Shown one piece after another: positions 1 to 64,000 of a DNA stretch of 64,000 bases (positions are counted from its first letter, which is position 1; every line of letters begins with the position of its first letter). The notes below the pieces were generated by a model. That model was given only the letters and a program-made list of their open reading frames with translations. It did not search any database and was not told the origin of the DNA. A program made the position numbers and the translations under genes. The DNA comes from an uncultured Bradyrhizobium sp. (GTDB lineage: Bacteria; Pseudomonadota; Alphaproteobacteria; Rhizobiales; Xanthobacteraceae), in contig NZ_CAKZHY010000055.1 in NCBI RefSeq assembly GCF_936928535.1, positions 33,539 through 97,538 of the forward strand, read 5' to 3'.

Positions 1-408
1 AAAGACTGCGCGGCTGCCCTGATGGTGTCGGAGGCCGAGGCGAGGCGCCAAAAAAAGGGCAGTTGGGCTGACCCGTCGGCCATAAAAAACGCGGAAAGTC
101 CGGACGATATTTTGGCGGGGATCGGGCGCTTTATGGTGGTCGAGGGCAAAGTCCTGTCGGTCCGGCAAGCTGGGGCAATGACCTACCTCAACTTCGGACG
201 GAGCTGGACACGCGGCTTTGCGGTGACTATTTCAAAGCGCAATCTGCCGGCCTTCGAAAACGCCGGAATGATCCTTAAGTCCCTGGAAAACAGACGTATT
301 CGTGTCCGGGGCTGGGTTGAGGGGACGACGGGGCCGCGTATCGATGTGCTCCGGGTGGGACAAGTCGAGTTGCTGGGCGCAAACGAGCCGACAGGGGTAA
401 GGCCTTAA
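1..408 (+). CDS. Thermonuclease-family (SNase-like OB-fold) protein, 5' end outside the window
   Basis: The frame is open from base 1, so the ATG at 22 in the ORF track is probably internal and the gene starts upstream of the window. The first readable residues (CAAALMVSEAEAR, then GSWAD) resemble the end of an SNase-type nuclease domain. The rest looks like an OB-fold-like C-terminal domain ending with a conserved hydrophobic strand (IDVLRVGQVELL). The catalytic part would lie outside the window, so activity cannot be judged. It is followed after 28 bp by the M48 protease on the same strand. The family call is moderately sure and the function is inferred. Confidence 0.6.
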   Translation, partial: KDCAAALMVSEAEARRQKKGSWADPSAIKNAESPDDILAGIGRFMVVEGKVLSVRQAGAMTYLNFGRSWTRGFAVTISKRNLPAFENAGMILKSLENRRIRVRGWVEGTTGPRIDVLRVGQVELLGANEPTGVRP

Positions 409-436
409 GATCAAGGCCAGGCACGGGTTAAGCGAC

Positions 437-1936
437 GTGAATGGGGTGCTAGAACGGCACGGACGAGGTGATGACCGCCGCCTGCGGGCTGCGCCGGCCG
501 TGCTTTGCCTGCTGCTCGGCACGGGCCTGGCCGGTTGCGGCGACATGGGCCGGTTCCAGACCGCCGCGACCCCGGCAACGGTGGCGATGCCCAAGCCCAA
601 GCCGGCCGTGGCCCAGACAGCCGCCACCGAAAAGGAACACGAGCGCATCCTGGCGAGCTACGGCGGGACCTATGACGACCCCCGGCTCGAATCACTGGTC
701 AGCAAGACTGTCGACCGCCTCGTTGCCGCTTCCGATCGCCCTGATCAGGGCTACAAGGTCACCATCCTCAATTCCGGCGCGGTCAATGCCTTCGCGCTGC
801 CGAACGGCCAGCTCTATGTGACCCGCGGCCTGCTCGCGCTGGCCAGCGATACCTCGGAATTGTCCTCCGTGCTCAGCCACGAGATGGCGCATGTGCTGTC
901 CAAGCACGCCGCGATGCGTGAGGACCAGGCCCGCCAGGCCGCGATCGTGACCCGTGTCGTCACCGACATGAGCAACGACCCTGACCTGACCGCGCTCGCG
1001 CTCGCCAAGACCAAGCTCACCATGGCGAGCTTTTCGCGCAACCAGGAATTCGAGGCTGACGGCATTGGCGTCGGCATCTCCGCCAAGGCCCATTTCGATC
1101 CCTATGGTGCCGCCCGCTTCCTCTCTGCAATGGAACGCAATGCCGAGCTGAAGGCCGGCAAGAGCTCGCTGGATCCGCGCGCGCAGGATTTCACCTCGTC
1201 GCATCCGGCGACGCCCGAGCGGGTGCAGAATGCGCAGACCATCGCGCGGCAATATGCGGCGCCCGAAGACACCGAGCGCGACCGCGAGAGCTATCTCGCC
1301 GCGATCGACAACCTCGTCTATGGCGAGGACCCCAGCGAGGGCTTTGTCCGTGGCCGCAGATTCCTGCACCCGAAGCTGGGCTTCACCTTCCAGGCGCCTG
1401 ATAACTTTACGCTCGACAACACCGCGCAGGCGGTGATCGGCGTGCGCGAGGGTGGCTCGCAGGCGATGCGGTTCGATGTCGTGCGCGTGCCGGCCGAGCA
1501 GTCGCTCGGCGACTACCTCAATTCGGGCTGGATGGAAGGCGTCGAGAAGGCCTCTACCGAAGACCTCACCATCAACGGATTTCCGGCCGCGTCCGCCACC
1601 GCCAAGGGCGACCAGTGGCAGTTCAAGGTCTATGCGCTGCGCTTCGGCAGCGACGTTTACCGCTTCATCTTCGCCACCCGGCAGAAATCGACCGAGAGCG
1701 AGCGCAATGCGCGCGAGACCGTCAATTCGTTCCGCCGCCTGACGCTCGAGGAAATCCAGGCCGCGCGTCCGCTGCGCATCAAGGTGATCACCGTGCAGCC
1801 CGGCGACACCGTGGAATCGCTGTCCCACCGCATGGCCGGCGTCGATCACCCGGCCGAACGCTTCCGCGTGCTGAACGGGCTCGACCGCAACGCGCAAGTG
1901 AAGGTGCGCGACCGCGTGAAGATCGTGACGGATTGA
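437..1936 (+). CDS. M48 family zinc metalloprotease, lipoprotein with C-terminal LysM-like domain
   Basis: This 499-aa protein starts at GTG 437. It has a lipoprotein signal with lipobox LAGC (Cys about 34), so it should be anchored in the envelope facing the periplasm. The zinc motif HEMAH is at about 148-152, and a downstream NQEFEADGIG supplies the third ligand (Glu), as in BepA/YfgC-like M48 peptidases that handle outer-membrane protein quality control. The last 50 residues (VQPGDTVESLSHRMAG...) look like a LysM-type domain. The frame ends 4 bp before the convergent cytochrome c gene. The substrate is unknown. Confidence 0.85.
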   Translation: MNGVLERHGRGDDRRLRAAPAVLCLLLGTGLAGCGDMGRFQTAATPATVAMPKPKPAVAQTAATEKEHERILASYGGTYDDPRLESLVSKTVDRLVAASDRPDQGYKVTILNSGAVNAFALPNGQLYVTRGLLALASDTSELSSVLSHEMAHVLSKHAAMREDQARQAAIVTRVVTDMSNDPDLTALALAKTKLTMASFSRNQEFEADGIGVGISAKAHFDPYGAARFLSAMERNAELKAGKSSLDPRAQDFTSSHPATPERVQNAQTIARQYAAPEDTERDRESYLAAIDNLVYGEDPSEGFVRGRRFLHPKLGFTFQAPDNFTLDNTAQAVIGVREGGSQAMRFDVVRVPAEQSLGDYLNSGWMEGVEKASTEDLTINGFPAASATAKGDQWQFKVYALRFGSDVYRFIFATRQKSTESERNARETVNSFRRLTLEEIQAARPLRIKVITVQPGDTVESLSHRMAGVDHPAERFRVLNGLDRNAQVKVRDRVKIVTD

Positions 1937-1940
1937 GGCG

Positions 1941-2339
1941 CTACTTCGCCTTCTCCTTCAGATACGCGATGATATCGGCGCGATCCTGCGCATCCGGCAC
2001 GTCGAAGAACATCTTGGTTTCCGGCACCATGGCCTGCGGCCCGGTCAGCCATTTGTCGAGATTTTCCTCGGTCCAGACGATCCCGGAGTTCTTCAGATCG
2101 GGCGAGTAATCGTAGCCGGCGACGCTGCCTGCCTTGCGGCCGACCACACCCTTGTGCATCGGCCCGACGCCGTTCTCGTTGATCGAGTGGCAGTCTGCGC
2201 AGCCCTTGTAGAGCGTCTGGCCGCGCGCGGCATTGCCGGTGGCGCCGGCGGGCCCGGCGGCGCATAGCGCAATCACGATGATCGCCAGGACCAGGCTTGT
2301 CGTGGTTCGTGGGGGGACGGAAATTGACCGAACGTTCAT
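1941..2339 (-). CDS. Small soluble class I cytochrome c
   Basis: The protein has 132 aa. It has an N-terminal signal/anchor helix (LVLAIIVIALCAAGPAGA) and a single haem c motif CADCH, with a C-terminal helix (DRADIIAYLKEKAK) typical of mitochondrial-type class I cytochromes c. A Met ligand is available around VPETKMFF. I prefer the start at 2339 over the longer ORF because AGGAG lies just upstream of it and the signal peptide starts there. It lies 55 bp downstream of the MFS gene on the same strand. It is a likely periplasmic electron carrier. Confidence 0.9.
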   Translation of the reverse strand: MNVRSISVPPRTTTSLVLAIIVIALCAAGPAGATGNAARGQTLYKGCADCHSINENGVGPMHKGVVGRKAGSVAGYDYSPDLKNSGIVWTEENLDKWLTGPQAMVPETKMFFDVPDAQDRADIIAYLKEKAK

Positions 2340-2394
2340 GTGAGCTCCTGTTTGCGGCAGCAAACAGGATCGCCCGGCCCGAAGTTTATTCCCG

Positions 2395-3732
2395 TCAGTT
2401 CGGCGATCCGCCCGCGTCCATGTCGCCCGCCTCGCGCTGGCCGCTGAGCCAGAGCGCCAGCAGGGTCCAGAACGCGCCCGAAAGCAGGTAGGCACCCGAG
2501 GCGATGACGCCAAGATTGGTGGCGAGCAGCAGCGCGACCAGCGGCGCGAAGCCGGCGCCGAACAGCCAGGCCATGTCCGAAGTCAGGGCGGAGGCCGTGT
2601 AGCGGTACATCTGCTTGAAGTTCGAGGCGATCGCGCCCGAGGACTGGCCGAAAGAGAGGCCGAGCAGGATGAAGCCGATTACCATGTAGATGGTCTCGCC
2701 GAACGCGCCGGCATCGAGCAGCTGCGGGGCGAAGCCGCTGTAGATCGCGATCGCGATCGCCGATCCCATCAGCAGCGATTTGCGGCCGACCCGGTCGGCG
2801 ATGATCCCTGAGGCGACGATCGCAGCAACGCCGAATACGGCGGCGACGATCTCGATGATCAGGAAGCGCACCGGGCTTTCGCGGGTGAACAGGAACACCC
2901 AGGACAACGGGAACACCGTGACCATGTGAAACAGCGCAAAGCTTGCCAGCGGCGCGAAGGCGCCGAGCATGATGTTGTGGCCTTCGCGCGCAACCGTGTC
3001 GGAGATGCGCGAGGGCTGCAATTCGCGGGTCTCGAACAGCGAGGCATATTCTTCCGTCGTCACCATGCGCAGGCGCGCGAACAGCGCCACGACGTTGATG
3101 GCGAAGGCAACGAAGAACGGATAACGCCAGCCCCAGTCGAAGAAATCTTCGGCCGAGAGGTTGCCGGCGAAATAGGCGAACAGCGCGCTCGCCACGATCA
3201 GCCCGAGCGGGGCGCCGAGCTGCGGCACCATTGCGTACCAGCCGCGCTTGGAGGCCGGCGCGTTCAACGCCAGCAGCGAGGCCATGCCGTCCCAGGCGCC
3301 GCCCCAGGCCAGACCCTGCGCGAGACGCGCCAGCGCCAGCAGCCAGATCGCGGCAACGCCGATCTCGGAATAGCCGGGCAGGAACGCCAGCGCCACGGTG
3401 GCGGTGCCGAGCAGGAACAGCGCCGAGACCAGCTTGGCGGTCTTGCCGTATTCGCGATCGACGGTCATGAAAATGACGGTCCCGATCGGCCGCGCGACGA
3501 AAGCCAGCGCGAAGATCATGAAGGAATAGAGCGTGCCGGTCAGCTCGCTCGTGAACGGGAACACCAGGCGCGGGAACACGATCACCGAGGCGATCGCGTA
3601 GACGAAGAAGTCGAAGAACTCCGAGGTGCGGCCGATGATGACGCCGATGGCGATCTCGCCGGGACTGGCCTGGTCGTGGCCGTGCTCGCCCGAGTGGATA
3701 TCCGCCATTGCGGGGGTCTGTGCCGTCGCCAT
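2395..3732 (-). CDS. MFS transporter of the metabolite:H+ symporter (MHS) type
   Basis: This 445-aa protein has about twelve hydrophobic segments. Its first half carries the signature stretch RTSEFFDFFVYAIAS and a loop resembling the MFS A motif (FVARPIGTVIF). Such transporters move organic acids or osmolytes, but the substrate cannot be read from the sequence. It is transcribed divergently from cyoA, with the intergenic palindrome between them, and may be co-transcribed with the cytochrome c gene downstream. A His/Glu-rich N-terminus (HSGEHGHDQ) precedes the first membrane helix. Confidence 0.85.
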   Translation of the reverse strand: MATAQTPAMADIHSGEHGHDQASPGEIAIGVIIGRTSEFFDFFVYAIASVIVFPRLVFPFTSELTGTLYSFMIFALAFVARPIGTVIFMTVDREYGKTAKLVSALFLLGTATVALAFLPGYSEIGVAAIWLLALARLAQGLAWGGAWDGMASLLALNAPASKRGWYAMVPQLGAPLGLIVASALFAYFAGNLSAEDFFDWGWRYPFFVAFAINVVALFARLRMVTTEEYASLFETRELQPSRISDTVAREGHNIMLGAFAPLASFALFHMVTVFPLSWVFLFTRESPVRFLIIEIVAAVFGVAAIVASGIIADRVGRKSLLMGSAIAIAIYSGFAPQLLDAGAFGETIYMVIGFILLGLSFGQSSGAIASNFKQMYRYTASALTSDMAWLFGAGFAPLVALLLATNLGVIASGAYLLSGAFWTLLALWLSGQREAGDMDAGGSPN

Positions 3733-3824
3733 GCGTTAAGCCCTTAACGTCCTGAAAACCAAAGCCGACCGCCCGGCGGACGCCAGGCAAGCTACCCCTG
3801 TTTGACCTAGCCTCCCGCAGTGCA

Positions 3825-3847
3825 ACATTGGACAAATTGTCCAATGT
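3825..3847. promoter_or_regulatory. Near-perfect 23-bp palindrome upstream of cyoA (candidate operator)
   Basis: The arms ACATTGGACAA and TTGTCCAATGT are exact reverse complements around a single A. The site lies between the divergent MFS and cyoA genes, 67 bp before the chosen cyoA start. A TTGACC hexamer at 3802-3807 is a possible -35, with the palindrome beginning 17 bp later, where a -10 box would be. Its position suggests control of the oxidase operon, the MFS gene or both. The regulator is not known; the symmetric TTGGACAA half-site does not match an FNR box. Confidence 0.6.
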
Positions 3848-3914
3848 CCGGATTGCTGCGCCGCAGCTACCCCTTGGCCCCGCAAAGGAAACTCATTCTC
3901 ATAAGGCTCGGCCC

Positions 3915-5075
3915 GTGTCCCGTCTCAAGATCCTGGCGCTGCTACCCCTGGCCGCCGCGCTCAGCGGCTGCAACTACGTCGTGCTGGCGCCAGCCGGCGA
4001 TATCGCGGCGCAACAGCGCGACCTCGTCATCATCTCCACCATCCTGATGCTCCTGATCGTCGTCCCCGTGATGGCGCTGACGGTGCTGTTCGCCTGGCGC
4101 TACCGCCAGTCCAACACATCCGCCCGCTACGAGCCGGATTGGGACCACTCGACCAAGCTCGAGCTGGTGATCTGGTCGGCGCCGCTGCTGATCATCGTTT
4201 GCCTGGGCGCGCTGACCTGGATGGGCACGCATCTGCTCGACCCCTATCGCAACATCGGCCGCATCCATGCGGAGCGCGCCGTGGACCAGTCCAAGGCTCC
4301 GCTCGACGTCGATGTCGTCGCGCTCGACTGGAAGTGGCTCTTCATCTACCCCGACTACGGCATCGCCACCGTCAACGAGCTCGCAGCGCCTGTTGACCGC
4401 CCGATCAACTTCCACATCACCGCGTCCTCGGTGATGAACTCGTTCTACATTCCCGCACTCGCCGGACAGATCTATGCGATGCCGGGCATGGAGACATCGC
4501 TCCATGCCGTGATCAACCACGCCGGCACTTACAGAGGCTTTTCCGCGAACTACAGCGGCGCCGGCTTCTCCGGCATGCACTTCAACTTCCATGGCCTCGA
4601 CGACAAGGGATTTGATAGCTGGGTAGCGCAGGCCAAGTCTGCCCGCGGCTCGCTCGGCCGCGCCGAGTATCTCCAGCTCGAGAAGCCCAGCGAGAACGAG
4701 CCGGTGCGCCGTTGGGGCACGGTCGATTCCGATCTCTACCGCCTGATCCTCAACATGTGCGTCGAGACCGGCAAGATGTGCCAGAGCGAGATGATGGCGA
4801 TCGACGCCAAGGGCGGCAATGGCCATGAGGGCCTGAACAACACCCTGCCGCTGTCCTACGACAAGTACGCCCGCCGCGGCACCGTGCTTGGTCCCGAACC
4901 GACCTTCGTCGTCGGCACCTGCACGCCGGATGCACCGCAAGGCCAGACCACAGCCGCGATCAAGGCACCCCTCGACACCGCGCCGCTCCTCGGAGCCGGC
5001 CTGAAGCGGCCGACCTTCGCGCCGCTGAAGTCCTCGTCCTTCTTCCTGGGACAGCGTCCCAAATCAGACTCCTGA
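3915..5075 (+). CDS. cyoA: Cytochrome bo-type ubiquinol oxidase subunit II
   Basis: The protein has 386 aa from GTG 3915. The longer ORF from TTG 3828 would run through the palindrome, and the lipoprotein signal ([15 protein letters not shown]) starts only at 3915, so the later start is preferred. Two membrane helices follow the lipid-anchored Cys, then a periplasmic cupredoxin domain. The CuA Cys/His ligand loop of cytochrome c oxidases is absent (the region reads [15 protein letters not shown]), which marks a quinol oxidase. It heads the cyoABCD-SURF1-actS-actR run. Confidence 0.93.
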
Positions 5076-5100
5076 AGTCAGACTCGTAAAGAGATCCAGC

Positions 5101-7098
5101 ATGTCTCCTGATCTTCTCAAGTTCATCTTCGGCCGTCTCGGCATCGATTCGCTGCCGCTGCACGAGCCGATCTTGGTCGGCACCTTCATCATGGTTGCGC
5201 TCGGCGGCATCACTTTGCTTGCCGGCGTTACTTACTTCCGCCTCTGGGGCTATCTGTGGCGCGAATGGTTCACCACCGTCGACCACAAGCGCATCGGCGT
5301 CATGTACATGATCCTCGGCATCGTGATGCTGCTGCGTGGCTTCGCCGACGCACTGATGATGCGCGCGCAGCAGGCGATGGCCTTCAACGGCTCGGAAGGC
5401 TTTCTGCCGGCCCATCACTACGACCAGGTCTTCACCGCCCACGGCGTGATCATGATCTTCTTCGTGGCGATGCCGCTGGTGACGGGCCTGATGAACTTCG
5501 TTGTGCCGCTGCAGATCGGCGCGCGCGACGTGTCGTTCCCATTCCTGAACAATTTCAGCTTCTGGATGACGGTCGGCGGCGCGGTGCTGGTGATGCTATC
5601 TCTGTTCATTGGCGAATTCGCCCGCACCGGCTGGCTGGCCTATCCGCCACTGTCCAACATCGGTTACAGTCCAGACGTCGGTGTCGACTACTACATATGG
5701 GGATTGCAGGTCGCCGGCGTCGGAACGACCTTGTCCGGCATCAACCTGATCTGCACCATCGTCAAGCTGCGCTGCCCCGGCATGACGATGATGCGGATGC
5801 CGGTGTTCACCTGGACCTCGCTCTGCACCAACATCCTGATCGTCGCCTCCTTCCCCGTCCTGACCGTCGTGCTCGCGCTGCTCTCGCTCGATCGCTACGT
5901 CGGCACCAACTTCTTCACGAACGACTTCGGCGGCAGCCCGATGATGTACGTGAACCTGATCTGGATCTGGGGTCACCCTGAAGTCTACATCCTGGTTCTC
6001 CCGGCCTTCGGCATCTTCTCCGAAGTCACCTCGACGTTCTCCGGCAAGCGCCTGTTCGGCTACACCTCGATGGTCTACGCCACGGTCGTCATCACCATCC
6101 TGTCGTACCTGGTCTGGCTGCACCACTTCTTCACGATGGGCTCGGGCGCCAGCGTCAACTCGTTCTTCGGCATCACCACGATGATCATCTCGATCCCGAC
6201 GGGCGCGAAGATGTTCAACTGGCTGTTCACGATGTATCGCGGCCGCATCCGCTACGAGCTGCCGATGATGTGGACGATCGCCTTCATGCTGACCTTCGTG
6301 ATCGGCGGCATGACCGGCGTGCTGCTGGCGGTGCCGCCGGCCGACTTCGTGCTGCACAACAGCCTGTTCCTGATCGCGCACTTCCACAACGTGATCATCG
6401 GCGGCGTGGTGTTCGGCGCATTCGCCGGCATCAACTACTGGTTCCCGAAGGCGTTTGGCTTCAGGCTCGATCCGTTCTGGGGCAAGTGCTCGTTCTGGTT
6501 CTGGGTCACCGGCTTCTACATGGCCTTCATGCCGCTCTATGTGCTCGGCCTGATGGGTGTGACCCGCCGCCTGCGCGTGTTCGACGATCCCTCGCTCCAG
6601 ATCTGGTTCGTCATCGCCGCAATCGGCGCCGTCCTGGTCTTCCTCGGCATCCTCTCGATGCTGATGCAGTTCGCGGTCTCCTTCCTCAAGCGCGAGCAGC
6701 TCAAGGACGTCACCGGCGATCCCTGGGACGCACGCACGCTGGAATGGGCGACCTCCTCGCCGCCGCCCGACTACAACTTCGCCTTCACTCCCGTCGTTCA
6801 CGACAATGACGCGTGGTGGGACATGAAGAAGCGTGGCTACCAGCGTCCGCTCCTGGGATTCAAGGCGATCCACATGCCCAGCAGCACCGGCACCGGTATC
6901 ATCCTCGCCGGCTTGGCTACCGCGATGGGGTTCGGTCTGATCTGGTACATCTGGTGGCTGGCCGCCTTGAGCTTCATCGCGATGCTCGCCGTCGGGATCG
7001 GTCACACCTTCAACTATCACCGCGACTTCGACATTCCGGCTGACGACGTCATCCGGACCGAGGATGCGCGCACCAAACTGCTCGCCGGAGCCAAGTAA
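5101..7098 (+). CDS. cyoB: Cytochrome bo-type ubiquinol oxidase subunit I
   Basis: This 665-aa haem-copper oxidase core subunit has about 15 membrane helices, the usual length for CyoB. The CuB site is visible as [15 protein letters not shown] (the His-Tyr crosslinked helix VI motif) and HHFFTMG. The haem-ligand helix [13 protein letters not shown] carries the axial histidines. The motif [10 protein letters not shown] lies near the N-terminus. It oxidises ubiquinol, reduces O2 to water and pumps protons. The gene lies 25 bp after cyoA and abuts cyoC. Confidence 0.96.
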
Positions 7099-7728
7099 AT
7101 GACTGTCGCTGTCAACCCCACCCAAACCGGCGAGCCGGTCTTCTATCTCGCCGACGAACATCCGCATCCGGAAGGCTACAGCACCTCGCTCGGCTTCTGG
7201 ATCTACCTGATGAGCGATTGTCTCATCTTCGCAATGCTGTTCGCCGCCTTCGGCGTGCTCGGCGCCAACTACGCCGCCGGGCCCGCGCCGAAGGACCTGT
7301 TCGACCTCAACCTGGTTGCGGTGAACACCTCGATGCTGCTGCTGTCATCGATCACCTACGGTTTTGCGATGCTGACGATGCAGCAGAACAAGGTCGCGCA
7401 GACGCAGATGTGGCTCCTGATCACCGGGCTGTTCGGCGCTGCCTTCATCGGCATCGAGCTCACCGAGTTCACCCACATGATCCATGAGGGCGCGACGCCG
7501 CAGCGCAGCGCCTTCCTGTCCGCCTTCTTCACCCTGGTCGGTACCCACGGCCTGCACGTCTCCTGCGGCCTGATCTGGCTGGTGACGCTGATGATCCAGG
7601 TCTGGCGCTTCGGCCTGATCGAAGCCAACCGCCGCCGCCTGATGTGCCTGTCGATGTTCTGGCACTTCCTCGACGTGGTCTGGATCGGCGTCTTCACCTT
7701 CGTCTATCTCCTGGGAGTTCTGCGATGA
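7099..7728 (+). CDS. cyoC: Cytochrome bo-type ubiquinol oxidase subunit III
   Basis: This 209-aa subunit has five membrane helices. It carries the subunit III features LGFWIYLMSDCLIFAMLF, GIELTEFTHMI and GTHGLHVSCGLIWL, and ends with WHFLDVVWIGVFTFVYLLG. The ATG directly follows the cyoB stop, and the stop overlaps the cyoD start, so the genes are probably translationally coupled. Subunit III stabilises the core complex and has no redox centre. Confidence 0.95.
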   Translation: MTVAVNPTQTGEPVFYLADEHPHPEGYSTSLGFWIYLMSDCLIFAMLFAAFGVLGANYAAGPAPKDLFDLNLVAVNTSMLLLSSITYGFAMLTMQQNKVAQTQMWLLITGLFGAAFIGIELTEFTHMIHEGATPQRSAFLSAFFTLVGTHGLHVSCGLIWLVTLMIQVWRFGLIEANRRRLMCLSMFWHFLDVVWIGVFTFVYLLGVLR

Positions 7729-8105
7729 GCACCGATAGCCACGCCGCCCACGCCGGCGACCATCACCTCGACGACGGCCACGCCCACAGCACGTTCTCGG
7801 GCTACATGCTCGGCTTCGTGCTCTCGGTGGTGCTGACCGCGATCCCGTTCTGGCTGGTGATGAGCGGCACGCTGCCGAGCAAGCAGATCACCGCGCTGGT
7901 CATCATGGCCTTCGCGGTCGTGCAGATCGTCGTGCATATGATCTACTTCCTGCACATGAGCCCGAAGTCCGAGAACGGGTGGAGCATGATGGCGCTGATC
8001 TTCACCATCGTGATGGTGGTGATCGCGCTATCAGGTTCGCTGTGGGTGATGAACCACCTCAACAGCAACATGATGCCGATTCACGAGATGACGGGAATGA
8101 AGTGA
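7725..8105 (+). CDS. cyoD: Cytochrome bo-type ubiquinol oxidase subunit IV
   Basis: The protein has 126 aa from the ATG at 7725, which overlaps the cyoC stop (ATGA). The longer ORF-track start lies inside cyoC and is not used. A His/Asp-rich N-terminus (HAAHAGDHHLDDGHAH) precedes three membrane helices, including QIVVHMIYFLHM, a motif of the COX4_pro family. It helps assembly of the CuB site in known bo oxidases. Its stop overlaps the SURF1 start. Confidence 0.93.
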   Translation: MSTDSHAAHAGDHHLDDGHAHSTFSGYMLGFVLSVVLTAIPFWLVMSGTLPSKQITALVIMAFAVVQIVVHMIYFLHMSPKSENGWSMMALIFTIVMVVIALSGSLWVMNHLNSNMMPIHEMTGMK

Positions 8106-8953
8106 GCGATCCCGTGAGACAAGAGGATGCCGAAGCGCGCAGTCCCGCAAGGGCCGCGCCTCCACGCCTCTGGCTCACGCTTCTCTCGCTGACTGCGTTC
8201 GTCGTTCTGATGGCCCTCGGCGTCTGGCAGGTCGAGCGTCGCACCTGGAAGCTGGCACTGATCGACCGCGTCGAGCAACGCGTTCATGCGCCGGCGCAGC
8301 CGATCCCCTCGCCGGCTTCGTGGCCGACGATCACCGCCGCAAACGACGAATACCGGCATATCGGCGTCTCCGGCCGCTTCCTGCACGACCGCGAGACACT
8401 CGTTCAGGCCGTCACCGAGGAAGGTCCCGGCTATTGGGTGCTGACGCCGCTCCTGCGTGCGGATGGCACGACTATCCTGATCAACCGCGGCTTCGTGCCG
8501 TCGGAGCGGCGTGACCCATCGACGCGCCAGGGCGGCAATCCGGACGGCCAGGTCGCGGTCACCGGCCTCTTGCGCGTCACCGAGCCGAAGGGCGGATTCC
8601 TCAGGGACAACGTGCCCCAGCACAACCGCTGGTTTTCGCGGGATGTCGCCGCGATTGCGGCGGCCCGCGATCTCCACAATGTGGCGCCGTTTTTCATCGA
8701 TGCCGACGCCGGATCACAAGAAGCTGGCGGTCCAATCGGCGGATTGACCGTGGTCCGCTTTCCCAATAACCACCTGATCTACGCGCTGACGTGGTTTGCC
8801 CTGGCTTTCATGCTGGCCGGCAGACTTTTCGTCACATTTCGCGGCGGCGGGCTGTTCCGCCGCAAACGCTTCGTCCACGAACCGGCCGGCGGCGCAAGCG
8901 CCTCCGCCCGCAGGACGGGATCAGATGCTGGAACGATCGTCGAACCGACCTGA
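8102..8953 (+). CDS. SURF1 family oxidase assembly protein
   Basis: The protein has 283 aa from GTG 8102, overlapping the cyoD stop (GTGA). Two membrane helices bracket a periplasmic domain: LWLTLLSLTAFVVLMALGVWQ near the N-terminus and a C-terminal NNHLIYALTWFALAF. The N-terminal GVWQVERRTWK and the middle INRGFVP are SURF1 signatures. SURF1 helps haem insertion into haem-copper oxidases and is best known for haem a enzymes. Its place in a quinol oxidase operon suggests it serves this oxidase. The 3' end overlaps actS by 29 bp. Confidence 0.9.
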   Translation: MSDPVRQEDAEARSPARAAPPRLWLTLLSLTAFVVLMALGVWQVERRTWKLALIDRVEQRVHAPAQPIPSPASWPTITAANDEYRHIGVSGRFLHDRETLVQAVTEEGPGYWVLTPLLRADGTTILINRGFVPSERRDPSTRQGGNPDGQVAVTGLLRVTEPKGGFLRDNVPQHNRWFSRDVAAIAAARDLHNVAPFFIDADAGSQEAGGPIGGLTVVRFPNNHLIYALTWFALAFMLAGRLFVTFRGGGLFRRKRFVHEPAGGASASARRTGSDAGTIVEPT

Positions 8954-10310
8954 CGACGGGACTAATCTTGGCGAGCTGGCCGTCACGCTGCAATCGCAGG
9001 CGGACGCGCGCAGCGAGTTGATCGGCGCTGCCCCCACCGACGACGAAACCAACCGCAAGAACATGGCCCTGCTGATCCAGCTGCGCTGGACTGCCGTGGT
9101 CGGCCAGATCGTGACGATCGGCGGCGTGCATTTCTGGCTCGGCATTCCCCTGCCCCTGGAGCGCATGGGCGCGGTGATCGGCGCGCTGGTGCTGCTTAAT
9201 GTCTCGAGCCTGATCTGGGTGCGCCATCGTGCCGCCATCACCAACAACGAGCTGCTGGTGGCGCTGATGCTGGATGTCGCGGCGCTGACTGCGCAGCTCT
9301 ACCTCAGCGGCGGTGCCACCAATCCCTTCACCTCGCTGTTCCTGCTCCAGGTCACGCTTGGCGCTGTCCTGCTCGACGCCCGCTCGACCTGGTCGCTGGT
9401 GGCATTGAGCTGCGCGAGCTTCGTGTGGCTGACGATGGCCTACCGGCCGCTCGACCTGCCGCCGAACCCGCTGAGCGAGACCTATACGCTCACCGTGGCC
9501 GGCATGCTGCTGGGCTTCGTTCTCAATGCAGTGTTGCTGGTCGTGTTCGTCACCCGCATCAACAGGAATTTGCGCCAGCGCGACGCACATCTGGCAGCGC
9601 TGCGCCAGCACGCTGCCGAGCAGGATCACATCGTCCGGATGGGCCTGCTCGCCTCCGGTGCCGCGCATGAGCTCGGCACGCCGCTCGCCTCGCTCTCCGT
9701 CATCCTCAGCGACTGGCGCCGCATGCCGGACCTCGCCGCCGATCAGGAGCTCGCCGAAGACCTCACGGAGATGGAAACCTCGCTGCAGCGCTGCAAAAGC
9801 ATCGTGACGGGGATTTTGGTGTCGGCCGGCGAAGCGCGCGGCGAAGGATCGTCGCCGACGACAGTCACCGCCTTTGTCACCGCGCTGGTCGAGGAATGGC
9901 GCGATGCCCGCTCGGCACGCACGCTTTATTTCACCAACACCTTCGGCGAGGACGTCGCGATCGTCTCCGACATCGCGCTGAAGCAGGTGATCTTCAACGT
10001 GCTCGACAACGCCTATGAAGTTTCGCGCGAATGGGTCGAGCTACTCGCCGAACGCGAGGGCGATAATCTGGTGCTCTCGATCAGCGACCGCGGCCCGGGC
10101 TTCGCACCGGAAATGCTGGCGCAGCTCGGAAAACCCTATCAGTCGAGCAAGGGCCGCGCCGGAGGCGGGCTCGGCCTGTTCCTGGTGGTGAACGTGGTGC
10201 GCAAGCTGGGGGGCAGCGTCACGGCTGAGAACCACAGGAAACGTGGCGCCACCGTGCGCCTGACCTTGCCGCTCGCCACGCTCGCGATCGGAGGCAGCTT
10301 TGACGCCTGA
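8925..10310 (+). CDS. actS: ActS/PrrB/RegB family redox-sensing histidine kinase
   Basis: The protein has 461 aa from ATG 8925, preceded by AGGA nine bases upstream; the start lies inside the SURF1 gene. About six membrane helices occupy residues 50-210 and include the RegB quinone-binding heptad GGATNPF (129-135). The H-box AAHELGTPLASL has the phospho-acceptor His248. A cysteine at about 290 (LQRCKSIVTG) matches the position of the RegB redox Cys, roughly 40 residues after the His. N, G1 and G2 ATP-binding boxes follow (NVLDNAYEV, DRGPGF, GGGLGLFLV). It senses respiratory redox state together with ActR. Confidence 0.95.
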   Translation: MLERSSNRPDDGTNLGELAVTLQSQADARSELIGAAPTDDETNRKNMALLIQLRWTAVVGQIVTIGGVHFWLGIPLPLERMGAVIGALVLLNVSSLIWVRHRAAITNNELLVALMLDVAALTAQLYLSGGATNPFTSLFLLQVTLGAVLLDARSTWSLVALSCASFVWLTMAYRPLDLPPNPLSETYTLTVAGMLLGFVLNAVLLVVFVTRINRNLRQRDAHLAALRQHAAEQDHIVRMGLLASGAAHELGTPLASLSVILSDWRRMPDLAADQELAEDLTEMETSLQRCKSIVTGILVSAGEARGEGSSPTTVTAFVTALVEEWRDARSARTLYFTNTFGEDVAIVSDIALKQVIFNVLDNAYEVSREWVELLAEREGDNLVLSISDRGPGFAPEMLAQLGKPYQSSKGRAGGGLGLFLVVNVVRKLGGSVTAENHRKRGATVRLTLPLATLAIGGSFDA

Positions 10311-10833
10311 CCGTTCGCTCATCGTCGTCGAGGACGACGAAGGCTTTGCGCGCACGCTGAAACGCTCGTTCGAGCGCCGCGGCTACGAAGTCGTGCTCGC
10401 CGCATCGATAGAGGACGTCCGGAAGGTTCTGGAGGACCGAACCTTCGGCTACGCCGTTGTCGACCTCAAGCTCGGCGGCGCCTCTGGGCTCGCCTGCGTC
10501 GAGCTGCTGCATGCCCACGACGAGGAGATGCTGATCGTGGTGCTGACGGGCTTCGCCAGCATCTCGACCGCCGTCGAGGCCATCAAGCTGGGGGCCTGCC
10601 ACTACCTCGCCAAACCTTCCAACACCGACGACATCGAAGCCGCCTTCACCAAGGCCGAGGGCAACGCCGAGGTCGCGCTGGACGTGCGGCCGACCTCGAT
10701 CAAGACGCTCGAATGGGAGCGCATCCACCAGACGCTGATCGAGACGGATTTCAACATCTCGGAAGCGGCAAGGCGGCTGGGGATGCACCGGCGCACGTTG
10801 GCGAGGAAGCTCGAGAAGCGGCCGGTGAAGTGA
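10300..10833 (+). CDS. actR: ActR/PrrA/RegA family redox response regulator
   Basis: The protein has 177 aa from TTG 10300, overlapping actS by 11 bp. The receiver domain has the acidic pair EDD (11-13), phospho-acceptor Asp55 (VVDLKLGG) and switch residues LTGFAS and AKPSNTDD. The C-terminal Fis-type helix-turn-helix (NISEAARRLGMHRRTLARKL) is characteristic of RegA/ActR. In relatives this pair controls terminal oxidases, nitrogen fixation and carbon fixation genes. Feedback on the adjacent cyo operon is plausible but is inference. Confidence 0.96.
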   Translation: MTPDRSLIVVEDDEGFARTLKRSFERRGYEVVLAASIEDVRKVLEDRTFGYAVVDLKLGGASGLACVELLHAHDEEMLIVVLTGFASISTAVEAIKLGACHYLAKPSNTDDIEAAFTKAEGNAEVALDVRPTSIKTLEWERIHQTLIETDFNISEAARRLGMHRRTLARKLEKRPVK

Positions 10834-10873
10834 GCGGTTCGCCGCGCGGAGAGGAAAACGCTCACCCGAGCTG

Positions 10874-12361
10874 ATGACCTCGCGGCCATGCATCACTAGA
10901 CTGTCGGATGCGGCGGCCGACGGCCGCCCCCGTGCTGCAACGGCCCAAGCGAGGAGACCGCCCCGTGACAATGCTCGTCGAGCGCCTCGGCTCGTCCGTC
11001 GCGCTGTCGCCCACCCCAGCCAGCGCGAGACCGAAACCGTTCAGTTTGCGCAGGCCGCCCTCGAGGCCGGCAAGAAGGAGGGCCTGCAACTCGCCGTACG
11101 GGCGCGCTATGTCGCGCTGGCCGTCATCGCCTGCTTGCTGCTGGTCATCAACCCGGCATGGGATCAGCTCTATTACGTGGCGTTGCTCGGCCTGTTCGCG
11201 CTGATCGGCTGGGCGCAGGTCAGGGTCGGGCGGGTCGGCGTATCGCGATCGGAATTGGCGCTTTTGTTCTGCGACCTGGCGTTGCTCACAATCGTCATCG
11301 TTGTCCCGAACCCCTTCGGAACGACGCACTGGCCGGTGGCGATGCAATACCATTTCGGCAATTTCATCTACTTCTTCGTGCTGCTCGCGGGCGCCACGCT
11401 AGCCTATTCCTGGCGAACGGTTGTTGCGGTCGGAACCTGGACGGCGGCGCTCTGGGCGATCGGCGCGGCCTGGGTGTGGTGGCAACCTGATCGCGATCCC
11501 GCACTGACCGCCCGCATTGCAGAGGCGGTGGGCAGCGATCACAGACTGTTCGCGCTGATCTCACCCACTGCGATTGGATTCGGCCTCCGCATCCAGGAAA
11601 TCGTCGTCTTCATGATCGTGGCCATAACGCTGGCGCTGGCGGTTCGCCGCAGCAATGATCTCTTGATCCGACACGCCGCGGTGGAGCGCGAACGCGGCAA
11701 CCTTGCGCGGTACTTCTCACCCAATGTCGTCACGGAATTATCGAAGCACGACGAGCCGTTGAAGCAGGTGCGCACCCAGGACGTCGCTGTGCTGTTCGTG
11801 GACATCGTCGGATTCACGGCCTTTGCCGATGTGCGCTCTCCGGACGAAGTGGTGCGGACGTTGCGCGAATTCCACGGATTGATGGAGCAAGAGGTTTTCC
11901 GTCACGACGGCACGCTGGACAAATATCTGGGCGATGGATTGATGGCGACATTCGGCACGCCCTTCGCGGGCCCGCGCGATGCCAGCAACGCGTTGCGCTG
12001 TGCCCAGGCCATGATCGCGGCGGCGGACGGCTGGAATGCACGGCGAACAGCACTCGGTGAACCGTCGATGCGCGTCGGCTTTGGCCTGCATTACGGACCG
12101 GTAGTGCTCGGCGACATCGGGCACACCTGCCTGGAATTTGCCGTGATCGGTGCGACCGTCAATGCCGCAAGCCGACTGGAGGGGCTGACGCGCGCGCTCG
12201 ACTGCGCGCTGGTGGCAAGCCACGATCTCGTCAGCCGCGCCAAGCTGGAGCTCGGCGGCACAGCCGAACCATTTGCATCGTTGACTGCCCTGGAGCCCCA
12301 GGCGATCCGCGGGCTCGAGCGGCCGATCGCGATCTGGACCCAGCCGCGCACAAGGCCGTAG
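10874..12361 (+). CDS. Membrane-bound class III adenylate/guanylate cyclase, N-terminus doubtful (possible frameshift)
   Basis: The 495-aa ORF has about six membrane helices (residues 75-260), a short coiled segment (HAAVERERGNLARYFSP) and a C-terminal class III cyclase domain. Metal-binding Asp residues lie in VAVLFVDIVGF and KYLGDGLMATFG, and the transition-state Asn and Arg lie in GATVNAASRLEG. The base-specifying Lys is present (DKYLG), but the partner position, usually Asp or Thr, reads Ala (FAVIG). The first 50 residues are Arg-rich and not protein-like. A strong GAGGAG stands 8 bp before a GTG at 10965 in another frame (MTMLVERLG...), so the true start may be there, with a 1-nt deletion near 11015. 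Confidence 0.8.
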   Translation: MTSRPCITRLSDAAADGRPRAATAQARRPPRDNARRAPRLVRRAVAHPSQRETETVQFAQAALEAGKKEGLQLAVRARYVALAVIACLLLVINPAWDQLYYVALLGLFALIGWAQVRVGRVGVSRSELALLFCDLALLTIVIVVPNPFGTTHWPVAMQYHFGNFIYFFVLLAGATLAYSWRTVVAVGTWTAALWAIGAAWVWWQPDRDPALTARIAEAVGSDHRLFALISPTAIGFGLRIQEIVVFMIVAITLALAVRRSNDLLIRHAAVERERGNLARYFSPNVVTELSKHDEPLKQVRTQDVAVLFVDIVGFTAFADVRSPDEVVRTLREFHGLMEQEVFRHDGTLDKYLGDGLMATFGTPFAGPRDASNALRCAQAMIAAADGWNARRTALGEPSMRVGFGLHYGPVVLGDIGHTCLEFAVIGATVNAASRLEGLTRALDCALVASHDLVSRAKLELGGTAEPFASLTALEPQAIRGLERPIAIWTQPRTRP

Positions 12362-12390
12362 GCGGGTCAGGACGGCCGATGGATCAGGCA

Positions 12391-12423
12391 TCCAAACAAA
12401 AAGCCCGGCCGAGAGGCCGGGCT
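12391..12423 (-). terminator. Rho-independent terminator of carD
   Basis: On the minus strand a 9-bp perfect stem (AGCCCGGCC / GGCCGGGCT) with a four-base loop is followed by TTTTTGTTT. It lies 33 bp beyond the carD stop. It also sits after the convergent cyclase gene, but the T-run favours the minus strand. Confidence 0.9.
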
Positions 12424-12455
12424 CTTGAACTGTTGCGATTGACGCGACGAGATGC

Positions 12456-13457
12456 TTACGCGGCCTCGTCGGCGACGGTGGTATCGTCGCCATCGCTATC
12501 GTCGGTATCGCCCTCGGCATCGGCCTCACCCTCGGCGGCTTCCGCCTTGGCGTTGCGGCGCGGGCTCTTGGCGAGCTGGGCCTCGATTTCCTTGACCGCT
12601 TCGGTCTCGGTCGAGTGCTGCACCACTGCGATCTCGCGGGACAGGCGATCGAGCGCCGCTTCATAGAGCTGGCGCTCGCTGTAGGACTGCTCGGGCTGCG
12701 ATTCCGACCGGTAGAGGTCGCGCACGACTTCCGCGATCGCGACGATGTCGCCCGAATTGATCTTTGCTTCGTATTCCTGGGCACGGCGCGACCACATGGT
12801 GCGCTTGACGCGGGCACGGCCCTTGAGGGTCTCCAGCGCCTTCTTCACCAGCGCCGGCTCGGACAGCTTGCGCATGCCGACGTTGGCGACCTTGGCGGTC
12901 GGAACGCGCAGCGTCATCTTGTCCTTGATGAAATTGATGACGAACAGCTCGAGCTTCGCACCGGCGATCTCCTGCTCCTCGATGGCCAGGATCTGGCCGA
13001 CGCCGTGAGCGGGATAGACCACGAATTCGTTGGCCTTGAAGCCCTGACGCTGGGTCACAACTTTCTTTTCCTCGACCTTCGGCGCAGGTGCAGCGGCCTT
13101 CACGGCCGGCTTGGCAGCGGCAACGGGGGCCTTGGCAGGGGCGGCAGCAACAGGAGCCTTCGGAGCAACAGGCTTGGCAGCGGGAGCCTTGGCGACAGCA
13201 GGCTTGGCAGCAGCAGGCTTGGCAACGGTCGCTTTCGCGGCCGGTTTGGCAGTCTTGTTAGGCATTGCGCTTCTTTTGTTCTTCGAGGACTTTGCAGCCG
13301 GCGGCGCCTTGGCAGCGGCCCGACCCTTGGATGCGCTACGGCTGGCCGCGGCGACTTTTTTGGCCTCCTTATGGGAAGCCCTCGCTGAAGTACTCTTTTT
13401 ACGCGTTTTCTGTGACACAGCCTGCGCGCGGAAACTGCCACGCCCCTGTTTCGACAT
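12456..13457 (-). CDS. CarD family transcriptional regulator with long Lys/Ala/Pro-rich N-terminal tail
   Basis: The CarD-type RNA-polymerase-interacting domain spans about residues 140-300 (FKANEFVVYPAHGVGQILAIEEQ, then KLELFVINFIKDKMTLRVP). Such proteins bind the RNAP beta subunit and modulate initiation, including at rRNA promoters. It is preceded by about 130 residues of AKP/AAK repeats resembling histone H1 tails and followed by an acidic tail. The ORF opens at 13457, and an internal ATG at 13265 (MPNKTAKP) is an alternative start. The 64 extra residues contain 13 lysines, unusual for random GC-rich sequence, so I keep the long form. Confidence 0.85.
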   Translation of the reverse strand: MSKQGRGSFRAQAVSQKTRKKSTSARASHKEAKKVAAASRSASKGRAAAKAPPAAKSSKNKRSAMPNKTAKPAAKATVAKPAAAKPAVAKAPAAKPVAPKAPVAAAPAKAPVAAAKPAVKAAAPAPKVEEKKVVTQRQGFKANEFVVYPAHGVGQILAIEEQEIAGAKLELFVINFIKDKMTLRVPTAKVANVGMRKLSEPALVKKALETLKGRARVKRTMWSRRAQEYEAKINSGDIVAIAEVVRDLYRSESQPEQSYSERQLYEAALDRLSREIAVVQHSTETEAVKEIEAQLAKSPRRNAKAEAAEGEADAEGDTDDSDGDDTTVADEAA

Positions 13458-13615
13458 TCGGTTTCACGGGAACCCAACGGGGCCAACTGGGCTGACGGGG
13501 GTTCGGCTTAATGTGCCCAATATAGCACATTTCCCGCAAAAATCAATGATTTAGGGGTCTTGAGGGCTGGTTTTCGGCGCTGACGAAGCTATTAGGGTTA
13601 AGTTTGCGCCGGATT

Positions 13616-13954
13616 TTAGTCGCCGGAGCCAGGGTTCGGAGAAAAATATTTCTCGAACTTCCCTTCCATCCCGTCGAACTCCTTGGCGTCTTCGGGTGAT
13701 TCTTTCTTCTGGGTGATGTTCGGCCAGCTCTTGGCGTACTGGGTGTTCACTTCCAGCCACTTTTCCAGCCCCGGTTCCGTGTCCGGCTTGATGGCGTCGG
13801 CGGGGCATTCCGGCTCGCACACGCCGCAATCGATGCACTCGTCCGGGTGGATGACGAGCATGTTGTCACCCTCATAGAAACAATCGACCGGGCAGACCTC
13901 GACGCAGTCGGTGTACTTGCACTTGATGCAGTTTTCAGTGACGACGTAAGTCAT
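13616..13954 (-). CDS. fdxA: FdxA family 7Fe ferredoxin
   Basis: This 112-aa protein has the 3Fe-4S and 4Fe-4S ligand set: [18 protein letters not shown] in the first 25 residues and [12 protein letters not shown] soon after. The C-terminal extension ([16 protein letters not shown]) is typical of FdxA-type ferredoxins. GGAGCG precedes the ATG. It is a cytosolic low-potential electron carrier and its partner here is unknown. It lies between the S4-domain gene and carD, all on the minus strand; this gene neighbourhood is common in the group. Confidence 0.95.
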
Positions 13955-14090
13955 CCAACGCTCCGAAAAGCTCTTTTAAAAGTCGCGGCTTGCGTAGCGC
14001 GGATGGCTCCGCGCTGCAAGGTCGGGAAGCCCCGATCATGACGGCTTTGCGTGATTGATCGACCAAGAAATGAACGAACAGCGCAATTAA

Positions 14091-14318
14091 TTACTCTTTG
14101 CGCTCGCCGAACTCCTCGTAGAGCAAGCGTGCTGAGGCTGCATCGCCGCGGCGCTCGTTGAAGCCGGTCACCTTCAGCACGCGCACGGTGCGATCGAGCG
14201 CGACGGTGATGACGTCGCCGAGCTTGATCGCATGCCCGGGCGATTTCTCGCGCGTGCCGTTGATGCGGACATGGCCGGACTCGACGAGCTCAGCCGCTGA
14301 GGTCCGCGCCTTCACCAC
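14091..14318 (-). CDS. S4-domain RNA-binding protein (Hsp15/HslR-like), start codon apparently lost
   Basis: The ORF track gives 75 aa from GTG 14318. The same frame continues upstream as TTERQRLDKWLWHARV, which is the conserved first part of the S4 domain (RLDKWLWxAR), up to an in-frame TGA at 14394-14396. No ATG, GTG or TTG occurs in frame between that stop and 14318. An AGAAGGAA resembling a ribosome site lies at 14374-14381, just before where an ATG would be expected. Hsp15-like proteins bind rRNA of stalled 50S subunits. A dispersed repeat ends exactly here (14381-14431). The product may be truncated, or initiation may be non-standard. Confidence 0.75.
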   Translation of the reverse strand: MVKARTSAAELVESGHVRINGTREKSPGHAIKLGDVITVALDRTVRVLKVTGFNERRGDAASARLLYEEFGERKE

Positions 14319-14380
14319 CCGCGCGTGCCACAGCCATTTGTCGAGGCGCTGCCGCTCGGTGGTCGTGGCTCTATTCCTTC

Positions 14381-14431
14381 TGACGCGTTTTCTTCACGCG
14401 AACCGCTCCGCACTTCGCTTGAAAACGCTAT
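14381..14431. repeat. Dispersed 50-bp inverted-end repeat (copy 1)
   Basis: The sequence TGACGCGTTTTCTTCACGCG...CGCTTGAAAACGCT has inverted GCGTTTTC / GAAAACGC ends. It recurs with few changes at 47744-47794. It fills the gap between the helicase stop and the S4-domain gene. Confidence 0.85.
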
Positions 14432-14432
14432 G

Positions 14433-17400
14433 CTACTCCTTGCGCCCCGAAAGCTGCTCTTTCAGCGCGGCGAGCTTGGCGAAAGGCGAGTTCGGGTCGG
14501 CCGGACGATCGCGCTCGCGCGGGTTCGCACTCGAAGCGTAGGGACGCAGCGACGGACCGGACTCGCGATCGCGGCGGTCGCGGCCCTTGTCGCGGTCACG
14601 GCCCCTGTTGTCGCGGCCCTTGTCACGATCGCCGCCGAACTTCTTGTTGTCGCGGTTGCGATCGCGATCCTTGTCGCGGTCCTTGCCTTGTTCTCGACCT
14701 TGGAAGTTGCGATTGCGGTCGTCGCGGCCTTCCTGGCGCGGCGCGCCCTCGCCACCTTCGCGCGGCTTGCGGAAGTCTCTGCCGCCGTCACGACGATGAC
14801 CGCCGTGACGATGACGCTCACCACGCTTCTCGCCATCCGCTGATTGCGCGGCCTCTCCTTCGGCCGGCGCGGCGCCCGCTTCGGCACCCGCCTGCTGCGG
14901 GCGCTGATTGTGGTGACGCTGATGGCGATGACGCTCGTGACGCGGCTTGCGATCCTCGTGACGGCCGCCGGGACGCCAGACTTCGACGAGCTCGGGCTCG
15001 GCGGGCGTGGCCGCAGCTTCAGCCGGCGCAGCCTCGGGCGCAGCGGCATCGGGAGATGCGGCGGCTTCAGTTGCCGCGGTCTCGGCGGGAGCGGCTTCTG
15101 CGGCCGCCTCTGCCGGTGCAGCGGTCTCTTCCGCCGGCGGCGCGATGCCGGGGGCATCTTCCGGCGTGACCGGCGCTTCGGGTGAGGCTTCGAGCGCCGG
15201 CACTTCGTGCGCGGGCTCGTCGTGCTGCTCCATGCCGGGGGCGTCTTCAACGGTGACGGCTTCCGGAGCGGCTTCAATCGCGGCGTCAACGGGTGCAGCC
15301 GCCTCTTCGGTCGCAGGCGCTTCCGCAGATGGCTCGGCAGCCGGCATTTCCGTAGCAACAGGCGCAGCCGGCTTCGGCGGCAGCGGCGCGCGCTTCTCCA
15401 TGCGATAGCCGAGCGCGCGCAGCACCGAGGCAAAGTCCTCGCCGGCGGAGCCTGTGAGCGAGGTCATCGCCTGCGTCACCACGAAGCCGCGGCCGTCGAA
15501 TGCACCACCGGGCTTTTCGCCGGGCGAATTCTCGCGCCAGGCCAGCGCCGGACGGATCAGATCCGCAAGGCGCTCCAGGATGTCGACGCGCACGGCGCGC
15601 TCGCCGGCCTGCTTGTAGCCGAGCACGCGATAGGCATCGCGCGGCAAGCTCTTGTCGACCGGGAACGAGGTGCGGCCGGATGAGGCCAGATGCTGCGCGC
15701 CCGACAGCGCCGACAGATCGACATTGTCCTGCTTCAGCGCCCACAGCAGCGCGGCGAGCGCACGCGCAGCGGGCTTCAGGATGCCGGGGAAATAGATGTG
15801 ATAGGCGCCGAAGCGGACGCCGTATTTGCGCAGCGTCGCGCGCGAGGGCTGATCGAGATCCTTCAGCTCGTTGGCGATCTTCGGCCGCTCGAGCACGCCG
15901 AGCGCCTCGACCAGCTGATAGGCGATGCCGCGGGCAATGCCGGTGACGTCCTCGGCCTTGGACAGCTCGAACATCGGCCCGAGCAGCTTTTCGATATGCG
16001 TCTTGAGCCAGAGGTCGAGCCGCGCCTGCACTTTGTCGCGCGGGCCGCCGGTCAGCCGCTCATCCGAGATGATGCGGATGCGCGGATGCAGCGCCTCATC
16101 GGCGGCGGTCAGCCGCGCGACCGCATCGCCGGTCCAGCGGATGGTGCCATCCGAGGTCAGCACGAACTGGTCGTCCGGCGCGTTGCCGAGTTTTTCGGCG
16201 CGCGTATTGATCTCGCCGGCGAGCACCGCTTGCGCGGCAGCCTGCAAGGCTTTCGCATCGGAGCCGGCTTCCGCCGCATCCGGTGCAAAGGTGAAGCCAT
16301 CGAGGCGGCCGATGACATGGCCTTCGACGATCACTTCGCCGGTCTTGCCGATTTCCGTATTCAAGCTCGTGTTCTCCCGCAGGCGGCGCATCAATACACT
16401 GGTCCGGCGATCAACGAAACGCTCAGTCAAGCGTTCGTGGAGCGCATCCGATAATTTATTTTCGACCTCCCGCGCGGTCCCCTGCCAGCGATCGGGGTCT
16501 TTCAGCCAGTCCGGGCGGTTGGCGACGAAGGTCCAGGTGCGGATCTGCGCGATTCTGGCCGAGAGCGTGTCGATGTCGCCATCGATGCGGTCGGCCTGGT
16601 CGATTTGGGCCGCGAACCAGGAATCGGGGATGCAGCCCTTCCGCATCAGGAAGCCGTAGAGCGTCGTCACCAGTTCGGCATGGGCGGCCGGCGACAGTTT
16701 GCGGTAATCCGGGACCTGGCAGGTCTCCCAGAGCCGCTCCACCGCGGCCTTGCCGTGCGCGATATCGCGCACCTCGGCGTCGCGGGCGGCATGGTCGAGC
16801 ACGCGCATGTCTTCGGCGATCGGGGCGCGCGTCAGCGTCTCGTGGCCCGGGGCGAGGTTCAGCGAGACCTGGAGCGCGCCGAGGGAAGAGAAATCCAGTT
16901 TCGAGTTGCGCCATTGCAGCATCTTCACGGGATCGAAGATGTGGTTCTGCAGCGCGTTCACGAGCTCGGGCTCGAACGGGCCGCAGCGGCCGGTGGTGCC
17001 GAAGGTGCCGTTGCGCGTGGCGCGGCCCGCACGGCCGGCGACTTGCGCGAACTCGGCCGGCGTCAGCCTTCGGAACTGATAGCCGTCGAACTTGCGGTCG
17101 GAGGCGAACGCGACGTGGTCGACGTCGAGATTGAGGCCCATGCCGACGGCGTCGGTGGCGACGAGATAATCGACGTCGCCGTTCTGGAACATCTCGACCT
17201 GCGCGTTGCGCGTGCGGGGCGACAGCGAGCCCAGCACCACGGCAGCACCGCCATGCTGGCGCTTGATCAGCTCGGCGATGGCGTAGACCTCGTCGGCGGA
17301 GAAGGCGACGATCGCGGTGCGGCGCGGCTGGCGCGTGATCTTGCGGTCGCCGGCGAATTCCAGCTGCGACAGGCGCGGCCGTGTGATCATGGAGACGCCC

Positions 17401-17861
17401 GGCAGCAGCCGCTCGATGATCGGGCGCATCGTGGCAGCGCCAAGCAGCAGCGTCTCGTCGCGGCCGCGACGGTTGAGGATGCGGTCGGTGAAAACGTGGC
17501 CGCGCTCGAGATCGGAGGCGATCTGGATCTCGTCGACGGCGAGGAAAGACACGTCGAGGTCGCGCGGCATCGCCTCGACGGTCGACACCCAATAGCGCGG
17601 GCTCTTCGGCTTGATCTTCTCCTCGCCGGTCACCAGCGCGACGGCCTCGGGGCCGACGCGGGCGACGATCTTGTTATAGACCTCGCGCGCGAGCAGGCGC
17701 AGCGGCAGGCCGATCATGCCAGAGGAATGCGCGAGCATCCGTTCGATGGCGAGATGGGTCTTGCCGGTGTTGGTCGGCCCGAGCACCGCGGTGACGCCAG
17801 CGCCAGGCACCCGATCGGACAGCGCGCGCTCGGAAGCGAAGGAGGAGGAAGAAAAGGGCAT
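14433..17861 (-). CDS. SUV3-like DEAD/DEAH-box RNA helicase with long charged C-terminal tail
   Basis: This 1142-aa protein has Walker A GPTNTGKT near residue 30, a Walker B-like box AVDEIQIASD, motif III LLLGAATM, and motif VI QVAGRAGRA. This matches the alphaproteobacterial and mitochondrial SUV3 degradosome helicase family. The helicase core and the SUV3 C-terminal region take up about 800 residues. The rest is low complexity: first an Ala/Glu/Pro stretch, then His/Arg-rich and finally Arg/Asp-rich repeats (GRDRDKGRDRRD), which are likely disordered and RNA-binding. A role in RNA turnover is inferred from the family. Confidence 0.9.
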   Translation of the reverse strand: MPFSSSSFASERALSDRVPGAGVTAVLGPTNTGKTHLAIERMLAHSSGMIGLPLRLLAREVYNKIVARVGPEAVALVTGEEKIKPKSPRYWVSTVEAMPRDLDVSFLAVDEIQIASDLERGHVFTDRILNRRGRDETLLLGAATMRPIIERLLPGVSMITRPRLSQLEFAGDRKITRQPRRTAIVAFSADEVYAIAELIKRQHGGAAVVLGSLSPRTRNAQVEMFQNGDVDYLVATDAVGMGLNLDVDHVAFASDRKFDGYQFRRLTPAEFAQVAGRAGRATRNGTFGTTGRCGPFEPELVNALQNHIFDPVKMLQWRNSKLDFSSLGALQVSLNLAPGHETLTRAPIAEDMRVLDHAARDAEVRDIAHGKAAVERLWETCQVPDYRKLSPAAHAELVTTLYGFLMRKGCIPDSWFAAQIDQADRIDGDIDTLSARIAQIRTWTFVANRPDWLKDPDRWQGTAREVENKLSDALHERLTERFVDRRTSVLMRRLRENTSLNTEIGKTGEVIVEGHVIGRLDGFTFAPDAAEAGSDAKALQAAAQAVLAGEINTRAEKLGNAPDDQFVLTSDGTIRWTGDAVARLTAADEALHPRIRIISDERLTGGPRDKVQARLDLWLKTHIEKLLGPMFELSKAEDVTGIARGIAYQLVEALGVLERPKIANELKDLDQPSRATLRKYGVRFGAYHIYFPGILKPAARALAALLWALKQDNVDLSALSGAQHLASSGRTSFPVDKSLPRDAYRVLGYKQAGERAVRVDILERLADLIRPALAWRENSPGEKPGGAFDGRGFVVTQAMTSLTGSAGEDFASVLRALGYRMEKRAPLPPKPAAPVATEMPAAEPSAEAPATEEAAAPVDAAIEAAPEAVTVEDAPGMEQHDEPAHEVPALEASPEAPVTPEDAPGIAPPAEETAAPAEAAAEAAPAETAATEAAASPDAAAPEAAPAEAAATPAEPELVEVWRPGGRHEDRKPRHERHRHQRHHNQRPQQAGAEAGAAPAEGEAAQSADGEKRGERHRHGGHRRDGGRDFRKPREGGEGAPRQEGRDDRNRNFQGREQGKDRDKDRDRNRDNKKFGGDRDKGRDNRGRDRDKGRDRRDRESGPSLRPYASSANPRERDRPADPNSPFAKLAALKEQLSGRKE

Positions 17862-18320
17862 GTCTGGCTGATTAGGTAATGGCTAATGCGGCGAATGTCA
17901 GTGCTATCTGGAGCGGTGGGATGCGGGGCGCTCGCCCGCCGCGCAACTGTCTCACTTTGCGACGCTTTTCCCTCTGCTCTTTAAGCTTCGGAACGACTCT
18001 AGAACGAATCGCGGCCGAATCGCTGACTCCCCCGTGAGTCCCGTTACGTTCACGCAAGGTGTCGTGGGACCCGTTTTGCGTGTGCACTAGATGGAGTTTT
18101 CAAGTGCCGCACAAGCGGCGATTTGGCGACTGAAATCCTTAAGTTGGGGATGGCGCGGAGTCGAATCAGAATCGGGACGGAGTCAAATGGATTCCCGGGG
18201 GATGAGGGCATGCTCACCAAAACTCGAAAACAACCCCATGCACAGTAGAAACGGGCGAGTGGGGGAAGGTGGGGTGATGGCTGGCAAGCCATTGATATCA
18301 CAAGGTAGTTTGGCAAACCC
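17862..18320. other. Intergenic region between helicase and DUF3108 genes
   Basis: No convincing gene was found. The 79-aa plus-strand ORF at 18091-18330 has no recognisable motif and no clear ribosome site. The stretch is less GC-rich than its neighbours and should hold the helicase promoter. No tRNA cloverleaf was seen. Confidence 0.4.
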
Positions 18321-18479
18321 GTCATCCTGAGGTGCGAGTGGTGCGATGCGCAGCATCGCGCCGGGAGCCTCGAAGGATGGACGGCCCGGGTCGGGCGGCG
18401 GACGCTGACATTCGCCGCGGGAACGGCCGGGCTGTCGCCCTTCGAGGGCCGCCGAAGAGGCGGCCACCTCAGGGTGACG
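18321..18479. repeat. Dispersed inverted-end element, GTCATCCTGAGG type (copy 1)
   Basis: The element starts with GTCATCCTGAGGTG and ends with CACCTCAGGGTGACGG, giving imperfect terminal inverted repeats around a GC-rich core. A related element with CCTCATCCTGAGG ends lies at 35358-35470. No ORF is present. It behaves like a non-autonomous intergenic repeat. Confidence 0.8.
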
Positions 18480-18509
18480 GTCTGAGAGGGGAATGCGCGG
18501 CCTTAGCCC

Positions 18510-19373
18510 CTACTGCGTCTTCGCCACCTTTGGCGGCTGGGCTGTGGTGATGAAGCTCGTGGCTTCCAGCATGGCGGGGCCGAGCGGGGTCGGCACTTTC
18601 AGCCAGAACGGAACCAGGATCCGCGTGCCGGCGACAGGCGCCAGCGCGATCTCGATGTTGCGCTGGGCGGCGAGGTATTTGATCACGGGGCGGTCGGGGA
18701 TGTAGCCGGCCACAGGCACGAAATAGAGCGCGCAGACCACGACCGGGCCATGATAGCCCTTCTCCGCCTTCACGGTCTCCATGCGCTTGAAATCGAGCTT
18801 GAGCTCGTAGCGCATGCGGCCGTCGAAGATGGGTGCCGAGCCGTGGCAGGCCTCCGGCGACAACGGATCGCCGGTGCCCGGCACGCGCACCAGCGAGGCC
18901 GTCATCGGATCGAACACGCCGCGGCGATGCGCCTCGGTGACGACGATGCGGTCGGCATCGACGGGCGGCTCGGGAATGATGCCGAACTCCTTCACATTGC
19001 CCTTGTCGAGGGTGATGTGGATCTCTTCGGTCTTCTTCGAGGTGGTGGTGGAGGCCTGGTAGGCGGTGGCGACCAGCGCGCCATTGACGACGCGCCCCTG
19101 CGAGGCGCCGGTGCCGGACCCGCCCGCGAAGGTTTTCAGGATGCCGGTGGTGCCGCCCGAGGCCGCTGCGGAGAACAAATCATCCTGGATATCGATATTC
19201 CAGGCACCGCGGCCGACCGGAATGCCCGACAGCGAAGCCTCATATTGCGCCTCGAGCTTGCCCTGCGCGGCCGCAGGCGCAGCCCCCCACGCCAAAACCA
19301 GCCCACCGGCCGTGGCCAAAGCCATCCTGCCGGCCGCGCGCAGCCGCGGCGGAATGAGGGAGAACGTGTGCAC
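18510..19373 (-). CDS. DUF3108 domain-containing exported protein
   Basis: This 287-aa protein starts at GTG 19373. It has a signal peptide (MALATAGGLVLAWGAAPAAAQG) and a DUF3108 domain with the pattern LEAQYEASLSGIPVGRGAW and YELKLDFKRMETV. The molecular function of the family is unknown; it is predicted to be periplasmic. The gene is divergent from rpmB, an arrangement often seen in alphaproteobacteria. A GTG rather than ATG start is assumed because no better codon precedes the signal peptide. Confidence 0.85.
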   Translation of the reverse strand: MHTFSLIPPRLRAAGRMALATAGGLVLAWGAAPAAAQGKLEAQYEASLSGIPVGRGAWNIDIQDDLFSAAASGGTTGILKTFAGGSGTGASQGRVVNGALVATAYQASTTTSKKTEEIHITLDKGNVKEFGIIPEPPVDADRIVVTEAHRRGVFDPMTASLVRVPGTGDPLSPEACHGSAPIFDGRMRYELKLDFKRMETVKAEKGYHGPVVVCALYFVPVAGYIPDRPVIKYLAAQRNIEIALAPVAGTRILVPFWLKVPTPLGPAMLEATSFITTAQPPKVAKTQ

Positions 19374-19557
19374 GAGTCGATCCAGTCGGAAGGCGAGTAG
19401 TTGTTACTTAAGCCAGTTACGGCACTAAGCAATGCATCCGGGCAGTCCATGCCGGGAACTCACCATTGTTTTCGGCGGCGATTGCGCCCTTTATGTGATG
19501 GTAAGGCATTTTAAACATTGCCGTTTTGGTGATTTTCCCGTGCCCCCGCCCCGGGCT

Positions 19558-19697
19558 CCGATACCTCTCCCGCCTGCGGGAGAGGTCGCGCGAAGCGCGG
19601 GTGAGGGCTTTCTCCTCTGGGGGGCTCTCACTAACGGCCCCGTCGCGGTGATACCCTCTCCCCAACCCTCCCCCGCGCGCGCGGGAGGGAGCGCACC
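19558..19697. repeat. GC-rich hairpin repeat, CTCTCCC type
   Basis: It contains a near-perfect hairpin (ACCTCTCCCG / CGGGAGAGGT) at 19563-19586, followed by CGCGCGAAGCGCGGGTGAGGG and a second CCCTCCCCCGCGCGC / GCGGGAGGG hairpin. It resembles the intergenic repeats common in Bradyrhizobium. Together with the rpmB promoter it fills the 485-bp DUF3108-rpmB gap, which holds no gene. Confidence 0.7.
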
Positions 19698-19735
19698 CAC
19701 CGCGGGCGCGGGAGCGTGAAACCCCGCCCAAAACC

Positions 19736-19763
19736 TTGACGTCCCGGCCCTCACCCCCTATAC
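19736..19763 (+). promoter_or_regulatory. Sigma-70-type promoter of rpmB
   Basis: TTGACG is followed after 16 bp by CTATAC, a good match to alphaproteobacterial housekeeping promoters. It lies about 95 bp upstream of the rpmB ATG. The leader between them is GC-rich (CCCCGTGGCGCCCCGAATGG) and may fold. Confidence 0.65.
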
Positions 19764-19858
19764 GTCCGCCCGCTCCCTACAAGGACGAAAGAATTAGCCC
19801 CCGTGGCGCCCCGAATGGCGGCCGCAATCGTTGGGGGTTCGAACCAAGGATTTTTGCC

Positions 19859-20164
19859 ATGTCTCGCCGCTGCGAACTGACGGCCAAGGGCCCCCTCGTC
19901 GGCCACAAGGTCAGCCACTCCAACATCAAGACCAAGCGCCGCTTCCTGCCGAACCTGGTCAACGTGACCTTCATCAGCGAAGCGCTGGAGCGCAACGTGC
20001 GCCTGCGCGTCTCCACCAACGCGGTGAAGAGCGTCGACCACAATGGCGGGCTCGATGCCTTCCTGCTCAAGGCCAAGGCCGACGCGCTGTCCCCGCGCGC
20101 CCTCGAGCTGAAGCGCGCCATCCAGAAGAAGGTCGGCGACGCGCCGGCCAAGAAGGCCAGCTAA
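19859..20164 (+). CDS. rpmB: 50S ribosomal protein L28
   Basis: The protein has 101 aa starting [20 protein letters not shown], the L28 signature, followed by [12 protein letters not shown] and [20 protein letters not shown]. The start at 19859 follows AAGGATTTTTGCC. The longer ORF is upstream leader. It is a component of the large ribosomal subunit, transcribed alone from the promoter at 19736 and ended by the terminator at 20237. Confidence 0.98.
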
Positions 20165-20236
20165 GAGATTTTTCGAGTTGGGCGGGGGCTAGGTTGCGTC
20201 GCGTGGCGTAGGCTTAGCCGAGTAGAGTTTGCGTTG

Positions 20237-20271
20237 CGGCCGGGTCGAAAGATCCGGCCGTTTTTGTTTTT
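20237..20271 (+). terminator. Rho-independent terminator of rpmB
   Basis: A 7-bp stem CGGCCGG / CCGGCCG (plus a G-T pair) encloses a TCGAAAGA-type loop and is followed by TTTTTGTTTTT. It lies about 70 bp after the rpmB stop. Confidence 0.92.
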
Positions 20272-20337
20272 GCTAGCGGCGGCATTATACCTCCGCATAC
20301 CTTGCCCTGCATCCATTGCCCGCTATGATCGCGAAAA

Positions 20338-20751
20338 ATGATAATTCAACTAGGGGGTAGTGGGTTGGGGCTCAGTGTCAGCCAGCTGCGGGCCATCGCG
20401 CAGCAGCGCGATCGATATAAAACGCAACTGTCTCGTCTCAAAGAGTCCGGCAAACAGACCTCCTGTATCGAGACGGCCGTCACCAGCGCTTGCGAGACCC
20501 TCAGCAGCAAAACGACTTCATTCGTGATCTACGGCGAGCCGCAGAGCGGCAAAACCGAGATGATGATATGCCTCACTGCAAGGCTCTTGGATGATGGACA
20601 TCGAGTTGTCGTGCACCTTCTGAATGACAGCGTGCAGCTTCTCCAACAAAATCTGGATCGCTTTCAGAGGTCGAAACTTTCACCCGCCGCTCGCAATTTC
20701 TCAGAAGTTATCGACCCCGACTATTCGCTGTCGACCGGGTATAGGAGTTAA
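20338..20751 (+). pseudogene. Truncated P-loop NTPase/helicase-like protein (N-terminal fragment)
   Basis: The 137-aa ORF has a coiled N-terminus (AIAQQRDRYKTQLSRLKESG) and a clear Walker A motif YGEPQSGKTEMM at about residues 63-75, followed by a strand-helix unit (HRVVVHLLNDSVQLLQQNL) as in Z1- or DEAD-type ATPases. It stops at 137 aa with no Walker B or later motifs, so most of the enzyme is missing. Codon use is less GC-biased than in the neighbours. The stop codon overlaps the ribosome site of the next gene. It is probably the remnant of an acquired, perhaps defence-related, gene. Confidence 0.55.
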
Positions 20752-20755
20752 GACC

Positions 20756-21541
20756 GTGCCCTTCATGCCGAGCCTCGTCCAAGAGGATCAGCTCGGGTTT
20801 GACGTTGGATTTAAGAAGCCCGGCGTGCCAATTCTACTGCAATTCAAGTTGGGCCAATCTTTGCGCCGTTTTGTCCGGAAAGATAAAGGCTATCTGGCTC
20901 CCATACTTGAGAGCCCGTTCTTTCGATTTTCGATCGACACAGCGGAGCCAGATGGACAGTTTGAGACCTTGCTGAAGGCCGAGCAAGACGGCGCCGAAAC
21001 TTACTACGTAGCTCCGCGATTTGCAGATTGGCCTCAATATGCGAGCTTCTTTGAGGCCGGGGCTGTGCTGGAGAATTCTATATCGGTGACCCCAAGCACA
21101 ATCCGCAATGCTCTTGATGCTCGCGAGTCGCCAGATGGAGTTCACCGTATAGTTTACGATACCACCTCTATACACGTTTGTTCGGAGCCCACTCAGGTAA
21201 GTGACACTCGACCTAGTTCACTTGCCGAAAATGTTCGGACTAGATTAGCCGAAGATCCAGGTGACCTTAGCCAAATAGTTCATAGAATTTATGAAGGGTT
21301 TGATCATCGCGCGCTGATCCGGCGTCCCAAGCTAGAGGAATCCGCGCAGGGCGCGTTTGTGTTCTCCATCCACAGTTCGATGGCAGAACGAACGCCCGAG
21401 GCTCAGAGAAAGATTGAGCGTAGCCAGCGATTAGAGCAGTTGCGAGCACGCGCACGCACCGAAGATGATGCATTCGGCGCAGCGCTGGGACTCGAATTAT
21501 GGGCGCTAGGTATCCAATTGCTATTTGCAACCGGAGACTAA
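20756..21541 (+). CDS. Unknown protein, possible PD-(D/E)XK-like N-terminal domain, acquired island
   Basis: This 261-aa protein starts at GTG 20756, with AGGAG eight bases upstream; an ATG at 20765 is an alternative. The N-terminus reads QEDQLGFDVGF...PILLQFKLG, which could be a nuclease-fold core (Asp...Gln-x-Lys), followed by a conserved-looking TYYVAPRFADW. The C-terminal 100 residues are helical and charged (RKIERSQRLEQLRARARTEDD). No family name can be given. It pairs with the truncated P-loop ORF, and both have lower GC than their surroundings, which suggests horizontal transfer. Confidence 0.6.
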   Translation: MPFMPSLVQEDQLGFDVGFKKPGVPILLQFKLGQSLRRFVRKDKGYLAPILESPFFRFSIDTAEPDGQFETLLKAEQDGAETYYVAPRFADWPQYASFFEAGAVLENSISVTPSTIRNALDARESPDGVHRIVYDTTSIHVCSEPTQVSDTRPSSLAENVRTRLAEDPGDLSQIVHRIYEGFDHRALIRRPKLEESAQGAFVFSIHSSMAERTPEAQRKIERSQRLEQLRARARTEDDAFGAALGLELWALGIQLLFATGD

Positions 21542-21643
21542 TCCCGATCGGGAGGCGAGTAGCGACTGGCCACTAACAGACTGCCCTTCCTTTCCTCCTT
21601 TCAGCTATACTCGCCCCGGTAGCATCACCCGGAGGCGCATCCC

Positions 21644-23026
21644 ATGGAGCACGCAGCCAGCCTAGCCCCGAAAAACCTCGTTATCTGCTGCGACGGCACC
21701 GGCAACGAGATCTCGGAGAACATCTCCAACGTCCTGAAGCTCTATCGCTGCCTGCGCAAGACGGACAAGACCTCGCCGCGGCAGATGGTGTTTTACGATC
21801 CCGGGGTCGGCACGGTGACGGAGCCGTCGACCTGGAACAGGTGGAAGGCCAACATCAAGCTGGTGCTGGGGCTCGCCACCGGCTACGGGCTCGATGACAA
21901 CGTGCTCTCGGCCTATTGCTTCCTGATCGAGCATTATGCGCCGGGCGACCGCATCTATTTGTTCGGCTTTTCGCGCGGCGCCTACACCGTACGCGTGCTG
22001 GCGGGGCTGATCCACAAGGTCGGGCTGATCTCGCCGGAGCAGGCGAACCTCGCAGGCTCGGGCCTCGTCGCCTACAAGCAATATTCCGGGCTCGGGCGCG
22101 GCAACGACATCGAGGACCTCAAGAATATCGTGGTCGACGACGAGGGGCCGCTGCCGAAGGACGAGTTCGACCTCGCCGCCCAGTTCGCGCGCATCACCTC
22201 GACGCGCTGGCCGACCATCCACTTCATCGGCGTGTGGGACACGGTGGCGAGCGTGATCGTGCCGCGCCGCGACGTCTTCTTCCTCGTGTTCACCCTGGAG
22301 GAGCTCGCCTTCACGCGGCGCAATCCGAGCGTCAACATCTTCCGCCAGGCGATCGCGATCGACGAGCGGCGCCGCATGTTCCGCCTCAACAAATACTGGG
22401 AGCCGCAGGAGTTCTGGAGCAACCGCTACGTGCCCGACGAGAAGAAGGTGGCGCAGGACATCATGCAGGTGTGGTTTTCAGGCGTGCATTGCGACGTCGG
22501 CGGCGGCTATCCGGAAGCTGTTAGCGCGGAGTCGAAATATCCGCTGATCTGGATGATCGACGAGGCGGAAAAGGCCGGGCTGAACTTCAACAAGCGCACC
22601 GTGAACCAGCTCGCCTGGGGCATCCAGCGCAAGAACTCGCCGTTCCAATATGTCCCGCCTGCCGTCACCGGCGCGTCGGGCGCCTTGCACGATTCGATGA
22701 CCGCGGCCTGGCGCGTGCTGGAAGTTCTGCCGAAGAGCGCGAAATACCGGGAATGGCCTGAGCGGAAGGTGGTGCTGGGATTCTACATTCCCGATTGCGA
22801 ACCGCGCTTCATCCCCGACGGCGCGCATGTGCATGAGAGCGTGATCAAGCGGATGGACGCGGATGCGACGTACCGGCCGGTGAACCTGCCGGCGCAGTAC
22901 GAAACGGTGCCGATGCCGGTGCCGCCGGGGGTGGACCTCGCGGCGGGGGCGGAGGTCGATGAGCGCTCGCTGCCACCCTCCCCTGGAGGGGGAGGGTCGA
23001 CTCACGTTGAGCGTAGCGAAACGTGA
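21644..23026 (+). CDS. DUF2235 alpha/beta-hydrolase (T6SS-lipase-like fold), C-terminus encoded by a repeat
   Basis: This 460-aa protein has LVICCDGTGNEISE at the N-terminus and the nucleophile elbow GFSRG with Ser110, both hallmarks of DUF2235, the family that includes Tle1 phospholipases. HCDVGGGYPE in the second half is the other conserved block. No vgrG, tssI or immunity gene is nearby, so a secretion role is not supported. GGAGGCGCATCCC precedes the ATG. The last 18 or so residues (PPSPGGGGSTHVERSET) and the stop lie inside a dispersed repeat, so the natural C-terminus has been replaced or extended. Confidence 0.88.
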   Translation: MEHAASLAPKNLVICCDGTGNEISENISNVLKLYRCLRKTDKTSPRQMVFYDPGVGTVTEPSTWNRWKANIKLVLGLATGYGLDDNVLSAYCFLIEHYAPGDRIYLFGFSRGAYTVRVLAGLIHKVGLISPEQANLAGSGLVAYKQYSGLGRGNDIEDLKNIVVDDEGPLPKDEFDLAAQFARITSTRWPTIHFIGVWDTVASVIVPRRDVFFLVFTLEELAFTRRNPSVNIFRQAIAIDERRRMFRLNKYWEPQEFWSNRYVPDEKKVAQDIMQVWFSGVHCDVGGGYPEAVSAESKYPLIWMIDEAEKAGLNFNKRTVNQLAWGIQRKNSPFQYVPPAVTGASGALHDSMTAAWRVLEVLPKSAKYREWPERKVVLGFYIPDCEPRFIPDGAHVHESVIKRMDADATYRPVNLPAQYETVPMPVPPGVDLAAGAEVDERSLPPSPGGGGSTHVERSET

Positions 23027-23134
23027 GTCGGGGTGGGGTGACGGTCCCTCCGCGATGGACACCGCCCGTGTGGAGAGATCACCCCACCCCGCTCGCGCTG
23101 GCGCGCGATCGACCCTCCCCCTCGAGGGGAGGGT
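22975..23134. repeat. Dispersed inverted-end element, ACCCTCCCC type (copy 1)
   Basis: The ends are ACCCTCCCCTGGAGGG and CCCCTCGAGGGGAGGGT. The core holds GGGGTGGGGTGACGG and AGATCACCCCACCCCG. The element begins inside the DUF2235 reading frame. A second copy lies in opposite orientation at 23542-23700. Confidence 0.88.
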
Positions 23135-23273
23135 AGCACCCCGCTACCTCCGCTTTCCCCGATCGCCGCTACTTTTCATTAAAATTCTCTGACACGCTTT
23201 AGCGTGATCGCATCACATCGCCGGCATCATGGTTCCCGAGACCTCCGCAAGAACAGCGGAGCAGGAGGACCAC

Positions 23274-23525
23274 GTGTCACAATTTCCGCGAAAGTTTGCA
23301 CGCGTGAAGCCCGCGGGCCTGATGTCCCGCCAGGCCAAGATCATCACCGACCCGCGCGCGCCCGTGATCCCGTGCACGCTGATCGACTATTCGCCCGGCG
23401 GCGCCTGCGTCGATCTCGGCGGCCAGGTGAAGATCCCCGATCGGTTCGAGCTGCTGCACGTCAACACCAAGAAGCGCTGCCGCATCGCGTGGAAGCGCGG
23501 CACGCGGGTGGGCGTGGTGTTTTAG
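23274..23525 (+). CDS. PilZ domain protein (c-di-GMP binding)
   Basis: The protein has 83 aa from GTG 23274, chosen because AGGAGGACCAC precedes it; the ORF-track ATG at 23229 has no ribosome site. The two-part c-di-GMP motif is complete: RKFAR (RxxxR) near the N-terminus and DYSPGG (DxSxxG) about 37 residues later. The single small domain suggests a stand-alone receptor acting by protein contact. It is flanked on both sides by inverted copies of the same repeat. A CACGC-TTTA-GCGTG hairpin lies upstream at 23193-23206. Confidence 0.88.
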   Translation: MSQFPRKFARVKPAGLMSRQAKIITDPRAPVIPCTLIDYSPGGACVDLGGQVKIPDRFELLHVNTKKRCRIAWKRGTRVGVVF

Positions 23526-23541
23526 GGGCTGCTGCTTGCTT

Positions 23542-23700
23542 ACCCTCCCCTGGAGGGGGAGGGTCGATCGCGCGCAGCGCGAGCGGGGCGGGGTGATCTC
23601 TCCACTCGGGCGCTGTTGGCCGCGGAGAGACCGTCACCCCACCCCGTCTCATATTTCGCTGCGCTCAATCTGAGCCGACCCTCCCCCTCCAGGGGAGGGT
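23542..23700. repeat. Dispersed inverted-end element, ACCCTCCCC type (copy 2, inverted)
   Basis: The ends ACCCTCCCCTGGAGGGGG and CCCCCTCCAGGGGAGGGT are nearly perfect inverted repeats. The core order (GGGGTGATCTCTCC, then GAGACCGTCACCCC) is the reverse complement of copy 1. It starts 16 bp after the PilZ stop. Confidence 0.88.
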
Positions 23701-23707
23701 AAGAGAG

Positions 23708-24115
23708 CTACGCCCGCATCCTTGCCTTTGCGCCGGCGATGATCTGCATGGCGACGCCGCCGATCCAGCCCAGCAGCACCAGCCAGGTCAGCGCGTCGTG
23801 CGGTTCGAGGCGGAGCACGATGACGGCGACGGAGGCGAGCGCGGTGAGCGTGGCGCAGAGCGTGCCGGCGGAACTCAGGAGCTCGGCGGCATCGATCTGG
23901 CTGTGGGCGTCGTCGAACGGCAGTTGCGGCGTGTCGATGCCGAGATAGAAGCCGACGACGCCGAGCAGCATCATCAGCAGCAGGAAGCCCTGGGTGGTGA
24001 GCGCAGGGATCGCCGATCCGACATAGGCGCCGACGAACAGCCCGCACGCAGCCCCCGCCATCGCGAGGCCCAATCGCTCTAATAAATGGGCAGTCTTGCG
24101 AACACGAAACCGCAT
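23708..24115 (-). CDS. Small conserved membrane protein of unknown function
   Basis: This 135-aa protein has about four hydrophobic segments: LAMAGAACGLFVGAYVGS, GFLLLMMLLGVVGFYLG, LCATLTALASVAVIVL and LTWLVLLGWIGGVAMQII. A cytosolic loop (DTPQLPFDDAHSQIDAAELL) sits in the middle. GGAGGTCCGTC stands just before the ATG, so the start is well supported. No family is recognised. It converges on the repeat after the PilZ gene. Confidence 0.75.
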   Translation of the reverse strand: MRFRVRKTAHLLERLGLAMAGAACGLFVGAYVGSAIPALTTQGFLLLMMLLGVVGFYLGIDTPQLPFDDAHSQIDAAELLSSAGTLCATLTALASVAVIVLRLEPHDALTWLVLLGWIGGVAMQIIAGAKARMRA

Positions 24116-24241
24116 GACGGACCTCCGTGATGATCTCGGGAGGTTAGGCCAGTTTGGGCCGGTGCGAAAGCTAAGGGGAGTTACGGATGCGTGAGGTGGG
24201 TGATGAGGGAAGGAAGCGAAGGCCTCGCATCACTCTCCGCT

Positions 24242-24411
24242 GTCATCCCGGACAAGCGAAGCGCAGATCCGGGATCCAAACCCCAGGGAGCAGTTTATGG
24301 CGCGAAGTGGCAACTCCGAGTGTTCGCAAAACTATTGCTGCGGCGTATGGCGACGAGCGCAAGCGCTCGCGCTGGGGTCCCGGATCTGCGCTTGCGCTTG
24401 TCCGGGACGAC
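24242..24411. repeat. Dispersed inverted-end element, GTCRTCCCGG type (copy 1)
   Basis: The left end GTCATCCCGGACAAGCG and right end CGCTTGTCCGGGACGAC form inverted repeats of about 35 bp with small gaps. The right half (ATTGCTGCGGCGTATGG) is shared with the copies at 26468 and 34132. It fills most of the gap before the Old Yellow Enzyme stop. Confidence 0.88.
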
Positions 24412-24456
24412 ACCGTTGGTGGGGCACCCGCCGTCGCACTCAATGTGCAGCTGCCC

Positions 24457-25569
<1,113 letters not shown>

Positions 25570-25730
25570 GCGGGGGATCCGGGGATGGAGGGCGATCGGG
25601 ATGGATGGAAGCAATTGCATGAAGTTTAGTGGCCGCCGCGCGAATTGCGAGATGCGCAGGCGTCATGGCCGCGCGCGGGGGATGCATTGCGGGGGGTGGG
25701 TGAGGCGCGCTCGGAAGGCGACAACGCCCC

Positions 25731-26426
25731 CTACTGCAAATCCTCGAACTTGCCCGGCTGCGGCTTGGCCATCCGGATCTTGCCGTCGGGCAGAAGTTCG
25801 CCGTCGGCCTCGGCCGAGAACTGGATCGTGTTGCCGCCGCCGTCGCGCGGGCTCGCCTTGCCGAGTACCCCTAACTTGTCGGCGAGCTTGGCGTCATCGG
25901 CAACGAAGACGCGATAATCGGTGAGGTGAAAGCGGCGCGGGGCCGTCCAGGTGAAGGCGGGCACCGAGGTGCGCATGTCGAGGTCGTTGTTGCTGGAGAC
26001 GCTGAGGCCGGTGACATCGCGGAACAGATCCGGACCGTCGAGCAGCTTCGCGCGTGCACCGTCGACGGCATAGATGTTCAGCGTGACGATGTGGCGCTCG
26101 CTGCGGAACGACACCGCGAGGTTGCGCGAATCCGCCGCCCACGCGGCATGGAAAGCATCCGGCCCGGTGTCGAGGATGTTGTCGTCGTTGACATCGTCAA
26201 GCGTCATCAGCTTGCGATGGCCGGGCTCGGCCATCAGGTAGATGCGGAAACCGTCACTGCCGGATTCGCCGCCGCCATGGGCGGCAACCGAGAGCTTTCC
26301 GTTCGGCGCCTTGCCGCCGAGGATGATGGCGTATTCGTTCTTGCCGTATTGATGCTCGGCCGTCGCCAGCGCCGGCGATGCGGCGAAGGCGAGGAGAAGA
26401 GCGAGGATGGCGCGGCGGTGGGGCAT
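25731..26426 (-). CDS. Exported protein of unknown function
   Basis: The protein has 231 aa from ATG 26426, with AAGGACACATCCAC upstream. A signal peptide (AILALLLAFAASPALATA) leads into a region with beta-propeller-like phrases (KLMTLDDVNDDNILDTGPDAFHAAWAADSRNLAVSF). It might be a single-domain propeller-type fragment or a periplasmic binding protein, but no family is recognised. It lies downstream of the phytase-like esterase gene on the same strand, separated by a repeat element. Confidence 0.65.
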   Translation of the reverse strand: MPHRRAILALLLAFAASPALATAEHQYGKNEYAIILGGKAPNGKLSVAAHGGGESGSDGFRIYLMAEPGHRKLMTLDDVNDDNILDTGPDAFHAAWAADSRNLAVSFRSERHIVTLNIYAVDGARAKLLDGPDLFRDVTGLSVSSNNDLDMRTSVPAFTWTAPRRFHLTDYRVFVADDAKLADKLGVLGKASPRDGGGNTIQFSAEADGELLPDGKIRMAKPQPGKFEDLQ

Positions 26427-26467
26427 GTGGATGTGTCCTTGCAGAAAGCGCACAAGTTCACTTTGTC

Positions 26468-26599
26468 GTCGTCCCGGCGAACGCCGGGACCCATACGCCG
26501 CAGCAGTGGTTGTCGCGCGATATGGTCATTGCCTGTCTTCGCCAAACTCTTGCTCCGGCGTATGGGTCCCGGATCTGCGCTTCGCTTGTCCGGGACGAC
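26468..26599. repeat. Dispersed inverted-end element, GTCRTCCCGG type (copy 2)
   Basis: It runs from GTCGTCCCGGCGAACGCCGGGAC to TTGTCCGGGACGAC. Its core includes GGTCATTGCCTGTCTTCGCC, which is also present in the copy at 34132-34273 in the same orientation. Confidence 0.9.
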
Positions 26600-26625
26600 G
26601 GCGGGGGTCGGCGGGACAGCTAGAG

Positions 26626-27711
26626 CTACTCCACCAGCGTGAATTGCAGCAGCAGCGTGCGCTGGAGCATGGAGAAATTGTCGTCCGACACCATGGTCAG
26701 CACGGTCTCGCCTGTAGCAGTGACGTGGGCATCGATGCCTTCCATGTTGTCGACCTCGTGGCCGAGATCGGCCCTGAAGAGCTCGGGGCCGTCGACCAGC
26801 GCGCCCGGGGCGATCGACGCCAGCGGGATCGCGCGGATGCGGATGTCGATGCCGGTGAACCAGGAGAATTTGCGTTCGAGAATCAGAACCTCGCCGGAGG
26901 CGAGCAGCACGGCGTCGCTGATGTCGAACTTTTCGGTGCGGCGTACCGCGAACTGGCCGGGCGAGGCGCCGCCGATCAGGAAGGCGAGGAGATTGCCGTC
27001 GGCATCGAGCCCGCGCTCGGAGAACGCGATCAGCGTGCCCGCGAGCGGCGTGCTCTTGTCCTTGTCTTTTTCCTTGCCTTTCGGCACGAACACCATCGCC
27101 TCCAGGCCCTTGTTGTAAGGCAGCTTGCGGATCGCAGAAGGCGAGGCGATCACTTCGCCATGCGCGCGCGTGCCGCCCTTGGCGAAGTCGAAGCGCATGA
27201 TCTGGTTGACGCGTTCGAGCCCGACATAAAAGGTCGAGCCGTCGCGCGCGAGCGACTCGGTGTCGTACCAGAGCCGCTTCTCGGTGATCGGCCGCCCCTC
27301 GGCATTCAGCATCGGCGCCGTCTCGACGTCGTCGAGCCCGGTCATCCTGCTGCCGTCATAGCGGATGGCGCCGGTGAACCAGGTGCCTTGATCGGACAGC
27401 GCGAGGAAGCGCTCGCCCTTGTCGTCGAGAAAGCGAAGACCGGAGAGGCCGCCAAAACCGCGATGCGGCGAGGTCAGGACCAGCCCGCTGCGATAAGCGA
27501 GCCGCCCGAAGCGCACGCGTGAGCGGTCGCGCGGCTCGAAGAACGGAATTGGCCGCGCGTTGACCTCGATCGAGACGGGCGCATCGACGGTGTGCTCGGG
27601 CTGCCCCGGTTTGGGCGCTCCTTGCGCGTGCGCGAGCCGAGGCAGTGCGAGGGTGGAAAATCCCGCCGCCGCGTGGGCGATGAAGCTGCGGCGGGATGTG
27701 GTGTTGCTCAC
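26626..27711 (-). CDS. Esterase-like activity of phytase family protein (Tat-exported)
   Basis: This 361-aa protein starts at GTG 27711, overlapping the cobT stop (GTGA). A twin-arginine signal ([20 protein letters not shown]) predicts folded export. The body matches the 'esterase-like activity of phytase' domain: [35 protein letters not shown] and [16 protein letters not shown]. The true substrate is not established. Tight coupling to cobT suggests co-transcription but gives no clear functional link. Confidence 0.85.
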
Positions 27712-29612
27712 GAATGCAGTTTGCGTCGCGGGCGATTGGGTGCTTGCGTGGGCGCCGTGTTGGTCTCGCTGAAGAGTTCGGCGAGCTTTTCGGTGATGGC
27801 GCCGCCGAGCTCTTCGGCGTCCACGATCGTCACCGCGCGGCGATAGTAGCGCGTCACGTCATGGCCGATGCCGATCGCGATCAGCTCGACCGGCGAGCGG
27901 GTCTCGATCTCCTCGATGATGTGGCGCAGGTGCCGCTCAAGATAATTGCCGGGATTGACCGACAGCGTGGAATCGTCGACCGGCGCACCGTCCGAGATCA
28001 TCATCAGGATCTTGCGCTGCTCGGGCCGGCCGAGCAGGCGCTTGTGCGCCCAGTCCAGCGCCTCGCCGTCGATGTTCTCCTTGAGGAGACCCTCGCGCAT
28101 CATCAAGCCAAGGTTTTTCCGCGCGCGACGCCACGGGGCATCCGCCGACTTGTAGATGATGTGGCGGAGATCGTTGAGGCGGCCGGGATTGGCCGGCTTG
28201 CCGGCGGCAAGCCACGCCTCGCGCGATTGCCCGCCCTTCCAGGCGCGCGTGGTGAAGCCGAGGATCTCGACCTTGACGCCGCATCGCTCCAGCGTGCGCG
28301 CGAGAATGTCGGCGCAGGTGGCGGCGACCGTGATGGGCCTCCCGCGCATCGAACCGGAATTGTCGAGCAGCAGCGTGACGACCGTATCGCGGAACGTCGC
28401 CTCCTTCTCGTGCATGAAGGACAGCGGATGATAGGGATCGGTGACGACGCGCGAGAGGCGCGCGGGGTCGAGGATGCCCTCTTCGAGGTCGAACTCCCAG
28501 GCGCGGTTCTGCTGCGCCATCAAACGCCTCTGAAGCCGGTTGGCGAGGCGCGCCACGATGCCTTGCAGATGCGCGAGCTGCTTGTCGAGATAGGCGCGCA
28601 GGCGCTCCAGCTCGTCATGGTCGCAGAGATCCTCGGCGGCGATGACCTCGTCGAACTTGGGCGCGAAGGCGTGGTATTCCGGCCCGCGCGGCTCGTTCTT
28701 GCCGTGCGAATTCGGACGCGTCGCCTCGCCCGGCGTCTCGTCGTCGCCGAGCTCGCCGTCGTCGAAGGTGTCGGAGGTCGAGGCCTGCGCGCTTTCCATC
28801 GCGCTCTCGCTCATCTCTTCCGACGAGGCCTGCGCCTGGTCGGCGCTCATCTCCTGCGCGGCGTCGGAATCGGGCGAGCCCTCGGCACCGGACTGGTCGT
28901 TGTCGCCGTCCTGGTTCTCGTCGTTGTCTTCGTCGTCCTCGCTGTCGGCGCTGCGCTCGTCGCCGAGCTCGAGCGCGGTCAGGAGATCATGCACGGCATC
29001 GCCGAACTTGGTCTGGTCCTCGACCACGCCGTCGAGCCGGTCGAGCCGCTTGCCGATCTTGTCTTCGAGGATCGGCCGCCAGAGATCGACCATCTTCTTG
29101 GCGGCCGCGGGCGGCGCCAAACCCGTGAGGCGTTCGCGCACCAGCATCGCCAGCGCGTCGGCGAGCGGCGCGTCGGCACGGTCGGTGATCTCGTCGAACT
29201 TGCCGCGATGGAAATGGTCGTCGAGCATCGCGGTGAGGTTCTTGGCAACGCCCGCCATGCGGCGCGCGCCGATCGCCTCGACCCTCGCCTGCTCCACCGC
29301 CTCGAACACGCCGCGCGCCTGCGGATTGCCGGGCATCAGCTTGCGATGCAGTTTTGCGTCGTGACAGGCGAGCTTGAGCGCGATGGAATCAGCATGGCCG
29401 CGCACGATCGCCGCATCGCGCTTGGTCATCTTGCGCGCAGGCTCGGGCAGCCGCGCCTTGCCGGGCGCGAGTCCCGGGCGCTCGGCGGCGAATGAGACGT
29501 CGAGCTCGGGCGCTTTCGCGATCGCCTTCAGGCAGGAGGCCACCGAGCGCTTGAACGGCTCGGTCGGGGCTTCCTTGGTGTTGCGAAATTTGGAGTTGGA
29601 GGGTGTGCTCAT
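27708..29612 (-). CDS. cobT: Aerobic cobaltochelatase subunit CobT
   Basis: This 634-aa protein has an N-terminal CobT domain, a very acidic linker ([20 protein letters not shown]) and a C-terminal von Willebrand-type domain with the MIDAS motif [11 protein letters not shown] (DxSxS). With CobS it forms the AAA+ chelatase motor that works with CobN to insert cobalt into hydrogenobyrinic diamide for B12. CobN is not in the window. cobS lies just upstream on the same strand, separated by a short hairpin. Confidence 0.96.
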
Positions 29613-29626
29613 ATCGCCTTAATCCA

Positions 29627-29650
29627 TCGTCCCGGCGAAGGCCGGGACGA
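29627..29650. repeat. Minimal GTCCCGG hairpin repeat
   Basis: TCGTCCCGGC-GAAG-GCCGGGACGA is a perfect 10-bp hairpin matching the ends of the larger GTCRTCCCGG elements. It sits between cobS and cobT and lacks a T-run, so it is not a canonical terminator. Confidence 0.75.
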
Positions 29651-29665
29651 CATGCCGCGAAGAGA

Positions 29666-30664
29666 TCAGCTGAGCGCCACGTTGACGGCCGATTCCGGCA
29701 GCTCCGCGTTGAAGCAGCGCTGATAGAACTCGGCGACCAGGGGACGCTCGAGCTCGTCGCACTTGTTGAGGAAGGTGACGCGGAAGGCGAAGCCGATATC
29801 GCCGAAGATGTCGGCGTTCTCGGCCCAGGTGATCACCGTGCGCGGGCTCATCACCGTCGACAGATCGCCATTGGCGAAGGCGTTACGGGTGAGGTCGGCA
29901 AGGCGCACCATCTTGTTGACGATGTCGCGGCCTTCCTGGGTGCGATAGTGCTTGGCCTTCGCAAGCACGATCTCCACTTCCTCGTCGTGGCTGAGGTAAT
30001 TGAGCGTGGTGACGATCGACCAGCGGTCCATCTGGCCCTGGTTGATCTGCTGGGTGCCGTGATAGAGGCCGGAAGTGTCGCCGAGGCCGACCGTGTTGGC
30101 GGTCGCAAACAGGCGGAACGCCGGGTGCGGCTTGATCACTTTGTTCTGGTCGAGCAGCGTCAGGCGGCCGGAGACTTCCAGCACGCGCTGGATCACGAAC
30201 ATCACGTCCGGGCGGCCGGCGTCGTATTCGTCGAACACCAGCGCGATGTTGTGCTGGAGCGCCCAGGGCAAAATGCCGTCACGGAATTCGGTGACCTGCT
30301 TGCCGTCGCGGACCACGATCGAGTCCTTGCCGACGAGGTCGATACGGCTGATGTGGCTGTCGAGGTTGACGCGCACGCAGGGCCAGTTCAGGCGGGCGGC
30401 GACCTGCTCGATATGGGTGGATTTTCCGGTGCCGTGATAGCCTGTCACCATCACGCGGCGGTTGCGGGCGAAGCCGGCGAGAATGGCGAGCGTGGTGGCG
30501 CGGTCGAAACGGTAGTCGGAATCGACTTCAGGAACGTGAGGATCGACTTCGGAATAGGCCGGCACTTCGAGATCGCTGTCGATCCCGAACACCTGGCGCA
30601 CCGACACCTTCATGTCGGGCAAACCGGAAACTTCCTCAACTTTGGACATCGCGGCGGTCGTCAT
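29666..30664 (-). CDS. cobS: Aerobic cobaltochelatase subunit CobS
   Basis: The protein has 332 aa from ATG 30664, directly preceded by GGAGGATTG; the 371-aa ORF start is rejected for lack of a ribosome site. It is an AAA+ MoxR-type ATPase with Walker [11 protein letters not shown], Walker [11 protein letters not shown] and sensor region [14 protein letters not shown]. The N-terminal motif [20 protein letters not shown] is specific to CobS. It is a partner of CobT. Confidence 0.97.
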
Positions 30665-30970
30665 CAATCCTCCGAGGCCCCGGGCGGTCCCGAGACCAGT
30701 TATTTGCACGTTGGCTGCGGCTGGGTGCGACTGCGAACCTATCAGAGACAACGTGCCGGCAGAAGCCCGCCCCGCAATCAAAGTTCCGTTGTCTTTTCAT
30801 TTAGATAGGTAAGGAACGCGATTTTGGGAAGGCTGCAATGCAAATCCCGCCCAAATTTCGCCCTGGACAGGCTTCCTGCCCAAAGGAACAGCGCGAATGG
30901 CACTTTCAGTGCCCGGCCCTATTTATGTAAGGCTCTGAACCCAATCGCTCCAGCCCGCTACAGAGACCTC
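30665..30970. other. Divergent intergenic region cobS/dedA
   Basis: No gene was found. The ORF-track extension of the DedA frame from 30824 has no ribosome site. The region should contain the two divergent promoters. No inverted repeat or riboswitch fold was recognised, and specifically no cobalamin riboswitch box. Confidence 0.4.
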
Positions 30971-31630
30971 GTGACGTCCTTCCTTGATCCCCTGATATCG
31001 TTTGTCTCAGTCCATGCGTGGCTGGCCTACCTGACCTTATTCCTGGCCGCACTGCTCGAAGCAGTCCCGGTGGTGGGCTCGGTCATTCCCGGCTCGACCA
31101 TCATCCTGGCACTGAGCGCACTAGTTCCGGGCGGCGATCTGAAGCTGCAATGGGTGCTGCTCGCGGCCGCCAGCGGCGCCGTGATCGGTGACGGCTCGGC
31201 CTACTGGCTCGGGCACCGGCAGCAGCGCAAGATCCTCAACACCTGGCCGCTGACCAATTACCCGCGCGTGGTCGAGGAGAGCGAGACCTTCTTCCACCGC
31301 TTCGGCACTTGGGCCGTGTTCTTCGCCCGCTTCGTGCCGCCGATCCGCGCTTTCGTGCCCATCACTGCGGGTGCGCTCGACATGCCGCCCGCAAAATTCT
31401 ACGCGGTCAACATCCCGGCAATCCTGGTCTGGGCGCCCGCCCATGTGCTGCCGGGCGTGCTGGCGGTGTCCGCCTTCCACGAATATTTCGGCGTGTCGCA
31501 CGACGGGCATCCGGGCAAGCATCTCTGGATTTTGACCGTGGTCGCGGTGGCCATCATCGGCGGCCTCGGCGTCTGGTACTACCGCCGCCGACAGAACGGC
31601 GTCGTCGCAGAGGCGAAGCCGCGCGCGTAG
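30971..31630 (+). CDS. DedA family membrane protein
   Basis: The protein has 219 aa from GTG 30971 (MTSFLDPLISFVSVHAWLAY). About five membrane helices are visible. The family pattern is complete: LLEAVPVVGSVIPGSTIIL, GDGSAYWLGH and FFARFVPPIRAFVPITAGALDM, with the conserved acidic and Arg residues. DedA proteins are thought to act as lipid-carrier flippases or transporters. The C-terminal helix ends in a basic tail (YYRRRQNGV). Confidence 0.9.
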   Translation: MTSFLDPLISFVSVHAWLAYLTLFLAALLEAVPVVGSVIPGSTIILALSALVPGGDLKLQWVLLAAASGAVIGDGSAYWLGHRQQRKILNTWPLTNYPRVVEESETFFHRFGTWAVFFARFVPPIRAFVPITAGALDMPPAKFYAVNIPAILVWAPAHVLPGVLAVSAFHEYFGVSHDGHPGKHLWILTVVAVAIIGGLGVWYYRRRQNGVVAEAKPRA

Positions 31631-31642
31631 GCATCTCCCCGC

Positions 31643-31668
31643 GTCGTCCTGGCTTTCGCCAGGACGAC
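31643..31668. repeat. Minimal GTCGTCCTGG hairpin repeat
   Basis: GTCGTCCTGGC-TTTC-GCCAGGACGAC is a perfect hairpin between the convergent dedA and citrate synthase genes. It resembles the dispersed element ends and could also act as a barrier to read-through. Confidence 0.7.
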
Positions 31669-31697
31669 GGCGGAGAAAATGGCGCGCTCCCGGTTTT

Positions 31698-32912
31698 CTA
31701 ACTCGCAGCCCTTCTTCCCGGCGCCGGCCCCACATACCGCGCCCGCGGCCGGATCAGCTTGCCGAACTGCAATTGCTCGCTGGCATGCGCGATCCAGCCG
31801 ACGCTGCGAGCCATGGCGAACAGCGCGAGTTCGCTGCCGGCAGGTAGCCGCAGCGCGTGCACGAGCACGGCGAGCACGTAGTCGATGTTGACGAACTCGC
31901 CGGTCGCCTCCGCAATCCGCTCCGGCACCTCTTTGGTGAATTTGCGCGGCGCGCCGGCGCGAGCCAGCGCGTTCAACAGCGATTGCGCGCGGGGATCGCC
32001 GCGCTTGTAAACGCCATGGCCGAAGCCCGGAAAACGCTCGCCGAGCGCAACGCGCTCGCGCACCATCGGCTCGACGTCGCGATCGATCAGCGTCTTGACG
32101 AGCTGCGAGGCCAGCACGCCGGCGCCGCCGTGCTTTGGGCCTTTCAGCGCGGCGAGGCCCGCGATCACGGCGTCATAGAGATTGAGCCCGGTCGAGGCCG
32201 CGCAGCGCGCGGTGAAGGTCGACGCATTCAATTCGTGGTCGGCGAGCAGCACCAGGGTGCGGCGGATCAGATCAGGCGCGTGCTTGTTGTCGGCCGCCCA
32301 GATGCGCGCGATCTGCTGGTGCAGCGGCTCGGATGACGGCTCGGAATTCAGCATCGTGGCAACCAGAAGCCGGACGATGCGCGCGCCGACCAGCGCGCGG
32401 CCATCGGGGGCACGGGTGAAAGCGCGGGAATCGGCGCTAGCAGCCAATGCGAGCACAGCGATGGCGCGATCGATCGGCGCTGCGCGGCGCGCCGCTTCCG
32501 CGATCGCGCGCATCTCGTCGGAGATCTTCGGCTGATTGTCGGGCGCGAAGGGATCGACATCGGAGACGTCCCAGAGCAGCGTTGCGGTGTGCTCCAACGT
32601 GTCGTTTTCGGCGAGATCGATGCAGTTGACGCCGCGATAGATCGCCCCCTCCTCGGTGATGGTCGAGATCTCCGTGTCCATGACGGGCAGATCCGCGTCG
32701 AAGCTGCGCAGGCCACGCGGCTCGGGCGACGGCACCCGACGCTCCTTCAGGGCGCGGACGTCCTCGGCGCGGTAGCGGTTCTTGCGCGAATCCGGCGTCG
32801 GCTCGGAGCGGATCAGGCCGCGGCTGACATAGGCGTAGAGGGTTGCCGGCGAGATCGCGAGCTCGGCCGCGGCTTCCCGGGCGGAGAGATAGAGCTCTTC
32901 GGAATTATTCAT
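31698..32912 (-). CDS. Citrate synthase family protein with N-terminal MerR-type helix-turn-helix
   Basis: In this 404-aa protein, residues 7-60 form a helix-turn-helix (LSAREAAAELAISPATLYAYVSRGLIRSE) like MerR or excisionase domains. The rest is a citrate synthase fold with the catalytic histidine regions LADHELNASTF and GFGHGVYKRGDPRAQ and the Asp region VNIDYVLAVLVHAL, so the active site looks complete. It is divergent from a second citrate synthase without the DNA-binding domain. Palindromes cover its start. It may sense a metabolite and regulate its own locus; that role is inference. Confidence 0.9.
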   Translation of the reverse strand: MNNSEELYLSAREAAAELAISPATLYAYVSRGLIRSEPTPDSRKNRYRAEDVRALKERRVPSPEPRGLRSFDADLPVMDTEISTITEEGAIYRGVNCIDLAENDTLEHTATLLWDVSDVDPFAPDNQPKISDEMRAIAEAARRAAPIDRAIAVLALAASADSRAFTRAPDGRALVGARIVRLLVATMLNSEPSSEPLHQQIARIWAADNKHAPDLIRRTLVLLADHELNASTFTARCAASTGLNLYDAVIAGLAALKGPKHGGAGVLASQLVKTLIDRDVEPMVRERVALGERFPGFGHGVYKRGDPRAQSLLNALARAGAPRKFTKEVPERIAEATGEFVNIDYVLAVLVHALRLPAGSELALFAMARSVGWIAHASEQLQFGKLIRPRARYVGPAPGRRAAS

Positions 32913-32913
32913 A

Positions 32914-32943
32914 TTGATTTATGTAATCAAGATTGATCAATCT
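32914..32943. promoter_or_regulatory. Two palindromes in the divergent citrate synthase promoter region
   Basis: TTGATT-TATGT-AATCAA (32914-32930) and the perfect 14-bp palindrome AGATTGATCAATCT (32930-32943) adjoin. They share ATTGAT half-sites and start two bases from the HTH-citrate synthase start codon. They are a natural candidate operator for that protein. Confidence 0.6.
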
Positions 32944-32995
32944 GTCGAGTGGCCCGATTTTCTTACCGTGCAGTGCAAAATGGGAGATTTGGGCC

Positions 32996-34090
32996 ATGAA
33001 CATCCACCTCACCAAGAGCCAGATCGGGCTGGACGGCATTCCCGCAGCCGAAACCGTGCTGAGCCATGTCGACGGCGAACGCGGCGAACTGATCATCGCC
33101 GGCGAGCATGTCGGCCGCCTCGCCGCAGTCTCGAGCTTCGAGGGCGTCACCGCCCGGCTTTGGAACGGCGCGAGCAAGACCACCCTCACGGAAGCCAATG
33201 TCCGGGCGAGCCTCGGCGCGGCGCGCGAGCGGGCCTTTGGACGACTGGACGAGTTGCTGCCGGCAACGCGCGGCATGGGGATCATCGACGGCTTCCGTGC
33301 GGCAGTCGCAGGACTTCGCGCCGAGCACGGGCTGGAGCATGAGGCGACCATCGTCGGCGCATTTCCTGTCATTGCGGGCGCGCTGGTCCGGCGCGCAAAG
33401 GGGCTGGACCCTATCGCACCAGATCCGACCGTGAGCCATGCCGCCGATACGTTGCGCATGCTGCACGGGCGCACGCCCGCCGCGCGCGAAGTGACCGCGC
33501 TCGATGCCTATCTCGTCACCGCCAGCGACCACGGCATGAACGCCTCGACCTTCACCGCGCGCGTCGTGGCCTCGACGCAAGCCAATCTGTTTGCGGCCGT
33601 CACCGCCGGCTATTGCGCCCTGACCGGCCCGCTGCATGGCGGTGCGCCAGAGCCGGTGCTGGAAATGCTGGATGCGATCGGCACGCGCGAGCGCATCCAG
33701 CCCTGGGTCGATGCGGCACTGGCGCGCGGCGAGCGGATGATGGGCTTTGGCCACCGCGTCTATCGCGTGCGGGATCCGCGCGCGGACGTGCTCAAGACCG
33801 CGGTCGAAGCGCTGGCCTCGAACGGCACCGATCTGCCGTTTGCCGGCGAGGTCGAAGCCTATATCCGCGCCGCCTTGCGCAAGAAGAACCCGGAGCGGCC
33901 GCTGGAGACCAATGTGGAGTTCTTCACCGCGATCCTGCTCGATGCGCTGGCGATCCCGCGGCAGGCCTTCACGCCGATCTTCGCGGTGGCGCGTAGCGCA
34001 GGCTGGACCGCGCATGCACGCGAGCAGCAACGGAATGGGCGGTTGATTAGGCCGAGCTCGTCCTATGTGGGGGCGATGCCGGAGGGGTGA
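32996..34090 (+). CDS. Citrate synthase/2-methylcitrate synthase family protein
   Basis: The protein has 364 aa from ATG 32996 (MNIHLTKSQIGLDGIPAAET), with GGGAGA upstream. Catalytic regions SDHGMNASTFTARV, GPLHGGAPEPV and GFGHRVYRVRDPRA are intact. The position matching the catalytic Asp of well-studied citrate synthases reads Glu (ETNVEFFTAILLDAL), which may reflect a subfamily trait. It would condense acetyl- or propionyl-CoA with oxaloacetate. It is expressed divergently from the HTH-citrate synthase and is probably co-regulated with it. Confidence 0.9.
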   Translation: MNIHLTKSQIGLDGIPAAETVLSHVDGERGELIIAGEHVGRLAAVSSFEGVTARLWNGASKTTLTEANVRASLGAARERAFGRLDELLPATRGMGIIDGFRAAVAGLRAEHGLEHEATIVGAFPVIAGALVRRAKGLDPIAPDPTVSHAADTLRMLHGRTPAAREVTALDAYLVTASDHGMNASTFTARVVASTQANLFAAVTAGYCALTGPLHGGAPEPVLEMLDAIGTRERIQPWVDAALARGERMMGFGHRVYRVRDPRADVLKTAVEALASNGTDLPFAGEVEAYIRAALRKKNPERPLETNVEFFTAILLDALAIPRQAFTPIFAVARSAGWTAHAREQQRNGRLIRPSSSYVGAMPEG

Positions 34091-34131
34091 GGGCGTAAAT
34101 GAAGCGCGACGGCGGAGCCTATCGCTCCGCT

Positions 34132-34273
34132 GTCGTCCCGGCGAAGGCCGGGACCCATACGCCGCAGCAGCCGTTTTTGCGTGAGATGGTCATTGCCTGT
34201 CTTCGCCAAACTATTGCTGCGGCGTATGGGTCCCGGATCTGCGCTCCGCTTCGCTACGCTTATCCGGGACGAC
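34132..34273. repeat. Dispersed inverted-end element, GTCRTCCCGG type (copy 3)
   Basis: It runs from GTCGTCCCGGCGAAGGCCGGGAC to TATCCGGGACGAC and shares long blocks with the copy at 26468-26599, in the same orientation. It lies between two convergent gene ends. Confidence 0.9.
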
Positions 34274-34308
34274 ACCGGGAGTTTGGCTACAACCGTGGCA
34301 AGAGGCTC

Positions 34309-34941
34309 TTACGCCTCCCGCACCACGGTCTTCAAATAATTATACGCCTTGATGATCTCGATCAGGCGATCTTCGGTGGAGCGGTCGCCGCCATTGGCGT
34401 CGGGGTGGTGCTGCTTCACCAGCGCCTTGTACTTGCTCTTGACGTCGGCGAGCGTGGAATTCGGGCCGAGGCCCATGACCTGGAGCGCCTTGCGCTCGGC
34501 GTTCATCACCTTGCGCGTTTCGGCCTTGGGCTCGGCCTCCGGACCCTTCCGCCAGTTGGCGCGGCCGTTGATCTCGCTGAACATGCTGAACGGATCGGAC
34601 GCCATGTCGATCTCGGCTTCCGGACCCTTCTTGCCGCCATTGGCGCCCATCTTCCAGGTCGGGCGGTGGCCAGTCAGCGCATCCTTCTGATAGCGCGCGA
34701 CGGCGTCGGCATTCATGCCGGAGAAGAAATTGTAGTTCTGATTGTACTCTCGGACGTGGTCCAGGCAGAAGTGCCAGTACTCGCGCTGGTTCTCGCGTCC
34801 CTTCGGCGCGCGGTGCGCGCCCTTGTTCTGACATCCGGCCCATTCGCAGGCCACGATGGTGTCGCGCGGCTTCACCTCGGGCTGCTTGCCCCGCGGCTTC
34901 ACGCGGATGGAGTCGAAGAACTTTGATGAATCGATCGGCAT
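34309..34941 (-). CDS. J domain-containing protein (DnaJ-like), C-terminal J domain
   Basis: The protein has 210 aa. The N-terminal half contains a Cys/His pattern (CEWAGCQNKGAHRAP...FCLDHVREYN) that may bind a metal, and the C-terminal 60 residues form a J domain with the HPD tripeptide (VKQHHPDANGGD). The J domain stimulates Hsp70 (DnaK) ATPase. This architecture is widespread in alphaproteobacteria and is distinct from canonical DnaJ. The neighbouring bolA is divergent, a common pairing. Confidence 0.92.
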   Translation of the reverse strand: MPIDSSKFFDSIRVKPRGKQPEVKPRDTIVACEWAGCQNKGAHRAPKGRENQREYWHFCLDHVREYNQNYNFFSGMNADAVARYQKDALTGHRPTWKMGANGGKKGPEAEIDMASDPFSMFSEINGRANWRKGPEAEPKAETRKVMNAERKALQVMGLGPNSTLADVKSKYKALVKQHHPDANGGDRSTEDRLIEIIKAYNYLKTVVREA

Positions 34942-35037
34942 GGCTGACTTTGACTACGCAATGCAAAAACCTTCAAGTCTTGACATTGCAATTAGCTTGA
35001 AACCCCGGGTGTTGACGGAGTGCGATCGCAGGATTTA

Positions 35038-35322
35038 ATGACGCTCATGGTTATGAAAGACACTATCAGCAACAAGTTGCAGGAAGCTTTCACGCCGGAA
35101 AGCCTGCAAGTCGTTGACGAGTCACATTTGCATGAGGGCCACGCCGGCCATCGGCCGAGCGGCGAGACGCACTTCCGCGTTTATATCGTGTCCCAGGCCT
35201 TCAAAGGGAAGAGCCGGGTCGACCGTCACCGCATGATAAATGCGGCGCTATCAGCGGAACTCTCAGGCAGCGTGCATGCCCTGGCCATCCACGCGCAGGC
35301 GCCGGGGGAAGGCGGGACGTAG
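35038..35322 (+). CDS. bolA: BolA family protein
   Basis: The protein has 94 aa from ATG 35038, with AGGA just upstream; the ORF-track GTG at 35020 and ATGs at 35047 and 35053 are alternatives. The BolA fold is marked by VVDESHLHEGHAGH, ETHFRVYIVSQAFKGKSRVDRHRMI and a C-terminal VHALAIHAQAPGE. BolA proteins partner with monothiol glutaredoxins in Fe-S and iron homeostasis. The position divergent from the J-domain gene is conserved in relatives. Confidence 0.93.
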   Translation: MTLMVMKDTISNKLQEAFTPESLQVVDESHLHEGHAGHRPSGETHFRVYIVSQAFKGKSRVDRHRMINAALSAELSGSVHALAIHAQAPGEGGT

Positions 35323-35357
35323 TCTCCGCCAAATGAGCGGCAAATCAGGTGATTTTT

Positions 35358-35470
35358 CCCTCATCCTGAGGAGCGCGCTTTTGCGCGCGTCTCGAAGGAT
35401 CGAGGCCCCGCTGCGGCATCTTGGCCTGCATGGTTCGAGACGCGCCTTGCGGCGCTCCTCACCATGAGGG
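35358..35470. repeat. Dispersed inverted-end element, CTCATCCTGAGG type (copy 2)
   Basis: The ends CCTCATCCTGAGGAGCGC and GCGCTCCTCACCATGAGGG form inverted repeats; internal GCGTCTCGAAGGATCGAGG pairs partly with GGTTCGAGACGCGC. The element abuts the CorC stop codon. Confidence 0.85.
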
Positions 35471-35471
35471 G

Positions 35472-36776
35472 CTAGAACGACGTCCCCGCCCGTCTCGGCT
35501 TGGCCTCTTCCATCTCGGCGTCACGCGGGACCGGTGAAATACGGAGCGCGGTGATGCGGTTGCGTTCGCGGCGGAGCACGCGGAAGCGGAAGCCGTGGAA
35601 GGTGAAGCTCTGGCCGCGATCGGGGATCGAGCGCGCCTCGTGAATCACGAGGCCGGCGACGGTGGTTGCCTCTTCATCAGGCAGGCGCCAGTCCATGGCG
35701 CGGTTGAGGTCACGGATCGGCACCGAGCCATCGACCACGACTGAGCCGTCAGGCTGGGCGCGCACGCCGGCGACAACGACGTCGTGCTCGTCGGAGATGT
35801 CGCCGACAATCTCTTCCAGAATGTCTTCCAGCGTCACGAGACCTTCAACTTCGCCGTACTCGTCGACCACGAGCGCGAAATGGGTCTTGCGGCGTCGGAA
35901 CGCCTTGAGCTGCTCGGAGACGGGCCGCATCTCCGGCACGAACCAGGGCGGCAGCGCGATGGTGGAGACGTCGATGCGGGAGGTGTCGCCATCGGAGGCG
36001 CGGATCGCCCGCAGGAGATCCTTGGCGTGGAGCACGCCGATGATGTTCTCCGGCTTCTCGCGCCACAGCGGGATGCGGGTGTATTCGGTCGCCAGCACCT
36101 CGCGCACCAGTTCCTCCGGCGGCAGATCGGCGTTGATCATCATCATCTCGGTGCGATGGATCATGACGTCGGAAACCTGGAGCTCGCGCAAATCCAGGAG
36201 GCCGCCGAGCATGTCGCGGTCCTGCTTTTCGACCTTGCCCTCGTGATGCAAGAGGTCGACCGCACCGCGCAGACGTTCGGTCGGCGACAGGATGGCCTGG
36301 TGCTCGCCGGCAAGGCCGAAGCCGCGCATCAACAGGCGCACGATGACTTCCACCACCCGCAGCAGCGGCCCGAGCACGTACATCGTCAACCGCATCGGGC
36401 GCGCGACCGCGAGCGCCATGCGGTCAGGCGCGTTGATCGCGATGGTCTTGGGCAGCACTTCCGCGAAGATCACGACCAGCGCCGTCATCATGCCGGTGGC
36501 ATAGAGCACGCCGACATCGCCGAACCAGGCGGTGAAGATGGAGGTCGCCAGCGCTGAGGCGGTGATATTGGCGATGTTATTGCCGAGCAGCAGCGCGCCG
36601 ATCAGGCGCTCGCGCATGTCGAGCAATTGCGAGACCACGTCGGCGTCGCGATTGCCCTGCTTGGACAGCCGCAGCATGCTGGCGCGGGAGGCGCCGGTCA
36701 GCGCGGTCTCGCTCGCGGCGAAGAAGCCCGAGACCAGCAGGCAGATGATGACGATGGTGAAGCCGAGCCAATCCAT
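35472..36776 (-). CDS. HlyC/CorC family (CNNM/CorC) transporter
   Basis: The protein has 434 aa. A DUF21 membrane domain with four helices (GFFAASETALTGASRASM, LLLGNNIANITASALAT) is followed by a CBS pair (VSDVMIHRTEMMMIN, FALVVDEYGEVEGLVTLEDILEEIVGDI) and a C-terminal CorC_HlyC domain. Members export Mg2+ or related cations. The gene lies downstream of aroB and aroK on the same strand, an arrangement conserved in alphaproteobacteria. Confidence 0.92.
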   Translation of the reverse strand: MDWLGFTIVIICLLVSGFFAASETALTGASRASMLRLSKQGNRDADVVSQLLDMRERLIGALLLGNNIANITASALATSIFTAWFGDVGVLYATGMMTALVVIFAEVLPKTIAINAPDRMALAVARPMRLTMYVLGPLLRVVEVIVRLLMRGFGLAGEHQAILSPTERLRGAVDLLHHEGKVEKQDRDMLGGLLDLRELQVSDVMIHRTEMMMINADLPPEELVREVLATEYTRIPLWREKPENIIGVLHAKDLLRAIRASDGDTSRIDVSTIALPPWFVPEMRPVSEQLKAFRRRKTHFALVVDEYGEVEGLVTLEDILEEIVGDISDEHDVVVAGVRAQPDGSVVVDGSVPIRDLNRAMDWRLPDEEATTVAGLVIHEARSIPDRGQSFTFHGFRFRVLRRERNRITALRISPVPRDAEMEEAKPRRAGTSF

Positions 36777-36802
36777 GCAGCACTCAACAGACGTTCAGCG
36801 GG

Positions 36803-37951
36803 TCACGCCTCTTGCGCGAGCTTCTCTTGCAGGAAGTCGCGCACCGGGCCGGGCTCGACATCTTTCGCGATCACTGCGCGCCCCACAGCCTCCAGCAGGA
36901 TGAAAGTGAGCTTGCCGCGCTTGACCTTCTTGTCCTGCGCCATCAGCGCCATCAGCGCGTCGGCATCGGCGAGACCTTCCTGCGAGAAACCGGCGATGTC
37001 CTGCAAGCGCGTCGGCAAGCCGGCCTCGATCAGATGCCGCTCGACCCGGGTCGCCTCGAGCTCGCCGATCATGCCGAGCCTTGCGGAAAATTGCGCCGCC
37101 AGCGTCATGCCGATCGCGACGCCCTCGCCGTGGAACAGGCGATCCGAGAAACCGGTCGCGGCTTCCAGCGCGTGACCGAAGGTGTGGCCGAGATTGAGCA
37201 GCGCGCGCTCGCCGGTCTCGCGCTCGTCGCGCGACACCACGCCGGCCTTGGCTCGGCACGAGGTCGCGACCGCGTGCTCGCGCGCCGAGCCACCCTTGAA
37301 GATGTCAGCGTGGTTCTTCTCAAGCCAGGTGAAGAAGGCTTCGTCACCAAGCACGCCGTATTTGGCGACCTCGGCATAGCCAGCGCGGAATTGCCGCGGC
37401 GACAGCGTGTCGAGCACGGCGGTATCGGCGACGACGAGCACAGGCTGGTGAAAGGCGCCGAGCAGATTCTTGCCCTGCGGCGAGTTGATGCCGGTCTTGC
37501 CGCCGACGGAGGAATCGACCTGCGCCAGCAGCGAGGTCGGCACCTGCACGAAATCGACGCCGCGGCGCAAGATCGCAGCGGCAAAGCCGGCGAGATCGCC
37601 GACGACGCCGCCGCCGAGCGCGATGACGAGATCGTTGCGCTCGATCTTGGCCGCGATCAGCGCCTCGCTGACCTTTTCGAGGCCGGCATAGGTCTTTGAA
37701 ATCTCGCCTTCCTCGACGATGACGCGCGAGGTCGGAATGCCGCTCGCCGCGAGCGAGGCCTCCGTCGGCTCGAGCCAGTATTTTGCGACGGTGCGGTCGG
37801 TGACGATGGCTGTGCGCACACCGGGGCGCAACGCGGCAACCCGCATCCCGAGCGAGGACAGCACGCCGCGGCCGATGACGATGTCATAGGCGCGGTCACC
37901 GAGCGCGACGTCGACGTTGACAGGATCGGAATGTTTCAAGGGGGCGGTCAT
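36803..37951 (-). CDS. aroB: 3-dehydroquinate synthase
   Basis: The protein has 382 aa. The NAD-binding and active-site blocks are visible: IALGGGVVGDLAGFAAAILRRG, VPTSLLAQVDSSVGGKTGIN and a zinc-ligand region NLGHTFGHALEA. It converts DAHP to 3-dehydroquinate in the shikimate pathway. Its start overlaps the aroK stop by 4 bp, so the two are translationally coupled. It functions in the cytosol. Confidence 0.97.
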   Translation of the reverse strand: MTAPLKHSDPVNVDVALGDRAYDIVIGRGVLSSLGMRVAALRPGVRTAIVTDRTVAKYWLEPTEASLAASGIPTSRVIVEEGEISKTYAGLEKVSEALIAAKIERNDLVIALGGGVVGDLAGFAAAILRRGVDFVQVPTSLLAQVDSSVGGKTGINSPQGKNLLGAFHQPVLVVADTAVLDTLSPRQFRAGYAEVAKYGVLGDEAFFTWLEKNHADIFKGGSAREHAVATSCRAKAGVVSRDERETGERALLNLGHTFGHALEAATGFSDRLFHGEGVAIGMTLAAQFSARLGMIGELEATRVERHLIEAGLPTRLQDIAGFSQEGLADADALMALMAQDKKVKRGKLTFILLEAVGRAVIAKDVEPGPVRDFLQEKLAQEA

Positions 37952-38559
37952 CGAACGGCACTCGCGACATCGGCTGGTGGTGGACTACAGAGATACGCGT
38001 GCAGCGTCTCGATGCATTCCTCGACGATCTTGTCATGCGGCACGTCGCGCGAGGCGATGGTGAGGTTGGCCTTGCCATAAACAGGCTCGCGCTCGGTGAG
38101 CAGGCGCGTCACGGTTCCCTCGGGGTCGGCGGTTTGCAGCAACGGGCGATCCGCGCGACGGCGCACGCGGCGCATGATCACGTCATGGTCCGCCCTGAGC
38201 CAGATCGAGACCGCCTTCGCAGCGATGCGGTTGCGCGTCTCCTCGCGCATGAAGGCGCCGCCGCCGGTCGCCAGCACCACCGGCCCGCCCTCGAGCAGGC
38301 GCGCGATCACCCGCACCTCACCATCGCGAAAGTGCTGCTCGCCATGGCGCTCGAAGATCTCCGGTATGGTCATGCCAGCCGCCGCCTCGATTTCGGTGTC
38401 GGCGTCGACAAAGGGCAGCTTCAGCCTGGCAGCCATCCGGCGGCCAATGGTCGATTTGCCGACACCCATCATGCCGACCAGCACGATCGAACGCGCCCCC
38501 AGGGCCGACAGGATGTCGGCCTCGGGGCTCGCTTGTGCTGGCACTACGGCGTCGGACAT
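37948..38559 (-). CDS. aroK: Shikimate kinase
   Basis: The protein has 203 aa. Walker A GMMGVGKST is followed by the shikimate-binding DADTEIE and the GGGAF loop (VVLATGGGAFM), and the lid Arg region RRRADRPLL. It phosphorylates shikimate with ATP. The first 20 residues are a variable extension. A TGCCGCC-AAA-GGCGGCA hairpin (38588-38604) lies in its leader. It is the first gene of the aroK-aroB-corC run. Confidence 0.97.
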   Translation of the reverse strand: MSDAVVPAQASPEADILSALGARSIVLVGMMGVGKSTIGRRMAARLKLPFVDADTEIEAAAGMTIPEIFERHGEQHFRDGEVRVIARLLEGGPVVLATGGGAFMREETRNRIAAKAVSIWLRADHDVIMRRVRRRADRPLLQTADPEGTVTRLLTEREPVYGKANLTIASRDVPHDKIVEECIETLHAYLCSPPPADVASAVR

Positions 38560-38729
38560 ATTTCGCTCGATTGGATCTCGCTCAAACTGCCGCCAAAGGC
38601 GGCATCCCGGCCACCTATACGACCCCCTCGGGGCCCTCGCCAGAGGACTCTTGCCACGAAACGGCGAACATGTTGGATGATTTCATTGGTTAATTTGCCC
38701 GTTCAAGTCCCTCGCCGAGACCTTGCCCG

Positions 38730-38876
38730 ATGCCCAGCCTGTTCCGCTTCCTGACGGTCGTCGCCGTGATCGCCGGCATCGTCTATGGCGTGGTGTTTGC
38801 GCTGGCCAACTTCGTCAATCCGAAGCCGCGCGAAATGACGGTGACGATCCCGCCGGATAAATTTCTCAAGAAATAG
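38730..38876 (+). CDS. 48-aa single-pass membrane peptide, conserved-looking, upstream of xerD
   Basis: This ORF is below the track's size limit. It encodes MPSLFRFLTVVAVIAGIVYG..., with one transmembrane helix (residues 6-27) and a C-terminal tail FVNPKPREMTVTIPPDKFLKK whose pattern of Pro, Lys and Thr looks like real protein. The stop lies 17 bp before the xerD ATG, so the two are probably co-transcribed. No function is known. Its divergent neighbour is aroK. Confidence 0.75.
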   Translation: MPSLFRFLTVVAVIAGIVYGVVFALANFVNPKPREMTVTIPPDKFLKK

Positions 38877-38893
38877 GAGCTAGCCTGAAGGGC

Positions 38894-39859
<966 letters not shown>

Positions 39860-39865
39860 ACGGGT

Positions 39866-39995
39866 CTCGTGCCCCGGACGCGGCGCAGCACGCAGTGATG
39901 CGCTGCTGAGCCGGGGCCCATTCCGCCGCCGCTTACTGGGTCCCGGCTCTGCGCAGCAGCACTGTAGAAGTGCTGCAGCGCGTCCGGGACACGAG
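39866..39995. repeat. Dispersed inverted-end element, CTCGTGYCCCGGACGCG type
   Basis: The left end CTCGTGCCCCGGACGCGGCGCA and right end TGCAGCGCGTCCGGGACACGAG form inverted repeats. The core contains GAGCCGGGGCCCATTCCGCC. It takes up much of the 323-bp xerD-accA gap, and the remaining part should hold the accA promoter. Confidence 0.85.
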
Positions 39996-40182
39996 AGCTC
40001 AGCCGGGGCGACCGATGAAACCGCCTTGACTTCGGCCACATCTCCGCAGAAAGAGCCGTGGCCTTATTCTTGATTTGGCGCCCTCGCACGAGCACACAGG
40101 TCAAGCCCTTGAAGAAGCTACACTTCTTTATCTGAAGCCAACCTCGCTTCGCCTCGTCGTCCTGTCCCCCTATATTGAAACG

Positions 40183-41145
40183 ATGCCAGACCAGATGCGC
40201 AGCTATCTCGACTTCGAAAAGCCCGTCGCCGAGCTCGACTCCAAGGTCGACGAATTGCGCACGCTCGCTGCCTCCGGCACCGACATTGCCGAGGAGATCG
40301 GCCGGATCGAGGACAAGGCCGCGCAGGCGCTGGCCGACCTCTATCTCAACCTGACGCCGTGGCAGAAGACGCTGGTGGCGCGACATCCGCAGCGGCCGCA
40401 TTTCAACGACTTCATCAAGGGCCTGATCACCGAGTTCACTCCGCTCGCCGGCGACCGCAAGTTCGGCGAGGACGAGGCGCTGGTTGCGGGCTTCGGCCGT
40501 TTCCGCGGCGAAGCCATCTGCGTGATGGGCCAGGAAAAGGGCGATTCCACCGAGAGCCGCATCAAGCACAATTTCGGCATGGCGCGGCCTGAGGGTTATC
40601 GCAAATGCGTGCGGCTGATGGAGATGGCCGAGCGGTTCGGCCTGCCGGTGCTGTCGCTGGCCGATTCCGCCGGCGCCTATCCCGGCATCGGCGCCGAGGA
40701 GCGCGGCCAGGCCGAAGCCATCGCGCGCTCGACCGATGCCTGCATGGCATTGACCGTGCCGAACGTCGCCATCATCACCGGCGAGGGCATGTCGGGCGGG
40801 GCCATCGCCATCACCACCGCCAACAAGGTCTTGATGCTGGAGCACGCGATCTACAGCGTGATCTCGCCGGAAGCCGCCTCCTCGATCCTCTGGCGCGACG
40901 GCTCCAAGGCGCAGGAAGCCGCCAACAACATGAAGATCACCGCCCAGGACATGCTGCGCTTCGGGGTGATCGACAGCATTCTGAAGGAGCCGGTCGGCGG
41001 CGCCCACCGCGACCCCGCCGCCATGATCGCCACCACCGGGGACGCCATCGCCAAGGCTTTCGACGAGCTCCGCGGCATGGACGGCGAGGCCATCCGCAAG
41101 CAGCGCCGGCAGAAATTCCTCGATATCGGCCGGAAACTGGGCTGA
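40183..41145 (+). CDS. accA: Acetyl-CoA carboxylase carboxyltransferase subunit alpha
   Basis: The protein has 320 aa from ATG 40183 (MPDQMRSYLDFEKPVAELDSK), matching the family length; the 356-aa ORF start is too early. Conserved blocks are GRFRGEAICVMGQEKG, NFGMARPEGYRKCVRLM, DSAGAYPGIGAEERGQ and GEGMSGGAIAI. It carboxylates acetyl-CoA to malonyl-CoA together with AccD and the biotin carrier. It is essential and cytosolic. Confidence 0.97.
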   Translation: MPDQMRSYLDFEKPVAELDSKVDELRTLAASGTDIAEEIGRIEDKAAQALADLYLNLTPWQKTLVARHPQRPHFNDFIKGLITEFTPLAGDRKFGEDEALVAGFGRFRGEAICVMGQEKGDSTESRIKHNFGMARPEGYRKCVRLMEMAERFGLPVLSLADSAGAYPGIGAEERGQAEAIARSTDACMALTVPNVAIITGEGMSGGAIAITTANKVLMLEHAIYSVISPEAASSILWRDGSKAQEAANNMKITAQDMLRFGVIDSILKEPVGGAHRDPAAMIATTGDAIAKAFDELRGMDGEAIRKQRRQKFLDIGRKLG

Positions 41146-41175
41146 TTCGGGCTGGTTTTGACCGGATTCGGTACC

Positions 41176-41265
41176 GTAGGGTGGGCAAAGCGAAGCGTGC
41201 CCACGGATCCTGGGCCGTCGAAACAGCTCGTGGGCACGGCGCAAGCGCGCCTTTGCCCACCCTAC
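41176..41265. repeat. Dispersed inverted-end element, GTAGGGTGGGCAAAGCG type
   Basis: The left GTAGGGTGGGCAAAGCGAAG and right GCGCCTTTGCCCACCCTAC ends are inverted repeats; inner CGTGCCCAC pairs with GTGGGCACG. It lies in the 428-bp accA to L,D-transpeptidase gap, which has no gene. Confidence 0.9.
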
Positions 41266-41573
41266 AGCACCTCCCCGGAGCACCCGGTAACCCCGCGTTA
41301 ACCCTTTTTTTGCCCAAATCGGCGATCTCAGTACTGGTTTGGCTGCAAAGTCCAAGTTCCGGCCCAGTTTAAGTCTCTGTTGACCACGCCGCCGCGCCAA
41401 CGGGCTCGTGATCCCCGGTCGGGTTGCGACCTCAAGGGGCGGAGGTTAGAATTTTAATCAATGGCTTCAGGGCATAAGCGCTGGGGCTTGGTCTGAACAA
41501 ATCCGGCTGTCCGGTCAGGCCAAGCTCTGAAATCGGGGTTCGCGCTTCCGCCCGGCACGTTGTGGGGTCCATC

Positions 41574-43079
41574 TTGAATTCTCGTTCGCTTGCTCGCGCG
41601 CTCTTGGCTTCGGTTGCGCTGGCCGCCAGCATTTTGCTCGCCGGCTGCGATACCGATCAGGTGTCGCTGGCGACCAATGCCAAGGCCAACCAGCCGGTCT
41701 CGCCAAAGCTCGTCGCCGCGATGGCCGAGAAGGACATGGATCTGAATTCGCCGATCCTGATCCGCCTGTTCAAGCAGGAAGCCGAGCTCGAGATCTGGAA
41801 GCAGACCCGCAACGGCCAGTTCGCGCTGCTCAAGACCTATCCGATCTGCCGCTGGTCCGGCGATTTGGGACCGAAGGTGCGCGAAGGCGACCGCCAGGCG
41901 CCGGAGGGATTCTACTCGATCAATCCGAGCCAGATGAATCCGCAGTCGGCCTATTACCTCTCGTTCAACACCGGCTTCCCCAACGCGTTCGACAAGGCGC
42001 TCGGTCGCACCGGCTCGCAGCTGATGGTGCATGGCGATTGTTCGTCGCGCGGCTGCTACGCCATGACCGACGAGCAGATCGCGGAGATCTATTCGCTTGG
42101 ACGCGAGTCGTTCTTCGGCGGCCAGAAGGCGTTCCAGTTCCAGGCCTATCCATTCCGGATGACGCCGGTGAACATGGCCAAGCACCGCAACAATCCGAAC
42201 ATGGCCTTCTGGAAGATGATCAAGGAAGGCTATGATCATTTCGAGGTGACGCGGCAGGAGCCGAAGGTCGACTTCTGCGAGAAGAAATACGTGTTCGACG
42301 CGGCGAAGGCGCCCGATGCCAAGCACGATCCCGTGTTCGACGCCGCGGCCAAGTGCCCGGCCTATGTGATCCCCGAGGACATCGCCAGCGCCGTGCGCGA
42401 GAAGCAGCAGCGCGACGAGGCCGAGTACGCCAAGCTCGTCGCCAAGAACATTCCGGTCGCGCGGATGAACACCGGCATCGACGGTGGCATGAACAAAATC
42501 TTCGCGGCCAAGATTCCGGAAGGCTCGACGGGCCTGTCGGAAGGCGCCGAAGGCAATACGCTGCAGATGCTGGCGATGTCGAAGGCCCCCGGCACGATCC
42601 CCGGCACCGTCAACCCGCCGAAGCCGAATCTCGAGCCGGTCGCCTCCACGCCGCAGCAAGAGCCGGTCGTTGCCGTCAGCGCGCCCGCGACCAACGCCCG
42701 CGTCGCCTCGGCTCAGCCTGCCGAGAAGTCCGGCTTCTTCTCGGGCCTCGGTCGCAAGATGGGCTTTGGCACCGCCGACACCACGGCGACCACGCCGCCG
42801 CCGCAAGCAACCGCATCGGTGGCACCGGCCCCAGCTCCGGCCGCGCCGAGCACGGCCTCCAAGCTGAAGGCCGCGGTGACCCACCTCGTCCATCGCGAAC
42901 CCGCGAAGGACAAGCCGGCCGTTGTTGCCGCGAAGCCCGCGGAGACCAGGGTCGCTGCAACACGTCCCGCACTGAAGCCGTCGGCGGCCGATGGCGGTGG
43001 CGACAGCGGCCAAATGGCCGGCGCCGCGCCGGTCGTGTCGGCAAACTCGTTCGACAGCCGTTTTGGCGCGCTGAAGTAG
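41574..43079 (+). CDS. L,D-transpeptidase (YkuD/YafK-like) lipoprotein with low-complexity tail
   Basis: The protein has 501 aa from TTG 41574 (MNSRSLARALLASVALAASI); GTG 41562 is an alternative start. A lipobox ILLAGC gives a lipid anchor. The YkuD-type catalytic motif is MVHGDCSSRGCYAM with the nucleophile Cys near residue 161, as in murein L,D-transpeptidases and amidohydrolases of the ErfK/YafK group. The C-terminal 200 residues are Ala/Pro/Lys-rich and likely disordered. It probably modifies peptidoglycan or lipoprotein crosslinks in the periplasm. Confidence 0.88.
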   Translation: MNSRSLARALLASVALAASILLAGCDTDQVSLATNAKANQPVSPKLVAAMAEKDMDLNSPILIRLFKQEAELEIWKQTRNGQFALLKTYPICRWSGDLGPKVREGDRQAPEGFYSINPSQMNPQSAYYLSFNTGFPNAFDKALGRTGSQLMVHGDCSSRGCYAMTDEQIAEIYSLGRESFFGGQKAFQFQAYPFRMTPVNMAKHRNNPNMAFWKMIKEGYDHFEVTRQEPKVDFCEKKYVFDAAKAPDAKHDPVFDAAAKCPAYVIPEDIASAVREKQQRDEAEYAKLVAKNIPVARMNTGIDGGMNKIFAAKIPEGSTGLSEGAEGNTLQMLAMSKAPGTIPGTVNPPKPNLEPVASTPQQEPVVAVSAPATNARVASAQPAEKSGFFSGLGRKMGFGTADTTATTPPPQATASVAPAPAPAAPSTASKLKAAVTHLVHREPAKDKPAVVAAKPAETRVAATRPALKPSAADGGGDSGQMAGAAPVVSANSFDSRFGALK

Positions 43080-43101
43080 GCGGGCGTTCGCCCGCCGCTT
43101 C

Positions 43102-43797
43102 CTACGGCGCCAGATACCGCATCAGCTCCGGATTGCCCCTCACCTCGCCCGCTGCGCCCTGCAGGGCGACGCGGCCGCGGTCGAGCACATAGGCGTAGTC
43201 GGCGACGCGCAATGCGAGGTCGAGGTGCTGCTCGACGATGATGACAGCGATGGTCTTGGCGAGCTCGATCAGGCGCTCGGTGATCTCCTCGATCACGCCG
43301 ATCCAGACGCCTTCGGTCGGCTCGTCCAGCAGCAGCAGCTTTGGATCGCCCAGCATGGCGCGGCCGATGGCGAGCATCTTGCGCTCGCCGCCGGAGAGCG
43401 TGCCGGCGGGCTGATCGAGACGCTGGCCGAGTTTCGGGAAGATCGCCAGCACGCGGTCGACCGCGGTGGCATCCTTGTTGAAGAGCGAGCCGACCGCGAG
43501 ATTGTCGCGCACCGAGAGGCGCGCGAACACCGAATGCTCCTGCGGCACGTAGCCGATGCCGGCGCGGACGCGCTCCTCGGGCCGGCGGCGGCTGATGTCG
43601 CGGCCGTCGAAGCCGACCTCGCCGTTCCACGCCGGCAGTTCGCCGACGATGGTCTTCATCAGCGTGGTCTTGCCGGCGCCGTTGCGCCCGAGCACGGCGA
43701 CGCCGCCACGCCAGGGAATGCCGAGGTTGACGTCGAACAGGACCTGGCTGCGGCCATAACCCGTGTCGAGATGCTTGATGTCCAAAAATTCAGGCAC
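43102..43797 (-). CDS. Branched-chain/urea-type ABC transporter ATP-binding protein (LivF/UrtE-like)
   Basis: The protein has 231 aa. Walker A is GRNGAGKTT, the signature is LSGGERKML, and Walker B is LLLLDEPTEGVW. It is the last gene of a five-gene importer operon (substrate-binding, permeases, two ATPases), and its start overlaps the LivG-like gene by 8 bp. The DEPTEG stretch resembles UrtE. The transported substrate is inferred to be a small amide or urea from the neighbouring amidase. Confidence 0.93.
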   Translation of the reverse strand: MPEFLDIKHLDTGYGRSQVLFDVNLGIPWRGGVAVLGRNGAGKTTLMKTIVGELPAWNGEVGFDGRDISRRRPEERVRAGIGYVPQEHSVFARLSVRDNLAVGSLFNKDATAVDRVLAIFPKLGQRLDQPAGTLSGGERKMLAIGRAMLGDPKLLLLDEPTEGVWIGVIEEITERLIELAKTIAVIIVEQHLDLALRVADYAYVLDRGRVALQGAAGEVRGNPELMRYLAP

Positions 43798-44524
43798 GGC
43801 GCAGATAGATCTCCTGGACGGACGAGTTGGCCTGGATCTCCGACACGGTGCCCGAGGCCAGCACCCTGCCCTGGTCGAGCACGGTCAGACGATCACAGAT
43901 GTCGCGGATGAAATCGAGGTCGTGCTCGACGATGACGAGCGAGCAATGCTTCTTGATCGGCTGGAGCAATTCGCCGGTGACGCGGCGCTCCTCGAGACTC
44001 ATGCCGCCGGTCGGCTCGTCGAGCAAAAGAAGCTTGGGCTTGCCCGCGAGCGCCATCGCGATCTCCAGCCATTGCTGCTGGCCGTGCGAGAGTGCGGCGG
44101 CCGCATCGAACGCGCGGTCGGCGAGGCGGAATTGCCTGAGCATGGTCATGACCTGATCGTGCAGCGCGCCTCTGGTGCGCGAGAATACGAGGTCGAACAG
44201 CGAGGAGTGCGCCTGCAGCGCGAGCAGGATGTTGTCGTACAGCGTCAGCGACGGCAGCACGGAGGTGATCTGGAATTTCAGGCTCATGCCGGCCCGGGCG
44301 CGCTCGGTCGGCGTGAACGCGGTGATGTCGGTGTTGACGAAGCTCACCTTGCCTTGCGTCGGCACCTCCGCGCCGGCGATGCACTTCATCAGGGTGCTCT
44401 TGCCCGAGCCGTTCGGACCGATCAGGCCGTGAAACTCGTTCTCACCGACGGTGAGCGCGGCGCCGTCGAGCGCGGTGAGCTTGCCGAATATTTTCGAGAT
44501 GCCCGCGGCCTCAAGGAGCGGCAT
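43790..44524 (-). CDS. Branched-chain/urea-type ABC transporter ATP-binding protein (LivG/UrtD-like)
   Basis: The protein has 244 aa from ATG 44524 (MPLLEAAGISKIFGKLTALDG), which overlaps the LivM-like gene end by 14 bp. Walker A GPNGSGKST, signature LSHGQQQWLEIAMAL (variant LSHGQ, as in UrtD-type proteins), and Walker B LLLLDEPTGGM are present. The variant signature supports a urea/amide rather than a leucine importer. Confidence 0.93.
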   Translation of the reverse strand: MPLLEAAGISKIFGKLTALDGAALTVGENEFHGLIGPNGSGKSTLMKCIAGAEVPTQGKVSFVNTDITAFTPTERARAGMSLKFQITSVLPSLTLYDNILLALQAHSSLFDLVFSRTRGALHDQVMTMLRQFRLADRAFDAAAALSHGQQQWLEIAMALAGKPKLLLLDEPTGGMSLEERRVTGELLQPIKKHCSLVIVEHDLDFIRDICDRLTVLDQGRVLASGTVSEIQANSSVQEIYLRRA

Positions 44525-45617
44525 GGCGCTTCTCCTTGTCGGTCTCCTTACGGCTGGCGCCAAAGCTGCCGACCCGCTCGCGTTCGCCCAGCACAAAGCT
44601 GATCAGGCCGAGCGGCCGGAACAGGATCACGAGCAGCAGCAACACGCCCAGAATGATCGGCCAGATGTCGCGATAATTGTCCGACAGCCAGAAGCTGACG
44701 CCCTCGACGATGACGGTGCCGATCACGGCGCCGATCAGCGTGCCGGAGCCGCCGAACAACACGTACAGCACGACCTGCGTCGAGACGACGACGCCAACCA
44801 TGTTGGGCCAGACGAAACCCTCGTGGAAGGCGTAAAGGCTGCCGGCGAGCCCTGCGATGGCGCCGCCGATCGCGAAGATGATCGCCTTGAGGTGCTGCGC
44901 CTTGTAGCCGAAGAAGGCGATGCGCTGCTCATTCTCACGCAGGCCCGCGAGCGCAAGGCCGAACTGAGAGCGCACCAGGAAGCGGCAGAGCAGATAGACC
45001 ACGACGAGGATGCCGAGCACGAGATAATAGAACGCCGGCCCTTCCGAGAATTCGTAGCCCCCAAGCGTCATGGATGAGATCGAGGGAATGCCGTTCTGGC
45101 CACCGAGATAATACCAGCCGCGCGCCAGGCGATCGGCGGCATAGGAGCCGGTGAGCGTGCCCAGCGACACGAAGATCACGCTGGAGGGATGCCGGCCCAG
45201 CAGCAGGAAGCCGCCGAGCAGCAGCGCGAAGGTCAGGCCGATCAGCGTGCCCGCGGGGAGCACCAGGAAGATGTTGGTGATGTCGAGGTCGCGCGCGAGC
45301 AATGCCACGCCATAGCCGGCAGAGCCGAAGAACAGGGCCTGACCGAAGCTCATGATGCCGGCATAGCCCCAGACCAGGTCGAACGACAGCGCGAACAGCG
45401 CGAGGATGATCACGCGCGTCGCGAACACCGTCAGGTAATCCTGCAGCACCAGCGGCGCGATGAGCGCGGCGACCAGCACCACGCCCTCCACGACCGGCAG
45501 GATCTTTCGTCCCGCGACGGCCTGCGCCGTCGCACCGCCTTCAGTCATTGCGACGTCCGTCCCCCCGCCGATCTCGGCGGGGATCGCCTGTTTCACCGCG
45601 CTCATCGACTTCGACAT
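44511..45617 (-). CDS. Branched-chain/urea-type ABC transporter permease (LivM/UrtC-like)
   Basis: This 368-aa protein has about ten membrane helices after a 40-residue cytosolic N-terminus. The LivM consensus is clear: FALSFDLVWGYAGIMSFGQALFFG, GLRENEQRIAFFGYKAQHLKAIIFAIGGAIAGLAG and GGSGTLIGAVIGTVIVEG. A charged C-terminal tail (RKETDKEKRHAAP) ends it. It pairs with the LivH-like permease. Confidence 0.93.
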   Translation of the reverse strand: MSKSMSAVKQAIPAEIGGGTDVAMTEGGATAQAVAGRKILPVVEGVVLVAALIAPLVLQDYLTVFATRVIILALFALSFDLVWGYAGIMSFGQALFFGSAGYGVALLARDLDITNIFLVLPAGTLIGLTFALLLGGFLLLGRHPSSVIFVSLGTLTGSYAADRLARGWYYLGGQNGIPSISSMTLGGYEFSEGPAFYYLVLGILVVVYLLCRFLVRSQFGLALAGLRENEQRIAFFGYKAQHLKAIIFAIGGAIAGLAGSLYAFHEGFVWPNMVGVVVSTQVVLYVLFGGSGTLIGAVIGTVIVEGVSFWLSDNYRDIWPIILGVLLLLVILFRPLGLISFVLGERERVGSFGASRKETDKEKRHAAP

Positions 45618-45649
45618 GCGAGCTTAGCATTCCCTCTCGGCATTGCGTC

Positions 45650-46864
45650 TCAGCATTCCTTGGGATCGACCAGACCGTCGCTGCGTCCGACGATCTCGTA
45701 GTTCCCGCCCTTGGCGACCGCGGTGTACATCTTCATCTTGCAGTGCCGCTTGCCCGGCACCATCTCGGCCGGCCCGCCCGGACCTTCGGCGATCTTGGCG
45801 TGGTCGAGCGCAGCGGCGACCGATTCACGGTCGATCTTGCCGGCTTCCTTGACGGCGGCTTCCCACAGCTTCAGGCCGCGATAGGTGCCGGTCGCCGCGC
45901 TGCCGGCGGCGAACAGGAAGTTGCCCGGAAAATCCTTCTCGTAGGCCGCCTGGATCTTGGCGTCGAACGGGTTCTCCTTGGTCAGCACCTTGAAATAATC
46001 GAGGCAGCTCGCAAGGCCCTCGATCTCGTTGGCCTGATTGATGTTGAGCGTGTTCTCGTCATAGTAGACGCAGGCGAGACGCCCGCCGTTCTTGAGGAAG
46101 CCGGCTTCATAGAGCTGCTTGAAGAAAGGACCGACACCAGGCGGGATGACGGTGTTGAAGACGACGTCGACCTTGTTGGAGATGATGCGGTTGACGGTCG
46201 CGGAGAAGTCGATCTGGTCGAGCGGATAGTATTCCTCGAACACGACCTCGCCGCCGTTGGATTCGATCACCTTGCGCGCATAGACGTTGAGCGTATGCGG
46301 CCAGACATAGTTGGCGCTTGGCAGCGCGAACTTCTTGCCGCCGTTCTTGATCAGCCAGGGAATGAACTCGTCGCATTGCTGCGCCGGCGTCGGGCCGGTG
46401 CAGAACAGATAGGGCGTGCACTCCTTGCCCTCGTAGAGTTGCGGATAGATGTAGAGCGTCTTGCCGCGCGCCACGATCGGATCCTTGATCGCGTTGCGCA
46501 TCGACGAGGTGATGCCGCCCAGCACCATGTCGACCTTGTCGCGCTGGATCAGCTTTCGCACGTTGCCGACCGCAACGGATTCGTTCGACGCGGTGTCCTC
46601 GATGTAAAGCTCGAGCGGGCGGCCGAGCAGGCCACCTGCTGCGTTGATGTCCTTGATCACCATCTTGGCGACATTGGCGTCGGCGTTGCCGGCGTAGGCG
46701 ATCGGGCCGGTGAGGTCGGTCGCGATGCCGACCTTGATCGGGGCTTCGGCGGCATTGGCCCAGGGCGCCGGGATCACCCAGCTGCCGACGCCGGTCGCGA
46801 CCGCGCCGGAGGCGAAAGCGAAATTGGACAGGAAGCGGCGGCGTGAGAGTTGACGATCAAACAT
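45650..46864 (-). CDS. ABC transporter substrate-binding protein, urea/short-chain amide type (Tat signal)
   Basis: The protein has 404 aa from ATG 46864 with AAGGGG upstream. A twin-arginine motif SRRRFLSNF and an Ala-rich cleavage region (PAPWANAAEAP) target it to the periplasm. The type I binding fold (IKVGIATDLTGPIAYAGNADANVAKMVIKDINAAGGLLGRPLELYIED) resembles UrtA, FmdD and AmiC. It delivers substrate to the permeases encoded around it. The long ORF-track start is rejected because the signal begins at 46864. Confidence 0.92.
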   Translation of the reverse strand: MFDRQLSRRRFLSNFAFASGAVATGVGSWVIPAPWANAAEAPIKVGIATDLTGPIAYAGNADANVAKMVIKDINAAGGLLGRPLELYIEDTASNESVAVGNVRKLIQRDKVDMVLGGITSSMRNAIKDPIVARGKTLYIYPQLYEGKECTPYLFCTGPTPAQQCDEFIPWLIKNGGKKFALPSANYVWPHTLNVYARKVIESNGGEVVFEEYYPLDQIDFSATVNRIISNKVDVVFNTVIPPGVGPFFKQLYEAGFLKNGGRLACVYYDENTLNINQANEIEGLASCLDYFKVLTKENPFDAKIQAAYEKDFPGNFLFAAGSAATGTYRGLKLWEAAVKEAGKIDRESVAAALDHAKIAEGPGGPAEMVPGKRHCKMKMYTAVAKGGNYEIVGRSDGLVDPKEC

Positions 46865-46868
46865 ATGA

Positions 46869-47726
46869 CTAAACCCCTTTTCCAGCGATGAGGCCCTGCG
46901 GCCGGAATTTGATGAAGGCAATGGCAAGGACGAAGACGAGGACATCGGCGACGACAGGCGCCATGATCCACGGCAGCGCGGCGCTGAGCGTGCCGATGAC
47001 GCCGGCGCCGGCAACGGGACCGATGAAGGAGCCGACCCCGCCGACCATGACGGCGACAAAGCCCTGGATCAGGAAGCGGATGCCGAGATCGGCATAGAGG
47101 CTGAACACCGGCACGATCAGCGCGCCGGCAAGGCCGGCGAGCGCCGAGCCGAACGCAAACGTGGCGCCGTACATCAGAGGCGTGGAAATGCCCGAGGCCC
47201 GCGCCAGCGACGGATTCTCCAGCGTGGCGCGCATGCGCAGACCAAAGCTGGTGCGCGATAGCAACAAATAGCACCCGACCATCACGAGCAGCGTGATGAC
47301 GATGATGGTGAAGCGCCAGGCCGAGATGTGCATGGTGCCGATATCGATCGAGCCGCCGATCGGCTCGGGCACGGTGAGATAGAAGCCGCCGATCAGCCCG
47401 CGCACGGATTCGCGGATGATCAGGCCGAGCGCGTAAGTGCCGAGCATGGCGACGATCGGCGCGGCGTAGAAGCGCCTGATAATCAGCGCCTCCAGCACGA
47501 AGCCGAGCGCGCCGACCAGGAAAGGCGCGGCGACCATGCCGGCCCAGATCGGCAGGCCCTTGGCATAAGCGAGATAGGTGATGTAGGCCCCGAGCAGGAC
47601 AAACTCGCCCTGCGCGAAGTTAAAGATACCCATCATGCTGGCGATGATCCCGAGCCCCAGCACGATCAACACGATGATCGCGCCGAAGCTCAGGATTTCG
47701 AACGCCGCGACGAACGCGTTAGCCAT
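46869..47726 (-). CDS. Branched-chain/urea-type ABC transporter permease (LivH/UrtB-like)
   Basis: This 285-aa protein has about eight membrane helices, with LGLGIIASMMGIFNFAQGEFVLLGAYITYLAY, RAGSGISTPLMYGATFAFG-like EAA loop residues (ASGISTPLMYGATFAFGSALAGLAG) and GGVGSFIGPVAGAGVIGTLSAALP. It is the first importer gene. The amidase lies upstream on the same strand, about 100 bp away across a dispersed repeat. Confidence 0.93.
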   Translation of the reverse strand: MANAFVAAFEILSFGAIIVLIVLGLGIIASMMGIFNFAQGEFVLLGAYITYLAYAKGLPIWAGMVAAPFLVGALGFVLEALIIRRFYAAPIVAMLGTYALGLIIRESVRGLIGGFYLTVPEPIGGSIDIGTMHISAWRFTIIVITLLVMVGCYLLLSRTSFGLRMRATLENPSLARASGISTPLMYGATFAFGSALAGLAGALIVPVFSLYADLGIRFLIQGFVAVMVGGVGSFIGPVAGAGVIGTLSAALPWIMAPVVADVLVFVLAIAFIKFRPQGLIAGKGV

Positions 47727-47743
47727 GCGATCATTTCTTGTTT

Positions 47744-47794
47744 TGACGCGTTTTCTTCACGCGAACCGGGATCCACTTCGCTCGAAAACGCTTT
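47744..47794. repeat. Dispersed 50-bp inverted-end repeat (copy 2)
   Basis: TGACGCGTTTTCTTCACGCG...CACTTCGCTCGAAAACGCT matches the copy at 14381-14431. It sits between the amidase stop and the LivH-like start. Confidence 0.88.
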
Positions 47795-47825
47795 GCTGTC
47801 CCGCCCGCCAGGATCAATTCCCCGC

Positions 47826-49340
47826 TCACATCTTCTTCCAGTCGCCGATCTGCTCGAAGGCATGCGCGGCGCGGTAGATGGTGGATTCCTCGAACATGCG
47901 GCCGACCAGCATCAGGCCGGCAGGCAAGCCATCGACCATGCCGCAAGGCAGCGACATCGCGGGATGGTGGGTGATGTCGAACGGTGCCGTGTTGGAGATC
48001 ATCTCCAGCGCGCGGGCGACATACTCCTCGCGGCTGGCGTGGGGCTCCGGCAGCTTGGTCGCCTTCATCGGCGTCGTCGGCATCAGCAGCAGATCATAGT
48101 CGCTGAACGCCTTGTCGTAGGCCGCGGTCAGCCGTCGCGAGATGTTGAGCGCCTTGCCATAGAAGCGCGGACCGAAATTATTGTTGATGTAGGTGCCGAG
48201 CATCATGAACAATTTCGTGGTCTCCGACAGCGAGTCGGCCTGCCGGCGCCAGCCACGGTGAAAATCCATCAGCGAGGTCGAATAGAGATCGCCGCGGGAA
48301 AGCCCGTAACCATCACCGAACATCATGGTCTGGGTCAGGCCTTCGGTGCCGATCGGAGTCCAGATCGCGCCGCCCAGCAGGTGCATCGGGATCGATACCG
48401 TCTCCACGCTGGCGCCAAGATCCTTGAAGCGCTTCGCCGCCTCGCGAACGCTTTCATTGACCGCGGCCTCGGCGCCCGGCTGCTCGAAGCCTTCCTTGAC
48501 GATCCCGATCTTCATGCCCTTGACGCCCTGGCCGAGCGCCTTGGTGTACTCCTCGACCGTCGGCGACTTGATGCGCGGATCGTAGCCGTCGTCGCCGGCG
48601 AGCACTTCGAGCAGCAGCGCGTTGTCGGCAACCGTCGCCGTCATCGGGCCGGTATGGTCGACATAGATCTCGATCGGCATGATCCCGGTGTACGGCACCA
48701 GACCCCAGGTCGGCTTCATGCCGTAGATGCCGCAGAACGAGGACGGCATGCGGATCGAGCCGCCCTGGTCGCCGCCGATCGCCATGTCCACCTCCCCGAG
48801 AGCCACGACGACGCCCGACCCCGACGACGAGCCACCGGCCGAGTAACCCATCTTGTGCGGGTTATGCACCGGCCCATAGGAGCCGGTGTGGCTGCCGCCG
48901 GACAGGCAGAAATGCTCGCAATGCACCTTGCCCTTGATCTCGGCGCCGGCGTCCAGCATGCGCGTGACGATGGTCGCGTCGAAATCGGGCACATAGCCTT
49001 CCAGGGTCGACGAACCATTGGTCATGGGAACGCCGGCCAGCATGATGTTGTCCTTCAGGGCCACCGTCTTGCCCTTGAGCTTGCCGCTGGCGGCGCCCTT
49101 CACGGTCGATTTGCGGTACCAGGCATTGCGAGGGTTCTCCTCCGCGGACGGCCGATAGCCCGGCGTGCGCGGGTATTTCACCTCGGGCACCTCGTCGGGC
49201 ATTGCGGCGACGAGATTGTAGGCCTCGATTGAGCCCTGCATCAGGCCGCGGAACGAAGCGACGTCATCGTCGGTCAGCGAAAGGCCGCACTGCTTGGCGA
49301 CATCGCGAAGTTGGGCTGGCGTGGGAAGGACAACTGTCAC
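47826..49340 (-). CDS. Amidase, amidase-signature family
   Basis: The protein has 504 aa from GTG 49340, with AGGAGAGCGCC directly before it; the 532-aa ORF start is rejected. The Ser-cisSer-Lys triad is visible: ALKDNI (Lys), YSAGGSSSGSGVVVALGEVDMAIGGDQGGSIRMPS (cis-Ser and nucleophile Ser). The overall pattern resembles aliphatic/aryl amidases associated with nitrile hydratase loci, although no nitrile hydratase is present. It would hydrolyse amides imported by the adjacent ABC system. Confidence 0.92.
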   Translation of the reverse strand: MTVVLPTPAQLRDVAKQCGLSLTDDDVASFRGLMQGSIEAYNLVAAMPDEVPEVKYPRTPGYRPSAEENPRNAWYRKSTVKGAASGKLKGKTVALKDNIMLAGVPMTNGSSTLEGYVPDFDATIVTRMLDAGAEIKGKVHCEHFCLSGGSHTGSYGPVHNPHKMGYSAGGSSSGSGVVVALGEVDMAIGGDQGGSIRMPSSFCGIYGMKPTWGLVPYTGIMPIEIYVDHTGPMTATVADNALLLEVLAGDDGYDPRIKSPTVEEYTKALGQGVKGMKIGIVKEGFEQPGAEAAVNESVREAAKRFKDLGASVETVSIPMHLLGGAIWTPIGTEGLTQTMMFGDGYGLSRGDLYSTSLMDFHRGWRRQADSLSETTKLFMMLGTYINNNFGPRFYGKALNISRRLTAAYDKAFSDYDLLLMPTTPMKATKLPEPHASREEYVARALEMISNTAPFDITHHPAMSLPCGMVDGLPAGLMLVGRMFEESTIYRAAHAFEQIGDWKKM

Positions 49341-49491
49341 GGCGCTCTCCTGAAGTTTCTTGAAACGATCCTTGGGCGTGGCCGCCCCGGCGCGACGCAC
49401 CACCGGCCTCGCCGAAACATTCAAAACGGAAATATTTTCCTTTTCAAGTATTATTTTGCCCCTGATGCGCCCGGCGGATCGCCCGTGCGAG

Positions 49492-50676
49492 TCAGATCGG
49501 CTTGATCAGCTTGAAGTCGAGGCCATCGGCCTCGGCGAGATGCATCGGCATCCGCGCGCGCCCGTTGCGAACGGTGACCGTTCCGCGGGCGCCGCTGTAG
49601 ACGATGTTGCGGCCGGCCGCGAGCATCGGCCCCATCGCCAATGAGCCCGCCTTGTTGGCGACCGCTTCGAGAAAGCGCATGCCTTCATAGCCGGACTGCC
49701 CGACCGAACCGATCGGCGGTGCATTCGGCCCGAACATCGCGCGATAGCGGCTCTGAAAGTCGTCATTGGCGCGCGCGCCGGTGCCGGTGAAATAGCCGGA
49801 CGCACAGAACATGTTCTCGCTGTTGTCGGCCCCGATACCGAGCAGGACGGTGTCGTCCATGGCGCCGGCAAGCCGCAGCGTGGTGCCCCCCAGGCCGCAT
49901 TCGCCGAAGGCGCGATTGAAGGCGCTACTGTCAGTGCCGATCAGCGAGATCAGCACCACGTCGGGCCGTGCGGCGCGGATGCGCGCCAGGTGCGGCTCGT
50001 GATTGTCCTCGCCCAAGGGGACGAACTCCTCGCCGACGACGTGGCCGCCGGTTTCCTTGATGTAGTTCTTCACCGCGCGGTGCGACTGCCAGGGCCAGAC
50101 GTAATCGCTGCCGATCAGGTACCAGCGCTTGGCCTTCTTGACGTCCGCGAGCCAGTGGATCGACGGCCGGCTTTGCCAGCGCGGCGTCTCGCCGATCGCC
50201 ATCACGCCCGGCGTGCGCTCGCCGCCTTCATAGACCGGCGTGTAGATATAGGGGATGCGATGACGCGTGGTGATGTCGCGCAAGGCCACGCGAACCGCGC
50301 TGGTGTGCAGGCCGACGATGAGATCGAGTTCGTCGTAGGCGATCGCCTGCTCGGCGCGGTTCAGCACCTCGTCCAGCGGACCGCCGGCGTCGTAGACGGA
50401 AAACTCGACCTCGCGACCGAGAATGCCGCCACGCTTGTTGATTTCGGCAACCGCGAGCTGCGCGGAGTTGGTCGCGCAGGGACCCCAGACCCCCGGAGAT
50501 CCCGTGCAGCAGATGAAGCCGCCGACACGCAGCCTGTTGGTGCCGCGCCGCTTGAAGAAGGCGTGATCGCTCGGCGACAACGAACCGTCAGCCGCCGATG
50601 ACGACAGATTCCTGAACAGCAAGGACGGCGGCAACGCCGGACCGCCGTGAGCCGGGAAGTTTACCGTCGCGCGCAC
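49492..50676 (-). CDS. AmiC-like amide-binding protein without a signal peptide
   Basis: The protein has 394 aa from GTG 50676 with AGGAG five bases upstream; the 419-aa ORF start is rejected. The Leu/Ile/Val-binding type fold includes GSPGVWGPCATNSAQLAVAEINKRGGILGREVEFSVYDAGG and YEGGERTPGVMAIGETP, as in AmiC. The N-terminus (MRATVNFPAHGGPALPPSLL) is not a secretion signal, so a cytosolic sensor role like that of Pseudomonas AmiC is plausible. No AmiR-type antiterminator gene is visible; the neighbour is a MarR gene. Confidence 0.82.
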   Translation of the reverse strand: MRATVNFPAHGGPALPPSLLFRNLSSSAADGSLSPSDHAFFKRRGTNRLRVGGFICCTGSPGVWGPCATNSAQLAVAEINKRGGILGREVEFSVYDAGGPLDEVLNRAEQAIAYDELDLIVGLHTSAVRVALRDITTRHRIPYIYTPVYEGGERTPGVMAIGETPRWQSRPSIHWLADVKKAKRWYLIGSDYVWPWQSHRAVKNYIKETGGHVVGEEFVPLGEDNHEPHLARIRAARPDVVLISLIGTDSSAFNRAFGECGLGGTTLRLAGAMDDTVLLGIGADNSENMFCASGYFTGTGARANDDFQSRYRAMFGPNAPPIGSVGQSGYEGMRFLEAVANKAGSLAMGPMLAAGRNIVYSGARGTVTVRNGRARMPMHLAEADGLDFKLIKPI

Positions 50677-50755
50677 GCCAACTCCTGTCTGGCACCAGAC
50701 CTGAAAGCACATTGAGCAGGCGGCCGCGGCATCCGCCCTTTTGTTGGGCAATGAT

Positions 50756-50800
50756 CCTATTTTGAAAATATTGAATATTCAACAATTGAAGTGCATATAG
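50756..50800. promoter_or_regulatory. Palindromic AT-rich region between AmiC-like and marR genes
   Basis: The perfect palindrome TTGAATATTCAA (50771-50782) is flanked by further TTGAA half-sites (TTTTGAAAATA before, CAATTGAAG after). The region is much more AT-rich than its surroundings and is a natural MarR operator in a divergent promoter. Confidence 0.6.
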
Positions 50801-50855
50801 ATGCAGCATTGATTGCAAGACATTCACTCATTTGGGTCAAGACGAAGTCTTAGCC

Positions 50856-51290
50856 GTGGCAAAATCGAACGCTCCCATCACCGAACACCTCGCCTACCTG
50901 CTCGCGCAAGCCAACCGGGAGATCAACCGGCAGTTAGAACTGCGGCTCAGCAAGGAGGGGGTTCCCGTCGAGCAATGGCGCATCCTGAAAGTGCTGTCTG
51001 ATGGCGACGGCCATTCGATGGGCGAGCTTGCGGACGCGGTGCTGCTCAACCATCCGACGCTGACCAAGATGATCGACCGCATGGTTTCCGACACGCTGGT
51101 CTATCGCGTCCAGGACCCCAATGACCGCCGCAAGGTCCTGATGTTCATCTCCGACCGCGGCAAGGTGCTGTGCAAGAAGCTCAACTCGCTCGCGGTGGAC
51201 CAGGAGGAGCACATCCTGGAGAGCTACGGCGACAAGTCGACGAGCGAATTGAAGCGGCTGCTGGAGAGCTTGATCGATAGCTCGAATTGA
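50856..51290 (+). CDS. MarR family transcriptional regulator
   Basis: The protein has 144 aa from GTG 50856 (MAKSNAPITEHLAYLLAQANREINRQLELRL); TTG 50832 would add eight residues. It has a winged helix with MGELADAVLLNHPTLTKMIDRMV as recognition region and RVQDPNDRRKVLMFISDRGK as wing. It is divergent from the AmiC-like gene and so probably controls the amidase/transport locus. The effector would be an amide or acid. Confidence 0.9.
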   Translation: MAKSNAPITEHLAYLLAQANREINRQLELRLSKEGVPVEQWRILKVLSDGDGHSMGELADAVLLNHPTLTKMIDRMVSDTLVYRVQDPNDRRKVLMFISDRGKVLCKKLNSLAVDQEEHILESYGDKSTSELKRLLESLIDSSN

Positions 51291-51416
51291 GGGAAGGCTA
51301 ATCGTGAGAGTTGCGACGCGATGGCGATTGAACTGAGAGGCCGCGGCGCCTCGGACAGCCGGGCCAAACCAGTCAACCTATGCGGCAACTACACCTTCAT
51401 TCACTGAAGGCATTTG

Positions 51417-52907
51417 CTAGCTCTGGCCGGTAGTCGAGGCTGGTCTACCCAGCTTGTAGAGGCGGTAGACGTCCGAAGCGGGCGTGCCTGCGGAGGCTTT
51501 TCCGGCGTACACTTCCTCCACCGCCCAACCCTCTTCGCGCAAACCATCGACAAGTCCGAACGTCTCGTTCCACTCTTGGAGCGCCAACAGATATTGCGCG
51601 TCAAACGACCGAGCGATGGCGGAGATCGCCTTTGGCCTCAGGGCCCCGACACTTGGGTACGTCAGCTGCTTGTGAAATTCGATCGCGGCCGGTGTCTTCA
51701 GTCCCACGAGGTCGACAAGCGGAACATGTCCGGCATATGCGACATAGCCAGCGTCATGGACAAGTATTGTCGGTCGATCAGGCAAATTCTCATTGATCCA
51801 CTGCACGGCGTCGTAAAGGCTTTTCTGATTGCCCGTTATGTGCGTCCAATAGTTGGAAAGTTGCCAACCGAAGGCCAATGGCAGAAAGAAAGCCGAAATC
51901 CCGATAAATCGAAGCGTTTTCGCGCGCGCCGCCGACGTGAGGCCGCACGCAACTGCAAAGAGTATGATCGGCGCAAATATGTAGAGATATCGACTGCCAT
52001 TATGGGAGAGGCCGCTAGGGAGTTTCCAGAAATACGAGCCTATGAAAATGGCCGCGAACACGGCCAGCAGAATCCCGACCGAGCGCGGCCGTACGAAACG
52101 AACGCACAGAAAAAGAGGGAAGCAGGCCACCGCAGCTCGAGCCATTGCCAATGACACGAAGAGCAATTTGGTCGACCAATCTGCGTATCGGTCCGCGAAG
52201 TAGTACGTTTTGGCGCCGACAGTGCTGGGAATCAACGAGCCCGTGTCGACCCAGTACCAAACGAGGAACGGCACAGCACTTAGAAGCGCGGTCGCGCATG
52301 CGCTGATCTTGAAGCGGGACGAGTGACCGCTGTCCCGAAGCAAGATGAACATCGATCCGACAGACAGAAGACCAAGCTCCGGCCGAACAAAGGGCATGAT
52401 CCCGCAAAGAAGAGAGAGCCAGATCGTCCTTCTCTTGTCTGTGAGCAGCTTGATGTTCCAAGCCACCGCAGCCATCGCGAGCCCGGTGTCCATTCCGTTC
52501 AAGAGCTGAAACAGCGTGCCCGCAAAGATCAGGCCGCCGAGAGCGACGAGCGTCGCCTCCCGGCGGGTGCATCCAACGTTGATGCAGCTGAAAAATAAGC
52601 CGAGCACATACGAGACGCCGCAAAGCGCGCCGAGCACGTACAATGCGAAAGTGTCTGAGAGGGTGGCTTTCTCGATAGCCAGCAGCAGAGCGAGATGCAC
52701 ACCACTCGTGGCCCCAACGAGGGCGGGAACTCCGAGATAATTCTCATCGTGGCCCTGGTGAATAACCTGCGCATTGTGCAAGTTGATGAAGGCATCATCC
52801 GTCGGGAATACAGCTCCTCCGACAACCCAATAGACCATCGCGAAAATCGAGGCCGTAGCGAATACGCAGGCCGCGATGGCCCATTGACCCTTCAGGAGCG
52901 GCCCCAA
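51417..52907 (-). CDS. Polytopic membrane protein with GT-C glycosyltransferase-like features
   Basis: This 496-aa protein has about ten hydrophobic helices. It starts at TTG 52907 with GAAGG upstream. The N-terminal loop has an Asp-Asp pair (VVGGAVFPTDDAFINLHNAQVI) at the position of the catalytic acid motif in GT-C enzymes such as PMT/ArnT types. The C-terminal 120 residues form a soluble domain (AVQWINENLPDRPTILVHDAGYVAYAG). Codon use is less GC-rich than in the flanking genes, which suggests recent acquisition. The substrate is unknown. Confidence 0.7.
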   Translation of the reverse strand: MGPLLKGQWAIAACVFATASIFAMVYWVVGGAVFPTDDAFINLHNAQVIHQGHDENYLGVPALVGATSGVHLALLLAIEKATLSDTFALYVLGALCGVSYVLGLFFSCINVGCTRREATLVALGGLIFAGTLFQLLNGMDTGLAMAAVAWNIKLLTDKRRTIWLSLLCGIMPFVRPELGLLSVGSMFILLRDSGHSSRFKISACATALLSAVPFLVWYWVDTGSLIPSTVGAKTYYFADRYADWSTKLLFVSLAMARAAVACFPLFLCVRFVRPRSVGILLAVFAAIFIGSYFWKLPSGLSHNGSRYLYIFAPIILFAVACGLTSAARAKTLRFIGISAFFLPLAFGWQLSNYWTHITGNQKSLYDAVQWINENLPDRPTILVHDAGYVAYAGHVPLVDLVGLKTPAAIEFHKQLTYPSVGALRPKAISAIARSFDAQYLLALQEWNETFGLVDGLREEGWAVEEVYAGKASAGTPASDVYRLYKLGRPASTTGQS

Positions 52908-52939
52908 GTCGAACTACCTTCATCTAGCCGGATAAGAAA

Positions 52940-52959
52940 TTATTGCCTGAAGGCAATAA
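52940..52959. promoter_or_regulatory. Hairpin/palindrome in the leader of the GT-C-like gene
   Basis: TTATTGCC-TGAA-GGCAATAA is a perfect 8-bp stem 33 bp upstream of the start. It could be an operator or leader hairpin; no T-run follows on either side. Confidence 0.45.
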
Positions 52960-53285
52960 CGCTTTCCTAATGGGGCCGGTCATTGCGGCCCGATGAGGCC
53001 TATGCCCTAACAACCGTCTCGGATTTGAGCGCGGAGCGGCCGGCTTGTCCGACTGACGCAATGACTCAGGCTGTTGCCGCGAGGACGTACCGCCGAGTGC
53101 GCAAGCGCAAATCCAAGCGGTGCGCGCGCGTGGCGTTCAACTGTAATTTTGCCATCCTCACGATAGCGAGCGCCGTCCACTCATGGCGCCCCTGAAGATC
53201 AGCAAGGAGACGAAGCGCTTTCAAGCGTTAGATAAAAACGACCGAGTTCTGAACGGCCGCAATATTTAACCCGTCGAATTACTGG
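52960..53285. other. Intergenic region between GT-C-like gene and secA
   Basis: No gene is supported. The 70-aa plus-strand ORF at 52983-53195 is Arg-rich without motif or ribosome site. No tRNA or terminator with a T-run was recognised here. Confidence 0.35.
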
Positions 53286-56126
<2,841 letters not shown>

Positions 56127-56478
56127 GCCTAGTTCCTGTGTTCGCGATTTAACCGCGTTGCAGCCAAGAAGTTGTCACCCTCCGGCCTATCAACTCACCG
56201 TGACGCCTTATGGCGCCAGAGCCCGGACTGCGGGAGGTCATCCGCCATATGGGTGGGAATTGGGCTAGTCTGGGTTCAACGGCCAAAAACGCAGCAAAAT
56301 AAACGCCATCGCCATGGTCGCGACCGGGCAGAGATATGGCCCGGTCAGGGCCTTGTCAACGGCGGGCGCATTGCCGCTAATTCATCATTTTGACAGACTT
56401 TTCGCGTTGCCAAGCCCCCGTGATTGGGCGAGTGTCCGCCCCGCTCGAGCAGACCCTGCTTCAACATAAGGATTTTCC
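56127..56478. other. Divergent intergenic region secA / PpiC foldase
   Basis: A 352-bp region without a gene; the short ORFs in the track have no ribosome sites or recognisable motifs. A TTGACA-like hexamer (TTTTGACAGAC near 56392) may be part of the foldase promoter, but no good -10 box follows at the right spacing. Confidence 0.4.
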
Positions 56479-57453
56479 ATGACCACCTCGTTCCCGGTAA
56501 CCACCGGCCAGCGTTTTCGCCATGCGTCCGCCCTGGCTGGCTCCCTGGGACTGGCAGCCTGCTTGGCGCTGACCCTGGCGTTCGCAGGCCCGCTCCGGGC
56601 GGCCGATGATCCGGTCCTGGCGAAGGTCAATGGCGCTGAAATCAAGAAGAGCGACGTCACCATGGCCGAGGAAGAGCTCGGACCGAGCCTCGCCCAGATG
56701 GATCCGGCGACCAAGGACGAGAACGTCCTGTCGTTCCTGATCGACATGAAGATCGTGTCCAAGGCCGCCGAGGACAAGAAGGTCGCCGATGGCGAGGATT
56801 TCAAGAGGCGTATGGCATTCGCCCGCAACCGGCTGCTGATGGACAGCCTGCTGGCCCAGGAAGGCAAGGCGGCGACCAACGACGACGCCATGAAGAAGGT
56901 CTATGAGGAGGCCTCCAAGCAGATCACCGGCGAGCAGGAAGTGCGCGCCCGCCACATCCTGGTCGAGACCGAGGACGAGGCCAAGGCGGTCAAGGCCGAG
57001 CTCGACAAGGGCGCCGATTTCGCCGAGCTCGCCAAAAAGAAGTCCAAGGATCCGGGCTCGGCCGACGGCGGCGACCTCGGCTTCTTCACCAAGGAACAGA
57101 TGGTGCCGGAATTCTCGGCCGTGGCCTTCGCGCTCGAGCCGGGCAAGATCTCCGACCCCGTGAAGTCGCAGTTCGGCTGGCACGTCATCAAGGTCGAGGA
57201 AAAGCGTAACCGCAAGGCGCCGGAGTTCGATCAGGTCAAGCCCCAGATCGAGCAGTACGTCACCCGCAAGGCCCAGGCCGATTACGTCGCCAAGCTCCGC
57301 GCCGAAGCCAAGGTCGAGCGCATGGACCAGCCGGCGGCGGACGCCTCCAAGGATGCCAAGCCGGCCGACGCAGCCAAGCCGACCGACGCAGCCAAGCCGG
57401 CCGACGCAGCCAAGCCCGCCGACAGCAAGATGGCGCCGCCCGCCAAGAAGTAA
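56479..57453 (+). CDS. PpiC-type (parvulin) peptidyl-prolyl cis-trans isomerase, periplasmic
   Basis: The protein has 324 aa from ATG 56479 with AAGGATTTTCC upstream. It has a signal peptide (LAACLALTLAFAGPLRAAD), an N-terminal SurA/PrsA-like helical region, and a parvulin domain (VRARHILVETEDEAKAVKAEL through SKDPGSADGGDLGFFTKEQMVPEFSAVAFALEPG, ending QFGWHVIKVEEKR). The last 45 residues are a KPADAA repeat tail. It likely assists folding of exported proteins delivered by the Sec pathway, consistent with being divergent from secA. Confidence 0.93.
   Translation: MTTSFPVTTGQRFRHASALAGSLGLAACLALTLAFAGPLRAADDPVLAKVNGAEIKKSDVTMAEEELGPSLAQMDPATKDENVLSFLIDMKIVSKAAEDKKVADGEDFKRRMAFARNRLLMDSLLAQEGKAATNDDAMKKVYEEASKQITGEQEVRARHILVETEDEAKAVKAELDKGADFAELAKKKSKDPGSADGGDLGFFTKEQMVPEFSAVAFALEPGKISDPVKSQFGWHVIKVEEKRNRKAPEFDQVKPQIEQYVTRKAQADYVAKLRAEAKVERMDQPAADASKDAKPADAAKPTDAAKPADAAKPADSKMAPPAKK
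57355..57426 (+). repeat. 18-bp tandem repeat in the foldase tail
   Basis: Four consecutive 18-bp units (GCCAAGCCGGCCGACGCA and variants, the last one degenerate) encode AKPADA repeats. Unit number could vary by slippage. Confidence 0.85.
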
Positions 57454-57498
57454 GAATTCGCTGTCACTTCGGTGACGCGAAGAGTATCTAAGCCTACC

Positions 57499-57533
57499 AG
57501 ATGCCCGGCCCCGCACAGAGGGGCCGGGCATCT
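57499..57533 (+). terminator. Strong GC-rich hairpin between the foldase and argJ genes
   Basis: A perfect 14-bp stem (AGATGCCCGGCCCC / GGGGCCGGGCATCT) with a 7-base loop lies 46 bp after the foldase stop. It lacks a T-run (GCATATCC follows), so termination may be partial. The ORF-track argJ start at 57501 lies inside this stem. Confidence 0.65.
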
Positions 57534-57575
57534 GCATATCCAGACCTCACCAAGGCACAAGCCAAGGCACCCGCG

Positions 57576-58817
57576 ATGTCCTCCTCCGTCTCTCCGCTCG
57601 CCCCCAAGAACGTTCCTGATATGCCCGTGATCGCGGGCGTCCGCCTTGCGACGGCCGAGGCCGGCATCCGCTACAAGAACCGCACCGACGTGCTGCTGGC
57701 GATCATGGACAAGGGCACGGCGGTCGCCGGCGTCTTCACCAAGTCGAAGTGCCCCTCCGCGCCGGTCGAATGGTGCCGTGCGAAACTCAAAGGCGGCAAG
57801 GCGCGGGCACTGGTCGTCAATTCCGGCAATGCCAATGCTTTCACCGGCAAGACGGGCCGCAGCTCCACCGCGATGACCGCGAAGATCGCGGCCAAGGCGG
57901 TCGGCTGCAGCGAGAGCGAGATTTTCCTGGCCTCGACCGGCGTGATCGGCGAGCCGCTGGACGCGACCAAGTTCGACGGCGTGCTGGGCAACCTCGCCGC
58001 ATCAGCGGAAGCCGGCGATTACCTCGCCGCCGCCAAGGCGATCATGACCACCGACACGTTCCCCAAGGTCGCGACCGCGACGGTGAAGCTCGGCAAGGCC
58101 AAGGTCACCATCAACGGCATGGCCAAGGGCGCCGGCATGATCGCCCCCGACATGGCGACGATGCTGTCCTTCATCTTCACCGACGCGCCGATCGCGCCCG
58201 CCGCGCTGCAGGCGCTGCTCAAGGCCGGTGTCGAGGACACGTTCAATGCGGTCACGATCGACGGCGATACCTCGACCTCCGACACGCTGCTGGCGTTCGC
58301 GACGGGCGCTGCGGCCGAGCACGGCGCACCAAAAATCAGCCGCGCCAGCGACCCGCGCCTGAAGGCGTTCGTGAAAGCCTTCAACCAGATCCTCGCAAAT
58401 CTTTCCGAGCAAGTCGCCCGCGACGGCGAAGGCGCGCGAAAACTGGTCGAGATCACCGTCGAGGGAGCCAAGACCAAGGCCTCCGCGCGCAAAATCGCGA
58501 TGTCGATCGCCAACTCGCCGCTGGTGAAGACTGCGATCGCGGGCGAGGACGCCAATTGGGGTCGCGTGGTGATGGCGGTCGGCAAGGCCGGCGAGCCGGC
58601 CGATCGCGACAAGCTGTCGATCTCCTTCAACGGTATCCGCGTCGCCAAGAGCGGCGCGCGCGATCCCTCCTATGACGAAGCGCAGGTGTCGGAAGCGATG
58701 AAGGCGCCGGAGATCGCGATTCTGGTTTCGCTCGGCCTCGGCAAGGGCCGCGACCGCGTGCTGACCTGCGACCTCACCAAGGAATATGTCGCGATCAACG
58801 GCGATTACCGGTCTTAA
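57576..58817 (+). CDS. argJ: Bifunctional ornithine acetyltransferase/N-acetylglutamate synthase
   Basis: The protein has 413 aa from ATG 57576 ([21 protein letters not shown]), with AAGG upstream. The autocleavage site is in [22 protein letters not shown], where the Thr becomes the nucleophile of the beta chain. [20 protein letters not shown] and the C-terminal [17 protein letters not shown] are standard. It acts in the cyclic arginine pathway. It is followed 5 bp later by mutT. Confidence 0.97.
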
Positions 58818-58822
58818 GGGTC

Positions 58823-59233
58823 ATGGCCGAGCTGAAGCTGACACTGGTGGTGGCCTGCGCGCTCGTCGACGCCGACAAGCGCGTCCTGATCGCGCAGCGC
58901 CCGGAGGGCAAGACGCTCGCCGGCCTCTGGGAGTTTCCCGGCGGCAAGTGTGAACCGGGCGAGCGTCCGGAGCAGAGCCTGATCCGCGAGCTCCACGAGG
59001 AGCTCGGCATCACCGTTGCCGAGCCGTGCCTCGCGCCATTGACCTTCGCCAGCTACGGCTACGAGACGTTTCATTTGTTGATGCCGCTCTATATCTGCCG
59101 GCGCTGGGAAGGTGTGGTCACGCCGCGCGAGGGGCAAAACCTCGCCTGGGTCCGCGCCAACAAGCTGCGCGACTATCCGATGCCGCCCGCGGACATTCCG
59201 CTGATCCCGCATTTGATCGATTTGCTGATGTGA
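58823..59233 (+). CDS. mutT: Nudix (MutT-type) nucleoside triphosphate pyrophosphohydrolase
   Basis: The protein has 136 aa. The Nudix box is complete: GGKCEPGERPEQSLIRELHEELGI (Gx5Ex7REUxEExGU). The length and the LAGLWEFPGGK lead-in match MutT, which removes 8-oxo-dGTP. It lies 5 bp after argJ and is probably co-transcribed. The argJ-mutT pairing is common in alphaproteobacteria. Confidence 0.94.
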   Translation: MAELKLTLVVACALVDADKRVLIAQRPEGKTLAGLWEFPGGKCEPGERPEQSLIRELHEELGITVAEPCLAPLTFASYGYETFHLLMPLYICRRWEGVVTPREGQNLAWVRANKLRDYPMPPADIPLIPHLIDLLM

Positions 59234-59247
59234 CGATGCTCTTGCAT

Positions 59248-59341
59248 CGTCATTCCGGGGCGCGCGATAGCGCGAACCCGGAATCTCGCGCCACAACATC
59301 TGGATTCCGCGTTCGGTCCTGCGGACCGCCCCGGAATGACG
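59248..59341. repeat. Dispersed inverted-end element, CGTCATTCCGGGGCG type (copy 1)
   Basis: CGTCATTCCGGGGCGCGCGA at the left and CCGCCCCGGAATGACGG at the right form inverted repeats, with an inner AACCCGGAATCTCGCG / TGGATTCCGCGTTCG pairing. It lies between the convergent mutT and methyltransferase genes. Confidence 0.88.
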
Positions 59342-59353
59342 GCGCTAATAGGT

Positions 59354-60202
59354 CTACGTCTCTCCAGCCTTCTTCACCGCCTCCGCGAGGCTCGCCTTCG
59401 CCGAACCAGGCTTCAACGGCTGCTGCTGGCTCGCATGCGGCGCCCAGCCGGACAGCCAGATGATGTCGAACGTCGCGCGAATGCGGCCGTCGGCATCGGC
59501 AAAGCGCTCGGCATAGATTTCGGCCATGCGGAGCAATGTCGCGCGACGGCTCGGCGTGCGCCGCCGTTCGATCAGCACATTGGCCGCGCCCATGCGACGG
59601 AGGTCCTGCATCAGCGCGAACGCGTTGGAATAGCGCACCACGACACGATCGACGTCGGTAACAGGCAGCGCAAAGCCCGCCCGCTGCAACAGCGCGCCGA
59701 TGTCCCTGAGATCGGCGAACGGCGCGACGCGCGGGGAGACGCCGCCTTCGCATTCGGCCTCCGCCGCGGCGAAGGCCTGCCGCAGCTCGGTCAGGCTGTC
59801 GCCGCCGATCATCGCAGCGAGCAGCAATCCGTCCGGCTTCAGCGCGCGGCGGATTTGCGCGAGCACGCCGGGCAGATCATTCACGAATTGCAGCGCCAGC
59901 GCGGAGACGACGAGATCGAGGCTTTCGGGCGCGACGGGCAATTTTTCCGAGCCGGCCGCATCGAGCGCGATCCGTTCGATCGAAGGCAGCCGCGCGCGAA
60001 GCACGGCGATCCCTTCGCCAGGTGTCCACAGATCAGCCGGAGCATGAAATTCCCGCATCACCGCCGCCAGCCGATCGGACATATCCTCGGCGGCCCGGTC
60101 GAGCAGGAACGTCACCTCGCCTTGAGCCTGCGCACGCCGCTGCCGCGCATGCAGCAAGGCGCGATCGAACAAGGCGGGCGGGGTCTGCGGGGTCTGAGCC
60201 AT
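59354..60202 (-). CDS. NDUFAF5/BioC-like SAM-dependent methyltransferase
   Basis: The protein has 282 aa from ATG 60202 (MAQTPQTPPALFDRALLHARQRRAQ), which is the N-terminal signature of the alphaproteobacterial relatives of mitochondrial NDUFAF5. Motif DLVVSALALQFVNDLPGVLAQIRRALKPDG is typical of BioC/NDUFAF5. The glycine-rich SAM motif I is degenerate (LWTPGEGIAVLRAR region), so catalytic methyl transfer cannot be assumed. In mitochondria the homolog hydroxylates a complex I subunit; here the role is unknown. Confidence 0.8.
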   Translation of the reverse strand: MAQTPQTPPALFDRALLHARQRRAQAQGEVTFLLDRAAEDMSDRLAAVMREFHAPADLWTPGEGIAVLRARLPSIERIALDAAGSEKLPVAPESLDLVVSALALQFVNDLPGVLAQIRRALKPDGLLLAAMIGGDSLTELRQAFAAAEAECEGGVSPRVAPFADLRDIGALLQRAGFALPVTDVDRVVVRYSNAFALMQDLRRMGAANVLIERRRTPSRRATLLRMAEIYAERFADADGRIRATFDIIWLSGWAPHASQQQPLKPGSAKASLAEAVKKAGET

Positions 60203-60267
60203 GCCGCTGGTTACGCCGATCACGACGGTTCTGGCAATCCGTTGCGTGCGGCGCTAGCCTTCCCCTC

Positions 60268-61065
60268 ATGGACGCCGACGCCGCCCCCACCCGCCCCATC
60301 GCCGCACCCTTGCGTGCCGCGTGGACGGCTGGCCGCCACGCAATGTCGCATGTGGCGAAGCTCGCGCTCGACATTGCGCTGCCGACGCTGTGCGTGTCCT
60401 GCCGCGAGCCTGTCGATGGCGAGGGCGTGTGCGCTGCGTGCTGGTCGCGGCTGTCGTTCATCGAACGGCCCTATTGTCCGCGGCTCGGCATACCCTTCGT
60501 CTACGATCCCGGCCCCGACATGCTGTCGATGGAGGCGATCGCGAGCCCGCCGGCCTATCAGCGCGCCCGTGCGGCGGTGCGCTATGACGATGTCGCGCGC
60601 ACGCTGGTGCATGCGCTGAAATACCAGGACCGCACCGATCTCGCGCCCGCCATGGGCCGCTGGATGGCGCGCGCGGGCGGCGAACTGCTCGACGGCGCCG
60701 ACATGCTGGTGCCGGTGCCCCTGCATTGGCGGCGGGCCTGGCGCCGCCGCTACAACCAGTCGGGCGCGCTGGCCCAGATCATCGCTCGGCAGAGCGGGGT
60801 GAAAGTGCGAGCTGAGGTGCTGCGCCGGGTGCGCGCCACCGAGCAGCAGATCGGCCTGTCGCGGGCCCAGCGCGCCACTAATGTGCAGGGCGCATTCCAG
60901 GTATCCCCCGACCGTCAGTCCGAGGTCCAGGGCCGACGCATCGTCCTGGTCGACGATGTCCTGACATCGGGTGCGACCCTGGACGCCTGCGCCCGCGCTT
61001 TGCTGCGCGCCAAGGCCGCCCAGGTCGACGTCCTGGTCTTTGCCCGGGTTGTCGAGACCAGGTAA
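60268..61065 (+). CDS. ComF family protein (phosphoribosyltransferase-like)
   Basis: The protein has 265 aa from ATG 60268. An N-terminal zinc-finger pattern (CVSCREPVDGEGVCAACW, YCPRLG) is followed by a PRTase-like domain with PVPLHWRRAWRRRYNQSGALA and the PRPP-loop RIVLVDDVLTSGATLDAC. ComF-type proteins act in DNA uptake in some bacteria, though in alphaproteobacteria the role is not established. It is divergent from the methyltransferase gene. Confidence 0.92.
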   Translation: MDADAAPTRPIAAPLRAAWTAGRHAMSHVAKLALDIALPTLCVSCREPVDGEGVCAACWSRLSFIERPYCPRLGIPFVYDPGPDMLSMEAIASPPAYQRARAAVRYDDVARTLVHALKYQDRTDLAPAMGRWMARAGGELLDGADMLVPVPLHWRRAWRRRYNQSGALAQIIARQSGVKVRAEVLRRVRATEQQIGLSRAQRATNVQGAFQVSPDRQSEVQGRRIVLVDDVLTSGATLDACARALLRAKAAQVDVLVFARVVETR

Positions 61066-61112
61066 ACCCCCATATAATTCAATAAATTCATGACATGAGA
61101 GCGCTTGATCCC

Positions 61113-61388
61113 ATGACCGCCGCTGTCGAGATCTACACTAGGCCGGGATGCGGCTATTGTTCCGCCGCGAGGTCGCTTCTGACCCGCAAGAAGGCGGCCT
61201 TCACGGAATTCGACGTCGCCCAGAACCCGTCCTGGCGCGAGGAGATGTACGACCGCGCCGGCGCGGGCTCGACCTTCCCGCAGATCTGGATCGGCGGCAC
61301 CCATATCGGCGGCTGCGACGACCTCTACGCGCTCGACCGTGAGGGCAAGCTCGACGGCCTGCTCGAAAGCGTGAAGGCAATCTCATGA
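61113..61388 (+). CDS. grxC: Glutaredoxin 3 (GrxC-type)
   Basis: The protein has 91 aa from ATG 61113 (MTAAVEIYTRPGCGYCSAARSLL). The dithiol active site reads CGYC, a variant of CPYC, and TFPQIWIGGTHIGGCDDLYALDREG is the GSH-binding segment with the cis-Pro. It reduces protein disulfides with glutathione. The stop overlaps the next gene's ATG (ATGA). ATG 61095 is an alternative start. Confidence 0.95.
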   Translation: MTAAVEIYTRPGCGYCSAARSLLTRKKAAFTEFDVAQNPSWREEMYDRAGAGSTFPQIWIGGTHIGGCDDLYALDREGKLDGLLESVKAIS

Positions 61389-62263
61389 GTGAGGACAGGA
61401 CCTTCACCGCCGCCATGGTGCAGATGCGCACCGGTCTGATGCCGCAGCCGAGCCTCGCACAGGCGACGAAACTGATCCGGGAAGCGGCGGCCAAGGGCGC
61501 CGACTACGTGCAGACACCCGAAGTCAGCAACATGATGCAGCTGAACCGCAAGGCGCTGTTCGAACATCTGCAGAGCGAGGAGGACGACGCCTCGCTGAAG
61601 GCCTATCGCGCGCTTGCGGCCGAGCTGAAGATTCACATCCATGTCGGCTCGCTGGCGCTGCGCTTCTCGCCCGAAAAGGCGGTCAACCGCTCCTTCCTGA
61701 TCGGGCCCGAGGGCAATGTGCTCGCGAGCTACGACAAGATCCACATGTTCGACATCGAGCTGCCGGACGGCGAGAGCTACCGCGAATCCGCCAATTACCA
61801 GCCCGGCGAAACCGCCGTGATCTCCGACCTCCCCTGGGGCCGCGTCGGCCTCACGATCTGCTACGACGTGCGCTTCCCCGCGCTCTATCGCGCACTGGCC
61901 GAGAGCGGCGCGTCCTTCATCACCGTGCCGTCGGCCTTCACCCGCAAGACCGGCGAGGCGCACTGGCACATCCTGCTGCGCGCGCGCGCGATCGAGACCG
62001 GCTGCTTCATCTTCGCGGCGGCCCAGGCAGGTACCCATGAGAACAAGCGCGAGACCTATGGCCACTCGCTGATCATCGACCCCTGGGGCGAGATCCTTGC
62101 CGAGGGCGATGTCGAGCCGGGCATCATCATGGCCAAGATCGACCCGGCCAAGGTCGAGACCGCGCGCAGGGCGATTCCATCACTCCAGCACGGCCGCCGC
62201 TTCGGTGTCGCCGACCCCAAGGCCGGGCCGGATCATCTGCATCTGGTGCGGGGCTCGGCATGA
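61385..62263 (+). CDS. Carbon-nitrogen hydrolase (Nit/omega-amidase type)
   Basis: The protein has 292 aa. The Glu-Lys-Cys triad is visible: [10 protein letters not shown] (Glu), [14 protein letters not shown] (Lys) and [15 protein letters not shown] (Cys), typical of the Nit1/Nit2 branch that hydrolyses deaminated glutathione or alpha-keto amides. Coupling to a glutaredoxin gene (4-bp overlap) fits a glutathione-repair role. Its stop also overlaps the DUF1178 start. Confidence 0.94.
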
Positions 62264-62742
62264 TCCGCTACGCGCTGCATTGCGACCGCAACCATGAGTT
62301 CGAGAGCTGGTTCCAAAGCTCGTCGGCCTATGACCAGCAGGTCAAGCGCAAGCTCGTGACCTGCCCGATCTGCGGCTCGGCCAAGGTCGACAAGGCGATC
62401 ATGGCGCCGCGTATCGTCGGCAAGAAGGGCCGTGGCCCTGCCACGCCGCCGCCGGAGCCGGCGACGACAGCCGCGCCCGAGGCTGCGCCGTCAGGACCGA
62501 CCTCGCTGATGATGGCGCAGGAGCGCGAGCTGCGCTCCAAGCTGAAAGAGCTGCGCGATCACATCGTCAAGAATGCCGACAATGTCGGCGAGCGCTTTGC
62601 GAACGAAGCCCGCGCCATGCATTACGGCGACAAGGAGCACCGCCCGATCTACGGCGAGGCCTCGCCTGACGAAGCGAAGTCGCTGATCGACGAAGGCATC
62701 GACGTCTCGCCGCTGCCGACCCTGCCGGAAGACCGGAACTGA
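62260..62742 (+). CDS. DUF1178 family protein
   Basis: The protein has 160 aa. The DUF1178 pattern is clear: [21 protein letters not shown], a Cys pair CPICGS that could bind zinc, a Pro/Ala linker, and a C-terminal helical part ending HRPIYGEASPDEAKSLIDEGIDVSPLP. Function is unknown. It overlaps the Nit gene by 4 bp (ATGA), making a grxC-Nit-DUF1178 run that is common in alphaproteobacteria. Confidence 0.93.
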   Translation: MIRYALHCDRNHEFESWFQSSSAYDQQVKRKLVTCPICGSAKVDKAIMAPRIVGKKGRGPATPPPEPATTAAPEAAPSGPTSLMMAQERELRSKLKELRDHIVKNADNVGERFANEARAMHYGDKEHRPIYGEASPDEAKSLIDEGIDVSPLPTLPEDRN

Positions 62743-62754
62743 CACGCGAAGCGT

Positions 62755-62831
62755 GTCATCCCGGATGGTCCGAAGGACCAGATCCGGGATCTCGAGATTC
62801 CGGGTTCGCCCTGCGAGCGCCCCGGAATGAC
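62755..62831. repeat. Dispersed inverted-end element, GTCATYCCGG type (copy 2)
   Basis: It begins GTCATCCCGGATGGTCC and ends GCGCCCCGGAATGAC. It shares its right end with the element at 59248-59341. It lies between the convergent DUF1178 and EamA genes. Confidence 0.85.
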
Positions 62832-62841
62832 GACGAAACAG

Positions 62842-63741
62842 CTACACGCCCACCAGCAGCGCCACGCCGACCACGATCAGCACGATCCCAACAATCTCGC
62901 GCGGTGCGATCGGCTGCTTGAACGAGTAATACGCCACGGCTTGCGCGAACAGCACCTCGATCAAGGCGAGCGTGCGGACATTGGCGGCGGCCGTCAGCGC
63001 GAACGCCAGGAACCAGAACTGCGAGGCGAAGGCGCCCATGAAGCCCGCAAGCAGCGACGGCCGCCATAATCCCAGGATCGATTGAAGTATCTGTGGCGCA
63101 CGCCAGAGCAGATAAACCGTCAGGATCAGCGTCTGCACGAACAGGCCGAGCACCAGCGTGAACGACGATGCCGTCACGAAGGACACGTTCGGCACGGTGA
63201 TGATGGCGCCGCGGAAGCCGACCGCCGACAGCGCGAACGCCGCTGCGGCGACGAGACCCGTGATGGTCGGCTTCAGCTCCGCAAAACTCTTCTCACCACC
63301 CGGACGCAATGCGGTGACAACGACGCCAACGGTCGCGATCACGATCGCCAGCACCCTCAGCCAGGTCAGGTGATCGCCCAGGAAGACAAAACCGAAGATC
63401 GCGGTTTGGATCGCCTCGGTTTTCAAATAGGCCGTCGTCACCACGAAAGAGCGGTCGTTCATGGCGAGCAGCATCAGGCCGGTCGCGATGATCTGGCTGA
63501 GCGCGCCCAGCAGCAACCACGGCCAGAACATCGATGGCGGCATGCCGATATGGTCGCCGGTCGCAACCAGCACGGCGCCCAGGAACAGCAGCGAGAACGG
63601 GAAGCCGAACAGGAAGCGGATATTGGTCGCGCCCCAGGTCCCCAGCGGCTTGGTCAGCGACCGCTGCATCGCATTGCGCGCGACCTGGCCGAGCGCGGCG
63701 ATGACGGTGAAGGGAATCCAGAGGCTGGTGACGGTGAACAT
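62842..63741 (-). CDS. EamA/DMT family transporter
   Basis: The protein has 299 aa from ATG 63741 (MFTVTSLWIPFTVIAALGQ); the 320-aa ORF start adds a hydrophilic stretch that is probably leader. Ten hydrophobic helices in two EamA repeats are visible, including GDHLTWLRVLAIVIATVGVVVTAL and ALIEVLFAQAVAYYSFKQPIAPREIVGIVLIVVGVALLVGV. The substrate is unknown. No strong ribosome site was seen, so the start is uncertain. Confidence 0.87.
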   Translation of the reverse strand: MFTVTSLWIPFTVIAALGQVARNAMQRSLTKPLGTWGATNIRFLFGFPFSLLFLGAVLVATGDHIGMPPSMFWPWLLLGALSQIIATGLMLLAMNDRSFVVTTAYLKTEAIQTAIFGFVFLGDHLTWLRVLAIVIATVGVVVTALRPGGEKSFAELKPTITGLVAAAAFALSAVGFRGAIITVPNVSFVTASSFTLVLGLFVQTLILTVYLLWRAPQILQSILGLWRPSLLAGFMGAFASQFWFLAFALTAAANVRTLALIEVLFAQAVAYYSFKQPIAPREIVGIVLIVVGVALLVGV

Positions 63742-63848
63742 GGAGGGGTCGGAGGCGTTAGGAGTGTCTGGATGCAAACTGCCGAGCGCACGACAGCAGG
63801 TCAATCACACTCATGTCATAGGAGCGATGCTCTCGCGACAAACTCCCT

Positions 63849-63907
63849 GTCGTCCCTGCGAACGCAGGGACCCATAACCCCAGGGAGTGGTTTTGCGAAG
63901 ACTGCCA
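63849..63907. repeat. Partial GTCRTCCCGG-type element near the window end
   Basis: GTCGTCCCTGCGAACGCAGGGACCCATAACCCCAGG resembles the left half of the elements at 24242 and 26468 (same CCCCAGGGAG block as at 24242). No right end is seen before the window stops. Confidence 0.6.
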
Positions 63908-64000
63908 ACCCGCGCATCTCATACCTTCCGCCATCGATAAATTCCGCGGTGATGGGGTGGACGGCCCCCTACGGCATCAGTGTGCCAGAATGAGGTTGTC

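Follow-up and report, generated by a model that had tools for sequence, protein, structure and literature searches.

Gene finders usually accept only ATG, GTG and TTG as start codons. A known IF3-type start outside this set is ATT (AUU), infC being autoregulated. In E. coli, ACG initiates very poorly, and to our knowledge it is a codon on which bacteria do not rely; the literature that we searched yielded no relevant report of ACG starts in bacteria. In Streptomyces, sigR has a GTC start codon and is repressed by IF3 (PMC5472188). Among S4-domain factors, RqcP and Hsp15 are defined by an N-terminal Arg and Asp, and Ala at Arg2 abolishes the function of RqcP (PMC11317155). For B. diazoefficiens USDA 110, a published study gives 4090 proteins as detected and 178 N-termini as changed (PMC4842269).

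Here we describe an S4-domain gene of the Hsp15/HslR type in a stretch of 64,000 nucleotides from an uncultured Bradyrhizobium sp. (the window). The comparison of related sequences suggests that this gene is very probably intact and translated from an ACG codon at 14364-14366.

The S4-domain locus and its surroundings

The features of the locus are as follows, from the downstream to the upstream side.

12456..13457, minus strand: downstream gene of a CarD-type regulator (Pfam CarD_C, 87.8 bits)
13616..13954, minus strand: downstream ferredoxin gene fdxA (NF045490, 172 bits)
14091..14366, minus strand: S4-domain (Hsp15/HslR-type) gene; read from ACG it gives (M)TTERQRLDKWLWHARVVK..., 91 codons and a stop
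14316..14318, minus strand: first in-frame conventional start, GTG (an internal Val codon), use of which would delete RLDKWLWHAR
14364..14366, minus strand: proposed start codon ACG, in 134/134 clade genomes with a Shine-Dalgarno (SD) sequence at 6-10 nt
14375..14379, minus strand: SD sequence AAGGA, with an 8-nt spacer to ACG; the AAGGA-8nt-ACG module also occurs in other repeat-bearing relatives
14378..14434, minus strand: palindromic dispersed repeat of 57 bp, forming a hairpin of -20.8 kcal/mol (z -2.5), which separates the S4 gene from the stop codon of the helicase
14394..14396, minus strand: in-frame TGA inside the repeat, separated from ACG by nine codons
14433..17861, minus strand: upstream gene of a Suv3-type helicase, with the C-terminal end ...RKE-TAG
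14436..14441, minus strand: AAGGAG formed by the last Lys-Glu codons of the helicase, the SD sequence of the ACG start (typically at 7 nt) in repeat-free relatives

The minus-strand order is thus helicase, repeat, S4 gene, fdxA and CarD. Translation of 14091-14438 on this strand gives ...*RKRVRRNRATTTERQRLDKWLWHARVV..., and the S4 frame holds no ATG, GTG or TTG from the in-frame TGA to the S4 core. After the TGA it reads AGA AAA CGC GTC AGA AGG AAT AGA GCC ACG ACC ACC GAG CGG CAG CGC CTC GAC AAA TGG. The translation therefore confirms the preliminary description, which had reported a conserved N-terminus in frame and preceded by no such codon after a TGA. The sequence that it had noted in the expected place is present as AGAAGGAA, and the 50-bp repeat that it had seen ending there corresponds to the 57-bp element, of which a second copy (86%) lies at 47741-47797.

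The S4 gene product matches Pfam S4 with 48.2 bits, and its nearest solved structures are those of E. coli Hsp15 (3bbu/1dm9, E about 1e-13). Its score against the NCBIfam Hsp15 equivalog model is 58.6 bits, short of the cut-off of 148, and hence we name it Hsp15-type and not an Hsp15 equivalog. The R-x-D motif at the N-terminus of the protein holds the Arg and Asp that define RqcP/Hsp15; both residues are invariant across the 102 tabulated genomes of the main clade, where the motif reads RLD or RID and once RVD.

The repeat has the form GCGTTTTC-aRGCGAAGTG-...-CGGTTCGCGTGAAGAAAACGCGTCAAAAC, and its core has 11 genomic copies at no more than two mismatches. In the window's genome it puts about 66 nt between the helicase stop and ACG, and a second AAGGA precedes the ACG. 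We considered a target-site duplication, seeing that AAGGAnTAG stands on both sides of the repeat (L086), but the second of these may derive from the tail of the repeat itself, which reads TCAAAACRAGAAT in other copies. Other repeats are also found in the window. Inverted copies at 59238-59303 and 62778-62842 (CGAGATTCCGGGTTCG) resemble the published Br-REP1/Br-REP2 elements (PMC5082802), and a second dispersed family (CCCGGATCTGCGCTTCGCTTGTCCGGGACGAC) forms three clusters (24237-24438, 26468-26611 and 34132-34300), with one pair of 120 nt at 92%. Moreover, a large inverted repeat with ACCCTCCCCTGGAGGGGGAGGGT motifs (22975-23100/23575-23700) has arms of 126 nt that are 88% complementary and 474 nt apart.

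Distribution and conservation of the ACG codon

An S4 protein match was found in 198/199 sampled congeneric genomes, and the 30 nearest ones show the typical context CGCAAGGAGTGATCCC-ACG-ACC-GAG-CGG-CAG, without NTG. We read 157 loci and then extended the census by pattern to the whole genus (272 genomes). The ACG pattern (ACG in frame, then one to four Thr-type codons) matched 136 genomes, or 134 after removal of two that were out of frame (G446 and G163), and the NTG pattern (NTG directly before GAN and the remaining conserved N-terminus) matched 118. The 20 unmatched genomes were resolved singly: one (G416) has the main-clade ACG, two have TTG, eleven are of the photosynthetic type, three have ACG, and three are without an ortholog. 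The census accordingly comprises 135 genomes with the main-clade ACG, 120 with NTG, 11 with the ACG of the photosynthetic clade, 3 further ACG genomes and 3 in which no ortholog was found. As read from these genomes, roughly half of the Bradyrhizobium species lack a normal start codon for the S4 gene. An intermediate form, with NTG and one NCN codon before GAR, occurs in 0/272 genomes. Named records with ACG include B. japonicum, diazoefficiens, yuanmingense, liaoningense, betae, vignae and others, while TTG is found in jicamae, lablabi, valentinum, retamae, pachyrhizi, Tardiphaga and Rhodopseudomonas. The non-ACG Bradyrhizobium and the other genera start at TTG, rarely at GTG or ATG.

A tree was inferred from FdxA, CarD, the helicase and the S4 core, with the start codons excluded. 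A single branch sets off the main ACG clade (SH-aLRT 99), and another the group that we take to be photosynthetic from named members such as SSBR45G (SH-aLRT 100); the two are sisters (SH-aLRT 95). Three further genomes (L247+L249 and L251) carry ACG in a similar setting, exactly where TTG stands in others, and fall apart from the ACG clades, on weakly supported branches. On this tree, ACG versus NTG needs three changes. The 11 genomes of the photosynthetic-type group read AAGGACAACGCCN-ACG-TCC-GAC, with an 8-nt spacer and a different N-terminal extension. One of them, L248, is the sole member with an in-frame ATG, a few codons upstream (ATG ACA ACG CCG ACG, where its sisters have GG ACA ACG); this ATG could be a natural gain or the last remnant of a normal start.

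In each of the 134 main-clade genomes read base by base, ACG stands 6-10 nt after AAGGA(G) or a near variant of it, a count of related genomes and not of independent events. Three arrangements prevail, namely AAGGAG-7 in 91, AAGGA-8 in 17 and AAGGAG-6 in 12, the rest being other variants within the same range. Because the start was assigned to whichever ACG comes first in the Thr-type run, this test is not blind; the SD spacing serves as an independent check. No in-frame NTG occurs back to the stop in 131/134 genomes, and in the remaining 3 the nearest in-frame GTG lies at least 21 codons upstream of the RLD codon. In 16 genomes an in-frame stop stands one or two codons before ACG, for instance in L068, which reads AAG-GAG-TAG-CCT-ACG-ACC-GAG. 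The near-cognates of AUG that these 16 offer between the stop and the internal GTG are ACG, CTG/ATC-type codons further in, where the S4 helix is encoded, and a second ACG wherever the Thr run has one, and only the first ACG has an SD sequence at the right distance.

The codons on either side of ACG are variable while ACG itself is constant. The preceding codon takes nine forms in 102 genomes, and the following one (102 genomes, 72 haplotypes) is ACC in 73, ACG in 22, AGC in 3, TCC in 2, ACA in 1 and GCG in 1, thus varying also non-synonymously. An invariant third base is found in only 1/36 four-fold degenerate codons of the S4 gene.

The preliminary description had allowed for a loss of the start through mutation or insertion of the repeat, and the comparison with relatives that it proposed speaks against such a loss in this strain. 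In the window the gene lacks NTG and the repeat adjoins the site, as would be expected if a mutation, the insertion or a sequencing error had removed the start of a dying gene. However, the same state is shared by 134 genomes, most of them repeat-free, and the S4 reading frame is under purifying selection; the absence of NTG is therefore common to the clade and not a lesion of the strain, and loss in the strain, assembly error included, is hardly credible. The repeat is absent from the helicase-S4 junction in 98/122 parsed ACG genomes and present just upstream in only about 24, and hence it is not the cause of the missing NTG. It also lies between the two genes in some TTG-start genomes.

Probable initiation at ACG and alternative starts

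The weak ACG codon is accompanied by a strong SD sequence at the usual distance, as predicted from base pairing. The predicted SD duplex has a median of -8.4 kcal/mol in the ACG clade versus -3.4 in same-genus NTG genomes, kinship being ignored in this comparison. The terminal helicase codons are the SD-forming AAG-GAG in 96/98 main-clade genomes without the insert versus 0/27 insert-free NTG congeners, all 27 of which have AAG-GAA/GAC/GAT (or other).

Translation might instead begin at the internal GTG, leaving the codons upstream untranslated. This GTG is the first conventional start, and every genome checked has GTG for one or both of the two Val codons; however, GTG-GTG is about equally common in TTG-start relatives, and no SD sequence is seen ahead of the GTG in the window. 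From the Thr run to the internal GTG the codons change almost only synonymously, which indicates that this stretch is coding. A start at the GTG would moreover remove the conserved RLDKWLWHAR and with it both residues that define RqcP/Hsp15, including the Arg required in RqcP (PMC11317155). We regard this start as very improbable.

Slightly less probable still is a fusion of the S4 protein to the helicase by frameshifting or stop readthrough. The two genes are adjacent on one strand, and the helicase stop falls in the S4 frame in some genomes (TAG-CCT-ACG in L068), but the frame relation is not conserved, the spacer being mostly 6, 7 or 8 nt. In repeat-bearing genomes such as that of the window, a fusion would have to pass both the helicase stop and the in-frame TGA within the repeat, and it would meet the stop at most two codons before ACG in the 16 genomes mentioned above.

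An invariant codon that a single C-to-U change would turn into AUG, and that is found in more than one lineage, would also suit editing of the mRNA from ACG to AUG, as in plant organelles. We know of no C-to-U editing of mRNA in bacteria, and near-cognate initiation is the simpler reading, so that editing, too, appears very unlikely.

Initiation at ACG is favoured by the lack of a usable NTG, the invariance of ACG at a nearly fixed distance from the SD sequence, the purifying selection on the N-terminus, the stronger SD sequence and the single clade in the tree. Of the possibilities raised in the preliminary description, non-standard initiation is thus the one that gains support. The AAGGA(G) at 6-10 nt would set ACG as the start, and the initiator tRNA would presumably place fMet there. 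The helicase stop codon is typically 4 nt before ACG in repeat-free genomes, and ribosomes leaving the helicase gene may help the start by reinitiation.

Initiation at ACG would be expected to be weak and repressed by IF3, as with infC (ATT) and sigR (GTC). In the window's genome, the start of infC (L302, G000:C145:34953-35162) is not NTG but ATT, preceded by TTTGGAGAACCACCC; usual IF3 discrimination is therefore likely present, and the ACG start should be IF3-repressed.

A special initiator tRNA for ACG was considered and rejected, since the 46 tRNA genes found include only one of the initiator type (anticodon CAT) and an ordinary Thr-CGT. In the former (L298, G000:C170:130403-130476, minus strand), A29-U41 replaces the first of the three anticodon-stem G-C pairs (TCAGGCTCATAACCTGA). 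An initiator tRNA pattern left open at both positions matched 138/199 genomes of the order, and A29-U41 is present in all among the matches listed; this pair is hence order-wide among these matches and does not explain the ACG clade.

Possible meaning and comparison with known systems

Even with ACG as the start, its meaning can be read in two ways. It has close to an even chance of being only tolerated drift: a start that is weak, lies in a gene of low expression and carries no regulatory meaning. The start of the relatives is already weak (TTG) and the strong SD sequence compensates; however, none of the 134 genomes shows a reversion to NTG, even though a single transition would give ATG, and more than one lineage acquired or retained ACG. 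More tentatively, ACG may be a regulatory start kept by selection, through which a ribosome-rescue-type factor would be translated only weakly and under the control of IF3 or the state of the ribosome, an arrangement maintained in about 135-149 Bradyrhizobium species and attained by more than one lineage. If so, we know of no earlier case in which a chromosomal gene of a bacterium has a conserved ACG start.

Following the rules of gene finders, the S4 protein of ACG genomes is likely to be annotated without its essential N-terminus, or missed. With a clade-wide ACG that extends to a culturable model such as B. diazoefficiens, one can ask directly if bacteria retain near-cognate starts whose mismatch lies in the middle position, and if such starts are used for control, as in infC and sigR.

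With the Hsp15 (HslR)/RqcP ribosome rescue factors, the Bradyrhizobium protein shares the S4 domain and the RLDKWLW N-terminus; it is shorter than Hsp15 (about 90 versus 133 aa), and the likeness is one of sequence. Like infC, the S4 gene is a translation-related gene with a conserved near-cognate start, but the mismatch is at the third position in AUU and at the second in ACG, and for Hsp15 we know of no feedback. The resemblance to sigR of Streptomyces lies in a conserved gene whose real start, outside ATG, GTG and TTG, escapes annotation rules, with operon genes close by. The S4 gene differs from sigR in having ACG instead of GTC, in encoding an Hsp15-type S4 factor, in belonging to another phylum and in that repression by IF3 would here be expected by analogy.
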